Below are positions 1 to 41,649 of a DNA stretch of 41,649 nt, piece by piece (position 1 is the stretch's first letter; each line of letters starts with the position of its first letter). A model generated the notes under the pieces. That model made no database searches, was not told the origin of the DNA, and saw only the letters and a program-made list of their open reading frames with translations. Source of the stretch: Myxococcales bacterium (GTDB lineage: Bacteria > Myxococcota_A > UBA9160 > UBA4427); the NCBI GenBank assembly GCA_012959865.1, contig DUCH01000062.1:1-41649 (forward strand). The letters run 5' to 3'. Position numbers and translations under genes: made by a program.

Positions 1-20
1 TCGCCCAGGAATGCCCGGCG

Positions 21-422
21 ATGTTTAGCCAGGCGATTCAAGCGGCTTCCATCGCGACCAAAAGCCGTCCCCAATACCTGCTGCGCCAGCCCCTGGAAAA
101 ACGTGCTGCCGCCGTTCGACGCGCCCTGGCCCGAGTCGCCTCGGCCCCCATGGCGGAAGAGATCCTCGCCGCCTACTTCGTCGAATGCCGCAAAGAGGTC
201 TTGGTGGCTTGGCTCGACCGCGTTGGCCTCGCCCACGAAGATGGCGTCCTCAAGGACGAACACCCCAAGTGCCCGGCCAAAACGAAACTCACCCAGCACG
301 TCAAAGGTTTCCTGGCCGAAGCGAAAGATCCCGACCGAGCCCTGCTCCTGTCGGCCTTTGGCGCCCAATCGGCCATCGATTGGCCCGCCCTCGACGGCCT
401 GGTGGAGGCCGCCAAGGCCTAG
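21..422 (+). CDS. Hypothetical protein, possibly 5'-truncated
   Basis: I do not recognise a family. From the ATG at 21 it encodes 133 residues, rich in Ala, Lys and Arg, predicted soluble and mostly helical, with no signal peptide or membrane segment. The frame stays open to the left edge, so the true start may lie outside the window. An AGGA about ten bases upstream of 21 could serve as a weak ribosome-binding site. The stop at 420-422 is followed by a 78-base gap to the convergent MaoC gene. Its length and codon use resemble the neighbouring genes, so I think it is real, but no function can be offered. Confidence 0.5.
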   Translation: MFSQAIQAASIATKSRPQYLLRQPLEKRAAAVRRALARVASAPMAEEILAAYFVECRKEVLVAWLDRVGLAHEDGVLKDEHPKCPAKTKLTQHVKGFLAEAKDPDRALLLSAFGAQSAIDWPALDGLVEAAKA

Positions 423-500
423 GCCGGGCCCGGGTGCGCCGATCCCAGGTTGAGGAGCCCGGCTCCCGAACCGCCTTGGCATCGCGCGGACGCGGCCCGC

Positions 501-1355
501 TCAGTCGCGCAGGGTGATGGCCGCGTTGCTGATCAACACCTCGCCGCGCTCCTTGGACCGGGCTTCGATGATGAGCTTGTCGCCCTCGCGCCAATAGGAC
601 GTCTGATAGGTCTCACCCGGGAAGCCCACCCCCCGGAACCGCGCCTGGTAGCGCGCCACCCGGTCGGTATCGCCGCCCAGGGCGTGGTCCACCACCGCTT
701 TGCACACGATGCCGAAGGAGCAGAGGCCATGGATGATGGGCTTATCGAAGCCCGCCATCTTGGCGATTTCGGGATCGGCGTGCAGAGGATTTTTGTCACC
801 CGAGAGCCGGTAGAGCAGGGCTTGTTGGGGCAGGGTCGGGGACTCCACAACGCCATCCGCGTCGCGATCGGGCGGCGTGTTGCCCGCTTTGGGCCCGGGT
901 TCGCCCCCAAAGCCTCCCTCCCCGCGCAAGAAGAGGCTGAAACGATTGGTAAAAAGCGGTTCGCCGGCCTCATCCCGAGACTCGACTTCGAGCACACAGA
1001 GCGCGGCCTTGCCCTTGTCCCAGAGTTCGGCCACCCGGCTGCGATTGGTCACCGTTGCGGCCGTGGGAAGCGGCTTGTGGAGCGTGATGTCCTGTTCACC
1101 GTGAAGCAGCATGGCGAAGTTGAAGGAAAGCCCTTCGACGTTGCCCATGCCCCCCATGGCCCCGAAGACCGGAATCACCCCGAAGCTGGGCAATACCCGC
1201 AAGTTCTTCTCGTAGGTGTATTCGAGTTCGCGCGCATCCGTCGCCGGAACGCCGGCTCCGATACCGAGGTGGTAGAGAATGACGTCGTCCTGGGTCCAGG
1301 AGTACTGACCTTCTCCGAGTTCGGCGCCCAGGGCCTTGCTGGGATCAATGGGCAT
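501..1355 (-). CDS. MaoC-family (R)-specific enoyl-CoA hydratase 2 (MFE-2 hydratase-like)
   Basis: The 284-residue protein has the double hot-dog architecture of hydratase 2. Residues 1-150 are the degenerate substrate-binding half. Residues 175-284 are the catalytic half, with the hydratase-2 motif YRLSGDKNPLHADP (Asp187, Asn189, His192) followed by GFDKPIIHGLCSFG. The family hydrates trans-2-enoyl-CoA to (3R)-hydroxyacyl-CoA. The ATG at 1355 is preceded by GGAG in a good position. Upstream on the same strand lies an SDR resembling the dehydrogenase domain of MFE-2; together the two supply the activities of the eukaryotic fusion as separate proteins. The likely role is beta-oxidation or modification of branched or steroid-like acyl-CoAs; the substrate is unknown. 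Confidence 0.9.
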   Translation of the reverse strand: MPIDPSKALGAELGEGQYSWTQDDVILYHLGIGAGVPATDARELEYTYEKNLRVLPSFGVIPVFGAMGGMGNVEGLSFNFAMLLHGEQDITLHKPLPTAATVTNRSRVAELWDKGKAALCVLEVESRDEAGEPLFTNRFSLFLRGEGGFGGEPGPKAGNTPPDRDADGVVESPTLPQQALLYRLSGDKNPLHADPEIAKMAGFDKPIIHGLCSFGIVCKAVVDHALGGDTDRVARYQARFRGVGFPGETYQTSYWREGDKLIIEARSKERGEVLISNAAITLRD

Positions 1356-1370
1356 TCTCGTCTCCTATAT

Positions 1371-1394
1371 AACGGCTAAAAGTAACGGCTAAAA
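1371..1394. repeat. Two 11-bp direct repeats upstream of the MaoC gene
   Basis: AACGGCTAAAA occurs at 1371-1381 and again at 1384-1394, a 13-bp period. Read on the minus strand, it places two T-rich TTTTAGCCGTT units immediately before TATATAGGAG and the ATG of the hydratase. The repeat could be a tandem operator or a duplicated leader element; no function is established. Confidence 0.6.
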
Positions 1395-1528
1395 ATTGAG
1401 TTCGTGCGATCCGCCCCGGCCCAATCGCCGCGACTGGACCGCTCGAAAGCCCAAGCACGCGGACAGCGTCGGCAATCCCCGAGCGCGGGGGCCACGGCGT
1501 CCTTCGGCCTCGGCGCCTACCCCTGAAC

Positions 1529-2431
1529 TCAGTCCGACAATGCCTTCAAGATCAAGCCCATCTCATCGCCGATACTGCTGGGAATGATGTAGTCACCCGG
1601 TTCATGAATCTGGGCAAAATTGGCCTGAATGTCCTCGGCGGTCGGGGTCGCGCCCTTCTCCGTCCATCCGGGCGCCAGGCCGATGAAAATCCGCGCAAAG
1701 CGGCCGCCGCCGACCGAATACACCGCGTGGCTTTCTTCGTTGGCTTCGGAGCAGAGATAGATGACCAGCGGAGTCACATTTTCGGGTTCCAAGCGATCCG
1801 CCAAAGCACCCAGCAGTTCTTCGGTCAGGCGCGTCTTCGCAATCGGGGCGATCACGTTGGACTTGATATTGTTCTTCGCGCCTTCGACAGCCAGTACGTT
1901 CGAGAGCCCCACCAACCCCATTTTGGCGGCCCCGTAATTGCTTTGGCCAAAATTCCCGAAAACCCCCGCCGCCGAAGTGGTGTGGACGAAGCGTCCGTAA
2001 TTTCGCTCCTTCATGGCGCGGAAGGCGGGTTGAGAAACGTAGAAAGCGCCCTTGAGATGGACGTCGATAACGATCTCAAGCTCTTCGGGCGAGAGTTTGA
2101 CAAAGGACTTGTCGCGCAGGATACCCGCATTGTTGACCACGATGTCCACCTGGCCAAAATTGTCCAGTGCGGTCTGCACGATGGCCTCGCCCCCTTCGGG
2201 CGTCGACACGGAATCGTAATTGGCTACCGCTGTGCCGCCGGCTTCCTCGATTTCCTTGACCACCTGGTCCGCCATGCTGCTGCTGCCGCCGGTGCCATCG
2301 GAGGCGCCCCCGAGATCATTGACCACCACCTTGGCGCCTCGGCGGGCAAACTCGACCGCATAGGTGCGCCCAAGGCCGCCGCCAGCGCCAGTTACCACCG
2401 CCACGCGATCGTCGAATTGAATGTCGCTCAT
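1529..2431 (-). CDS. Short-chain dehydrogenase/reductase, MFE-2 (3R)-hydroxyacyl-CoA dehydrogenase-like
   Basis: This is a 300-residue classical-type SDR. It shows the cofactor motif TGAGGGLG (residues 14-21), VVNDLGG after beta-2 (typical of the MFE-2/17-beta-HSD4 group), NNAG (100-103) and the triad Ser153, Tyr166 and Lys170 in SNYGAAK. These proteins oxidise (3R)-hydroxyacyl-CoA with NAD(P). The C-terminal extension past residue 250 resembles the linker region of MFE-2. A GGGGAG ribosome-binding site precedes the ATG at 2431. It lies 173 bp upstream of the hydratase-2 gene on the same strand, so the pair probably forms a two-protein (R)-specific beta-oxidation module. Confidence 0.9.
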   Translation of the reverse strand: MSDIQFDDRVAVVTGAGGGLGRTYAVEFARRGAKVVVNDLGGASDGTGGSSSMADQVVKEIEEAGGTAVANYDSVSTPEGGEAIVQTALDNFGQVDIVVNNAGILRDKSFVKLSPEELEIVIDVHLKGAFYVSQPAFRAMKERNYGRFVHTTSAAGVFGNFGQSNYGAAKMGLVGLSNVLAVEGAKNNIKSNVIAPIAKTRLTEELLGALADRLEPENVTPLVIYLCSEANEESHAVYSVGGGRFARIFIGLAPGWTEKGATPTAEDIQANFAQIHEPGDYIIPSSIGDEMGLILKALSD

Positions 2432-2718
2432 GGTCTTTTTCTCCCCTTAGGCCGCCCAGGGCGGGGTCTACGATTCCACTGAATCCGAAACCCTAGCCCG
2501 AATCCAAGGGCACTGCCGTCGGCCGAAACCCCTTCGAAAGGCAAGCAGAAGCCTGTAGAAGCCGAAACGGCCGATGCGCTCCAGACCAAAAAGTACGAGC
2601 GGTTTTGCCTGAGGTCCGACGCCATGACCGCTGAAACTGGCAACCCTCCGTTTTCAGAAAGGCCTGTTTTCGCCGGGCCGGATCGTGTACGACTCGCGCT
2701 TGTCACGGGAATGGCCCC

Positions 2719-3735
2719 GTGCCGGAGATCAAACGTCTGGCCCACCCGCAGATCCACGACCTCAGTCTCGACTTCGAAGCGCGCATGACGGACTCGCCCC
2801 TGGCCTCGTTGGTTCGTGGGGCGCCGACGACCCTTCAGGTCAATCTCACCAAACGGTGCAACCTGGCCTGCCATCACTGCCACGTGGAGTCGGGACCCAA
2901 GCGAACCGAGCAGCTCTCCCGGGCGGGCTGCCAACGGATCCTGGACCTCCTCGCCCTCAATCCGCAGGTAGAGACTCTGGACCTCACCGGGGGGGCGCCG
3001 GAACTCCACGAGGGCTTTCGCGACATGGTGCGCGGCGCCCGCAGCCTGGGGCGGCGCGTGATCGATCGCTGCAACCTTACGGTCCTCTTCGAGCCCGGAC
3101 AGGAGCAGACTGCCGAGTTTCTGGCCAAGCACGGCGTGGAAATCGTCGCGTCCCTTCCGTGCTACCGCCGGGAGAACGTCGAGCAACAACGCGGCCGTGG
3201 CGTATTTCCCCTTAGCATCGAGGCACTCCAGGCCCTCAACACCCTGGGGTATGGGGGCGGCGACCCGGAGCACACCCTGAATCTCGTCTACAACCCGGTG
3301 GGCGCCGTCCTTCCCCCGGAACAAGTGGAACTCGAAGCCGAGTACCGCCAACGGCTGAATGACGACTTCGGCATTCGTTTCGACCGACTGCTGACCCTGA
3401 CCAACATGCCCATCAAGCGATTCGCCCGAAGCCTGGAACGCCGGGGCGAGTTGCGCGCGTACATGTCCCTGCTGGTCACCCACTTCAACCCGGCGACCCT
3501 ACCCGGCCTCATGTGCCGCAGCCTGATCAGCGTCGACCACTGCGGCAATTTATTCGACTGCGATTTCAATCAGGCGTTGGGTTTACCCGTACCCGGCCCG
3601 GCCCTGGATATTTGGAGCGTCGACGATTTGACCCATTTCGAGGGTCGACGGATCCAAACCGCGCCCCATTGTTTCGGTTGCACGGCGGGCTCGGGCTCGG
3701 GTTGCAGCGGTGCCCTGATCCAGAGCAGTGGGTGA
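2719..3735 (+). CDS. arsS: ArsS-like radical SAM protein (arsenosugar biosynthesis family)
   Basis: This 338-residue radical SAM enzyme starts at GTG 2719. The 4Fe-4S motif CNLACHHC (Cys47, Cys51, Cys54) is followed by the family hallmarks LDLTGGAPELH, IDRCNLTVLFEPGQE, NVEQQRGRGVF, LNLVYNPVGA, TNMPIKRFA and the Cys-rich C-terminus (LFDCDFNQ, HCFGCTAGSGSGCSG). Characterised ArsS enzymes use SAM and trivalent dimethylated arsenic to make a dimethylarsinoyl-deoxyadenosine precursor of arsenosugars. No arsM methyltransferase is visible in the window, so the arsenic role is inferred from family membership only. It heads a tight plus-strand operon with a TVP38 protein, a flavin disulfide reductase and a sulfotransferase. 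The 287-bp gap upstream separates it from the divergent SDR gene. Confidence 0.88.
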   Translation: MPEIKRLAHPQIHDLSLDFEARMTDSPLASLVRGAPTTLQVNLTKRCNLACHHCHVESGPKRTEQLSRAGCQRILDLLALNPQVETLDLTGGAPELHEGFRDMVRGARSLGRRVIDRCNLTVLFEPGQEQTAEFLAKHGVEIVASLPCYRRENVEQQRGRGVFPLSIEALQALNTLGYGGGDPEHTLNLVYNPVGAVLPPEQVELEAEYRQRLNDDFGIRFDRLLTLTNMPIKRFARSLERRGELRAYMSLLVTHFNPATLPGLMCRSLISVDHCGNLFDCDFNQALGLPVPGPALDIWSVDDLTHFEGRRIQTAPHCFGCTAGSGSGCSGALIQSSG

Positions 3736-3760
3736 GCAAACTCGGTACCATTCGTCCCCG

Positions 3761-4534
3761 ATGACCTCTCTTCAACAATCCAATCCGCCGGGGTCATCCC
3801 CGAGCAAACCACCCCAACGCCCATTCCTCCGGCTTCGAGGGATTTTGATGGGCTTGGCGGCCGCAGTCGCGCTCTTCTGGGTCGCCCGAATGGGTGGCGA
3901 CTCCATTCCCGCCGCAGTGAACTGGCTGGAGAGCCTCGGCGACTGGGGACCTTTGTTCTTCATCGGCCTCTACGCGCTGGCCACTGTGCTCTTCATCCCC
4001 GGCTCGATTCTCACCCTGGCCGGAGGCGCCCTCTTCGGCCTGGCGAGCGGCGTCGTCTACGTCTTCGTCGCGGCCCTCCTGGGCTCCTCCCTGGCATTCC
4101 TGATCGCCCGCTACGGGGCGCGGGCATGGATCGAGGAAAGACTCGGTTCGAGCCCACGCTTCGATGCGCTGGATCGCGCTATCGGCCGGGAGGGGCTCAA
4201 GATAACCTTCCTACTGCGCCTCTCCCCGGCCTTCCCTTTCAGTTTCCTCAATTATGCCCTGGGGCTCACTCGAGTCAGCCTGCGCGACTACCTGATCGCG
4301 TCCCTGGGCATGCTTCCCGCAACGTTTCTCTACGTCTACTCGGGCCATGTCATCGGCGACGTCGCCCGCTTGGCGGGCGGAGCGAACCCGGAGCGCGGCG
4401 TGGGCGATTTTCTCGTGCTGGCCCTGGGCCTCGGCGCCACCATTGCGGTCACCGCCGTCGTGACGCGGACCGCGCGCCGGGCGCTCGCGGAAGCCACCGA
4501 ACTTCACACGCTGACCGACCGGGAGTCGCAATAG
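3761..4534 (+). CDS. TVP38/TMEM64 (DedA-superfamily) membrane protein
   Basis: This polytopic inner-membrane protein has about five or six hydrophobic segments and the VTT/SNARE-associated domain. Visible hallmarks are LFIPGSILTLAGGALFG, the re-entrant-type motif FLLRLSPAFPFSFLNYALG, and SLRDYLIASLGMLPATFLYV. Members of this superfamily act as lipid scramblases or transporters. Genes of this type often sit beside mercuric-reductase-like flavoproteins, as here. I place the start at ATG 3761 (257 residues); an in-frame GTG at 3728 would overlap the ArsS stop by 8 bases and give 268 residues. Neither has a strong ribosome-binding site. Translational coupling to the upstream gene is likely. Confidence 0.88.
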   Translation: MTSLQQSNPPGSSPSKPPQRPFLRLRGILMGLAAAVALFWVARMGGDSIPAAVNWLESLGDWGPLFFIGLYALATVLFIPGSILTLAGGALFGLASGVVYVFVAALLGSSLAFLIARYGARAWIEERLGSSPRFDALDRAIGREGLKITFLLRLSPAFPFSFLNYALGLTRVSLRDYLIASLGMLPATFLYVYSGHVIGDVARLAGGANPERGVGDFLVLALGLGATIAVTAVVTRTARRALAEATELHTLTDRESQ

Positions 4535-4538
4535 AGTC

Positions 4539-6059
4539 ATGCTGCGCGAAAACGATTCCGACCAACGGCTTCTCGACCTCGTCCGTCCCTCGGGATGGCG
4601 CAATCCCGTGCCCGCCGGCCGATACAACCTGGTGGTGATCGGGGCCGGCACCGCAGGACTCGTGACCGCCGCCGGGGCCGCCGGTCTCGGCGCCCGAGTC
4701 GCGCTCATTGAGCGGGCCGAACTCGGAGGCGACTGCCTGAACGTCGGCTGCGTCCCCTCCAAGAGTCTGCTGCGAAGCGCGCATGCCCGGGCGGAGATTC
4801 GCGAAGCCGAGCCGCTCGGCATCCGCATGGAAGGCGAAGCCTCCGTTGATTTCCGCGCGGTGATGGAGCGAATGCGCGCCGTACGCGCCCGCATCGCGCC
4901 CAACGACTCGGCCGCACGATTCAGCGAAGAACTCGGCGTCGATGTCTTTTTCGGCGAGGGGCGCTTCGTGGGTCGGCGCCACGTCGAGGTGGCGGGGCAA
5001 CGGCTCGCTTTCCGCAAGGCCGTCATCGCCACCGGCGCCCGGGCCGCTGTGCCCCCCATCCCCGGCCTGAAGGAGGCGGGCTACCTCACTAACGAAAACG
5101 TCTTCGACTTGGAGTCGCTGCCGAATCGATTACTGGTCCTCGGCGGAGGGCCCCTGGGATGCGAGCTTGCCCAAGCCTTCGGACGCATGGGTGCCCGAGT
5201 TACCCTAGTCGAGTTGGCCGAACAGTTTCTCGCGCGTGAAGATCCCGAAGCAGCAGCGCTCCTCCTCGATCAGCTGGGCCGGGACGGCGTCGATGTCCGA
5301 CTGGCGACGTCGCTTGTGCGCGTCGAAGGAACTCCCGGCGAAGTCAAAACAGCCACACTCGGAAAATCCGGCCGCGAGGAAGCGCTCGCCTGCGATCAAA
5401 TCCTGGTGGCCGTCGGTCGCACGCCCAACCTTGAAGGCCTCGGACTTGAGGCCGCGGGCGTCCGTTCTCATCCCAGAACGGGCATCGAGATCGACGACTA
5501 CTTTCGAACCCACAATCCGCACGTCTACGCCGCGGGCGATGTTTGCATGGAACTCAAGTTCACTCACGCGGCCGACTTCGCGGCCCGAGCGGTGATCCAG
5601 AATGCCCTCTTCGCGGTCGGCCCCTTGGGTCGCAAAAAACTCAGCGCCTTGACGATTCCGTGGTGCACCTATACCGATCCCGAGATTGCCCATCTTGGGC
5701 TGAGCGAAGCCGAGGCCAGCGCAAAGGGAACTCCGGTGGAAGCGTTCGTCCGACCCTTCAGCGAGGTCGACCGCGCCATCGCCGATGGCCGGGACCGGGG
5801 CTTCGTGAAAATTCTCGTCAAGCCGGGCAGCGACCGCATTCTGGGGGCCACGGTGGTGGGCTACGGGGCCAGCGACCTGATTGGTGAGATCGGTGTCGCC
5901 CGGGCGGCGGGCCTCGGACTCGGTGCCCTGGCCGGGGTCATCCATCCGTACCCCACGCGTTCGGAAGCGATTCGCCAGCTGGGAGACGCCTTCAATCGCA
6001 CCCGGGTAACCCCCACTGTCAAGCGGATCCTGGCGGGCTACTTGGCCTGGCAACGCTAG
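4539..6059 (+). CDS. FAD-dependent pyridine nucleotide-disulfide oxidoreductase (mercuric reductase/Lpd-like)
   Basis: The 506-residue class I flavin disulfide reductase has an FAD Rossmann motif VVIGAGTAGLV, redox cysteines Cys66 and Cys71 in GGDCLNVGCVPSK, an NAD(P) motif LVLGGGPLGCELAQAFG, the second FAD motif VYAAGDV, and a C-terminal dimerisation domain with HPYPTRSEA. It lacks the N-terminal HMA domain and the C-terminal vicinal cysteines of true MerA, so mercury reduction cannot be assumed. About 30 residues precede the Rossmann fold. The ATG lies 4 bases after the TVP38 stop. In this operon it could supply electrons to a low-molecular-weight disulfide or keep a thiol or metalloid reduced, which is inference. 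Lipoamide dehydrogenase is less likely because no E2 or lipoyl genes are nearby. Confidence 0.88.
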   Translation: MLRENDSDQRLLDLVRPSGWRNPVPAGRYNLVVIGAGTAGLVTAAGAAGLGARVALIERAELGGDCLNVGCVPSKSLLRSAHARAEIREAEPLGIRMEGEASVDFRAVMERMRAVRARIAPNDSAARFSEELGVDVFFGEGRFVGRRHVEVAGQRLAFRKAVIATGARAAVPPIPGLKEAGYLTNENVFDLESLPNRLLVLGGGPLGCELAQAFGRMGARVTLVELAEQFLAREDPEAAALLLDQLGRDGVDVRLATSLVRVEGTPGEVKTATLGKSGREEALACDQILVAVGRTPNLEGLGLEAAGVRSHPRTGIEIDDYFRTHNPHVYAAGDVCMELKFTHAADFAARAVIQNALFAVGPLGRKKLSALTIPWCTYTDPEIAHLGLSEAEASAKGTPVEAFVRPFSEVDRAIADGRDRGFVKILVKPGSDRILGATVVGYGASDLIGEIGVARAAGLGLGALAGVIHPYPTRSEAIRQLGDAFNRTRVTPTVKRILAGYLAWQR

Positions 6060-6062
6060 AGA

Positions 6063-6623
6063 ATGCCGAAACCCGTCACCGTGGTGAGCGGCATTCCGCG
6101 CTCGGGTACATCATTGATGATGAACATTCTGCAAGCGGCCGGGCTGCCGATCCTCAGCGATGGGAAGCGCGAACCCGACGCTTCGAATCCCCGGGGCTAC
6201 TTCGAACTCGATGCCGTCAAGCGAAGCCGGCGAGATACGGGCTGGTTGACGGCTGCACCCGGTGGCGCGGTCAAGATCATCCACTCACTGCTCGATTGTC
6301 TCCCCGATGACTACACGTACCGCGTGATCCTCATGCGACGGCCCATTGCGGCGGTGGTGGCCTCCCAGAACCGGATGCTCGACCTGCAGGGAAAGCACCA
6401 ACCCGGGCTCGGGGACGAGCGCCTGAAGGCGATCCTGCTGTCGCAACTGGAAGAGAGTAGAAAACTGCTTGCCGCCAAGCCGTGCTTCGACTGGATCGAA
6501 ATCGATTACCCCAGCCTGATCGACCAACCGCAGCCCGCCCTGGAAGCCCTGGGCGATTTTCTCGGGTTGTCCCTTCAGATCGAGAAGTTGATCGGGTGCA
6601 TCGATCCAACACTCCAGCATTGA
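6063..6623 (+). CDS. Small sulfotransferase-family protein
   Basis: This is a 186-residue P-loop protein. The N-terminal VVSGIPRSGTSLMMNIL matches the 5'-phosphosulfate-binding loop of PAPS-dependent sulfotransferases. A second conserved segment, VILMRRPIAAVVASQNRML, corresponds to the strand and helix carrying the 3'-phosphate-binding Arg/Ser region. It is short for the family (usually 250 or more residues) but ends cleanly, so it may be a minimal member rather than a truncated one. The start codon lies 3 bases after the flavoprotein stop, so co-transcription is near certain. The acceptor substrate is unknown; it could be a lipid, a sugar or a metalloid-sugar product of the upstream genes (speculative). 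Confidence 0.75.
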   Translation: MPKPVTVVSGIPRSGTSLMMNILQAAGLPILSDGKREPDASNPRGYFELDAVKRSRRDTGWLTAAPGGAVKIIHSLLDCLPDDYTYRVILMRRPIAAVVASQNRMLDLQGKHQPGLGDERLKAILLSQLEESRKLLAAKPCFDWIEIDYPSLIDQPQPALEALGDFLGLSLQIEKLIGCIDPTLQH

Positions 6624-6687
6624 GCCCATCGTTTCTGGCAAACCATGGCGAGTCTCGATCCCACAGGAAGAAAAGCGAAAGGAAAAA

Positions 6688-7137
6688 ATGAATCGCACCC
6701 ATTTCGTTGCGCGAGGCCCGAGGAATTCCTCCATCCGGCTCATTGTATTGTTCGCCGGGGGCCTCACCCTGGCATTTGCTTCACTCGGGGGATGCACCTC
6801 TGCGGAGAACTCCGGAGTTCGATCCGTTCCCCAAGAAGAAATCGTGCACGGGCTCAGCCTTGGGAGAACGCCGATTCTACTCGATGTTCGCAGCCGGGAA
6901 GAGTTCGCCGGGGGGCATCTTCCGGGCGCCGTCCTGATACCCGTCGATGAACTTCCCGGGCGCTTGGAGGAACTCCGTCAGCTCGGCGCGGAACGCGAGA
7001 TCGTGGTGTACTGCGAAAGCGGACGGCGCGCGCTCCGAGCCGCCGAGGCCTTGGTCTCCGAAGGCTTCGGCCGGGTTGGGCACCTCGAAGGGGACATGTC
7101 GGGCTGGCGGACGAGCGGTCTGCCCGTCAAGCGATAA
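6688..7137 (+). CDS. Rhodanese-domain lipoprotein
   Basis: The 149-residue protein has a type II signal sequence (hydrophobic stretch, then LGGC with lipid-acceptor Cys36), so it is probably anchored on the periplasmic side of a membrane. Residues 48-145 form a single rhodanese domain with the entry motif LLDVRSREEFAGGHLPGA and the active loop YCESGRRA, with catalytic Cys109 in a six-residue sulfurtransferase-type loop. The start has a good AAAGGA ribosome-binding site. It follows the sulfotransferase by 64 bases and is probably in the same transcript. The likely role is transfer or sensing of sulfane sulfur at the envelope. The loop is not the CX5R type of rhodanese-fold arsenate reductases. 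Confidence 0.87.
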   Translation: MNRTHFVARGPRNSSIRLIVLFAGGLTLAFASLGGCTSAENSGVRSVPQEEIVHGLSLGRTPILLDVRSREEFAGGHLPGAVLIPVDELPGRLEELRQLGAEREIVVYCESGRRALRAAEALVSEGFGRVGHLEGDMSGWRTSGLPVKR

Positions 7138-7323
7138 ACCACCCGGTCCGCCCGCCAGCGCGTCCATCCACCCTTCCCGCAGTCCATTTCCCGCTTCGCT
7201 CGCTCGCTTGCTCGTCGGGGAACCAACTGGCCACCGCCGTAGAAATTGGCGATGGTTCCTCCCTCCTCCAATTCCCCACGCTGACCCCAGCGCGCCATCA
7301 AAGCCTTCGGAGATCAGAAGTCC

Positions 7324-7875
7324 ATGCCGAGCCTCCTTCGCTTCCTCGGAATCCCTCGACAATCGGGTTCGGACCCCAGCAACCAGGCCGACGAAGCCCT
7401 GCACCCCATCGCGTCCGCCCTTGATGCTCTCGACCCCGATCGGGCTCGCTTCTTCGCGGCCTTCGCCTACGTGCTGGCGCGAGTTGCGGGAGCCGATCTC
7501 CAGATGGATCGTTCCGAAACCGATTCCATGGCCGAGACCCTCGCCAAGTTGACGGGCATCCCCGAGGACGAGGCGCGCCTGGTGGTGGAAATAGCGTGTT
7601 CCCGGATGGACGATCTCGAGGCTACCCACAATTACCTGGTGACTCGCGAGTTCGGGCGCCTGAGCGATACCCCGGAGAAAATCCAACTCCTCGAATGTCT
7701 CTACGCCGTGGCTGCGGCCGACGGCGTCATCAGCGGAGACGAGACCAACGAAGTGGCGAGCATCGCCGAAGAGATCGGACTCACCCGCGCCGATGCGACT
7801 GCCTTGCGGTCGCGCTTCCGCGACAAGTTGGCAGAATTTCAGAAGCTTAAGAGCGAGGGCAAGGGCAAGAACTAA
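7324..7875 (+). CDS. TerB-domain (tellurite-resistance-like) protein
   Basis: This is a 183-residue acidic helical protein. Residues 38-165 carry a TerB/DjlA-like domain with two acidic half-repeats: FAYVLARVAGADLQMDRSE, and LLECLYAVAAADGVISGDE followed by EVASIAEEIGL. The DxxxxxxE positions match the metal-coordinating pattern of TerB proteins. There is no signal peptide, so it is probably cytosolic. A 186-bp gap separates it from the rhodanese gene, so it may belong to the same transcription unit or start its own. Such stand-alone proteins are common and rarely linked experimentally to tellurite. Its stop lies only 18 bases from the stop of the convergent ATPase gene. Confidence 0.8.
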   Translation: MPSLLRFLGIPRQSGSDPSNQADEALHPIASALDALDPDRARFFAAFAYVLARVAGADLQMDRSETDSMAETLAKLTGIPEDEARLVVEIACSRMDDLEATHNYLVTREFGRLSDTPEKIQLLECLYAVAAADGVISGDETNEVASIAEEIGLTRADATALRSRFRDKLAEFQKLKSEGKGKN

Positions 7876-7893
7876 GGGCGGCGCTGCGAGCCC

Positions 7894-8577
7894 CTAGCTT
7901 CGAACCAGCAGCAATGTGCGCGGATCGAGGCCCACGTGCAGATCCTGAAGATCCTCGTTCTCATGGTCCTTGATTGCCCGCAGGGTAATTTCATCGCCCT
8001 TGGCCTCGAGGGTGACGATTACGTTGATCAGATCTTCGCAACCCGAGAGCGCGGCCAGGGGGTCGCCTTCTGACTCGGCATCCAAGGTGAACCAGACTTC
8101 CGCTGCAAGATCGGCGACCAGGGACCGAACGCCAGCCAGGTCGTCCCGCGTCACTTGAGAGCCCTCAAGGCCATCGATCACGATCAGGGTCGGGCGGACG
8201 CCTGCTTCGGCCTCCACCTTGAGCGAATCGCTAAGCTTGCTCGCGCTGAAACCATCCCCTCGGTAGGCGCGAATGCGGCGGTGGTCATCGATCTCCGCAT
8301 GAATCTCTGTGGGGTTGTCCATATGCGTGCTCGCTGCCAAAGCGAGGTAGACGGTGTCGTAGTAGTCCCGTACGTGGGAAACCGTCTGATTCATGGCCAC
8401 ATGGAGAACGGTGCCCCCTCGCAGCAACTCGTCGATGGCCACACCCACCAGAAAGGAAGTTTTTCCGACTCCGTGGGCAGCCACACAGGCCCCGAGGTTT
8501 CCAACGCCCAGTCCGCCGTGCAGGCCCTTCTCGAACAATCGCATGGGACTGCGCGCATTAATGAATTTTCTGTACAT
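7894..8577 (-). CDS. RecA/KaiC-like P-loop ATPase of unknown function, downstream of EF-G
   Basis: The 227-residue single-domain ATPase has a Walker A-like loop AAHGVGKTSF near residues 33-42, a Walker B strand TLIVIDGLEG, and a beta-rich C-terminus ending LDPRTLLLVRS. The conserved-looking N-terminus (MYRKFINARSPMRLFEK) and GGLGVGNLG before the P-loop recall the RecA/RadA/KaiC layout (short N-terminal clamp, then core). It starts 27 bases after the stop of the EF-G gene on the same strand, with a purine-rich AGAGAGGG ribosome-binding site, so the two are almost certainly co-transcribed. I believe similar proteins of unknown function occur in other delta-lineage genomes. A role in translation, or regulation by the EF-G neighbour, is speculation. 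Confidence 0.75.
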   Translation of the reverse strand: MYRKFINARSPMRLFEKGLHGGLGVGNLGACVAAHGVGKTSFLVGVAIDELLRGGTVLHVAMNQTVSHVRDYYDTVYLALAASTHMDNPTEIHAEIDDHRRIRAYRGDGFSASKLSDSLKVEAEAGVRPTLIVIDGLEGSQVTRDDLAGVRSLVADLAAEVWFTLDAESEGDPLAALSGCEDLINVIVTLEAKGDEITLRAIKDHENEDLQDLHVGLDPRTLLLVRS

Positions 8578-8604
8578 CCAGCCCTCTCTTGGCTCGGTAG
8601 CCGA

Positions 8605-10707
8605 TCAATCTTCTTCGTCGGGGATTTTTGACTTGTACTTCTCTTTCAATTCCTTCTGGACCTCCGACGGAGCAGGCGCGTACTTGGCAAATTCCATCGT
8701 GAATTCCGCCTTGCCTTGGGTCATCGAGCGAAGATCCGTGGCGTATCCGAACATTTCGCTGAGGGGCACTTCGGCTTCGACCCTCGAGAATCCGTCCTCT
8801 TCGGCGGAGCCGATGATGTGCCCGCGGCGCTGCATGATCGTCTTGAGAATAGCCCCCTGGAACTCGCCAGGACCCTCCACCTCGAGCTTCATGATGGGCT
8901 CCAGAATCTGGGGCTTGGCCAAATCATAGAACTTGCGAAAGGCGCCGCGAGCCGCGGCCTGAAAAGCCATCTCCGAGGAGTCCACGCTATGGGACTGACC
9001 GTCATCGATCACGACGCGGACGCCGAGAACCGGAAAGCCGATCAAGCGGCCCCGGGCAAGGGACTGGCGGAAACCCTTTTCAACCGCCGGGATGTATTCC
9101 GTCGGAATCGAACCCCCTCGAATTTCGCTGACAAATTGGAAATCGTGATCTCCATCGTCGCCATCGGGGATGGGCTCGGCGTAGCCCGCCACCCGGCCAA
9201 ACTGACCCGAACCGCCCGTCTGCTTCTTGTGGGTATACGTAAAATCCACACGGCGCGAAATAGTTTCGCGGAACGCTACCTGGGGCTGGCCGGTTTCGAC
9301 TTCGCAACCGTATTCGCGTTTCATGCGCTCGACATAAACGTCGAGATGGAGCTCGCCCATCCCCGAGATCACGGTTTCGTTGCTTTCTCGATCAACCTCC
9401 GAGTGGAAGGTCGGATCCTCGCGTACGAAGCGACCCAGGGCCTTGCCCATGTTGTCCGTGGTTTTCTGATCCTTCGGCTTGATGGAGAGCGAGATCACCG
9501 GATCGGGGACATGCATCGAACTCATGGCCATATCGATCTTGCCGTCGGTAAAGGTATCCCCCGACGCGCAGTCGACGCCAAAGAGCGCCACGATGTCCCC
9601 CGCAGACGACTCGCTGATTTCCTGCATCTCGTCGGAATGCATTCGAACCAAACGGCCGACCTTGACTTTCTTCTTGTTGCGCGAGTTGTAGATCGTGTGG
9701 CCCTTGGCCAGGGATCCCTGATAGACACGCAAATAAGTGAGCTGGCCATAGCGCGTATCCTCGAGCTTGAACGCCAGGGCGACCAGGGGCTTGTCGGGGT
9801 CGCTAAAAACTTCGATTTCGGCTTCATCGTTCGAGAGATCGACGCCGGTGTTCCGGATATCCAGAGGGCTCGGCAAGTATGCATTCACCGCATCCAAGAG
9901 CGGCTGTACGCCCTTGTTCTTGTACGCCGAGCCCAGGAAGACCGGAGTCAGATCCATGGACAGGGTTCCGAGTCGAGTGGCTTGGTGGATCAGCTCCTCG
10001 GTCACATTCTCCTCGAGAATCGCCTCGGTGAGATCGTCCGAGAACATCGATACCGCATCCAGCATGGTCTCACGGGCGGTCGCTGCCGCGTCCTGCATGC
10101 CCGCCGGAATTTCCGCCTCGGTGATCGTTTCGCCGTTGTCACCCTCGAATACCAGCGCCTTCATGCGGACCAGGTCGACCACGCCCTCGAAATCAGCTTC
10201 GAGGCCAATGGGCAGCTGAAACATCACCGCGTTGTGGCCGAGCTTCTCGCAGAGTTGCTGGGTCACCTTCGCGGGATCCGCCCCCGAGCGGTCCAACTTG
10301 TTGATGAACGCGATGCGCGGAACGCGGTATCGCTTCATCTGACGGTCCACCGTCATGGATTGAGACTGCACACCCGCCACGCCGCAGAGAATCAGCACCG
10401 CACCATCGAGTACGCGCAGCGCCCGCTCGACCTCGATGGTGAAATCCACGTGGCCTGGCGTATCAATGATGTTGATTTCGGAATCGCCCCAAACGCAATG
10501 GGTCGCCGCCGAGGCGATTGTGATCCCGCGCTCGCGCTCGAGTTCCATGGAGTCCATGGTGGCCCCGACCTCGTCCTTGCCGCGAACTTCATGGATGGCA
10601 TGGATACGACCGGTATAAAAGAGCACGCGCTCGGTCAGGGTCGTCTTGCCCGAGTCGATGTGTGCGCTGATTCCGATATTCCTGATGTTCTCGATGTCAC
10701 TGACCAT
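8605..10707 (-). CDS. fusA: Elongation factor G, mitochondrial EFG1-like (spdEFG1 type)
   Basis: This 700-residue translational GTPase contains all five EF-G domains. G1 is AHIDSGKTT (residues 15-23), the switch I region has [12 protein letters not shown]3 is DTPGH, and G4 is NKLD. The N-terminal signature [15 protein letters not shown] and the segment [17 protein letters not shown] match mitochondrial EFG1 and the spirochaete/planctomycete/delta-proteobacterial spdEFG1 group rather than canonical EF-G. In such organisms spdEFG1 performs translocation while spdEFG2 serves ribosome recycling. It is not in the str operon: no rpsL, rpsG or tuf is present. It is followed by an ATPase gene. A plausible promoter lies at 10740-10768. 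Confidence 0.95.
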
Positions 10708-11058
10708 GATTCGCCTCGGTTAAACGCTGAGCGGAGGGCACAATACGCCGCTTCCGACGGGTGGTCGATCTCAATACCACACAGTTTCGGGGGGTTATTG
10801 GAAGATCGAGCGGGCCGCACATTAGCGGGCCAACGCGCGCTCTGCGACCCCGAAAATTCGCATAGCTCACGAAAGCACCTATGCCCGCGGGGAATGAACC
10901 TCTCCTCGCGGCCGTCGTCAGCCATCGGCTATCTCACGGCCAACACTGAGCGCGCGCGCGCTTTTTCTTGACCCGGGAGTCGCGTCCGAGTGAAAAGCCG
11001 CAAAAGCGGCCCCGCGAGCCCCACGGAAGGCCGCATCCCTGTAGCGTTTAAGGCCCGT
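10708..11058. other. Intergenic region between fusA and the formyltransferase-like gene
   Basis: These 351 bases hold no convincing gene. They contain the possible fusA promoter, and at 10949-10962 a 14-base alternating purine-pyrimidine palindrome (AGCGCGCGCGCGCT) followed by TTTT. The palindrome could form a short hairpin or Z-DNA. The oligo-T lies on the plus strand, while both flanking genes are on the minus strand, so it is not positioned to terminate either. Confidence 0.5.
10740..10768 (-). promoter_or_regulatory. Possible sigma70-type promoter for fusA
   Basis: On the minus strand TCGACC and TATTGT are separated by 17 bases, followed about 30 bases later by the ATG at 10707. Each hexamer matches the consensus at four of six positions, so this is only a moderate prediction. 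Confidence 0.3.
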
Positions 11059-11991
11059 CTACTTCAAACGTTCGCCCACCGAGAGCCCGAATTCCGAAGC
11101 GGAAAGTTTTTTGCCCTCAGGCCCCCGCCAGCGCGCGATCCGCAGAATCGTATCCCCCTGGGCCGCAACCGCGGCGGGACCGTCTGCAGGAATCTCCAGC
11201 AGCGTCCCCGCTGGAGCGCCGTGCGCCGACTCGGCAAGCGTACAACCGAAGAGGCGAACCGTTTCCCCGGAACGCTCGGCCCAGGCACCCGGCTGGGGGT
11301 CACAGCCGCGAATTCTCCGGTCGACTTCCACACCCGGCCGACTCCAGTCGATGCGGGCCACCCCGTCGTCCACCAGCGCCTGGAAGCTCGCGCCGGCTTC
11401 GGCTTGCGGGGTGAAGCTCGCGGTTCCCTCGGCGACCGCGGTAACGGCCTCCACCAAGGCTTCAACGCCCAGGGGATAGAGTTTATCGAAGTAGAGCGAA
11501 GCGCTCGTCGCATCGGGAGCGATCCTCACCCCACCCTTCTGGATCACGATCGGCCCGGTATCCACACCGGCATCGGGGCGGAAGACCGTGACGCCGGTCT
11601 CACGAACCCCCTCGATGATCTGCCACGCCAAGGCGTTTCCGCCGCGAAACGCGGGCAACAACGAGGGATGAAAGCACAGGGAGCCCAGGCGCGGTGAATC
11701 CACGATCTCCGGCGGGAGGATGGCCGTGGTGAATGCCAGCACATTGAGTTCGGCCCCGTGGCCACGGTATTCATCCAGGCGCTCCGCCATGGCGACGCCC
11801 TTTCGGCGGTAGGCCCTATGGCGATAAAGGGGCCAGTCGCGCTCGAGGCTTTCTGCGGCAAGGGGATCGACTCGGCCCCGAGCGTCGGGGGGAACGTGAA
11901 CCGCAGCCAGAATATGACCCGCTTCGGCCAGTCGAACGGCCACCTCTCGGCCGAAGGGCGCTTGTCCGAATAGGGCGATGCGGAGGCTCAT
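11059..11991 (-). CDS. Formyltransferase/hydrolase related to the N-terminal domain of 10-formyl-THF dehydrogenase
   Basis: The 310-residue protein (start at ATG 11991; an upstream in-frame ATG at 12018 is less likely) has a formyltransferase Rossmann core and an Fmt-like C-terminal barrel. Its motifs track the hydrolase domain of eukaryotic 10-formyltetrahydrofolate dehydrogenase: GAELNVLAF, HPSLLPAFRGGNA with His108, and DAGVDTG with Asp144, equivalent to the catalytic His and Asp of that family. The C-terminal part (RIDWSRP, then RRIRGCDPQPGAW) also fits. No acyl-carrier or aldehyde-dehydrogenase domain follows, so it stands alone. It could hydrolyse 10-formyl-THF or N-formylate a sugar; the adjacent hexapeptide acyltransferase favours a sugar role. 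It is not the housekeeping Fmt, which is at 29183. Confidence 0.8.
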   Translation of the reverse strand: MSLRIALFGQAPFGREVAVRLAEAGHILAAVHVPPDARGRVDPLAAESLERDWPLYRHRAYRRKGVAMAERLDEYRGHGAELNVLAFTTAILPPEIVDSPRLGSLCFHPSLLPAFRGGNALAWQIIEGVRETGVTVFRPDAGVDTGPIVIQKGGVRIAPDATSASLYFDKLYPLGVEALVEAVTAVAEGTASFTPQAEAGASFQALVDDGVARIDWSRPGVEVDRRIRGCDPQPGAWAERSGETVRLFGCTLAESAHGAPAGTLLEIPADGPAAVAAQGDTILRIARWRGPEGKKLSASEFGLSVGERLK

Positions 11992-12035
11992 GGGTTCGAG
12001 CCTAACACTTCGGAGCAACGATCACGCGCCGCCGC

Positions 12036-12689
12036 CTAGACGGGCACGCGACTGCGATCTCCCACGACGCCGCGCGTGCGGGCCGGCGAACCGAAGGCCA
12101 GGGAATGGGGAGCGATCGACGAAGTCACCAGCGAGCGCGTGCCGATCACGCAATGATCGCCAATCGTCACCCCGGCCAGAATCGTGACATCTGCGGCGAC
12201 CCAAACATGATCCCCAATCTCCACCGCTTGGGGCCTCTCCGGGCGTTTCTCGTCGATGGCGTGCTGGTCCGAGTCCCAGACCCGAGTGCCCGGACCCAAC
12301 CAGGTTCCGCGACCCAGCCGAACCCCAGCTTTTGCGGAGACCTGGGCACCGTTGAGAAAACCTTCGGGGCCGATTTCCAATCGGGCTCCCCCATAGGCGT
12401 TCAGAATCACCGGAGCAAGATCACTGCGCAGCCAGGTGTTCTCACCGACCACGATCTCGCCCCCGGTCCGCACGGAAATCCGAACTCCGTCCGCACGGCG
12501 CTCGGTCACCACGCCCGGGCCAATTCGAACCTTCGCGCCGGGCTCAAGCGCAAAAGTCGCCCGGGCAAAGGCCGACGATGCGCTGGGATGAATCTCGAGA
12601 CCCGGGTGCCGGCGCATCAGGACCCGCAGCCGACGACGATCTGCGGCGGCCACGACTCGCATATAGATGGCCAGCCAACGGTTGCTCAT
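12036..12689 (-). CDS. Left-handed beta-helix (hexapeptide repeat) acyltransferase
   Basis: The protein is 217 residues long. After a basic N-terminal helix region it shows repeated hexapeptide turns (for example FALEPGAKVRIGPGVV, GARLEIGPEGFLNGAQVSA, VWVAADVTILAGVTIGDH) and the typical acetyltransferase end CVIGTRSLV followed by GSPARTRG. The layout resembles colanic-acid or serine-type O-acetyltransferases that modify sugars. It sits 33 bases after infA and 44 bases before the chosen start of the formyltransferase-like gene, all on the minus strand, suggesting co-transcription and a shared role in surface-sugar decoration. The acceptor is unknown. Confidence 0.85.
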   Translation of the reverse strand: MSNRWLAIYMRVVAAADRRRLRVLMRRHPGLEIHPSASSAFARATFALEPGAKVRIGPGVVTERRADGVRISVRTGGEIVVGENTWLRSDLAPVILNAYGGARLEIGPEGFLNGAQVSAKAGVRLGRGTWLGPGTRVWDSDQHAIDEKRPERPQAVEIGDHVWVAADVTILAGVTIGDHCVIGTRSLVTSSIAPHSLAFGSPARTRGVVGDRSRVPV

Positions 12690-12722
12690 CCTGGACCTAT
12701 CTCGGAGAATCGCGAGGCGCGT

Positions 12723-12959
12723 TCAGGGAGCGTTCTGGCCCTCACGCAGGCGGAAGGTGATGAATCCATGGGTCGGATCATAGGGAGACAAGCCCACTGT
12801 CACCCGATCCCCAGGAATGACGCGAATGCGGAAGCGCCGCATCCGCCCGGAAAGTTGCGCGGTCACGTTCTGGCCCGACTCAAGGGTAATTTGATAGCGA
12901 CCCCCGCCGAGAATTTTGTCGACGCTGCCCGTCGCTTGAATGAGGTCGTCTCTTGCCAA
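12723..12959 (-). CDS. infA: Translation initiation factor IF-1
   Basis: The 78-residue OB-fold protein matches IF-1 along its length: an N-terminal GSVDKILGGGRYQITLESG, the RNA-binding SGRMRRFRIRVIPGDRV and the C-terminal LSPYDPTHGFITFR. IF-1 binds the 30S A site during initiation. The start codon is TTG (12957-12959), preceded by GGAGAG at six bases' spacing. It lies outside any ribosomal-protein operon and heads a minus-strand run with an acyltransferase and a formyltransferase-like gene. It is a few residues longer than usual (about 72) and divergent, so a second infA copy elsewhere in the genome is possible. Confidence 0.93.
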   Translation of the reverse strand: MARDDLIQATGSVDKILGGGRYQITLESGQNVTAQLSGRMRRFRIRVIPGDRVTVGLSPYDPTHGFITFRLREGQNAP

Positions 12960-13189
12960 GTGCCGCTCTCCATGGGCCCCAACCGGTCCCTCTGCAACCC
13001 GATAAGTCGGGACCGCCTGTCGAATATACCAACGCCGGGACGGATTCGGGTGCTGTGCGGGTCGGGGACTGCCCCTCCAGCCCTATCCAGGCGGGGCGCA
13101 CGCTAGCACGGGGGCTGTGCGGCGGCGAGTAAACCGAGCCCCCCGCCGAACCCCGTTGGGGGGGTGGAGTGCTAGGGTGAGCCAAGCCG

Positions 13190-13281
13190 GGAGAGGTGCC
13201 GGAGTCCGGTTGAACGGGCCTGATTCGAAATCAGGTGAAGGTGCAAGCCTTCCGTGGGTTCGAATCCCACCCTCTCCGCCA
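13190..13281 (+). tRNA. tRNA-Ser(CGA)
   Basis: The acceptor stem GGAGAGG pairs with CCTCTCC. The anticodon arm CCTGA-TTCGAAA-TCAGG shows anticodon CGA, the long variable arm GAAGG/CCTTC is typical of serine tRNAs, the T-loop is GTTCGAATC, and the CCA end is encoded. It reads UCG serine codons. It lies between the divergent infA gene and the SRP RNA. Confidence 0.96.
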
Positions 13282-13347
13282 CGATTGCGGCTCGGCGTTC
13301 CACCGCCGGGCGTGTTGCGGAGCCGATCGGCCAGGGTCTTACGGCGT

Positions 13348-13376
13348 TTGACCCTGGCCCGGCGCGGCTGTACTTT
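13348..13376 (+). promoter_or_regulatory. Predicted promoter for the SRP RNA
   Basis: TTGACC (13348-13353) and TACTTT (13371-13376) are separated by exactly 17 bases. The predicted start lies about ten bases before the SRP RNA helix. The -35 is strong; the -10 matches only at its key first, second and last positions. Confidence 0.5.
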
Positions 13377-13392
13377 CGCACCTCGTGTGCCG

Positions 13393-13508
13393 AGGGGTGA
13401 CCGCAGGGTCCTGCTCGAGTTCGGGATCCTGTGAACCCGGTCAGATCTGGAAGGAAGCAGCCGTAGCAGGAATTCGGCTGCGGGTGGGGTCGCCCTGCGG
13501 TCTCTCCT
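13393..13508 (+). ncRNA. ffs: 4.5S/small SRP RNA
   Basis: The conserved domain IV is clear: GGTCAGATCTGGAAGGAAG then CAGCC, with the GGAA tetraloop and asymmetric loop that bind Ffh. The flanks pair over a long helix (ACCGCAGGG at 13400-13408 with CCCTGCGGT at 13493-13501, extended outward with one mismatch), giving a single rod of about 116 nt without an Alu domain. Its position just upstream of dnaX is conserved in many bacteria. The exact ends are set by base pairing only. Confidence 0.94.
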
Positions 13509-13523
13509 GGGCACACGAGCACT

Positions 13524-13558
13524 ACTACAAGAGCACAAGAGCACCACTACAAGAGCAC
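13524..13558. repeat. Short tandem repeat between SRP RNA and dnaX
   Basis: ACTACAAGAGCAC occurs at 13524-13536 and 13546-13558 (22-bp period), and the sub-unit AAGAGCAC occurs three times (13529, 13537, 13551). It lies just after the SRP RNA helix. It may be simple sequence slippage; no function is evident. Confidence 0.6.
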
Positions 13559-13732
13559 ACGATTCCCGACCCCGGAGAAACGGGTGGGCAGAGCAACTTT
13601 CAGCGCGCCGCCGGTGGACTCCCGATGGACTCCGCCCCAGGCTTCAGGACGGAAACCGAAAGCGCCGATTCCCGAGATCAATCCCCCAATCTGCTTCCCC
13701 AACGTCGGGACGGCGCTGTTAGGAAAATCCTT

Positions 13733-15637
13733 GTGAGCTATCAGGTCATCGCGCGAAAGTGGCGACCGCAAACTTTCGATGAGGTTACGGGTCAGGAGCA
13801 CGTCACCACGGCGCTCCGCAACGCGATCGCAATGGATCGGGTTCCCCATGCGATGCTTCTCACTGGCCCCCGCGGCGTCGGCAAGACAACCCTGGCTCGG
13901 ATCCTGGCCCGCTCGCTGAACTGTGACGAAGGTCCCACGGAAACCCCGTGCGGCAAATGCTCCCCGTGCACGGAGATCGCCACCGGAATCTCCCACGACG
14001 TTCAAGAGGTCGATGCGGCCAGCCGAACCGGTGTGGAAGATGTTCGCAAACTGATCGAGGCCATTCGCTATGCACCTTCACCCGGCAAGCACCGGATCTT
14101 CGTGGTGGACGAGGTCCACATGCTTTCGACACCGGCTTTCAATGCCCTGCTGAAAACCCTCGAAGAACCCCCGCCGAGCAGCCTCTTTGTTTTGGCCACC
14201 ACCAACCCTGAAAAGATCCCTTCCACGGTCGTCTCGCGTTGTCAGCGCCACGACCTTCGCCTCTTTACCACTCAGGAAGTCGCCGACCGCCTAAAGGAAA
14301 TCTGCCACAGCGAAGAAATCGAGATCTCCCAGAAAAGCCTTCGAGACTTGGCCCGGGAGGGACAGGGGTCCATGCGCGACTCGCAGACCCTCCTCGATCA
14401 GGCCATCGCCTATGGGGGAACCCAAGTCGACGACAGCACCGTGAGCCGCATGCTCGACTTGGTCGATCACCGCGTCCTCCAGGCGATCGTCGAGGCGTGC
14501 ATCGATTCGGAACCCGCCGCGGCCCTGGAAATGACTCACAAAGCCCTGCAATCGGGGGCCGACCCCGAACGATTTTGCAAATCACTCGTCGGGCTGTTGC
14601 GCGACCTCGTCGTCCTCTGCGTCGCACCCAACGTCGAGGGATTGGTCGAAGCCGGCGAAGAGGAGCGCAAAGCCTTGGCGACTCTGGCCAAGCACGGGGG
14701 CGCCACTCGGCTGCGACGGATGTTCAAGGCCCTTCTGGCCGAACTCGAAGACCTCACCTGGGCTCCCGAACCCGTCGCCATTCTTGAAATGGCGTTGATC
14801 CGGCTCGCCACACTGCCCAAGGGCGAGGACGTCGCCGAACTCCTGGAAAAACTTCGGCGTCTCGAACAGTCGGGGGCCGATTCGCGAGACCCCGGGCCCT
14901 CGGCGAGTGACGGTGGGGCCGGCGAGGCTGAGGGAGGGCCCCCCGGAACGAATCGTCCTGGCGCTGGAGGCCAGGACGGAGGACACGGTCAAGAACCACG
15001 AAGTGGGGGGAGCAAAAGCCAAGCGAGCCCCACGATCTCGGGCCCGTCGGATTCGCAATCTCCGCCGGACAGGGAATCCGAGCCGAACTCATCGGCCACT
15101 TCGCCCCACCGACCCCATCCACCGAAACCCGGACAGACAGGCGCCTTGAAGAGCAAGCCAACCCCCCTGAGCCCGACCAACCCCGCTCGGGCGACCGAAG
15201 CTCCGGCGACTGGGGGGACGGGCAACCCGCCGGGGGCGACCCTGGACATCGTCTTCGATCGTCTTCGCGTCTTCGCCGCGAAGACCAACCCGCCGCTTTC
15301 GGGCTCGCTCGAGAGTGCCCGACTGGTCGAGCAAAAACCGGACTCTCTTCGCATTGCTCCGAGTTCTCTCTTCCAGGCGAAGCGCCTGGAAGATCGGTTG
15401 CCCGACCTCCAGGCCTTGGCCAGCGAATTTTTTGAGCGCGAAGTTAAAGTTGAAATTTCTGCATTGAGCACGCCGCTCGATCCTAGCCGCAGAACCAAGA
15501 TGGGCGGCTCCCAAAGCGAGCGCGAGCGTGAGAAAATCCACGCCGCGCTGAATCATCCAGTTCTCAATGAGGCGATCAAGGCACTCGACGGAGAGATCGT
15601 AAAGATCGTCCCTCTGGGTGGGGAGCAGTCCAAGTGA
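13733..15637 (+). CDS. dnaX: DNA polymerase III subunit tau/gamma
   Basis: The 634-residue clamp-loader ATPase starts at GTG 13733, giving the canonical start VSYQVIARKWRPQTFDEV, with AGGA upstream. The frame is open much further upstream through the SRP RNA, but that part is not protein-like for this family. Walker A is GPRGVGKTT (45-53), the zinc-binding cysteines follow around 64-81 (NCDEGPTETPCGKCSPC), Walker B is VDEVHML, sensor 1 is TTNPEKIP, and the arginine-finger SRC motif is VVSRCQR. A Gly/Pro/Ser-rich linker spans about 385-505, then comes a tau-type C-terminal domain. I see no A-rich slippery run that would make a frameshifted gamma form. Its stop overlaps the next start. Confidence 0.96.
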   Translation: MSYQVIARKWRPQTFDEVTGQEHVTTALRNAIAMDRVPHAMLLTGPRGVGKTTLARILARSLNCDEGPTETPCGKCSPCTEIATGISHDVQEVDAASRTGVEDVRKLIEAIRYAPSPGKHRIFVVDEVHMLSTPAFNALLKTLEEPPPSSLFVLATTNPEKIPSTVVSRCQRHDLRLFTTQEVADRLKEICHSEEIEISQKSLRDLAREGQGSMRDSQTLLDQAIAYGGTQVDDSTVSRMLDLVDHRVLQAIVEACIDSEPAAALEMTHKALQSGADPERFCKSLVGLLRDLVVLCVAPNVEGLVEAGEEERKALATLAKHGGATRLRRMFKALLAELEDLTWAPEPVAILEMALIRLATLPKGEDVAELLEKLRRLEQSGADSRDPGPSASDGGAGEAEGGPPGTNRPGAGGQDGGHGQEPRSGGSKSQASPTISGPSDSQSPPDRESEPNSSATSPHRPHPPKPGQTGALKSKPTPLSPTNPARATEAPATGGTGNPPGATLDIVFDRLRVFAAKTNPPLSGSLESARLVEQKPDSLRIAPSSLFQAKRLEDRLPDLQALASEFFEREVKVEISALSTPLDPSRRTKMGGSQSEREREKIHAALNHPVLNEAIKALDGEIVKIVPLGGEQSK

Positions 15638-15960
15638 GTGCACCGGACATGAACGAGATGCTCAAGCAAGCCCAGCGCGTCCAGGAGCGGATGGCTGAAC
15701 TCCAGCGCGACCTCCTCACCCGGCGCTACGAGGCCACCAGCGGCGGCGGGATGGCGACCGCAGTGGTCAGCGGGCAACTCCGGGTCCTCGAGCTTCGTGT
15801 CGAACCTTCCCTGATCAGCGCCGGCGATCAAGAAATGATTCAGGACTTGGCCGTGGCTGCGATCAATGCAGCACTGGAGAAAGCCCAGGCGAGCGTCCAG
15901 CAAGAACTTCAAAACCTCCAAGCCAGCATGATGAGACCCACCCCTGGAGGCCCGGGCTAA
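15634..15960 (+). CDS. ybaB: YbaB/EbfC family nucleoid-associated protein
   Basis: This is a 108-residue small DNA-binding protein of the family usually encoded between dnaX and recR. The N-terminal helix MNEMLKQAQRVQERMAELQ, the central GGGMATAVVSGQLRVLELRVEPSL and the C-terminal amphipathic helix are typical; members dimerise into a tweezer-like structure. The GTG start at 15634 overlaps the dnaX stop (GTGA) and has GGGGAG eight bases upstream, supporting translational coupling. Confidence 0.94.
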   Translation: MSAPDMNEMLKQAQRVQERMAELQRDLLTRRYEATSGGGMATAVVSGQLRVLELRVEPSLISAGDQEMIQDLAVAAINAALEKAQASVQQELQNLQASMMRPTPGGPG

Positions 15961-15964
15961 CCCC

Positions 15965-16588
15965 ATGGCGGCCACACGTCGGTCAGCGGGAGGTGCGTCC
16001 CCGGCAATGCAGCGCCTGGCCGCGGCCCTCCGTCGCCTGCCCGGGGTGGGCGAGAAATCGGCGGCCCGTATCGCGTACTTCCTTCTCGGAGCTCCCGATG
16101 AACTGATCGGGGAACTCTCTGACGCCATCGCTCGGATCAAGGCCGACACCGTGATCTGCGAGTCCTGTTTCAACCTGGGCGTGGACAGCCCGTGCGCGAT
16201 CTGCGCCAATCCGCGCCGGGATTCGGCGTCCATCTGTGTTGTCGAAGAACCCGCCGATCTCGCTTCCATCGAGCAGAGCGGAAGCTTCAAGGGGCTCTAC
16301 CACGTACTCGGTGGAGCCCTTTCCCCCATCGACGGCATGGGGCCGGAAACCCTGCGCATCGGCGAACTCCACAGCCGAGTTCGGGCGGGGGGAGTGCGCG
16401 AGGTCATCTTGGCCACGAATCCCAACGCTGAGGGCGACGCCACAGCCCACTTCATCGCCGATCGGCTGAGAAACACGGGGGTAGCGCTCACCCGAATCGC
16501 CTACGGGATGCCCCTCGGAGGTGATCTCGAATATGCGGACCACGTGACCATCGGCCGTTCAGTAGAAAACCGCAGGGCTCTCGATTAG
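15965..16588 (+). CDS. recR: Recombination mediator protein RecR
   Basis: The 207-residue RecR has an N-terminal helix-hairpin-helix (LRRLPGVGEKSAARIAYFLL), a four-cysteine zinc finger (CESCFNLGVDSPCAICANP) and a Toprim domain (ICVVEEPADLASIEQSG through EVILATNPNAEGDATA). It works with RecF/RecO in loading RecA at gaps. It starts 5 bases after ybaB; a second in-frame ATG at 16007, preceded by GGGAGG, would remove 14 residues and is also plausible. It ends with the family-typical GDLEYADHVTIGRSVENRR. Confidence 0.96.
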   Translation: MAATRRSAGGASPAMQRLAAALRRLPGVGEKSAARIAYFLLGAPDELIGELSDAIARIKADTVICESCFNLGVDSPCAICANPRRDSASICVVEEPADLASIEQSGSFKGLYHVLGGALSPIDGMGPETLRIGELHSRVRAGGVREVILATNPNAEGDATAHFIADRLRNTGVALTRIAYGMPLGGDLEYADHVTIGRSVENRRALD

Positions 16589-16771
16589 GTTTCGCTCGCC
16601 CTTGCGAGCCACCCGCAAGCTCCACGCAGTCCCCGCCTGAAATGCGCCTTAAGCCAAGGGCGAATGCGGCCGATTGCTTCAGGGGCCTCGGGTTCGAGGT
16701 GAACCGCGAAGTCCAAGCGTTGAGGCTCGGCCGAAAGTGCCGGAAAGCAACGAGGAGTGGGGATTTCTCCC

Positions 16772-17260
16772 ATGCGCCAAATTCAATTCGACTTACAAAA
16801 AGAGACTTCCGCGGCGATCCAGATCGTCATCGATGGGCTCCTCGACGATTCAGGAGCCCGCGGAGTCTTTATCGTCGACCGGGTTGGCCAATTGATCGGC
16901 CAGGCTGGAAGAATGGGGGAACTTGACACCACCAGCCTCGCCACCCTAGCGGCCGGCGCTATAGCGGCCACAGGCGGCCTGGCCCAAATTCTGGGTGAAG
17001 AAGAATTTCCGACCCACTTTCATCAGGGCGAACGCGGTAGCCTTCATATGACCCTGGTGGACGATCGAGGAATCCTGATCGTCATCTTCGACGACAAAAA
17101 CGCCCTGGGGCTTGTGCGGCTTCGGGCCCGAAGGGCTGGGGCCGAACTCGCCACAGTCTTCGAACACAGCCAGAAAAAACAGGAAGCCAAAGGACCCGAC
17201 AATCGAACGGCCTTCGCCGATTTCACGGACGAAGAAATCGACAACCTTTTTTCGGATTGA
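16772..17260 (+). CDS. mglB: MglB-like Roadblock/LC7 protein (GAP/GEF partner of MglA)
   Basis: This is a 162-residue Roadblock/LC7-domain protein. Hallmarks shared with Myxococcus MglB include [46 protein letters not shown] and the acidic tail [12 protein letters not shown]. MglB dimers regulate the nucleotide state of MglA and so set the leading/lagging pole. I chose ATG 16772 (GGGG nearby); an in-frame GTG at 16757 lies inside a GAGGAG that probably belongs to the ribosome-binding region. It is followed 13 bases later by mglA. The 180 bases between recR and this gene hold nothing recognisable. Confidence 0.92.
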
Positions 17261-17273
17261 GTACCCCCTAAAA

Positions 17274-17864
17274 ATGTCATTTATCAACTACGCGGCGCGC
17301 GAAATCAATTGCAAGATCGTCTACTACGGTCCCGGGTTGTGCGGGAAGACGACGAACCTGCAGTATGTCTACGCCAAGACAAACCCGGACCTCAAGGGAA
17401 AGATGATCTCCCTGGCTACGGAGACCGAGCGAACCCTGTTCTTCGATTTCCTTCCCCTGGCCCTGGGAGAAATCCGCGGCTTCAAGGCCCGCTTTCACCT
17501 CTACACGGTGCCGGGCCAGGTCTTCTACGATGCCAGCCGCAAGCTGATCCTCAAGGGCGTAGACGGCGCCGTCTTCGTAGCGGACAGCCAGAACGAGCGG
17601 ATGGAGGCGAATGTCGAAAGCCTGGAGAACCTGCAAACGAATCTAATCGAACACGGCTTGAACCTTCACGAGATTCCCTGGGTGATGCAGTACAACAAGC
17701 GCGATCTGCCCAATGCGACGCCCCTGGAAGAGATGCGAAAACTGCTCAATCCCACCGACGTTCCCGAATTCGAGGCCTGTGCCACAACGGGCGAGGGCGT
17801 ATTCGAGACCCTGAAAGCCGTTGCCAAGGGGGTTCTGTCCAACCTCCAAAAGATCGGGACCTGA
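17274..17864 (+). CDS. mglA: Ras-like GTPase MglA (polarity/gliding motility)
   Basis: The 196-residue protein aligns by eye almost residue for residue with Myxococcus Mgl[21 protein letters not shown]-loop [10 protein letters not shown] (19-28), the conserved [17 protein letters not shown] around the G3 region, [12 protein letters not shown], and [10 protein letters not shown] (NKRD as G4). MglA-GTP marks one cell pole and recruits motility machinery. The start at 17274 gives the family's usual length. The strong match suggests polarity control or gliding/twitching in this organism, though no frz, pil or agl genes are in the window. Confidence 0.96.
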
Positions 17865-17912
17865 ACGCCACCCCTCCCACCCTGGGCGGGAAGTCCCTAT
17901 GCTGAAGGCGCG

Positions 17913-18731
17913 ATGGCGCTCGCCAACCTCTCCGGCAGGAACCTCTACTACGAATGCCACGGTGATCTTGAGGCAGGCCGCGGTCGGCCCCTCCTCCTCA
18001 TCATGGGCATGGCAGGTTCCTGTAGAGGCTGGCTGCCCCTCCAGATGCCCGACTTCGCCAAGAAGCGCTCGGTGATCATTTTTGACCACCGCGGCGTCGG
18101 GCAAAGCGAAGATCCCGGGGAGCCCTTTACAACCCGGGACCTCGCTCATGATGCGGTGAAACTCCTCGACGAACTCAGCATCGAGCAGGCCGACGTCCTG
18201 GGCCCCTTCATGGGCGGTATGGCGGCCCAGGAACTCGCGCTGATGGCCCCCGACCGGGTTGGCCGCATGGTCCTGGTGGGCACCTACGCTCGCCCGGACA
18301 AAAAACGCTTGATGCTCCTCAGACATTGGAGCGAACTGGCCGAGGGGGGCCTCTCCGCCGAGACGTTCATCTTCAACCGACTGCTCTGGACCCTCCACGA
18401 AGACACCATCGAACAGAGCGATCTCATTCAGGCAATGACGGATTTCTACCGCAAGGAGGGAGCCCCTTACTCGGCGGATCTCTTCGTTCGACAATGCCGA
18501 GCCTGCGCGGAGCACGACACGCATTCCCGCATCGCCGGCGCCACCGCTCCAACCCTGCTCATCTCGGGGAGAAACGACATTTTGACGCCCCCCAAATTTC
18601 ACCGCGAACTCCATGCGCTCCTGCCCGACTCACGACTGATCAGCATGAATTACGGCGGCCATCTCGTCATGGTGGAGTCAGCGCAGCGCTTCAATCAGTT
18701 GGTGCTCCAATTTCTTGACGAAGATCGGTAG
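17913..18731 (+). CDS. Alpha/beta-hydrolase-fold protein lacking the nucleophile serine
   Basis: The 272-residue protein has a full alpha/beta-hydrolase fold: LLLIMGMAGSCRGW (oxyanion region), VIIFDHRGVGQSE, the elbow region, and a C-terminal acid and base, Asp222 (GRNDILTPP) and His250 (GGHLVMVE). At the nucleophile elbow the expected GxSxG reads GPFMGGM, so the serine is Phe99 (codon TTC) and the preceding residue is Pro. Ordinary serine-hydrolase chemistry is therefore unlikely. It could be a non-catalytic binding protein, use another mechanism, or be recently inactivated. It starts 48 bases after mglA and is directly upstream of the PQQ dehydrogenase. Confidence 0.85.
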   Translation: MALANLSGRNLYYECHGDLEAGRGRPLLLIMGMAGSCRGWLPLQMPDFAKKRSVIIFDHRGVGQSEDPGEPFTTRDLAHDAVKLLDELSIEQADVLGPFMGGMAAQELALMAPDRVGRMVLVGTYARPDKKRLMLLRHWSELAEGGLSAETFIFNRLLWTLHEDTIEQSDLIQAMTDFYRKEGAPYSADLFVRQCRACAEHDTHSRIAGATAPTLLISGRNDILTPPKFHRELHALLPDSRLISMNYGGHLVMVESAQRFNQLVLQFLDEDR

Positions 18732-18738
18732 TCGCCGC

Positions 18739-21024
18739 ATGGCAAGAGGATTGGGGAAGCCCACCGCGTTCCGCGGATCGGAACACGACCCATCGCTGGG
18801 CGGTCGAATTTTCGGATGGAGCGCGAGGAGTACACATGCTCCACTCCCCACGACGCTCCTTCTTCTCGTCGCTTTCTGCCTGGCGCTGAGCCCTGTACGC
18901 GCAGAGCCGATACGCGCCGGCTTCACCGGTGTCGACCAGCGACGCATCGTCGGTGCCGACACCGAACCCGGAAACTGGCTCACCCACGGGCGAAGCTACG
19001 CGGAAGAGCGCCATAGCCCGCTGACCTCGATCAACCTCGACACCGTCGAGAATTTGGGGCTGGCCTGGGCATTCGACTTACAGACTCGCCGCGGCCTCGA
19101 AGCAACGCCCCTGGCCATCGACGGTGTGCTGTACTTCACCGGAACCTGGAGCGTCGTCTACGCGGTGGACGGCGCCAGCGGGGAGCCGCTCTGGCGCTAT
19201 GACCCCCAGGTCCCGCGCTCGGTGGCGCGCAAGCTTTGCTGCGACGTGGTGAACCGGGGTGTTGCCGCCTGGGGGAACAAAATTTTTGTCGGCACCCTGG
19301 ACGGTCGTCTGATCGCACTCAATGCGATGGATGGCACCCCGGTCTGGAGTGTCATGACCGTCGACCCCAGCCAGCCCTACTCGATCACCGGCGCGCCTCG
19401 GGTGGTCGGCGGCAAGGTGCTCATCGGCAATGGCGGAGCGGAGTACGGGGTTCGCGGCTACCTCGACGCCTACCAGGCCGAGACCGGCCAACGCGTCTGG
19501 CGTTTCTATACCGTGCCCGGAAATCCCGCCAACGGGTTCGAAAACGAAACCATGCGGCGCATCGCCCAAACCTGGAACGGCGAGTGGTGGAAGCTCGGTG
19601 GCGGCGGAACAGTCTGGGATTCCATGGCCTACGACCCCGAACTCGACCTGCTCTACGTCGGTGTCGGCAACGGCACCCCCTGGAATCGGCGACTGCGCAG
19701 TCCCGGCGGCGGCGACAACCTTTTTCTCTCTTCTATTGTCGCCCTCCGCCCGGAGACCGGGGAGTACGTTTGGCACTACCAGGTCGTGCCCGCCGAGACG
19801 TGGGACTACACGGCCACCCAGCACATGATCCTGGCCGACCTCGAGTGGAAAGGCCGAATCCGCAAGGTTCTCATGCAGGCCCCCAAGAGCGGATTTTTCA
19901 TGATCATCGACCGAGAGACAGGGGAATTCCTCTCGGCGGAACCCTATGCCGAGATTACTTGGGCGAGTCACTACGATCCGGAAACCGGACGGCCAGTGGA
20001 AAACCCCGGCGAAGACTACTCCGAAGGAAGCGCCACAGTGCAGCCCGCCAGCGTGGGTGCCCACAACTGGCAGCCCATGGCCTACGACCCGAATCTCGGT
20101 CTGGTTTTCATTCCGGCGATCGAATCTCGCTTCACGTACAAGAATCTGGATACCCTTGAGATCCAACCGGGGCTGCGCAACCTCGGGGTCGACCGGCGCG
20201 ACAACCCACCGGGCGATGCACTCTTTCTCAGCGTCATTCAGCACAAGCTCATCTCGGGTCGACTGGTGGCCTGGGATCCCCGCAGGCAAGAAGCCGTCTG
20301 GGAGAGTCGGTACCCCCTGGCCTGGAACGGCGGCGTCCTGGCCACCGCCGGAGGGCTGGTCTTCCACGGGAGCGGGGCTGGGGCCTTTCACGCCTACGCG
20401 TCCAAAGACGGCGAACGCCTGTGGAGTTTCGCAACCCAGACCGGAGTCATCGGCACGCCGATCGCCTACAGCGCCGGGGGAGAGCAATACGTCGCCGTAC
20501 TCGCGGGCTGGGGAGGTTCGTTTGGGCTCATGTCTGGCATGGCACCCCCGGACGGCCCTGCGCCCGGCCGACTCCTCGCTTTCAAGCTCGGCGGCGATGC
20601 CAAGTTGCCCCCGCTCCCTGCACCGGAACCGATTCCGCTCGCGCCGGCGTCCATGGGTCTACCGGACGCCACCCTCAACCACGGCGGGGCGCTCTATGCC
20701 AACTACTGCGCTTACTGCCACGGCGCCGGCATGGTGGCGGGCGGATCGATCCCCGATCTACGCCGACTCCCGGGCAGCGTGCATCAGAATTTTCAGGCCA
20801 TCGTGCGCGGCGGGGCACTCGAAAACCGGGGCATGCCGGCCTTCGGCGATGTACTCGACGAATCCGATGTAAAAGCCCTTCAGGCCTTCGTCATCGAGAA
20901 GGCCAACGAGGACCAGTCCCTCCGCGAAGCGCCCGAGTGGTGGACATCCATCAAGGTCGCTCTTTACGAAGTGCTGAGTTGGTTCTTCATGCTATTCATC
21001 GGAGGTACAAGCAACGCGGCGTGA
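18739..21024 (+). CDS. PQQ-dependent quinohaemoprotein dehydrogenase, periplasmic
   Basis: This is a 761-residue pyrroloquinoline-quinone beta-propeller dehydrogenase with a C-terminal cytochrome c domain. A hydrophobic segment before SPVRA (cleavage before EPIRAG) marks a signal peptide after an unusually long leader. The adjacent Cys167-Cys168 pair forms the family's vicinal disulfide; Asp356 in PAETWDYTATQ is the catalytic aspartate; tryptophan-docking repeats run throughout. The haem site is CAYCH at residue 657, with a distal Met in GMPAFG. Such enzymes oxidise alcohols, polyols or related compounds and pass electrons to haem. An extra C-terminal hydrophobic segment (LSWFFMLFIGG) could anchor it to the membrane. 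No pqq biosynthesis genes are nearby. The substrate is unknown. Confidence 0.93.
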   Translation: MARGLGKPTAFRGSEHDPSLGGRIFGWSARSTHAPLPTTLLLLVAFCLALSPVRAEPIRAGFTGVDQRRIVGADTEPGNWLTHGRSYAEERHSPLTSINLDTVENLGLAWAFDLQTRRGLEATPLAIDGVLYFTGTWSVVYAVDGASGEPLWRYDPQVPRSVARKLCCDVVNRGVAAWGNKIFVGTLDGRLIALNAMDGTPVWSVMTVDPSQPYSITGAPRVVGGKVLIGNGGAEYGVRGYLDAYQAETGQRVWRFYTVPGNPANGFENETMRRIAQTWNGEWWKLGGGGTVWDSMAYDPELDLLYVGVGNGTPWNRRLRSPGGGDNLFLSSIVALRPETGEYVWHYQVVPAETWDYTATQHMILADLEWKGRIRKVLMQAPKSGFFMIIDRETGEFLSAEPYAEITWASHYDPETGRPVENPGEDYSEGSATVQPASVGAHNWQPMAYDPNLGLVFIPAIESRFTYKNLDTLEIQPGLRNLGVDRRDNPPGDALFLSVIQHKLISGRLVAWDPRRQEAVWESRYPLAWNGGVLATAGGLVFHGSGAGAFHAYASKDGERLWSFATQTGVIGTPIAYSAGGEQYVAVLAGWGGSFGLMSGMAPPDGPAPGRLLAFKLGGDAKLPPLPAPEPIPLAPASMGLPDATLNHGGALYANYCAYCHGAGMVAGGSIPDLRRLPGSVHQNFQAIVRGGALENRGMPAFGDVLDESDVKALQAFVIEKANEDQSLREAPEWWTSIKVALYEVLSWFFMLFIGGTSNAA

Positions 21025-21065
21025 CATCCGGGTGAGCGCTTGAGAATGCAGCAAGGAGACCCACC

Positions 21066-21410
21066 ATGAAGACCCCGCGCTCCTATCGGAAGATGGCGGC
21101 GTATCTCATGATTCTTTCGGGCGTGACCCACCCCGCGCAGATGCTCTTCTACGGGACCTCGCCAGCGATTTCCGGACCCGCAATCCAGGGCTCGCTCTTC
21201 CTAGTGGTCGGAATACTTCTGCTGACCCCGTACCGGGTCGCCCTCTGGGTCGCCATCGTGTTGCCCGGCATGGGGGGAGCCGGGGCCGCGTACCGAATCC
21301 TGGCCCTGGAACCCACCGCTTTCACCTACTTCCACGCTTTGGTGGATCTCGTTGTGGTGGTCCTTGCGATCGCCTGTCTAGCGGGAAAGGATCCGCACCC
21401 GGAGATCTGA
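21066..21410 (+). CDS. Small polytopic membrane protein of unknown function
   Basis: The 114-residue protein has about four hydrophobic segments (MAAYLMILSGVTHPAQMLFYG, a central SLFLVVGILLL, VALWVAIVLPGMGGAGA and LVDLVVVVLAIACL, approximate). AAGGAG stands seven bases before the ATG. It follows the PQQ dehydrogenase by 41 bases and probably shares its transcript. I do not recognise the family. The position suggests an accessory membrane subunit or a quinone-side partner, but there is no direct evidence. Confidence 0.7.
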   Translation: MKTPRSYRKMAAYLMILSGVTHPAQMLFYGTSPAISGPAIQGSLFLVVGILLLTPYRVALWVAIVLPGMGGAGAAYRILALEPTAFTYFHALVDLVVVVLAIACLAGKDPHPEI

Positions 21411-21466
21411 GCGCCCGCCCCGCAGTCGACACCATTCGTCGGTCAATTCTCGTCCACAATCCGTCC

Positions 21467-21489
21467 GTCAATCCCCGTCAATCCCCGTC
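21467..21489. repeat. 10-bp tandem repeat next to a ribosome-binding site
   Basis: GTCAATCCCC is repeated at 21467-21476 and 21477-21486, with a partial third copy (GTCA) running into AAGGAG (21490-21495), the ribosome-binding site of the hydrolase gene starting at 21502. A related GTCAATTC lies further upstream. Copy-number change would alter the leader length. Confidence 0.6.
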
Positions 21490-21501
21490 AAGGAGTCGTC
21501 C

Positions 21502-22392
21502 ATGCTGCGCTGGCTACGCCGAGCCGTGATCATCCTGTTCGTTATCGCGGCCCTCGTAGGGACCGTGCTCTTCGCAGCGTTGCGCGACAACCCCGCGCGA
21601 CCGGCCAAGGGGGAGCGAAAAATCGTTGCCGGATCCAGTAACGAGATCCACTACTACGCGAGTGGAGCGCCTTCCGCTCGGGCGGTCGCACTGATCCCGA
21701 GCTTTGCGCGCTCGGCCTCGGACTTCAACGAACTGGTGAGCAGCCTCAACCGTGGGGGATACCGCACCCTCGCGATGCAACCCCGAGGAATCGACGGATC
21801 GGAACTCCCCGGTCTGCAGGGCACCCTGCACGCGTATGCGATGGATCTCAAAGCAGTCCTCGACGCCGAGGGCGTTACCGAACCCGCCGTGATCATCGGA
21901 CACGCCTTTGGGAATCGCATCGCGCGAACTTTCGGAAGCGACTTTCCCGGCCGAACCCGCGGCTTGATTTTGCTCTCCGCCGGGGGCAGCGAACCCGCCC
22001 CACCCGAAGCTTCCAACAAGGTGCTCCTCGCCATGCTCCGCATCGCTCCGGAAGCGCGCCGAAGGCAGGCCATCTCCGAGGCTTTTTTCGCCCCGGGAAT
22101 TTCCGTGCCCGACTACTGGATACGCGGCTGGTACCCCATGGCAGGAATCGCCGAGCAAATCGCCGGCGCCGCCACTCCCTACGAGGAATGGGGCGCCGGA
22201 GGCAATGGACCGATTCTCGTGCTTCAGCCCGAGGACGATGCCCTGGCACCAGACGCCGGAAAGCGCCTCCAGGCGGGACTCCCCGGACGGGTGGAGGTTC
22301 ACGAACTCCCGAGAACCGGGCACGCCATTCTGCCCGAACGCCCTTCCGAGGTCGCGAAAATCGTTCTCCGCTTCTTGGCCGCCCTACGCTGA
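21502..22392 (+). CDS. Membrane-anchored alpha/beta-hydrolase-fold protein with Ala in place of nucleophile Ser
   Basis: This is a 296-residue protein with one N-terminal membrane segment (about residues 8-29) that anchors a periplasmic alpha/beta-hydrolase domain. It has an oxyanion region (ALIPSFARSASDF), LAMQPRGIDGS, an elbow reading IIGHAFGNRIAR, and a C-terminal base in RTGHAILPE with an acid in LQPEDDALAP. The GxSxG serine is replaced by Ala135 (codon GCC). The fold is otherwise complete. AAGGAG lies six bases from the ATG. The GHAFGN variant may be a recurrent subfamily rather than a lone mutation. It is the second serine-less hydrolase fold flanking the PQQ dehydrogenase. Confidence 0.85.
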   Translation: MLRWLRRAVIILFVIAALVGTVLFAALRDNPARPAKGERKIVAGSSNEIHYYASGAPSARAVALIPSFARSASDFNELVSSLNRGGYRTLAMQPRGIDGSELPGLQGTLHAYAMDLKAVLDAEGVTEPAVIIGHAFGNRIARTFGSDFPGRTRGLILLSAGGSEPAPPEASNKVLLAMLRIAPEARRRQAISEAFFAPGISVPDYWIRGWYPMAGIAEQIAGAATPYEEWGAGGNGPILVLQPEDDALAPDAGKRLQAGLPGRVEVHELPRTGHAILPERPSEVAKIVLRFLAALR

Positions 22393-22403
22393 AGGGATCT
22401 TGC

Positions 22404-22607
22404 GTGACCCGATTCAACGGGCTCGGTCTCTGCACCATCGCGCTCGTCCTGACCGCAGGCGCTTGCGCCTCGTCGAGGAAAATCGAGCCCACGCTTCCCG
22501 CCGCCAAGCCCCTCGAAGAAATTCTGAACAGCAAATCCGGGGGCAAAATCCGGGCGCGGTGGGCGCTGCTCATGTCCGTCCAGGGCCCGGGCAGCCTCGG
22601 CCGCTGA
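22404..22607 (+). CDS. Small predicted lipoprotein
   Basis: The 67-residue frame starts at GTG 22404, 11 bases after the hydrolase stop, with GAAGGGA upstream. It has a type II signal sequence (LCTIALVLTAGAC, lipid-acceptor Cys21) and a short polar tail of about 45 residues with no known domain. Its size and position suggest an accessory envelope protein of the preceding group. It is short enough that chance coding cannot be excluded. Confidence 0.5.
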   Translation: MTRFNGLGLCTIALVLTAGACASSRKIEPTLPAAKPLEEILNSKSGGKIRARWALLMSVQGPGSLGR

Positions 22608-22723
22608 GCCCCAGGCGGCCTCAAAAATAACCACCGGCCTGCGCCAGTTGGGGCCACCTCCCAATCCCGACTACCATGAACCCTCGAAACCCGCAGGCGA
22701 ACGCTCCCCAGCGAGGATCCCCG

Positions 22724-25180
22724 ATGGCCGCGTCCACACCCCACGAAACGGTCGTCGACGAGCCGCTGACCCAACGCCAGCATTTGATTCTGCTCGGAAT
22801 CGCGGGGGTCGCCCTCGCCCTACGCCTGCTTTATCTCTGGGGCCAGGCGCGAAACAACCCACTCTTCGAAATCGTCCGGGGCGACGCTTACGACCACCAT
22901 GCCTGGGCTCAGGCCCTCGCCTTTGGCCCCGGGATGGAGCCCGAGCCCTATTACCGTGCCCCCCTCTACTACTACCTGCTCGCCGACCTGTACCGCATGG
23001 TGGGTCCCAGCATTGTCTGGGCCCGGATCGCCGGGGCCTGCATGGGGGCCGCCACCACCTACGCGATCGCGCGCCTGGGAGCGGGGCTGGGGGGCTACCG
23101 GGCGGGACTGTGGGCGGGAATCCTCGCCGCGGTTTACTGGCCCGCCATCTACTTCGACGGCGAACTCCTGACCGTCGGCCTCGAGTGCCTACTCGAGGTG
23201 GGGCTACTTCTCGGCCTTCGGGTCGCGACCCGCCGAAACTCGCTGCCTCTGCTCGCGATGGCCGGGGCAATCTGGGGCCTGTGCGCCATCACCCGACCCA
23301 ACTTTCTCGTTCTGGCGCCAGCCATTATTTTCTGGCTCTTCATCGCGCTTCCGGGCGCGGGGCTTACGGCGCGCAAGGGCTTGGCCACGGTGGTGGTATT
23401 CATCAGCGCGGCCTTCATCATCGCACCCGTCACCCTGCGCAATGCCCTGGTCGGGGGTGAGCCGATCCCCATCGCCTACAGCGGCGGGGTCAATTTCTAT
23501 ATCGGCAACAACCCCGAATCCGACGGTATGTCTGCGGTGCTGCCCGGCGGCCGCCGGTCCCTGCGCGGTGGTTTCGAGGATGCCCGTCGCATTCCCCAAG
23601 CCCAACTCGGCCGGCCCCTTTCCTACGGCGAAATTTCCGATTACTGGTTTGCCCGGGGGTTCGACTGGATACGCACCGACCCGGGCGCTTTCGCCGCGCA
23701 CTGGGTTCACAAATTCCGGCTCTTCTGGAGCCCAGTGGAACTGCCCAACAATCAGCCGATTCGTTTTACCGCCGAGCATTCGCGAATTCCAGGGTTCTTC
23801 CTGGTCGGCTTCCCAGCGGTCGCGGTGCTCGGCCTGGCGGGCTTCGCCCTCGTGCGCCGAGACTGGAGGCGGTGGTTCCTACCGGGCTCCTTTCTACTTC
23901 TCTATATCGCCTCGGTGGTGCTCTTCTTCTGCAATGCCCGCTACCGACTGCCGGTCTTCCCGCTCCTGGTCTTGGCCGGTGGGGCAGGTCTGAGCCGTTT
24001 GCCGCAACTGCTCGGCCAAAAGCGCTGGACCGATCTGGGGGTCTACGCCGGCGTTGGCCTGGCCGCGGCGCTGGCCCTGGCAACGAACCCACCGGGCAAT
24101 CGGGAAGCCTTCCATGCCGCCAATCGGGGCGAAGGCCACAAGGCTTTGGGCGACTTCTATGCGGCCGCTCCGCTCTCGGACCGTGAAAGCCATGCCATCG
24201 CCCTGGACCATTTCGAGGCCGGCGTTCGCCTCAAGCCGGCCAGCCCCTACCTGCGGCTCGCCCTGGCCCGGGAGCAAATCAAGCTGGGCCGAGGCGGGGA
24301 AGCTGGAATTCAGCTCGAGCAAACGACCCGAAAATTTCCTGAAAACGCCGAGGTGCGCCTCGAATTCGCCCAGGCCCTGGCAGCTTCGGGACGCCTGTCC
24401 GCCGCACTCGAACAATTCGAGACCGCTGTCGGGCTGCAACCCGCCTACGCGGATGCCCAACTGGGATTGGGGTGCCTGCGGGTTCGGCTGGGGGAGCAAC
24501 GCCGTGCGCTGGAGCCGCTCCGCGTCGCCGCTGAACTGCTGAACGACCCCCTGCCCGCTCGCCTGTGCGCGGGCAGCGCCCGCCTGGGGCTGGGGCAAGC
24601 CGATGCGGCCCTGGCCGAGTTCACAGCCGCCTGGGAACTAAACCCCCGCAGCGCGAACGCTCTCCAGGGAATGGGCGACAGCCACCTAGTCCGCGGCGAC
24701 GTCAATTCCGCGATCGCCCACTACCGCATGGCACTCAAGCAGAATTCAGATCTGCCCGCGTCGAGCCAAAATCTCGCCGCCGCCCTGCGAAAATTGGGTC
24801 AATACGCGGAGGTGATTTCGGTTCTCGAGGGCGCCGTTCGCCATTCACCGGAAGACAGTGAATTGCTTGCCGCCCTGGCCTTCACCCTGGCCACAGCGCC
24901 CCAGCCGCATCTGCGCCGGGGCGAGCAGGCCCTGGCTTACGCGAAACGGGCGTCTGCCGCCGCGAGTGGCCCGCGCAGCGACGCTCTGGACGCCCAAGCG
25001 GCGGCCCTCGCCGAGCTCGGCCGCTTCCAAGCCGCGACCGAAACGGGTCTTCGAGCCCTGAACATCGCCCGCGCGCAAGGACCGCCGGATCGAGTCCCGG
25101 CCCTCGAAATGCGCCTCCGGGGTTACCGGGACGGGCGTCCCCATCGCGACCCCGATACCCCGGCACCCGCGATCCCATAG
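22724..25180 (+). CDS. GT-C family glycosyltransferase fused to a C-terminal TPR domain
   Basis: The protein has about 818 residues from ATG 22724, preceded by GAGGA; an upstream in-frame ATG at 22676 without a ribosome-binding site would add 16. The first half has about ten to twelve membrane segments of the PMT/ArnT (GT39/83-like) type. An acidic first periplasmic loop (RGDAYDHHAWAQ near residue 55) probably carries the catalytic Asp, and YYRAPLYYYLLADLYR follows. From about residue 470 there are roughly seven tetratricopeptide repeats (for example ALEQFETAVGLQPAYADAQ and AIAHYRMALKQNSDLPASS). It probably transfers a sugar from a polyprenyl-phosphate donor to a protein or envelope glycan. 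Acceptor and sugar are unknown. Confidence 0.87.
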   Translation: MAASTPHETVVDEPLTQRQHLILLGIAGVALALRLLYLWGQARNNPLFEIVRGDAYDHHAWAQALAFGPGMEPEPYYRAPLYYYLLADLYRMVGPSIVWARIAGACMGAATTYAIARLGAGLGGYRAGLWAGILAAVYWPAIYFDGELLTVGLECLLEVGLLLGLRVATRRNSLPLLAMAGAIWGLCAITRPNFLVLAPAIIFWLFIALPGAGLTARKGLATVVVFISAAFIIAPVTLRNALVGGEPIPIAYSGGVNFYIGNNPESDGMSAVLPGGRRSLRGGFEDARRIPQAQLGRPLSYGEISDYWFARGFDWIRTDPGAFAAHWVHKFRLFWSPVELPNNQPIRFTAEHSRIPGFFLVGFPAVAVLGLAGFALVRRDWRRWFLPGSFLLLYIASVVLFFCNARYRLPVFPLLVLAGGAGLSRLPQLLGQKRWTDLGVYAGVGLAAALALATNPPGNREAFHAANRGEGHKALGDFYAAAPLSDRESHAIALDHFEAGVRLKPASPYLRLALAREQIKLGRGGEAGIQLEQTTRKFPENAEVRLEFAQALAASGRLSAALEQFETAVGLQPAYADAQLGLGCLRVRLGEQRRALEPLRVAAELLNDPLPARLCAGSARLGLGQADAALAEFTAAWELNPRSANALQGMGDSHLVRGDVNSAIAHYRMALKQNSDLPASSQNLAAALRKLGQYAEVISVLEGAVRHSPEDSELLAALAFTLATAPQPHLRRGEQALAYAKRASAAASGPRSDALDAQAAALAELGRFQAATETGLRALNIARAQGPPDRVPALEMRLRGYRDGRPHRDPDTPAPAIP

Positions 25181-25220
25181 CCCCGCCAGGGGCGTTCCCG
25201 CCGATCCCGGCGCAGTGGGG

Positions 25221-25955
25221 TCAGCCAACGGTCCTCGAACCGGTTCGGCGCCAATCGCGAAACCGCAGAATTCGCGCGCTGTCGGACAATATCGGGTCGG
25301 CGACCACCGCCGCGCGAAGGCCGCGCGCGTCCAACGTGGCCGGTCCGGCAACGAAGATGCGGTTGTCGTATTCGTCCACCTCGATGCGAAGCAGACCGGG
25401 AAAGCGCGAATTGAGCGCTGCGGCCACACTCGGAGCTTCATCGAGGGCGTTGCTGACCAGAAGCCCTCCCGGCGCCAGCAGGCCCGCGGCCAGGTCGAGT
25501 CCAGGATGGGGGAGCCAGTCGGGCTTGTGCACGGCATCGCCCCGACCGACAAAGACATCTTCCACCACCAGATCAAAGCGACGGGTTTCTCCGCGAAGAA
25601 CGGCCAGGGCATCCTCGACCCGAACCTCCAGATCGAGATCATCCAGACCGAAATGCGCACGAGCCAGGCGTACGACTTCGGCATCGAGTTCCACACCCAC
25701 CAGATCGGCCTCGGGGGCCAGAGCACGCACGAGCCGGGCCACGCTGCCGCCCCCCAATCCCAGCAACAGAACCCGGCGCCGGCGCTCGGGAGCCAGAGCG
25801 AGAATCGGCGCCGCCAGTGCGTCCCAAACGCAGCCCGTGGCCGGGGTCTCCGGGCGGTAAAACGAGGCGAACGTCTCATCGACGATGAGTCGCTTGCCAA
25901 AACGGTCGACCTGAACGCGGACCCGCTCGCGCTTTTCCTTCGATGAGCGACTCAC
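25221..25955 (-). CDS. Spermidine-synthase-like class I methyltransferase-fold protein
   Basis: The protein has 244 residues from GTG 25955, chosen because AAGGGG stands five bases upstream; an in-frame ATG at 25979 would add eight. A beta-strand N-terminal domain (RLIVDETFASFYRPE) is followed by a Rossmann core with VLLLGLGGGSVARL (SAM-binding glycine loop) and VGVELDAEVVRLAR. In place of the spermidine-synthase active-site DSSDP it reads VVEDVFVGRGD, so aminopropyl transfer is uncertain. Such proteins are often labelled fused or orphan spermidine synthases. No SAM decarboxylase is nearby. It is divergent from priA with only 42 bases between the starts. Confidence 0.75.
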   Translation of the reverse strand: MSRSSKEKRERVRVQVDRFGKRLIVDETFASFYRPETPATGCVWDALAAPILALAPERRRRVLLLGLGGGSVARLVRALAPEADLVGVELDAEVVRLARAHFGLDDLDLEVRVEDALAVLRGETRRFDLVVEDVFVGRGDAVHKPDWLPHPGLDLAAGLLAPGGLLVSNALDEAPSVAAALNSRFPGLLRIEVDEYDNRIFVAGPATLDARGLRAAVVADPILSDSARILRFRDWRRTGSRTVG

Positions 25956-25997
25956 GCAATCCCCTTGACGGACTTCCATCTCGGTATACTGACCCGG

Positions 25998-28559
25998 ATG
26001 AACGAGCCGCTCTTCGCCCGCCCTAGCCGCCGCACCGTGCGCGTCGCGCTTCCGGTCCCCATCGATTCCCTTTTCAGCTATCGGGTCCCCGACAGCGAGA
26101 CCGCCGCCCTACACCCGGGCCAGCGCGTCCTGGTGCCCTTTTCGGGCCGGCGACTCGCGGGGGTCGTCGTCGAAGTTTCCGAACTGGATCCTCGCGGCAA
26201 GCCCCAGCATACCGAGATCGACCCCGAATCCCCCGCTCGATTTCTAGTGCAGGCCCCCGGCGACCAAACCATCAGCGAGGATATCGAACGAATCCTCGAC
26301 CCCACGCCGGTCCTCTCGGCGAAAATGCTGACCCTGCTGCTCGGCGCCGCCGAGGAGGTGTTGTGTCCGGCCGGCTTGGCCCTGGCCGCCGCGCTACCGG
26401 CGGGCTCCTCACCCCGGACCATCAAGCGGCTCGCCCTGACGCCCCTCGGCGAGGAAGCCCGGCGGACCGGCGTCACCCGGGGAGTGCCCGCTCGGGTTCT
26501 CGATCTTCTCACCGAGGCGCCCATCGAGGCCGCTGGGCTTCTCCGACGCCTGCCCGAAGCCCGAGGCCTCCTCGATCAACTTTTGGGAGACGGGCTGCTA
26601 CGCCAGGTCGACGGCATACGAGGCCCCACCGCTCGAATCGCCCGGGAAAGGGTCGCCCAAGTGAGCCCGGGGGTCGATGTCGAGGCCCGTTGCCAGACGG
26701 ATCTCGCGCGCGCGCCCAAGCAAGCAAACCTGCTGCGGGCGTTGGCGAGCCACGGGCCCACCGCGACGTCGGAGTTGGCCGAGCGGATGGGGGCCCAACC
26801 CGCCCAGCTTCGTTCGTTGATCGCCCGGGGACTCGCCGAAACCTTCGAACGCGATGCTCCGCGCAACGTACTCGGCCCCCCGGTTCCCCTTGAGGCGCCG
26901 CTCCCCCTCACCGATGACCAGGCTCGGGTGCTCGAACCCGTCACCCGCTGCATCCGCGAAAGTCGAAACCAAACCTTCCTCCTGCACGGGGTCACGGGGA
27001 GTGGCAAAACCGAAATCTATCTGCGGGCGGTGGCCGCCGCCCTCGAAGCCGGTCGACAGGCCCTGATTCTGGTCCCGGAGATTTCACTCACCCATCAAAT
27101 CGTGGCTCGGCTTCGAGCACGCTTCGGGGACGGGCTTGCGGTTCTCCACAGCGGCCTGCAACCCGGAGAGCGCCTCGAACAATGGCACCGTCTGCGCGCC
27201 GGCGATACCTCCATCGCCGTGGGGGCGCGAAGCGCACTGTTCGCGCCCCTGAGCGATATCGGGATCATCGTCATCGACGAAGAACACGACTCGGCATACA
27301 AAAACGAGCAGGGCTTTCGCTACCACGCAGGGCGCCTCGCCGAGCGGCTCGCCGAACTCTCTCAGTGCCCGGTCATCCTCGGCTCGGCGACTCCAGCCCT
27401 GGAAAATCGCTACCGCGCCGACCGCGGCGAAATCGAGCGAATCGTCTTGGCCCGTCGGATCGGCGGCCGCCCCCTGCCGGCGGTGGAGATCGTGAATATG
27501 GAGGATGAAAGGCGGCGCACTCCCCGGGGCCGGAAGCTGATCCTCTCCAAAGCCTTGCGTCTGGCCATGCAGGAAACTCTGGCCGAGTCGGCCCAGAGCA
27601 TCCTATTTCTGAATCGGCGCGGCTTTTCGACGCGAATCTTCTGCTTCGACTGCGGCTTCGCCGAACACTGTCCGCACTGCGATGTGGCCCTGGTCTACCA
27701 CGCCACTCAGCATTGCTTGCGGTGTCATTACTGCGAGTTCGTCAAGCCGCCCCCCGACCAATGCGGCCAGTGCGGAAATACCGATACCGCGCTGCTCGGC
27801 ACCGGGACCGAGCGCCTGGAGGAGGAAATTCGAGCGTTCTTGCCCGCCGCGCGCACTGCCCGCCTGGACCGGGATAGCGCTCAGCGGCGAGGCCATGTCC
27901 GGGCCGTTCTCGACGGCTTGGCGGCGGGCGACATCGACATCCTGGTGGGAACCCAGATGATCGCCAAGGGGCACGACTTTCCGGGAGTTCGACTGGTGGG
28001 GGTGGTGGCCGCCGACCTGGGTCTTCACATGCCCGATTTCCGTGCTGCCGAGCGCTGTTTCCAGGTTCTCACCCAGGTGGCCGGCCGAGCCGGCCGTGCT
28101 CAGGCGCCCGGCCGCGTGATCCTTCAGAGTTTTCTCCCCGACCACTATGCGATTCGGCCGGTTCGCAACCACGACTACGAAACGTTCTACCGCGAAGAAC
28201 TCGGCTACCGAGCCTCCTTGGGCTACCCGCCCTTTGGCCGGATCAGTCAGATCATCGTCTCGGGCGAAAATCTCGACGAAACCCGCCGGGCCGCCGAGAA
28301 ACTCGCGGACGCCGGCCGGGAAACCCTGGGCCCTGCTTCGGGAGACCCGGCGATCAACGTCCCGCCGGCCTGTGAGGTTCTTGGCCCGGTGCCCGCTGCA
28401 TTCCCCCGTCTGCGCGGAAGGCATCGACAGCAGATCGTCGTCAAGGGGAGCGACACAGTCCAAGTGCGAGCCGTCTCGCAAAACTTGGCCCGGCTCGGTC
28501 GCCGCGCCGCGCGGGGTTTGCTGGTCTCGGTGGATGTCAATCCCGTGGATATGCTATAA
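25998..28559 (+). CDS. priA: Primosomal replication-restart helicase PriA
   Basis: The 853-residue superfamily 2 helicase starts at ATG 25998 (an upstream in-frame TTG at 25965 is less likely). An N-terminal 3'-OH-binding domain (VRVALPVPIDSLFSYRVP) is followed by a winged-helix region, Walker A in HGVTGSGKTEIYL, Walker B DEEHD, and a zinc-binding module of four CxxC pairs between about 550 and 600 (CFDCGFAEHCPHC, CLRCHYC, CGQCG). Late helicase motifs are GTQMIAKGHDFPGV and QVAGRAGRA. It restarts stalled forks by loading DnaB. It heads a core run with def, fmt, rsmB and rpe. A TATACT at 25985-25990, eight bases before the ATG, hints at a very short or absent leader. Confidence 0.96.
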   Translation: MNEPLFARPSRRTVRVALPVPIDSLFSYRVPDSETAALHPGQRVLVPFSGRRLAGVVVEVSELDPRGKPQHTEIDPESPARFLVQAPGDQTISEDIERILDPTPVLSAKMLTLLLGAAEEVLCPAGLALAAALPAGSSPRTIKRLALTPLGEEARRTGVTRGVPARVLDLLTEAPIEAAGLLRRLPEARGLLDQLLGDGLLRQVDGIRGPTARIARERVAQVSPGVDVEARCQTDLARAPKQANLLRALASHGPTATSELAERMGAQPAQLRSLIARGLAETFERDAPRNVLGPPVPLEAPLPLTDDQARVLEPVTRCIRESRNQTFLLHGVTGSGKTEIYLRAVAAALEAGRQALILVPEISLTHQIVARLRARFGDGLAVLHSGLQPGERLEQWHRLRAGDTSIAVGARSALFAPLSDIGIIVIDEEHDSAYKNEQGFRYHAGRLAERLAELSQCPVILGSATPALENRYRADRGEIERIVLARRIGGRPLPAVEIVNMEDERRRTPRGRKLILSKALRLAMQETLAESAQSILFLNRRGFSTRIFCFDCGFAEHCPHCDVALVYHATQHCLRCHYCEFVKPPPDQCGQCGNTDTALLGTGTERLEEEIRAFLPAARTARLDRDSAQRRGHVRAVLDGLAAGDIDILVGTQMIAKGHDFPGVRLVGVVAADLGLHMPDFRAAERCFQVLTQVAGRAGRAQAPGRVILQSFLPDHYAIRPVRNHDYETFYREELGYRASLGYPPFGRISQIIVSGENLDETRRAAEKLADAGRETLGPASGDPAINVPPACEVLGPVPAAFPRLRGRHRQQIVVKGSDTVQVRAVSQNLARLGRRAARGLLVSVDVNPVDML

Positions 28560-28656
28560 AGCGAAACCTTAATCCGAACGAGAGCTTACACGCTTCCCCC
28601 GCCGCCCGGATCGCTGACCCCAACCCCGGGCGAGCCCCGCTAGAAATTGGAACGAG

Positions 28657-29178
28657 ATGGCCCTGCGAGAAATCGTTCAATTTCCTGACCCGCGACTGAA
28701 GGAGATCTCGCAGCCGGTGGGCGAGATCACCGAGGAAATCCACCAACTGGTCCGGGACATGTGCGAGGCGATGTACGACGAGCCCGGCATCGGCCTGGCT
28801 GCTCCCCAAGTCGGGGAAGCCATTCGACTCTTTGTGATCGACACCGAATGGAGTGAGGAGGGCGGTGAGCGCTGCCCCCAGGTCATGATCAATCCCGAGT
28901 TCCTCCACAAAGAAGGAAAGATCGTCTGGGAGGAAGGTTGCCTGTCTGTCCCCGACTACACCGCGGATGTCGAACGGGCGTCCCGGGTCACGATCCGAGC
29001 CCAGGACCTCGACGGCAAGGAAATTGTCGAAGAGGCCGAAGGCCTGCGCGCGGTGTGCCTTCAGCACGAATTCGACCACCTCGAGGGAAAACTCTTCATC
29101 GACCGCATCAGCCGTCTCAAGCGCAGCCTCTACGTCAAGAAGCGCAAGAAACAGCTCGCCGAAGAAGACGAGGGCTAG
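28657..29178 (+). CDS. def: Peptide deformylase
   Basis: The 173-residue metallo-deformylase removes the formyl group from nascent N-terminal Met. All three signature motifs are intact: GIGLAAPQ (44-51), EEGCLSVP with metal ligand Cys95, and LQHEFDHLEG with His137, Glu138 and His141. A basic tail ends the protein. It lies 97 bases after priA and just before fmt, the enzyme that adds the formyl group, which is a conserved pairing. Confidence 0.96.
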   Translation: MALREIVQFPDPRLKEISQPVGEITEEIHQLVRDMCEAMYDEPGIGLAAPQVGEAIRLFVIDTEWSEEGGERCPQVMINPEFLHKEGKIVWEEGCLSVPDYTADVERASRVTIRAQDLDGKEIVEEAEGLRAVCLQHEFDHLEGKLFIDRISRLKRSLYVKKRKKQLAEEDEG

Positions 29179-29182
29179 TCCC

Positions 29183-30205
29183 CTGTCTGCCGCCGGGCTT
29201 CGTATTGTGTTCTTGGGTACTCCCCAGGTCGCCCTCCCCTCCCTGGAAGGTCTGATTGGGAGTCGGCACGAGGTGGTCGCCGTGGTGACGCAACCCGATC
29301 GGGGTCGGGGACGTGGGCGCAAGCCATCGCCCTCCCCAGTCGGCCAACGCGCACTGTCTGCCGGAATCCCGCTGCTCCGCAGCGAGGCGGTGGGCGACCG
29401 CGAGACCGTCGAAGCCCTGAATGAATTGCGGCCCGACCTGGGCGTGGTCGTCGCGTTCGGGCAATTCATCCCGAAACAAGTCCGTACCCTGCCCCGCCTG
29501 GGTTATCTCATCAACGGACACGCGAGCCTTCTCCCTCACTACCGGGGCGCCTCCCCGATCGCCCAGGCCATTCTGGATGGCCAGCAATACACGGGTGTGT
29601 CGGTCATGCGCGTGGAGCGAGCGATGGACGCAGGCCCGGTCGCTCTTGCGCGCTCGATCAAAATCGGCGACACGGAAACGACCGGGGAACTGACGCTCCG
29701 GCTCTCGAACCTGGCCGCAGAACTCCTGCTCGAAGCCGTCGAAGCCATTGCTGAGAAAACCATTCAATGGACCGAGCAGGACCACGCACGCGCGAGCATC
29801 GCACCCAAGATCTCCCGGGCCGATGGAAGAATCGATTGGTGCCTGAACACCGCCGAATGCGTGCGCCAGGTCAACGCCATGGCGCCCAAGCCCGGCGCCT
29901 TCACCCCCTTGGCCGAAGCCAACGCCGGGGAACTGAAGATACTTCGCGCGGGCTTTTACTCGGAGGCGGCCGATCAGAAGCCCGCCAAGCCCCCTCGCCC
30001 GGGAGACCTTCGTCTGGCCGACCATGACGGTGCACCTCCCCTTCGGATTGGAACCGCGGACGGTTGGCTCGTTCCCCTGGAAGTCCAGCGTCCGGGGGGC
30101 AAGGTGATGGACCCGGCCGCCTTCCTCCGCGGCTACCCTCTGGGCGAAGGCAACCTTCTGGGGCGGACCGCTTCTCACGAAAACAAACAGGGAGAGCAAG
30201 GGTGA
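29183..30205 (+). CDS. fmt: Methionyl-tRNA formyltransferase (apparent CTG start)
   Basis: The enzyme formylates Met-tRNAi using 10-formyl-THF. Motifs present are RIVFLGTPQVALPSLEG, VTQPDRGRGRGRK, NGHASLLPHYRGASPI (catalytic Asn/His region), DAGPV, and the C-terminal tRNA-binding barrel (RIDW through VNAMAPKPGAF). The start is odd. Between the def stop and the first beta-strand there is no in-frame ATG, GTG or TTG. CTG at 29183 has GAGGG eight bases upstream and gives 340 residues. GTG 29207 or ATT 29204 would delete part of the first strand. I assign CTG. The stop overlaps the GTG of rsmB. Confidence 0.93.
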   Translation: MSAAGLRIVFLGTPQVALPSLEGLIGSRHEVVAVVTQPDRGRGRGRKPSPSPVGQRALSAGIPLLRSEAVGDRETVEALNELRPDLGVVVAFGQFIPKQVRTLPRLGYLINGHASLLPHYRGASPIAQAILDGQQYTGVSVMRVERAMDAGPVALARSIKIGDTETTGELTLRLSNLAAELLLEAVEAIAEKTIQWTEQDHARASIAPKISRADGRIDWCLNTAECVRQVNAMAPKPGAFTPLAEANAGELKILRAGFYSEAADQKPAKPPRPGDLRLADHDGAPPLRIGTADGWLVPLEVQRPGGKVMDPAAFLRGYPLGEGNLLGRTASHENKQGEQG

Positions 30206-31668
30206 CCAAGCGACGCAGTCGCCCCGGTGTTGGCCGATCCGGCACCGGCAATGAGAGCGGCCACGAAGGCGGCGTTCGCCGGCGGGGAAGTGGCCCGACC
30301 GTGGCACGCCTGGCCGCGGTGCGGGTGCTGGAACGTGTGGAGCGGGTGCGTGCGTATGCGGACGTGGCCCTTCATCACACCTTGGCCCAGAGCAACATGG
30401 CCAGCGCCGACCGCCGCCTGACCACCGAGCTCGTGTACGGGACCCTACGCTGGCGAGGGCGTATCGATTTTCTGCTTGGGGATGCCCTGGACCGAAAACT
30501 TGACTCAATCGAGCCCCTGGTGCTCACCGCCCTGCGAATGGGCGTCTACCAGATTCACTATTCCGATCGAATCCCCGACACTGCGGCGGTGGATGAGGCG
30601 GTTCGATGCACTCGAGCGCTGGGGGTCGAACGGGCCACGGGACTCGTCAACGCAACCCTGCGTCGGGTCGCCCGAGAACGCGAGAAGGTTGTTTTCCCCG
30701 ACTGGGAGAAGGATCCTTTGGGCCACCTGGAGCACGCACTCTCGCTCCCCCGATGGATTGCCGAGCGCTGGCTCGCCGACCACGGCAACGCCGCCCCCGC
30801 GTTGGCGGAAGCCTGCAACCGCCCCCCGCCCCATACGATTCGCGCGAACCTTCAGCGCGGCTCGCGAGACGAACTTCTTGCTCGGCTCCGAGAAGACTTC
30901 CCCGACGCTCTCCCGTGCACCCTCGCGTCCCGAGGCATCGTACTCGGGCGAAGCGGAGACGCCGGACGTGATCCGCGGTTTCGCGAAGGTCAGTACACCG
31001 TTCAGGACGAGGCCTCCCAGGCCGTAGTCGACCTGCTTGATGTCGCACCCCACCACCGGGTGCTCGACATCTGCTCCGCGCCTGGAACCAAGACGACCGG
31101 CATCGCCGAGCAACTCTCCGACCGGGGAAGCGTACTGGCCCTCGACCGACACGCAGGCCGCCTGGGCCTGGTTGCCCAGTCCGCACGCCGACTCGGACTC
31201 CGGGGCATCAGCACCCTGGTCCGAGACGCCACGCGCCCCCTGGATGATCTCCCCCTGGCGGCAGACGAGCCCGCACCCGCCGGTGGAGCCCACTTCCACC
31301 GGGTGCTCGTGGATGCACCGTGTTCGGGCCTCGGAGCACTGCGGCGCAATCCCGATGCACGCTGGCGTTTGCGCGCCGGCGACCCGGCCCGACTGGGAGC
31401 CATCCAATCCAGCCTGCTGGAGAGCGCGGCCCGGGTCGTATCGCCGGGGGGAAGCCTCGTCTACAGTACGTGCACGGTGCTTAGCGAGGAGAACGAGACC
31501 ATCGTGGATCGATTTCTGGAATCCCATCCGGGCTTCCAGCTTGCCGAGCCAAAGACTCTCCCTCCCGCTCTGGCCTCGGTGCTGGACCCAAGGGGACTGA
31601 TGCGCTGCCAACCCCACATCAACGACAGCGACGGATTCTTCGCTGCACGGTTGGAGAGGAAGAGCTGA
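30202..31668 (+). CDS. rsmB: 16S rRNA (cytosine-967-C5) methyltransferase
   Basis: The protein has 488 residues from GTG 30202, which overlaps the fmt stop as GTGA. An N-terminal basic extension is followed by a NusB-like RNA-binding domain (about 35-170) and a SAM-dependent m5C methyltransferase domain with LDICSAPGTKTTGIAEQL, the catalytic VDAPCSGLGALRRNPDARW (Cys374) and YSTCTV (Cys424, which releases the enzyme). It ends with DGFFAARLERK. The gene order def-fmt-rsmB-rpe supports the RsmB/Sun assignment over other Nop2-family members. Confidence 0.94.
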   Translation: MTKRRSRPGVGRSGTGNESGHEGGVRRRGSGPTVARLAAVRVLERVERVRAYADVALHHTLAQSNMASADRRLTTELVYGTLRWRGRIDFLLGDALDRKLDSIEPLVLTALRMGVYQIHYSDRIPDTAAVDEAVRCTRALGVERATGLVNATLRRVAREREKVVFPDWEKDPLGHLEHALSLPRWIAERWLADHGNAAPALAEACNRPPPHTIRANLQRGSRDELLARLREDFPDALPCTLASRGIVLGRSGDAGRDPRFREGQYTVQDEASQAVVDLLDVAPHHRVLDICSAPGTKTTGIAEQLSDRGSVLALDRHAGRLGLVAQSARRLGLRGISTLVRDATRPLDDLPLAADEPAPAGGAHFHRVLVDAPCSGLGALRRNPDARWRLRAGDPARLGAIQSSLLESAARVVSPGGSLVYSTCTVLSEENETIVDRFLESHPGFQLAEPKTLPPALASVLDPRGLMRCQPHINDSDGFFAARLERKS

Positions 31669-31671
31669 GCG

Positions 31672-32337
31672 ATGCCGACCCTACGAATCGCGCCCTCGAT
31701 CCTTGCCTCGGATTTTTCCCGGCTGGGTGAGGAAGTTCGCGCCGCCGAGGCCGCCGGCGCTGACTGGATCCACATCGATGTGATGGACGGTCACTTTGTC
31801 CCCAACATCAGCATCGGTCCAGGCATCGTAGAAGCCGTCCGCCGATGCACGGACCTGCCTCTCGACGTCCACTTGATGATCGAGGCACCCGACCGCTACG
31901 TGGCCGACTTCGCCGCCGCGGGAGCTCAAACCATCGGCGTCCACGTAGAGGCGTGTCCGCATCTGCATCGAAGCGTTCAGACCATCCGAGAGGCGGGGGC
32001 CCGGCCGTGCGTGGTCATCAATCCGGCCACGATTCCAACGGCTGTGGAGCCGGTGCTCTCGGACATCGATCAGGTTCTCGTCATGACCGTCAACCCGGGT
32101 TTCGGCGGCCAGAAGTTCATTCGAAGCGCCCTTCCTGCGGTGGAGAAAATCCGAGGCTGGATCGAGGAACGGGGCCTCGAAGTCGACCTCGAAGTCGATG
32201 GTGGAATCACGGCCGAGACCATCGGCGAGGCTGCCAGGGCCGGAGCCAATGTTTTCGTCGCAGGGACCGCAGTCTTTGGAACCGACGACTACAAGGCGGC
32301 CATCGATACGCTACGCGAGAACGCCGAGCGGGGCTGA
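31672..32337 (+). CDS. rpe: Ribulose-phosphate 3-epimerase
   Basis: This is a 221-residue TIM-barrel enzyme interconverting ribulose-5-phosphate and xylulose-5-phosphate. Typical motifs are IAPSILASDFSRLGEE, DWIHIDVMDGHFVPNIS (metal-binding His and Asp), DVHLMIE, MTVNPGFGGQKFI and LEVDGGIT followed by GANVFVAGTAVF. It starts 4 bases after rsmB with a purine-rich ribosome-binding site. The family's usual L-N-P-A-T-P turn reads INPATIP here. Confidence 0.95.
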   Translation: MPTLRIAPSILASDFSRLGEEVRAAEAAGADWIHIDVMDGHFVPNISIGPGIVEAVRRCTDLPLDVHLMIEAPDRYVADFAAAGAQTIGVHVEACPHLHRSVQTIREAGARPCVVINPATIPTAVEPVLSDIDQVLVMTVNPGFGGQKFIRSALPAVEKIRGWIEERGLEVDLEVDGGITAETIGEAARAGANVFVAGTAVFGTDDYKAAIDTLRENAERG

Positions 32338-32380
32338 CGCTAACTCGCTTTCCCGCATACGGACCGGCAGCGGCTGGACT

Positions 32381-34747
32381 TCATACCCGCAGACGAATCA
32401 GCACCGCGGGGAGCAGAATCAAGTCGGTGGCCAGACACACCCCCATGGTTAGCGCCGAGAGCACGCCGAATTCCTGAATCGTCGCGAACCGGGAGCCCGT
32501 GATCACCAGGAAGCCGAGACAGAGCATCACCGAGGTAATCGCGATCGGGCGACCCACGATCCGACTGCATACGAGGGTGGCCTCAAGGGGATTCCGGGCT
32601 CGCCGCCGTTCACGCGTGTAGCGGACCAGAAAATGAACGCTGTCGTCGATCGCAATGCCAAGGGCCATGCTGCCTATCAGGCTCACGGGGAGCGACAGTG
32701 GCGCCAATCCCGCACCCAAGAGGCCAAAGAAAATAAGAACCGGAACAAGATTGGGCAGCATGGCGACTACGCCGAGTTTCGGCGAACGAAGCGCGAGGCT
32801 GATCAGAAGAAAAATCGCGATCGCCGCGATGCCAACGCTGCGAGGCTGGGCCCGGCTAATCGCGTCGGCACTATGCGCGAGCAGAATCGCGTTGCCCGTA
32901 ATCCTTGCCTCGGCGCCTCCGGGAAGCCGATTGGCATCGAGAACCGACTGCAGTCGACGTTCCAAATCGATGATCGCCGACGATCCCACAGCACCCGTTC
33001 GCACAATCACGTTCGCCCGACTGTGGTCGACGGTGAGGAAAGGGGTCAGTTCGTCCTTGGGGAGCATGAAGAGCAATTCAGCGATTGCGGCGCGGGTATC
33101 GGGAACCCGCTCTTCCTTCGGATCGTCGGCGTGAAATGCTCGGTTGAGCCGGCTCAACATATCACTGAAGGAGAGCGTCCGACTGACTCCGGGCAAACTA
33201 TCCAATTGCTCTTCCAGGGCATCGACAGCCTTGACGAGATCGGGGTCTCGAAAGCTCCCGACTCCGCCACCATCGATCACCACATAGATCGGAACAACCC
33301 CGGCAAGCAGACGATTGATCGCTTCAAAATCCTGGCGTAGCGGATCGTCCGCCGCAAAATACGATAGGTAATCAGTATCGACTTCGATCCGCGGAAGCAG
33401 AGCCACTGCCCCCGCACCAAGCAAGATCCAAATCCCGATGGCCAGCCCCGAATGGCGCCCGACCCCCTGGGCGAGGCCCAACAACCAGCCGTCCAGGCGA
33501 CCGCGCCGACTCCCCGGGGCGCCGATCGCCAGCTGCCTGTCCGGAGAGGGAAGGGGCAGAAGAGCAAGGCCCGCCGGTATTCCGACCACGGCCAATAGAG
33601 TGCTGGCCACGATTCCCAGCATGGCAAATAGACCGAGTTGAAAAACCGCTGGAACATCGGTGATCAAAAGCGCCCCAAATCCAATTACCGTGGTCAAGCC
33701 GGCGATCAGCGCGGGCAGGCGGATCTCCTCCAGGGAACGCAGCGCTGCATCGGCGGGATCGCTCGCTCCGGGCATTTCCTCCTCGTAACGCGCGATCACA
33801 TGCACTCCATAGACGCTCCCTATGGCGAGCAGCAGAGGCCCGAGCAGGCCCGTCAACAGTGTCAAGGACTCCCCCAACGCCGCCATCGTCCCGAAGGTCC
33901 AGAGATTCGCGGTCAATGCGGTGCCGAGCGGGAACGCAACTCCCCGGAAAGTCCGAAAGAAGACCCAGAGGACGAGAGCCATCACGACAATCGCCAGGGG
34001 GATCAACCGCAAAAGATCCCGGACGATCCCACCGTAGACATGAACCTTGGTGTGCGGACGCCCCGCAACATGGAAGTTCTGATTTTCTCCGACCTCATCG
34101 GTCAGAATCCTTATGATCGAAGCATCCAGGCCCGAGGCCAAGAACATGGCGTCGTCCATGTTTTGAAAGCCAACGTTGAGCGCCGCAGCCTTCGCATCAC
34201 CGGCCACCAGCGTCTGACGATAGACCTCGTCGTTCAGGGCGCGTTCGCGCAACTGGGCCAAGGCCAGCGGCTCGTCGGGAACCTTATCGATGAAGGGAAC
34301 GATTTCAATCCAGTTCTCCGATTCCACCCAGCGAAGCGATGTGGCATCGACAAGGCTGGAGACACTTCGAATCCCCTCAAGGTGCGCCACACGACTCGAG
34401 ACGCCATCGACCGAACCCAGGCAGTCCCGGGTAAAGACTTCCTCGCACACGATCGCCGCCGCGTAAATTTCATCGTGGCCGAAATCGCGAACGGCTTCGC
34501 GATAGAGTTCGGCTACAGGATCACCCCGAGCGAGCAGGGGCTCGCTGGACGGATCGATCCGAATCCGAAGGTGTGGAGGATCCATCTCAAAGAGCGAGTG
34601 GCCGGCCAAAATCGTCAAGGCCAACAGGACGGACAGTACCCGCCGGGGATGGGAGACGAGCCAGCGAGACCGATAAGCGAGCGCCAGGGCGGAGAGCGAC
34701 GCCAGAAAAATGCCGAACATGACACCGACCACGGAGAATTCCGTCAA
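32381..34747 (-). CDS. MMPL/RND-superfamily exporter
   Basis: This 788-residue inner-membrane protein has the duplicated RND layout: TM1, a large periplasmic loop (about 55-225), a five-helix bundle, then a second loop (about 450-620) and a second bundle. Conserved stretches include LLLAIGSVYGVHVIARYEEE and LIGSMALGIAIDDSVHFLVRYTRERRR, the MMPL/sterol-sensing-type signatures. No periplasmic adaptor or outer-membrane gene is adjacent, so it resembles the hopanoid/lipid transporter (HpnN-like) subgroup. The start is TTG at 34747 with GGAGGGG upstream on the minus strand. Its stop is 43 bases from the convergent rpe stop. The substrate is unknown, probably a lipid. Confidence 0.9.
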   Translation of the reverse strand: MTEFSVVGVMFGIFLASLSALALAYRSRWLVSHPRRVLSVLLALTILAGHSLFEMDPPHLRIRIDPSSEPLLARGDPVAELYREAVRDFGHDEIYAAAIVCEEVFTRDCLGSVDGVSSRVAHLEGIRSVSSLVDATSLRWVESENWIEIVPFIDKVPDEPLALAQLRERALNDEVYRQTLVAGDAKAAALNVGFQNMDDAMFLASGLDASIIRILTDEVGENQNFHVAGRPHTKVHVYGGIVRDLLRLIPLAIVVMALVLWVFFRTFRGVAFPLGTALTANLWTFGTMAALGESLTLLTGLLGPLLLAIGSVYGVHVIARYEEEMPGASDPADAALRSLEEIRLPALIAGLTTVIGFGALLITDVPAVFQLGLFAMLGIVASTLLAVVGIPAGLALLPLPSPDRQLAIGAPGSRRGRLDGWLLGLAQGVGRHSGLAIGIWILLGAGAVALLPRIEVDTDYLSYFAADDPLRQDFEAINRLLAGVVPIYVVIDGGGVGSFRDPDLVKAVDALEEQLDSLPGVSRTLSFSDMLSRLNRAFHADDPKEERVPDTRAAIAELLFMLPKDELTPFLTVDHSRANVIVRTGAVGSSAIIDLERRLQSVLDANRLPGGAEARITGNAILLAHSADAISRAQPRSVGIAAIAIFLLISLALRSPKLGVVAMLPNLVPVLIFFGLLGAGLAPLSLPVSLIGSMALGIAIDDSVHFLVRYTRERRRARNPLEATLVCSRIVGRPIAITSVMLCLGFLVITGSRFATIQEFGVLSALTMGVCLATDLILLPAVLIRLRV

Positions 34748-34862
34748 TACACCCCTCCATCCAATCGATCGAATTCTACTCGAAATCGCGGATACGGCCG
34801 TTTAGCGAGGCGCTCGGGCAATTACGCGCTCTGGAGGCATATCCTTCGGGCAACAGGGCCAG

Positions 34863-34891
34863 TTGAGAGGATTCTCATAAGGCGTCATACT
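34863..34891 (+). promoter_or_regulatory. Predicted sigma70-type promoter of tRNA-Pro
   Basis: TTGAGA (34863-34868) and CATACT (34886-34891) are separated by 17 bases. The expected start lies about five bases before the tRNA 5' end at 34903. Confidence 0.6.
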
Positions 34892-34902
34892 CCGCCGCCA
34901 GT

Positions 34903-34979
<77 letters not shown>

Positions 34980-34980
34980 C

Positions 34981-35004
34981 TTTTTTCTTTTTTTTGAAAA
35001 AAAA
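34981..35004 (+). terminator. T-rich tract downstream of tRNA-Pro
   Basis: Immediately after the CCA comes T6-C-T8-G-A8. The U-rich RNA directly behind the stable tRNA acceptor helix could cause intrinsic termination, and the T8/A8 arms can pair weakly. There is no GC-rich hairpin of its own. Confidence 0.4.
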
Positions 35005-35571
35005 CGAAATAATTCTTCGATCCAAGCGGCGATCTTCATACCGCCAGCAAGTAGTGTGCACCTGTCGCCCTTCGTCACTGCACCTATTCAATAAATAAGG
35101 CTTGGGAGTTTCTAGCCCGACCCGTAACTCATCGGCAACTTCAACCGCTTAACACGAAGAAAGACAGCACCCTGTCGGCGCTCGGATGGAAAGACCTTAC
35201 AGTCGCACCATAAGGTTTCGTTGACAGTGCAATTCCATACTGGCATGATGCCTCATGAGAGTCCTCCTCAGAATCCTCGTCAGAGGGTTACATCCGAAAG
35301 TGCGCTTTTTAGTCTCAGTGTTGTGTGACAAGAGCAAGGAGGGACTCTACCGCTTTAGAAGATTTTAAAGACTGTTGAACCCCCCTCGTCCGCTGAGAGA
35401 TATGGATGAGGGAAAAGCAGATTTTCTTCTTGCGTCGCGGTATAGAGTCTCAGCTTAGAACCAGGACCGAGGCAACTGGTCACGATTCGGACGACAACGA
35501 CAAGCTAAACGATAATTTGAACGACAAGCACGAATATCATAAGACGACTTTTGGGGAGTTGAGGGGACACC
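35005..35571. other. A+T-richer intergenic region with an orphan promoter
   Basis: About 570 bases without a convincing gene, clearly richer in A+T than the rest of the window. A 69-codon frame at 35406-35615 lacks a ribosome-binding site and overlaps the real start at 35572, so I reject it. The region contains an inverted repeat ACCTTA/TAAGGT (35194-35199, 35211-35216), a good promoter at 35221-35249, and a short AAAG-TGCG-CTTTTT hairpin around 35297-35310. It could be a long leader for the 81-residue gene or encode a small RNA. Confidence 0.55.
35221..35249 (+). promoter_or_regulatory. Strong-looking sigma70-type promoter without an obvious target
   Basis: A perfect TTGACA (35221-35226), a 17-base spacer and CATGAT (35244-35249, four of six). 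The ACCTTA/TAAGGT inverted repeat ends five bases upstream of the -35 and could be an operator. The next start codon is more than 300 bases downstream. Confidence 0.6.
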
Positions 35572-35817
35572 ATGACACTCGAAGAAATGACTTGGGAGTT
35601 CGCGGAAATTTTTGACGAACTCGACACGAAACAGATCAACGAAGTGGTAGCGGCCAACGTGCCGTTGGAAACCCTGGACTTCTTTATCAAGTACACGGAA
35701 GACTTCTGCAAGGGCGAAATTCTGTCGAAGGCCACTCGGGGCCAACTTCCAAACCTCATGCTTGTTGGCTACTTGCTTCGGACCCTCGAGGAAAGACTTG
35801 ATATCGTCGAAAACTGA
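35572..35817 (+). CDS. Small acidic protein of unknown function
   Basis: The 81-residue protein starts at an ATG with GAGGGG a few bases upstream. It is acidic and mostly helical (for example EFAEIFDELDTKQINEVV and LLRTLEERLDIVEN), with no signal peptide, membrane segment or cysteine pattern (one Cys only). I do not recognise it. It lies at the end of the A+T-rich gap, so the orphan promoter at 35221 may drive it with a leader of more than 300 bases. It overlaps the probable start of ridA by 20 bases, suggesting translational coupling. Confidence 0.65.
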   Translation: MTLEEMTWEFAEIFDELDTKQINEVVAANVPLETLDFFIKYTEDFCKGEILSKATRGQLPNLMLVGYLLRTLEERLDIVEN

Positions 35818-36211
35818 CCGCCAGCCGCTCGTGGGTGTAAGAAGTGACCGCGCACCCGAGCCGGTGGGGCCCTATTCCCAGGCAATCAGCCATGGGACTT
35901 GGCTCTTCGCGTCGGGGCAGATCCCCATCCACCCATCCACAGGCAAGATCGTGATCGGCGATGTAGAGACCCAGACCGAACAGGTCATCGCGAATCTTGC
36001 GGCCATCCTTGATGCAGGCGGAAGTTCCCTGGATGGCGTTGTACGAACCACCGTCTACCTGACAGACCTATCGCTTTTTTCCCGAGTCAATGCCGTCTAC
36101 GGGAAATTTTTTTGCGGAGATCCTGCTCCGGCTCGATCGACCGTTGAGGTCTCAGCCCTTCCCCTGGGCGCCGCCGTGGAAATTGACGCGATCGCCATCA
36201 CCGGCCTCTGA
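35798..36211 (+). CDS. ridA: RidA/YjgF-family enamine/imine deaminase
   Basis: This Rid-family protein is 137 residues from TTG 35798, which has GAGGA five bases upstream. GTG 35831 would give 126 residues, nearer the family norm of about 128, and ATG 35762 a longer form. Hallmarks are RAPEPVGPYSQAISHG, LFASGQIPIHPSTG, VVRTTVYLTDLSLFSRVNAVY, and PARSTVEVSALPLGAAVEIDA with the carboxylate-binding Arg. RidA hydrolyses reactive 2-aminoacrylate-type enamines. Its stop abuts the stop of the convergent CPBP gene. Confidence 0.9.
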   Translation: MISSKTDRQPLVGVRSDRAPEPVGPYSQAISHGTWLFASGQIPIHPSTGKIVIGDVETQTEQVIANLAAILDAGGSSLDGVVRTTVYLTDLSLFSRVNAVYGKFFCGDPAPARSTVEVSALPLGAAVEIDAIAITGL

Positions 36212-36823
36212 TCACCAACTTCCGGACCCGAAGCGACGCGCCAGGAGCGGAAGGCTCACCGCATTGATCATGATGTGGGCGGTAATCGGCGCGATCAAGT
36301 TCCCTGTCCATATAAAGAGCCCGCCGAGAATCAGCCCCGCAATCAGGGCGAACACCGCCCACGGCAGGAGCGCTCTCCGGGGAACAAAATGGACGCAGGC
36401 AAAGAGCAAACTCGCCGCCAACAGACCGACGCGCGGCTGGAGGGCGCCGCGGAAGAACAGTTCCTCGGCGAACCCGCTGGCAAACGCCAGCAATAGGGCA
36501 TTGGGAAGTCCCAGGGGTCCGATCGCAGCAGCCAGTTCACGGGCGAGCGAGTTTCCCCAGCGGGAATAAGCGGTCCATACGCTCGAGGCGACCAGAACCC
36601 CCGCCCCTGCCAACAGCCCCACACCGAAATCCCGAACAGGGCTCGCCCCAGCGGACCGCTCCAACGCGGAGGCAAAGAAGATAGGCTCTCCGTACCCACC
36701 CACTCGCCAGACCAGTGCCGCCCCCATGAGGGCCGCATAGAAGTAAAGGCCGAATCTCACAAGCCGAGCGGGTGGCACCGGGTTCGAAGGGTTTCCGGCC
36801 TGCTGATTCTCTGAGTCTGCCAC
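36212..36823 (-). CDS. CPBP-family intramembrane metalloprotease (CAAX protease-like)
   Basis: This is a multi-pass membrane protein of 203 residues from GTG 36823, chosen because GAGAGG stands six bases upstream; an ATG at 36874 would add 17. ABI/CPBP motifs are intact: EEXXXR in GFAEELFFRGALQP (Glu120, Glu121, Arg125), FACVHF (His145), and HIMINAVS (His183, Asn187). These residues form the glutamate/histidine active site of type II CAAX-prenyl-protease-like enzymes. Bacterial members mature or degrade membrane peptides or act in self-immunity. No bacteriocin gene is visible. The stop codon is back-to-back with that of ridA. Confidence 0.88.
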   Translation of the reverse strand: MADSENQQAGNPSNPVPPARLVRFGLYFYAALMGAALVWRVGGYGEPIFFASALERSAGASPVRDFGVGLLAGAGVLVASSVWTAYSRWGNSLARELAAAIGPLGLPNALLLAFASGFAEELFFRGALQPRVGLLAASLLFACVHFVPRRALLPWAVFALIAGLILGGLFIWTGNLIAPITAHIMINAVSLPLLARRFGSGSW

Positions 36824-37170
36824 GGCGCGCCTCTCGTCCCGCCCCGGGATGGCTCCACCCGGAGCCGGGGGCATAGCGTTTTGAGTTCCGATCGGCTTTC
36901 TCGCAGATTGGCTCGCGCGCGGGGGGCAGAAACGATCAATTTCGAGTCGAACGGTGCGTGCATTTTGCCCCGCTTTCTTGTGAAATTGCAATCCCCGGCC
37001 AAACTTCGGAAAAAACCCTGCTTTCAAAAGGTCAATTTTTATGCACAATCCCCCGAACAAACAACCAAGCGCCCGATGGAAATTCCGATTCGGAGAGCAA
37101 CGCGCCGACAAATTCCTGCCCCCTCCAACCCCTTCGCAGAAAGCGCTAGATCCCTTCAAGGTAGAAAACC
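36824..37170. other. Intergenic region upstream of greA
   Basis: These 347 bases separate the divergent CPBP and greA genes. The part from about 36950 to 37070 is richer in A+T than its surroundings and probably holds the greA promoter, but no -35/-10 pair with good spacing is convincing. I see no small gene, tRNA or terminator. Confidence 0.5.
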
Positions 37171-37647
37171 ATGGCAGACCGCGTACCGATGACCCGCACG
37201 GGCTACGACTCACTGAAGCAAGATCTCAGTCGGTTGAAAACCGTAGAACGCCCGGAGAACGTCAGAGACATCGAGGAGGCGATCGCCCACGGTGACCTCT
37301 CGGAAAACGCCGAATATCACGCCGCCAAAGAGCAACAGAGCCACATTGCCGGACGAATCGCCTACACCGAGGACAAACTCGCCCGAGCCCAGATCATCGA
37401 AATCCCGACTGGCCCATCGGACAAAGTTCAGTTCGGAGCCACGGTTGTTTTATCGAACTCCGAGAGCGACGAAATCGCCACCTACCGCATCGTTGGAGAA
37501 GACGAAGCCAATCCCAAGGAAGGAATGATCTCGGTGACCGCACCGGTCGCCCAGGCACTGATGAGCAAACAGGTAGGAGACGAAGCCAGCGTCAAGGCGC
37601 CAAAAGGCATTCTTGAATTCGAAATTTTGGAAATTCGTTTCGACTGA
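37171..37647 (+). CDS. greA: Transcription elongation factor GreA
   Basis: The 158-residue protein has the N-terminal coiled coil that enters the RNA polymerase secondary channel (PMTRTGYDSLKQDLSRLK, then AIAHGDLSENAEYHAAKEQQ with the conserved acidic tip) and a C-terminal FKBP-like domain ending KGILEFEILEIRF. It stimulates cleavage of backtracked transcripts. ATG 37171 gives the usual length. It stands as a single gene before tRNA-Asn. Confidence 0.95.
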   Translation: MADRVPMTRTGYDSLKQDLSRLKTVERPENVRDIEEAIAHGDLSENAEYHAAKEQQSHIAGRIAYTEDKLARAQIIEIPTGPSDKVQFGATVVLSNSESDEIATYRIVGEDEANPKEGMISVTAPVAQALMSKQVGDEASVKAPKGILEFEILEIRFD

Positions 37648-37724
37648 AATCCAGTGAGGGTGGGCGAAGCGCTGGGTCCGAAGCGCGCCAATCCTCCCTC
37701 GCTCTTGCGTTTCCGTAACCAATC

Positions 37725-37730
37725 TATAGA
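37725..37730 (+). promoter_or_regulatory. Possible -10 element of tRNA-Asn
   Basis: TATAGA lies 24 bases before the tRNA 5' end, in a locally A+T-rich patch, at a suitable distance. The best -35 candidate (TTGCGT, 37705-37710) leaves only 14 bases of spacing, so the promoter is uncertain. Confidence 0.35.
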
Positions 37731-37753
37731 CTTCGGCGCCAATTCATGTGCAT

Positions 37754-37829
37754 TCCCCGGTAGCTCAGCTGGTAGAGCAGGCGGCTGTTAACCGCCTTGT
37801 CGTAGGTTCAAGTCCTACCCGGGGAGCCA
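37754..37829 (+). tRNA. tRNA-Asn(GUU)
   Basis: The acceptor stem TCCCCGG pairs with CCGGGGA. The anticodon arm GGCGG-CTGTTAA-CCGCC carries GTT, the T-arm has AGGTTCAAGTCCT, and the CCA end is encoded. It is 76 nt long. Confidence 0.96.
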
Positions 37830-38173
37830 CGCGCCAGCCGAGCAATTCCTCTTCGCTCTCGCCTCGCGCTTCTCGCCTCTCGCGCTTCTCGCCCCGCGCC
37901 CCGCGCCCCCGCCTCTCGCCCCCCGACCTGGGTGTGCCGCGGTCCGAATTCCCTGCGCGGTTTACGGCCGATTTACAGGGGCCGATTTGGAGCGTTGAGA
38001 ACCCACCCTCTTCCCTGCTCCGTCCCTCGGCGATCCCGAACCCCACCCTGTCCCCCCGGCGCGGCCCACGATGAGAAAACACGCAATGGGCCTGGGCGTA
38101 GAAGGGCGATAGAGTCCCGAAGCTTCAAGCCCGGGCCCTTCAACCCCGATGCTTCGAAGCGGGAGAAAATGCA
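37830..38173. other. Intergenic region between tRNA-Asn and the ABC exporter gene
   Basis: These 344 bases have no credible gene. They hold an 80-base adenine-free pyrimidine-rich tract (37846-37925) and, nearer the ABC gene, palindromes GAAGCTTC and GCTTCGAAGC within about 40 bases of each other. No tRNA terminator hairpin is evident. Confidence 0.5.
37846..37925. repeat. 80-bp adenine-free C/T-rich low-complexity tract
   Basis: The plus strand contains no A from 37846 to 37925 and consists mainly of CTCGCC/CGCGCC-type units. A 14-bp unit TCGCGCTTCTCGCC is repeated at 37864-37877 and 37880-37893. Such strand-asymmetric tracts can form R-loops or triplexes, or act as C-rich Rho-utilisation sites downstream of a stable RNA gene. 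Confidence 0.65.
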
Positions 38174-39937
38174 ATGGCCGCAGATGGATTGCCCCACCCG
38201 CGCAGCCTTGCTCTCTTCTGGCGGCGCCTGAAGCCCTTTCTGCGCCAACGCCAGGGCATGTACTTCGCGGGAATCAGCTTCGACCTGCTGACCCTGAGCA
38301 CCACGCTCGCCTATCCCCAGCTGATCCGTATCGTGGTCGACCGCGGCATCGAACAAGGCGACATGGACCAGGTCAACTACTGGGTGTCGATCATGGCCGG
38401 TCTGCTGATCATTCAATCCGTGTCGACCTATTTTCGAAATTACTTTCTCGAAATCGGTGCCGAGCAGGTTGGCGCCGCGATTCGCGGCTGGGTTTTCCGC
38501 CGAATTATCCACCATGAGATCGCATTCTTCGACGAGCAAAATACGGGAGATCTGACCGCTCGATTGGTTGGAGACGTCGGGCAGCTTCGCCACACCCTGC
38601 AACTCCTGGCTCCCGAACTGATCCATTTCGCATTGATGGGTCTCTGCGCCGCCGGGCTGATGATCTACACATCGCCTCCCCTAGCCGCAGTGGTGATCAT
38701 CATTGGTCCGATGATCTGGCTGGGCTCTTCGCGCCTGGGCCAATTTCTCCGTGAGCGGGCAACGGACGTCCAATCCAAAACCGCTCTCCTTATGAGTTCG
38801 GTTATTGAAGTCCTCAACGGCATCGTAGCCGTACGCGTCTACCACCAGGAGGCGCGAGCCGCGAACAGCTACGATGCAGCCGCAGATGTCCTCATAAGCG
38901 CGGCGAAGCGCCAGGTTCGCGGCCATTCCCTGCTGCGCTCTTTCACCGAACTCCTGAGCGAAGGGGCCGTGGTTCTGGCGATTTTCGTCGGTGCCGTCCT
39001 CATCGCCAATAGGAGCCTCACGGCGGGAGCACTCGTCACATTCATCCTTTACGCGACTCTCGTGATGCGATCGTCGAGGAACGTGGCAAACGCCCGAGCA
39101 GAAGTACTTCGCGCCCAAGGAGCGACCCAACGGATTTTCGAACTGGGAGAACGCGAATCCCGGATGCCCTACATCGAGGGCTTGGTGCCCGAGCGAATCG
39201 CAGGCGAAATCGAGTTCGACGGCGTGCAGTTCAACTACCCCACGCGTCCCGGCCTCGCGGCACTTCAAGAGACCCGGCTAAAAATCGCTCCGGGCGAGGT
39301 CGTTTCCCTCGTGGGAGATTCGGGATGCGGAAAGTCCACCATCGCCAAGCTGATCGTCCGCCTCTACGACCCCGATCAGGGGCGGGTCCTGCTCGACGGG
39401 CATGATCTCCGTACGCTGGATACGGAGTGGCTGAGAAGCCGTGTGTCTTTTGTCCCTCCGGAGGCCACACTCTTCTCGTGCAGCGTGGCGGACAACATTC
39501 GCTACGGCACGCCAGACGCCAGCGATGCGGATATCGCTGCCGCGGCAAAGATCGCGGATGCGGACGGTTTCATAACGGAACTGACCGACGGCTACGCGAC
39601 CGAAGTCGGCGATAGCGGTCGACTTTTCTCCAGCGGCCAACGCCAACGAATCGCGATCGCACGGGCAGTACTCCGCAATCCGGCTGTCCTCATCCTAGAC
39701 GAAGCGACAGCCGCGCTCGACTCAAGCGCCGAGGCTCGGGTTAAGGAATCTCTGCGCGAACTGCCCTCGAAACCGACTATCGTTATCGTCTCCCACCGCC
39801 TGTCAACAATCGTCGATACCGACCGTGTTCTGGTTGTTCAGGCAGGGGCCATCGTTGCAGAGGGCAAACATCAAGAGTTGTTGAAAAAATCGCCTTTCTA
39901 CCAAAGTTTCGTGAGCGAACAACTAGTTCGCGAATAA
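38174..39937 (+). CDS. ABC exporter, fused permease and ATPase (MsbA/LmrA type)
   Basis: The 587-residue half-transporter has six membrane helices in residues 25-310 and an ATPase domain after about 345. Walker A is GDSGCGKST (about 382-390). The signature is FSSGQRQR, a variant of LSGGQ. Walker B is VLILDEATAALDSS and the H-loop is IVIVSHRLSTI. It should act as a homodimer exporting lipids, drugs or peptides. A purine-rich GGGAGA precedes the ATG. It is followed by a small ABM-domain gene and a MaoC gene on the same strand, but there is no direct hint of the substrate. Confidence 0.92.
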   Translation: MAADGLPHPRSLALFWRRLKPFLRQRQGMYFAGISFDLLTLSTTLAYPQLIRIVVDRGIEQGDMDQVNYWVSIMAGLLIIQSVSTYFRNYFLEIGAEQVGAAIRGWVFRRIIHHEIAFFDEQNTGDLTARLVGDVGQLRHTLQLLAPELIHFALMGLCAAGLMIYTSPPLAAVVIIIGPMIWLGSSRLGQFLRERATDVQSKTALLMSSVIEVLNGIVAVRVYHQEARAANSYDAAADVLISAAKRQVRGHSLLRSFTELLSEGAVVLAIFVGAVLIANRSLTAGALVTFILYATLVMRSSRNVANARAEVLRAQGATQRIFELGERESRMPYIEGLVPERIAGEIEFDGVQFNYPTRPGLAALQETRLKIAPGEVVSLVGDSGCGKSTIAKLIVRLYDPDQGRVLLDGHDLRTLDTEWLRSRVSFVPPEATLFSCSVADNIRYGTPDASDADIAAAAKIADADGFITELTDGYATEVGDSGRLFSSGQRQRIAIARAVLRNPAVLILDEATAALDSSAEARVKESLRELPSKPTIVIVSHRLSTIVDTDRVLVVQAGAIVAEGKHQELLKKSPFYQSFVSEQLVRE

Positions 39938-39974
39938 GACCAAGAAACCATCCAACACAAGAAGGGAAGAGAAA

Positions 39975-40256
39975 ATGCCGAGCGTCATCGCTACAATCAA
40001 GGTTCGAGATGACAAGGTTGACGAAGCCCGGAGTTTCCTGAAAAACCTCGCTGCGGAAACTCTCGCCAACGAAAGTGGCACTCTGGCCTACATTCCTCAT
40101 CAACACAAAGACGACCCGTCGACTTTCACGTTCTACGAGAAATATGAGAACGACGAGGCGTTTAAGATCCACGGAAAGAACCTCGCTTCTAGAAACGCCG
40201 AATTCGCCGGTCTGTTGTCCGGGCCACCGAAGATCACTTTTGTGGACGAACTCTAA
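39975..40256 (+). CDS. Antibiotic-biosynthesis-monooxygenase (ABM) domain protein
   Basis: This 93-residue dimeric ferredoxin-like-fold protein has the ABM pattern: VIATIKVRDDKVDEARSFLK, then NESGTLAYIPHQHKDDP, FTFYEKYENDEAFKIHGKN and a terminal strand KITFVDEL. Members include quinol monooxygenases and haem-degrading proteins, but many have no known substrate. A strong GAAGGGAAGAG precedes the ATG. It follows the ABC gene by 37 bases. Confidence 0.85.
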   Translation: MPSVIATIKVRDDKVDEARSFLKNLAAETLANESGTLAYIPHQHKDDPSTFTFYEKYENDEAFKIHGKNLASRNAEFAGLLSGPPKITFVDEL

Positions 40257-40257
40257 A

Positions 40258-40287
40258 AACCCGTCAACAAAGAACCCGTCAGCAAAG
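40258..40287. repeat. 15-bp imperfect tandem repeat
   Basis: AACCCGTCAACAAAG (40258-40272) is followed directly by AACCCGTCAGCAAAG (40273-40287), one mismatch, just after the ABM gene stop. It is probably a replication-slippage duplication. Confidence 0.6.
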
Positions 40288-40338
40288 CGACGAACTGAAA
40301 ACGCCTAGGTCTGAACCCACCCAAAAGGAAACTACGCC

Positions 40339-40821
40339 ATGTCGGAAAACGCAGAAAATGCCTTCGTGCTCTTCAGGGAGGTGGAGGGAAAAGAATCGGC
40401 TACCGGTGACTGGATGGATGTCAATCAAGAACTCATCAACCAGTTTGCCGACGTAACCCTTGACCACCAGTTCATTCATATCGACCCCGAGCGCGCCAAG
40501 GCGGGGCCCTTCGGCGCCACAATCGCTCACGGATTTCTGACGCTCTCCCTTCTCACCCATCTCGGAGCCTCAGCCAATCCCGAGAACCCGGACCCGGCTC
40601 GCTTTTCGGGCATGCTCATGGGCATCAACTATGGCTTCGAAAAAGTTCGTTTTATCAACCCTGTCAAGGCGGGAAGCCGAATTCGCGTGCACAGCCTTCT
40701 CTCCAAGGTCGAACTCAAGGGAAACGCCATCCAACAGACACGCACGATGACTGTCGAGATAGAAGGCGAGCAGAAGCCCGCCCTGGTCGCGGATTGGCTG
40801 ACCCGAGCCGTGTATGCCTGA
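40339..40821 (+). CDS. MaoC-family dehydratase, (R)-enoyl-CoA hydratase-like
   Basis: The 160-residue single hot-dog protein has the catalytic pair in DHQFIHIDPERA (Asp42, His47) and the overhang motif FGATIAHGFLTLSLL. These are shared with PhaJ and NodN-type hydratases, which hydrate short-chain trans-enoyl-CoA to (R)-3-hydroxyacyl-CoA. AAAGGAAAC precedes the ATG. It is the second MaoC protein in the window and, unlike the first, has only one hot-dog unit. Its last bases lie 28 before the next start. Confidence 0.92.
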   Translation: MSENAENAFVLFREVEGKESATGDWMDVNQELINQFADVTLDHQFIHIDPERAKAGPFGATIAHGFLTLSLLTHLGASANPENPDPARFSGMLMGINYGFEKVRFINPVKAGSRIRVHSLLSKVELKGNAIQQTRTMTVEIEGEQKPALVADWLTRAVYA

Positions 40822-40849
40822 GCGACGCAAACTCAGCGAAAGGAAACCT

Positions 40850-41305
40850 ATGCAGGATCGACGCGTCTCATGGGCCTCGGCGCTTGGCTTGGGACTAGGC
40901 CTAACGCTTGCGGCCCTCGTCCCCCAGGCCAAGGCGGACCCCGGTCTTGACCAGATCCCTTCCAGTCCGGAAGCCAGCGCCTATCTGATCTCTCCCGCCG
41001 ACGGGGCCACGGTCTCAAACCCGATCGTCGTACGCTTCGGTCTCCATGGGATGGGGGTTGCACCGGCAGGCGTGGACAAGCCCGGTACCGGCCATCACCA
41101 CCTGCTAATCGATTCCGAGTTACCCGCCTACAACCTTCCCATCCCCAGCGACGACCAGCACCGCCACTACGGGGGGGGGCAAACCGAGGCGATTCTTGTA
41201 TTGCCCCCGGGCGATCACAGCCTGCAGATGATTCTGGGCGACGCCAGGCATATCCCCCACGACCCCCCGGTGGTCTCGGAGCGAATCCAGATAACGGTCG
41301 AGTAG
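40850..41305 (+). CDS. DUF4399-domain secreted protein
   Basis: The 151-residue protein has a Sec signal peptide (ALGLGLGLTLAALVPQAKA, cleaved before DPG) and a DUF4399 domain: ISPADGATVSNPIVVRFGL, GMGVAPAGVDKPGTGHHHL, HYGGGQTEA and LPPGDHSLQMILGDARHIPH. The many conserved histidines suggest metal binding, but the function is unknown. ATG 40850 has AAAGGAAA upstream; an upstream in-frame ATG at 40814 would overlap the MaoC gene. The triple glycine is encoded by an unbroken run of nine G (41171-41179). Confidence 0.88.
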   Translation: MQDRRVSWASALGLGLGLTLAALVPQAKADPGLDQIPSSPEASAYLISPADGATVSNPIVVRFGLHGMGVAPAGVDKPGTGHHHLLIDSELPAYNLPIPSDDQHRHYGGGQTEAILVLPPGDHSLQMILGDARHIPHDPPVVSERIQITVE

Positions 41306-41454
41306 TGGCGCGAGTGGCGTGCCCCACTTGATTTTCCCTTCGGGGCCACCCGCCAATCGGCACTTATACCCCAGGGGCCCCACGCGAGTTCGCCCTGACG
41401 GCGAGACATCCGACAACCCGTCCACCAGCGCTGAGAGCGGCTAGGATCCCGGCC

Positions 41455-41649
41455 ATGTTAAATCGCGCCCCCATAGCCGTGCTGTGCCTAGTCGCTTTAT
41501 TCGCGGGTTGTATGGGACCCGGAAAGTGGCACGAGGGCGCGACCGTACCCCCACCCGCCGAGTGGCTCCGGGCCAAGATGGGCGGGCCTACTGCTGTGGA
41601 AATGGCTCCCGAGGCCCAAACACCGGAAATCCCCGGGCGAAAGAAATTT
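41455..41649 (+). CDS. Lipoprotein, cut by the window end
   Basis: An ATG at 41455 opens a frame that runs to the right edge (65 codons). It begins MLNRAPIAVLCLVALFAGC, a type II signal sequence with lipid-acceptor Cys19, followed by a Pro-rich segment (TVPPPAEWLRAK). The rest lies beyond the window, so no family can be assigned. Confidence 0.65.
   Translation, partial: MLNRAPIAVLCLVALFAGCMGPGKWHEGATVPPPAEWLRAKMGGPTAVEMAPEAQTPEIPGRKKF

Follow-up and report, generated by a model that had tools for sequence, protein, structure and literature searches.

A putative arsenosugar-type ArsS operon with a TVP38-reductase pair in a myxococcal genus without recognisable ArsM

What might a cell do with an ArsS-type radical SAM enzyme encoded next to a membrane protein, a flavin reductase, a sulfotransferase and a rhodanese lipoprotein? 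These genes lie together in the window analysed here, a stretch of 41,649 nt (contig DUCH01000062.1, assembly GCA_012959865.1) from a myxococcal metagenome-assembled genome (MAG; 5.08 Mb, 88% complete); its closest public contigs carry a Myxococcota label. A sequence-only reading had proposed that the five genes make, sulfate and flip an arsenosugar-type product. Our comparisons uphold part of that proposal, in that the cluster is real and conserved and its ArsS/arsenic link is stronger than supposed, and remove sulfation from it. Nearly all of the genomes compared are incomplete MAGs in which contamination is possible; gene calls in the compared regions were codon-scored and made in this analysis, and family names are annotations.

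A conserved cluster with a full-family ArsS

The five-gene block was confirmed on the forward strand with the positions and spacing first described, and the ORF coordinates match. It begins with arsS (2719..3735, +, GTG start), followed by the gene for a TVP38/TMEM64-type (VTT/DedA) membrane protein (3728..4534, +), whose first 8 nt, counted from a GTG start, are also the last 8 of arsS. Were translation to begin at the in-frame ATG at 3761, the two genes would be 25 nt apart; the true start (GTG 3728, ATG 3761 or further downstream) is uncertain. A FAD pyridine-nucleotide disulfide oxidoreductase (FDR; 4539..6059, +) follows after 4 nt, a small sulfotransferase-family protein (6063..6623, +) after a further 3 nt, and a single-domain rhodanese that is a probable lipoprotein (6688..7137, +) after 64 nt. 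Synteny places a conserved left border at an SDR gene (1529..2431, -) and a right border, conserved in the order, at a TerB-like gene (7324..7875, +; TerB, 63.7 bits), to the right of which lies a KaiC-like ATPase gene (7894-8577, -). The TerB-like gene is the border of the block and stands outside its proposed function. The complete arrangement, from the SDR gene through ArsS, TVP38, FDR, sulfotransferase, rhodanese and TerB to the KaiC-like gene, with the two outermost genes on the opposite strand, is kept in 4/4 other genomes of the genus. In the regions fetched from across the order, the syntenic block has the same borders and strands, with ArsS-TVP38-FDR, then extra genes, then TerB between them, and the TerB-like and KaiC-like genes adjoin TVP38-FDR throughout the order. 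Nothing that we found contradicts the earlier statement that the window contains no arsM, arsR or arsC; the library scan covered the proteins encoded at the window's left end.

The window ArsS, which carries Radical_SAM and DUF3641 domains in a domain scan, scores 414 bits against TIGR04167 (cut-off 300) and is a full member of this family. Of 68 positions at which 34 ArsM-linked ArsS proteins are at least 95% invariant, it keeps the residue at 67, the sole exception being S328G, and it has all nine invariant cysteines (C47, C51, C54, C148, C266, C281, C318, C321 and C329), including the CX3CX2C cluster motif at C47/C51/C54 and a Cys-rich C-terminal region. Adenosylation of arsenic is the step that ArsS carries out in oxo-arsenosugar biosynthesis (Cheng et al. 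2021, as cited in a passage of PMC12159101); TIGR04167 also includes selenoproteins (PMC13188914). Our ArsS tree, a quick search with SH-aLRT support only, indicates essentially vertical inheritance within the order and does not place the window ArsS in a clade with a proven unrelated substrate; the ArsS of a full arsenosugar cassette from Rhodanobacter nests within the clade of the window's order (SH-aLRT 99 in a 56-row set). Measured against the bacterial arsenosugar cassette (ArsM, ArsS/TIGR04167, TIGR04282/TIGR04283 transferases and the TIGR04169 AhpD-like protein), the window has an equivalog of ArsS with every conserved cysteine, and homologous loci in its relatives hold ArsM and the transferases, whereas the window itself lacks both and has TVP38-FDR, the sulfotransferase and the rhodanese in their place.

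The TVP38-reductase pair as a recurrent neighbour of ArsS

The membrane protein matches VTT_dom at 106 bits, and its partner FDR, with Pyr_redox_2 and Pyr_redox_dim domains, reaches 737 bits against NF004991 (cut-off 620). Mercuric reductase is the nearest solved chain to FDR (E 1.2e-77), with lipoamide dehydrogenases also among the nearest, and the two enzymes share the CxxxxC redox pair, which in FDR lies in the motif GGDCLNVGC. FDR nevertheless falls under the MerA cut-off (TIGR02053, 388 bits against 454) and has HPYPTRSE close to its C-terminus; its six cysteines (66, 71, 208, 285, 336 and 376) include none past 376, so that the C-terminal Cys pair of MerA is absent. We therefore rejected FDR as a MerA, in agreement with its first description as MerA-like without the metal motifs, and infer a dithiol/disulfide role for it. 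According to a published survey (PMC10127716), this type of reductase is the commonest fusion partner of COG0398 DedA proteins, and the same two domains adjoin each other in the window and in the relatives examined, although in the window they are separate genes with ArsS in front.

Within the order, 58 of 80 genomes have an ArsS at E<=1e-40, which passes the TIGR04167 cut-off in 57. FDR occurs in 69/80 genomes, including 16 of the 22 that lack ArsS; almost every region examined has TVP38 next to it, also in ArsS-lacking genomes, and mostly at the same syntenic site. In genus g12, ArsS remains at this site and the TVP38-FDR pair is elsewhere. Since the two genes are adjacent with or without ArsS, the pair is a unit of its own, and we rejected the idea that it is specific to ArsS; given its retention in 16/22 ArsS-lacking genomes, arsenosugar synthesis is not its principal role. 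Sigma/anti-sigma-like genes (families f20/f14) lie nearby in many genomes.

The pair nevertheless recurs beside ArsS well beyond this order. Among 80 public ArsS loci, examined with models built in this analysis, TVP38 was found within 7 kb of ArsS in 38, FDR in 26 and both in 22; the same distance held a TIGR04282-type transferase in 36, a TIGR04283-type transferase in 29, ArsM in 19, an AhpD-like protein in 13, a DUF3047 protein in 10 and a rhodanese in 8. We estimate the chance expectation at about 0.3% (one-copy gene, 15-kb stretch, 5-Mb genome), and the ArsS-TVP38-FDR linkage is well beyond chance. The 22 loci come from six phyla (Myxococcota, Pseudomonadota, Omnitrophota, Planctomycetota, Thermodesulfobacteriota and Nitrospirota; two loci are unlabelled) and show the orders ArsS-TVP38-FDR, FDR-TVP38-ArsS and TVP38-FDR-ArsS, so repeated assembly of this combination is likely. 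Gene-order conservation reaches past very close relatives for these three genes; the sulfotransferase adjoins FDR only in genera g1, g10 and g11. Open PMC papers yielded nothing tying the TVP38-reductase pair to ArsS, and nothing linking other parts of the cluster (TVP38 + radical SAM, TIGR04167, DUF3641, arsenosugar + sulfotransferase).

A single ORF in Omnitrophota (L056, 8947-10959) fuses ArsS to an ArsM-like methyltransferase, and another (L176, 1416-3137, oriented) spans ArsS (profile positions 2-243) and TVP38, as either a true fusion or a deletion/frameshift. A DUF3047 protein repeatedly lies beside ArsS or TVP38-FDR in several phyla (L154, L157-L159, L161, L177, L021, L067 and others).

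Arsenic genes, missing ArsM and the sulfotransferase

The sequence-only reading had traced the metalloid link to ArsS by itself. That link is now supported also by the ArsS tree and by homologous loci, where ArsM, TIGR04282/TIGR04283 and Pst/PHO4 genes are neighbours. An ArsM of about 390 aa (family f10) lies directly 5' of ArsS in many relatives, related genera included, and ArsC-family genes are also among ArsS neighbours in the order. Across order genomes, this linked-type ArsM accompanies ArsS in 29/58 and occurs without it in 2/22 (p=7e-4, phylogeny ignored). NCBIfam names the neighbouring families arsenosugar transferases (TIGR04283, TIGR04282) and an arsenosugar-associated AhpD-like protein (TIGR04169). 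ArsM or such a glycosyltransferase is also present in 30 of the 42 public ArsS loci that have TVP38 or FDR, and several loci with both TVP38 and FDR have ArsM and both "arsenosugar" glycosyltransferases as well, as in Rhodanobacter thiooxydans (L018), with the order TVP38-FDR-ArsS-ArsM-GT-GT. Phosphate transport genes form part of some loci: a PHO4 transporter adjoins in L132 and L134, and PstS and Pst permease genes do so in L150. In L132 (4258-10133, ArsS on +) the order is ArsM-PHO4 transporter-ArsS-TVP38-FDR, which puts an uptake gene for phosphate/arsenate inside an arsenosugar cluster; in L150 (11-5065, ArsS on +) ArsM and ArsS are followed by the phosphate ABC transporter genes.

The window's own genome encodes ArsC and Acr3, both over cut-off, and therefore handles inorganic arsenic; near-duplicate Acr3 loci on contigs C268 and C161 (L304, L305) are probably strain redundancy in the MAG. 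It also has a TIGR04283 match (194.5 bits, cut-off 182) on contig C181 (L208). We considered whether it marks another arsenosugar locus and rejected this: the flanking genes encode SMC, a PurM-like protein and two ABC transporters, a set conserved throughout the order and non-specific, and its presence in the order genomes examined makes the arsenosugar name doubtful there. TIGR04282 is absent from this genome and present in 3/4 other genomes of the genus, and neither family lies beside the operon. The arsenosugar names of both are annotations, and TIGR04283 is not significantly associated with ArsS in this order.

The expected first enzyme is missing. The earlier reading had called for arsM to be sought elsewhere in the genome, and it was found there neither by NF008823 nor with linked-type ArsM queries. 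None of the five genus genomes (80-94% complete) has an ArsM at E<=1e-30 by NF008823 or a match to linked-type queries at E<=1e-10, and we estimate the chance of missing it in all five through incompleteness at about 1e-5 (product of missing fractions). The best match in the window's own genome, at 76 bits, was rejected as an ordinary methyltransferase without the ArsM-type Cys motif, and no hidden arsM was found on this genome's Acr3 and ArsC contigs. The genus appears to have lost the enzyme that methylates arsenic, normally required first, and with no recognisable ArsM complete de novo synthesis is unlikely. At most 24 of the 58 ArsS genomes in the order are without a convincing ArsM (neither linked-type nor general ArsM over cut-off), an upper figure, as a few of these genomes have sub-cut-off or truncated ArsM-like matches. 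In the ArsS tree the ArsM-less genera form no clade of their own but are dispersed among genera that have ArsM.

The sulfotransferase has a different history. The protein matches Sulfotransfer_3 (35.3 bits, cut-off 27), with a PRSGTS P-loop and an RPxxxxxxS motif of the 3'-phosphate, PAPS-binding type, whose RP...V.AS part is conserved in a 7-member alignment. Small sulfotransferases are near-universal in the order (72/80 genomes, usually single-copy), but they are distributed independently of ArsS (p=0.43), which is present in 7 of the 8 genomes lacking a sulfotransferase. Outside g1, g10 and g11 their contexts vary, and in g10 the gene stays with TVP38-FDR while ArsS is at another place. This distribution and these contexts leave arsenosugar sulfation unsupported as a core function, and we rejected it as a core step; the sulfotransferase seems a later, unrelated arrival, a lineage-specific neighbour that may have a genus-specific role in the cluster. 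The rhodanese (67.8 bits; active loop CESGRR) is conserved in the genus and recurs near some other ArsS genes, as counted above. We regard both proteins as lineage-level additions whose arsenic link is unproven.

Competing readings of the cluster

Our data slightly favour, at little better than even confidence, a divergent arsenosugar-type ArsS operon in which ArsS adenosylates a methylated arsenical acquired externally, TVP38-FDR is its membrane/redox partner, and the sulfotransferase and rhodanese are lineage additions. ArsS would join the SAM-derived 5'-deoxyadenosyl radical to a trivalent methylated arsenical, yielding a deoxyadenosyl-arsenical, chemistry suggested here by family membership and residue conservation. 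TVP38-FDR is an ancient two-gene unit that has repeatedly joined ArsS and may supply a membrane-associated thiol/redox function, for example by maintaining arsenic, or the thiols of ArsS partners, in the reduced state. Since the genus is without ArsM, the arsenical is probably taken up from outside and not made in the cell. This same loss counts against the proposal, as it leaves no known arsenical source in the cell and ArsS may use another substrate. The pair's presence in ArsS-lacking genomes also weighs against it, as do an ArsS/ArsM p-value that ignores phylogeny and transferase names that are annotations, TIGR04283 not being significantly tied to ArsS in the order.

A serious though rather unlikely alternative is that the locus mainly serves membrane/thiol stress through TVP38 and the reductase, with ArsS placed there by shared metalloid/oxidative stress regulation and acting separately. 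The fixed pairing with or without ArsS, mostly at one site, the separation in g12, the frequent DedA-reductase fusions (PMC10127716) and the nearby sigma/anti-sigma-like genes are all consistent with this, but linkage recurring in several gene orders and six phyla, often with ArsM and glycosyltransferases, argues against it. Improbable, in our judgement, is a non-arsenic substrate (e.g. a selenium or sulfur compound) for ArsS in ArsM-less genomes, with the rhodanese as sulfur/selenium donor: the number of such genomes, the selenoproteins within TIGR04167 (PMC13188914) and the rhodaneses near public ArsS genes point that way, yet the window ArsS keeps nearly all ArsM-linked invariant residues, and ArsM-less genera are interspersed with ArsM-bearing ones. 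Sulfated arsenosugars and arsenosugar lipids do occur, and together with the tight spacing in the genus and the retained PAPS-type motifs they speak for the original make-sulfate-flip proposal; we now consider it very improbable given a sulfotransferase that ignores ArsS across the order, neighbours FDR in only three genera and is parted from ArsS in one of them, in a genus without ArsM.

An extension of the favoured externally supplied ArsS operon, which we put forward tentatively and hold to be doubtful, is an arsenosugar pathway split across a community: many members of the order would keep ArsS and its membrane-redox partners, having lost methylation, and would use methylated arsenic from their neighbours, with TVP38-FDR admitting or reducing it.

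To our knowledge, genes of arsenosugar synthesis other than those for ArsM and ArsS are largely unassigned. The ArsS-TVP38-FDR linkage, recurring in six phyla with several arrangements of the genes, marks TVP38 and FDR as candidate components, and Rhodanobacter thiooxydans is a culturable host with the full cassette. The occurrence of ArsS without ArsM raises a testable question, namely whether these bacteria scavenge methylated arsenic.
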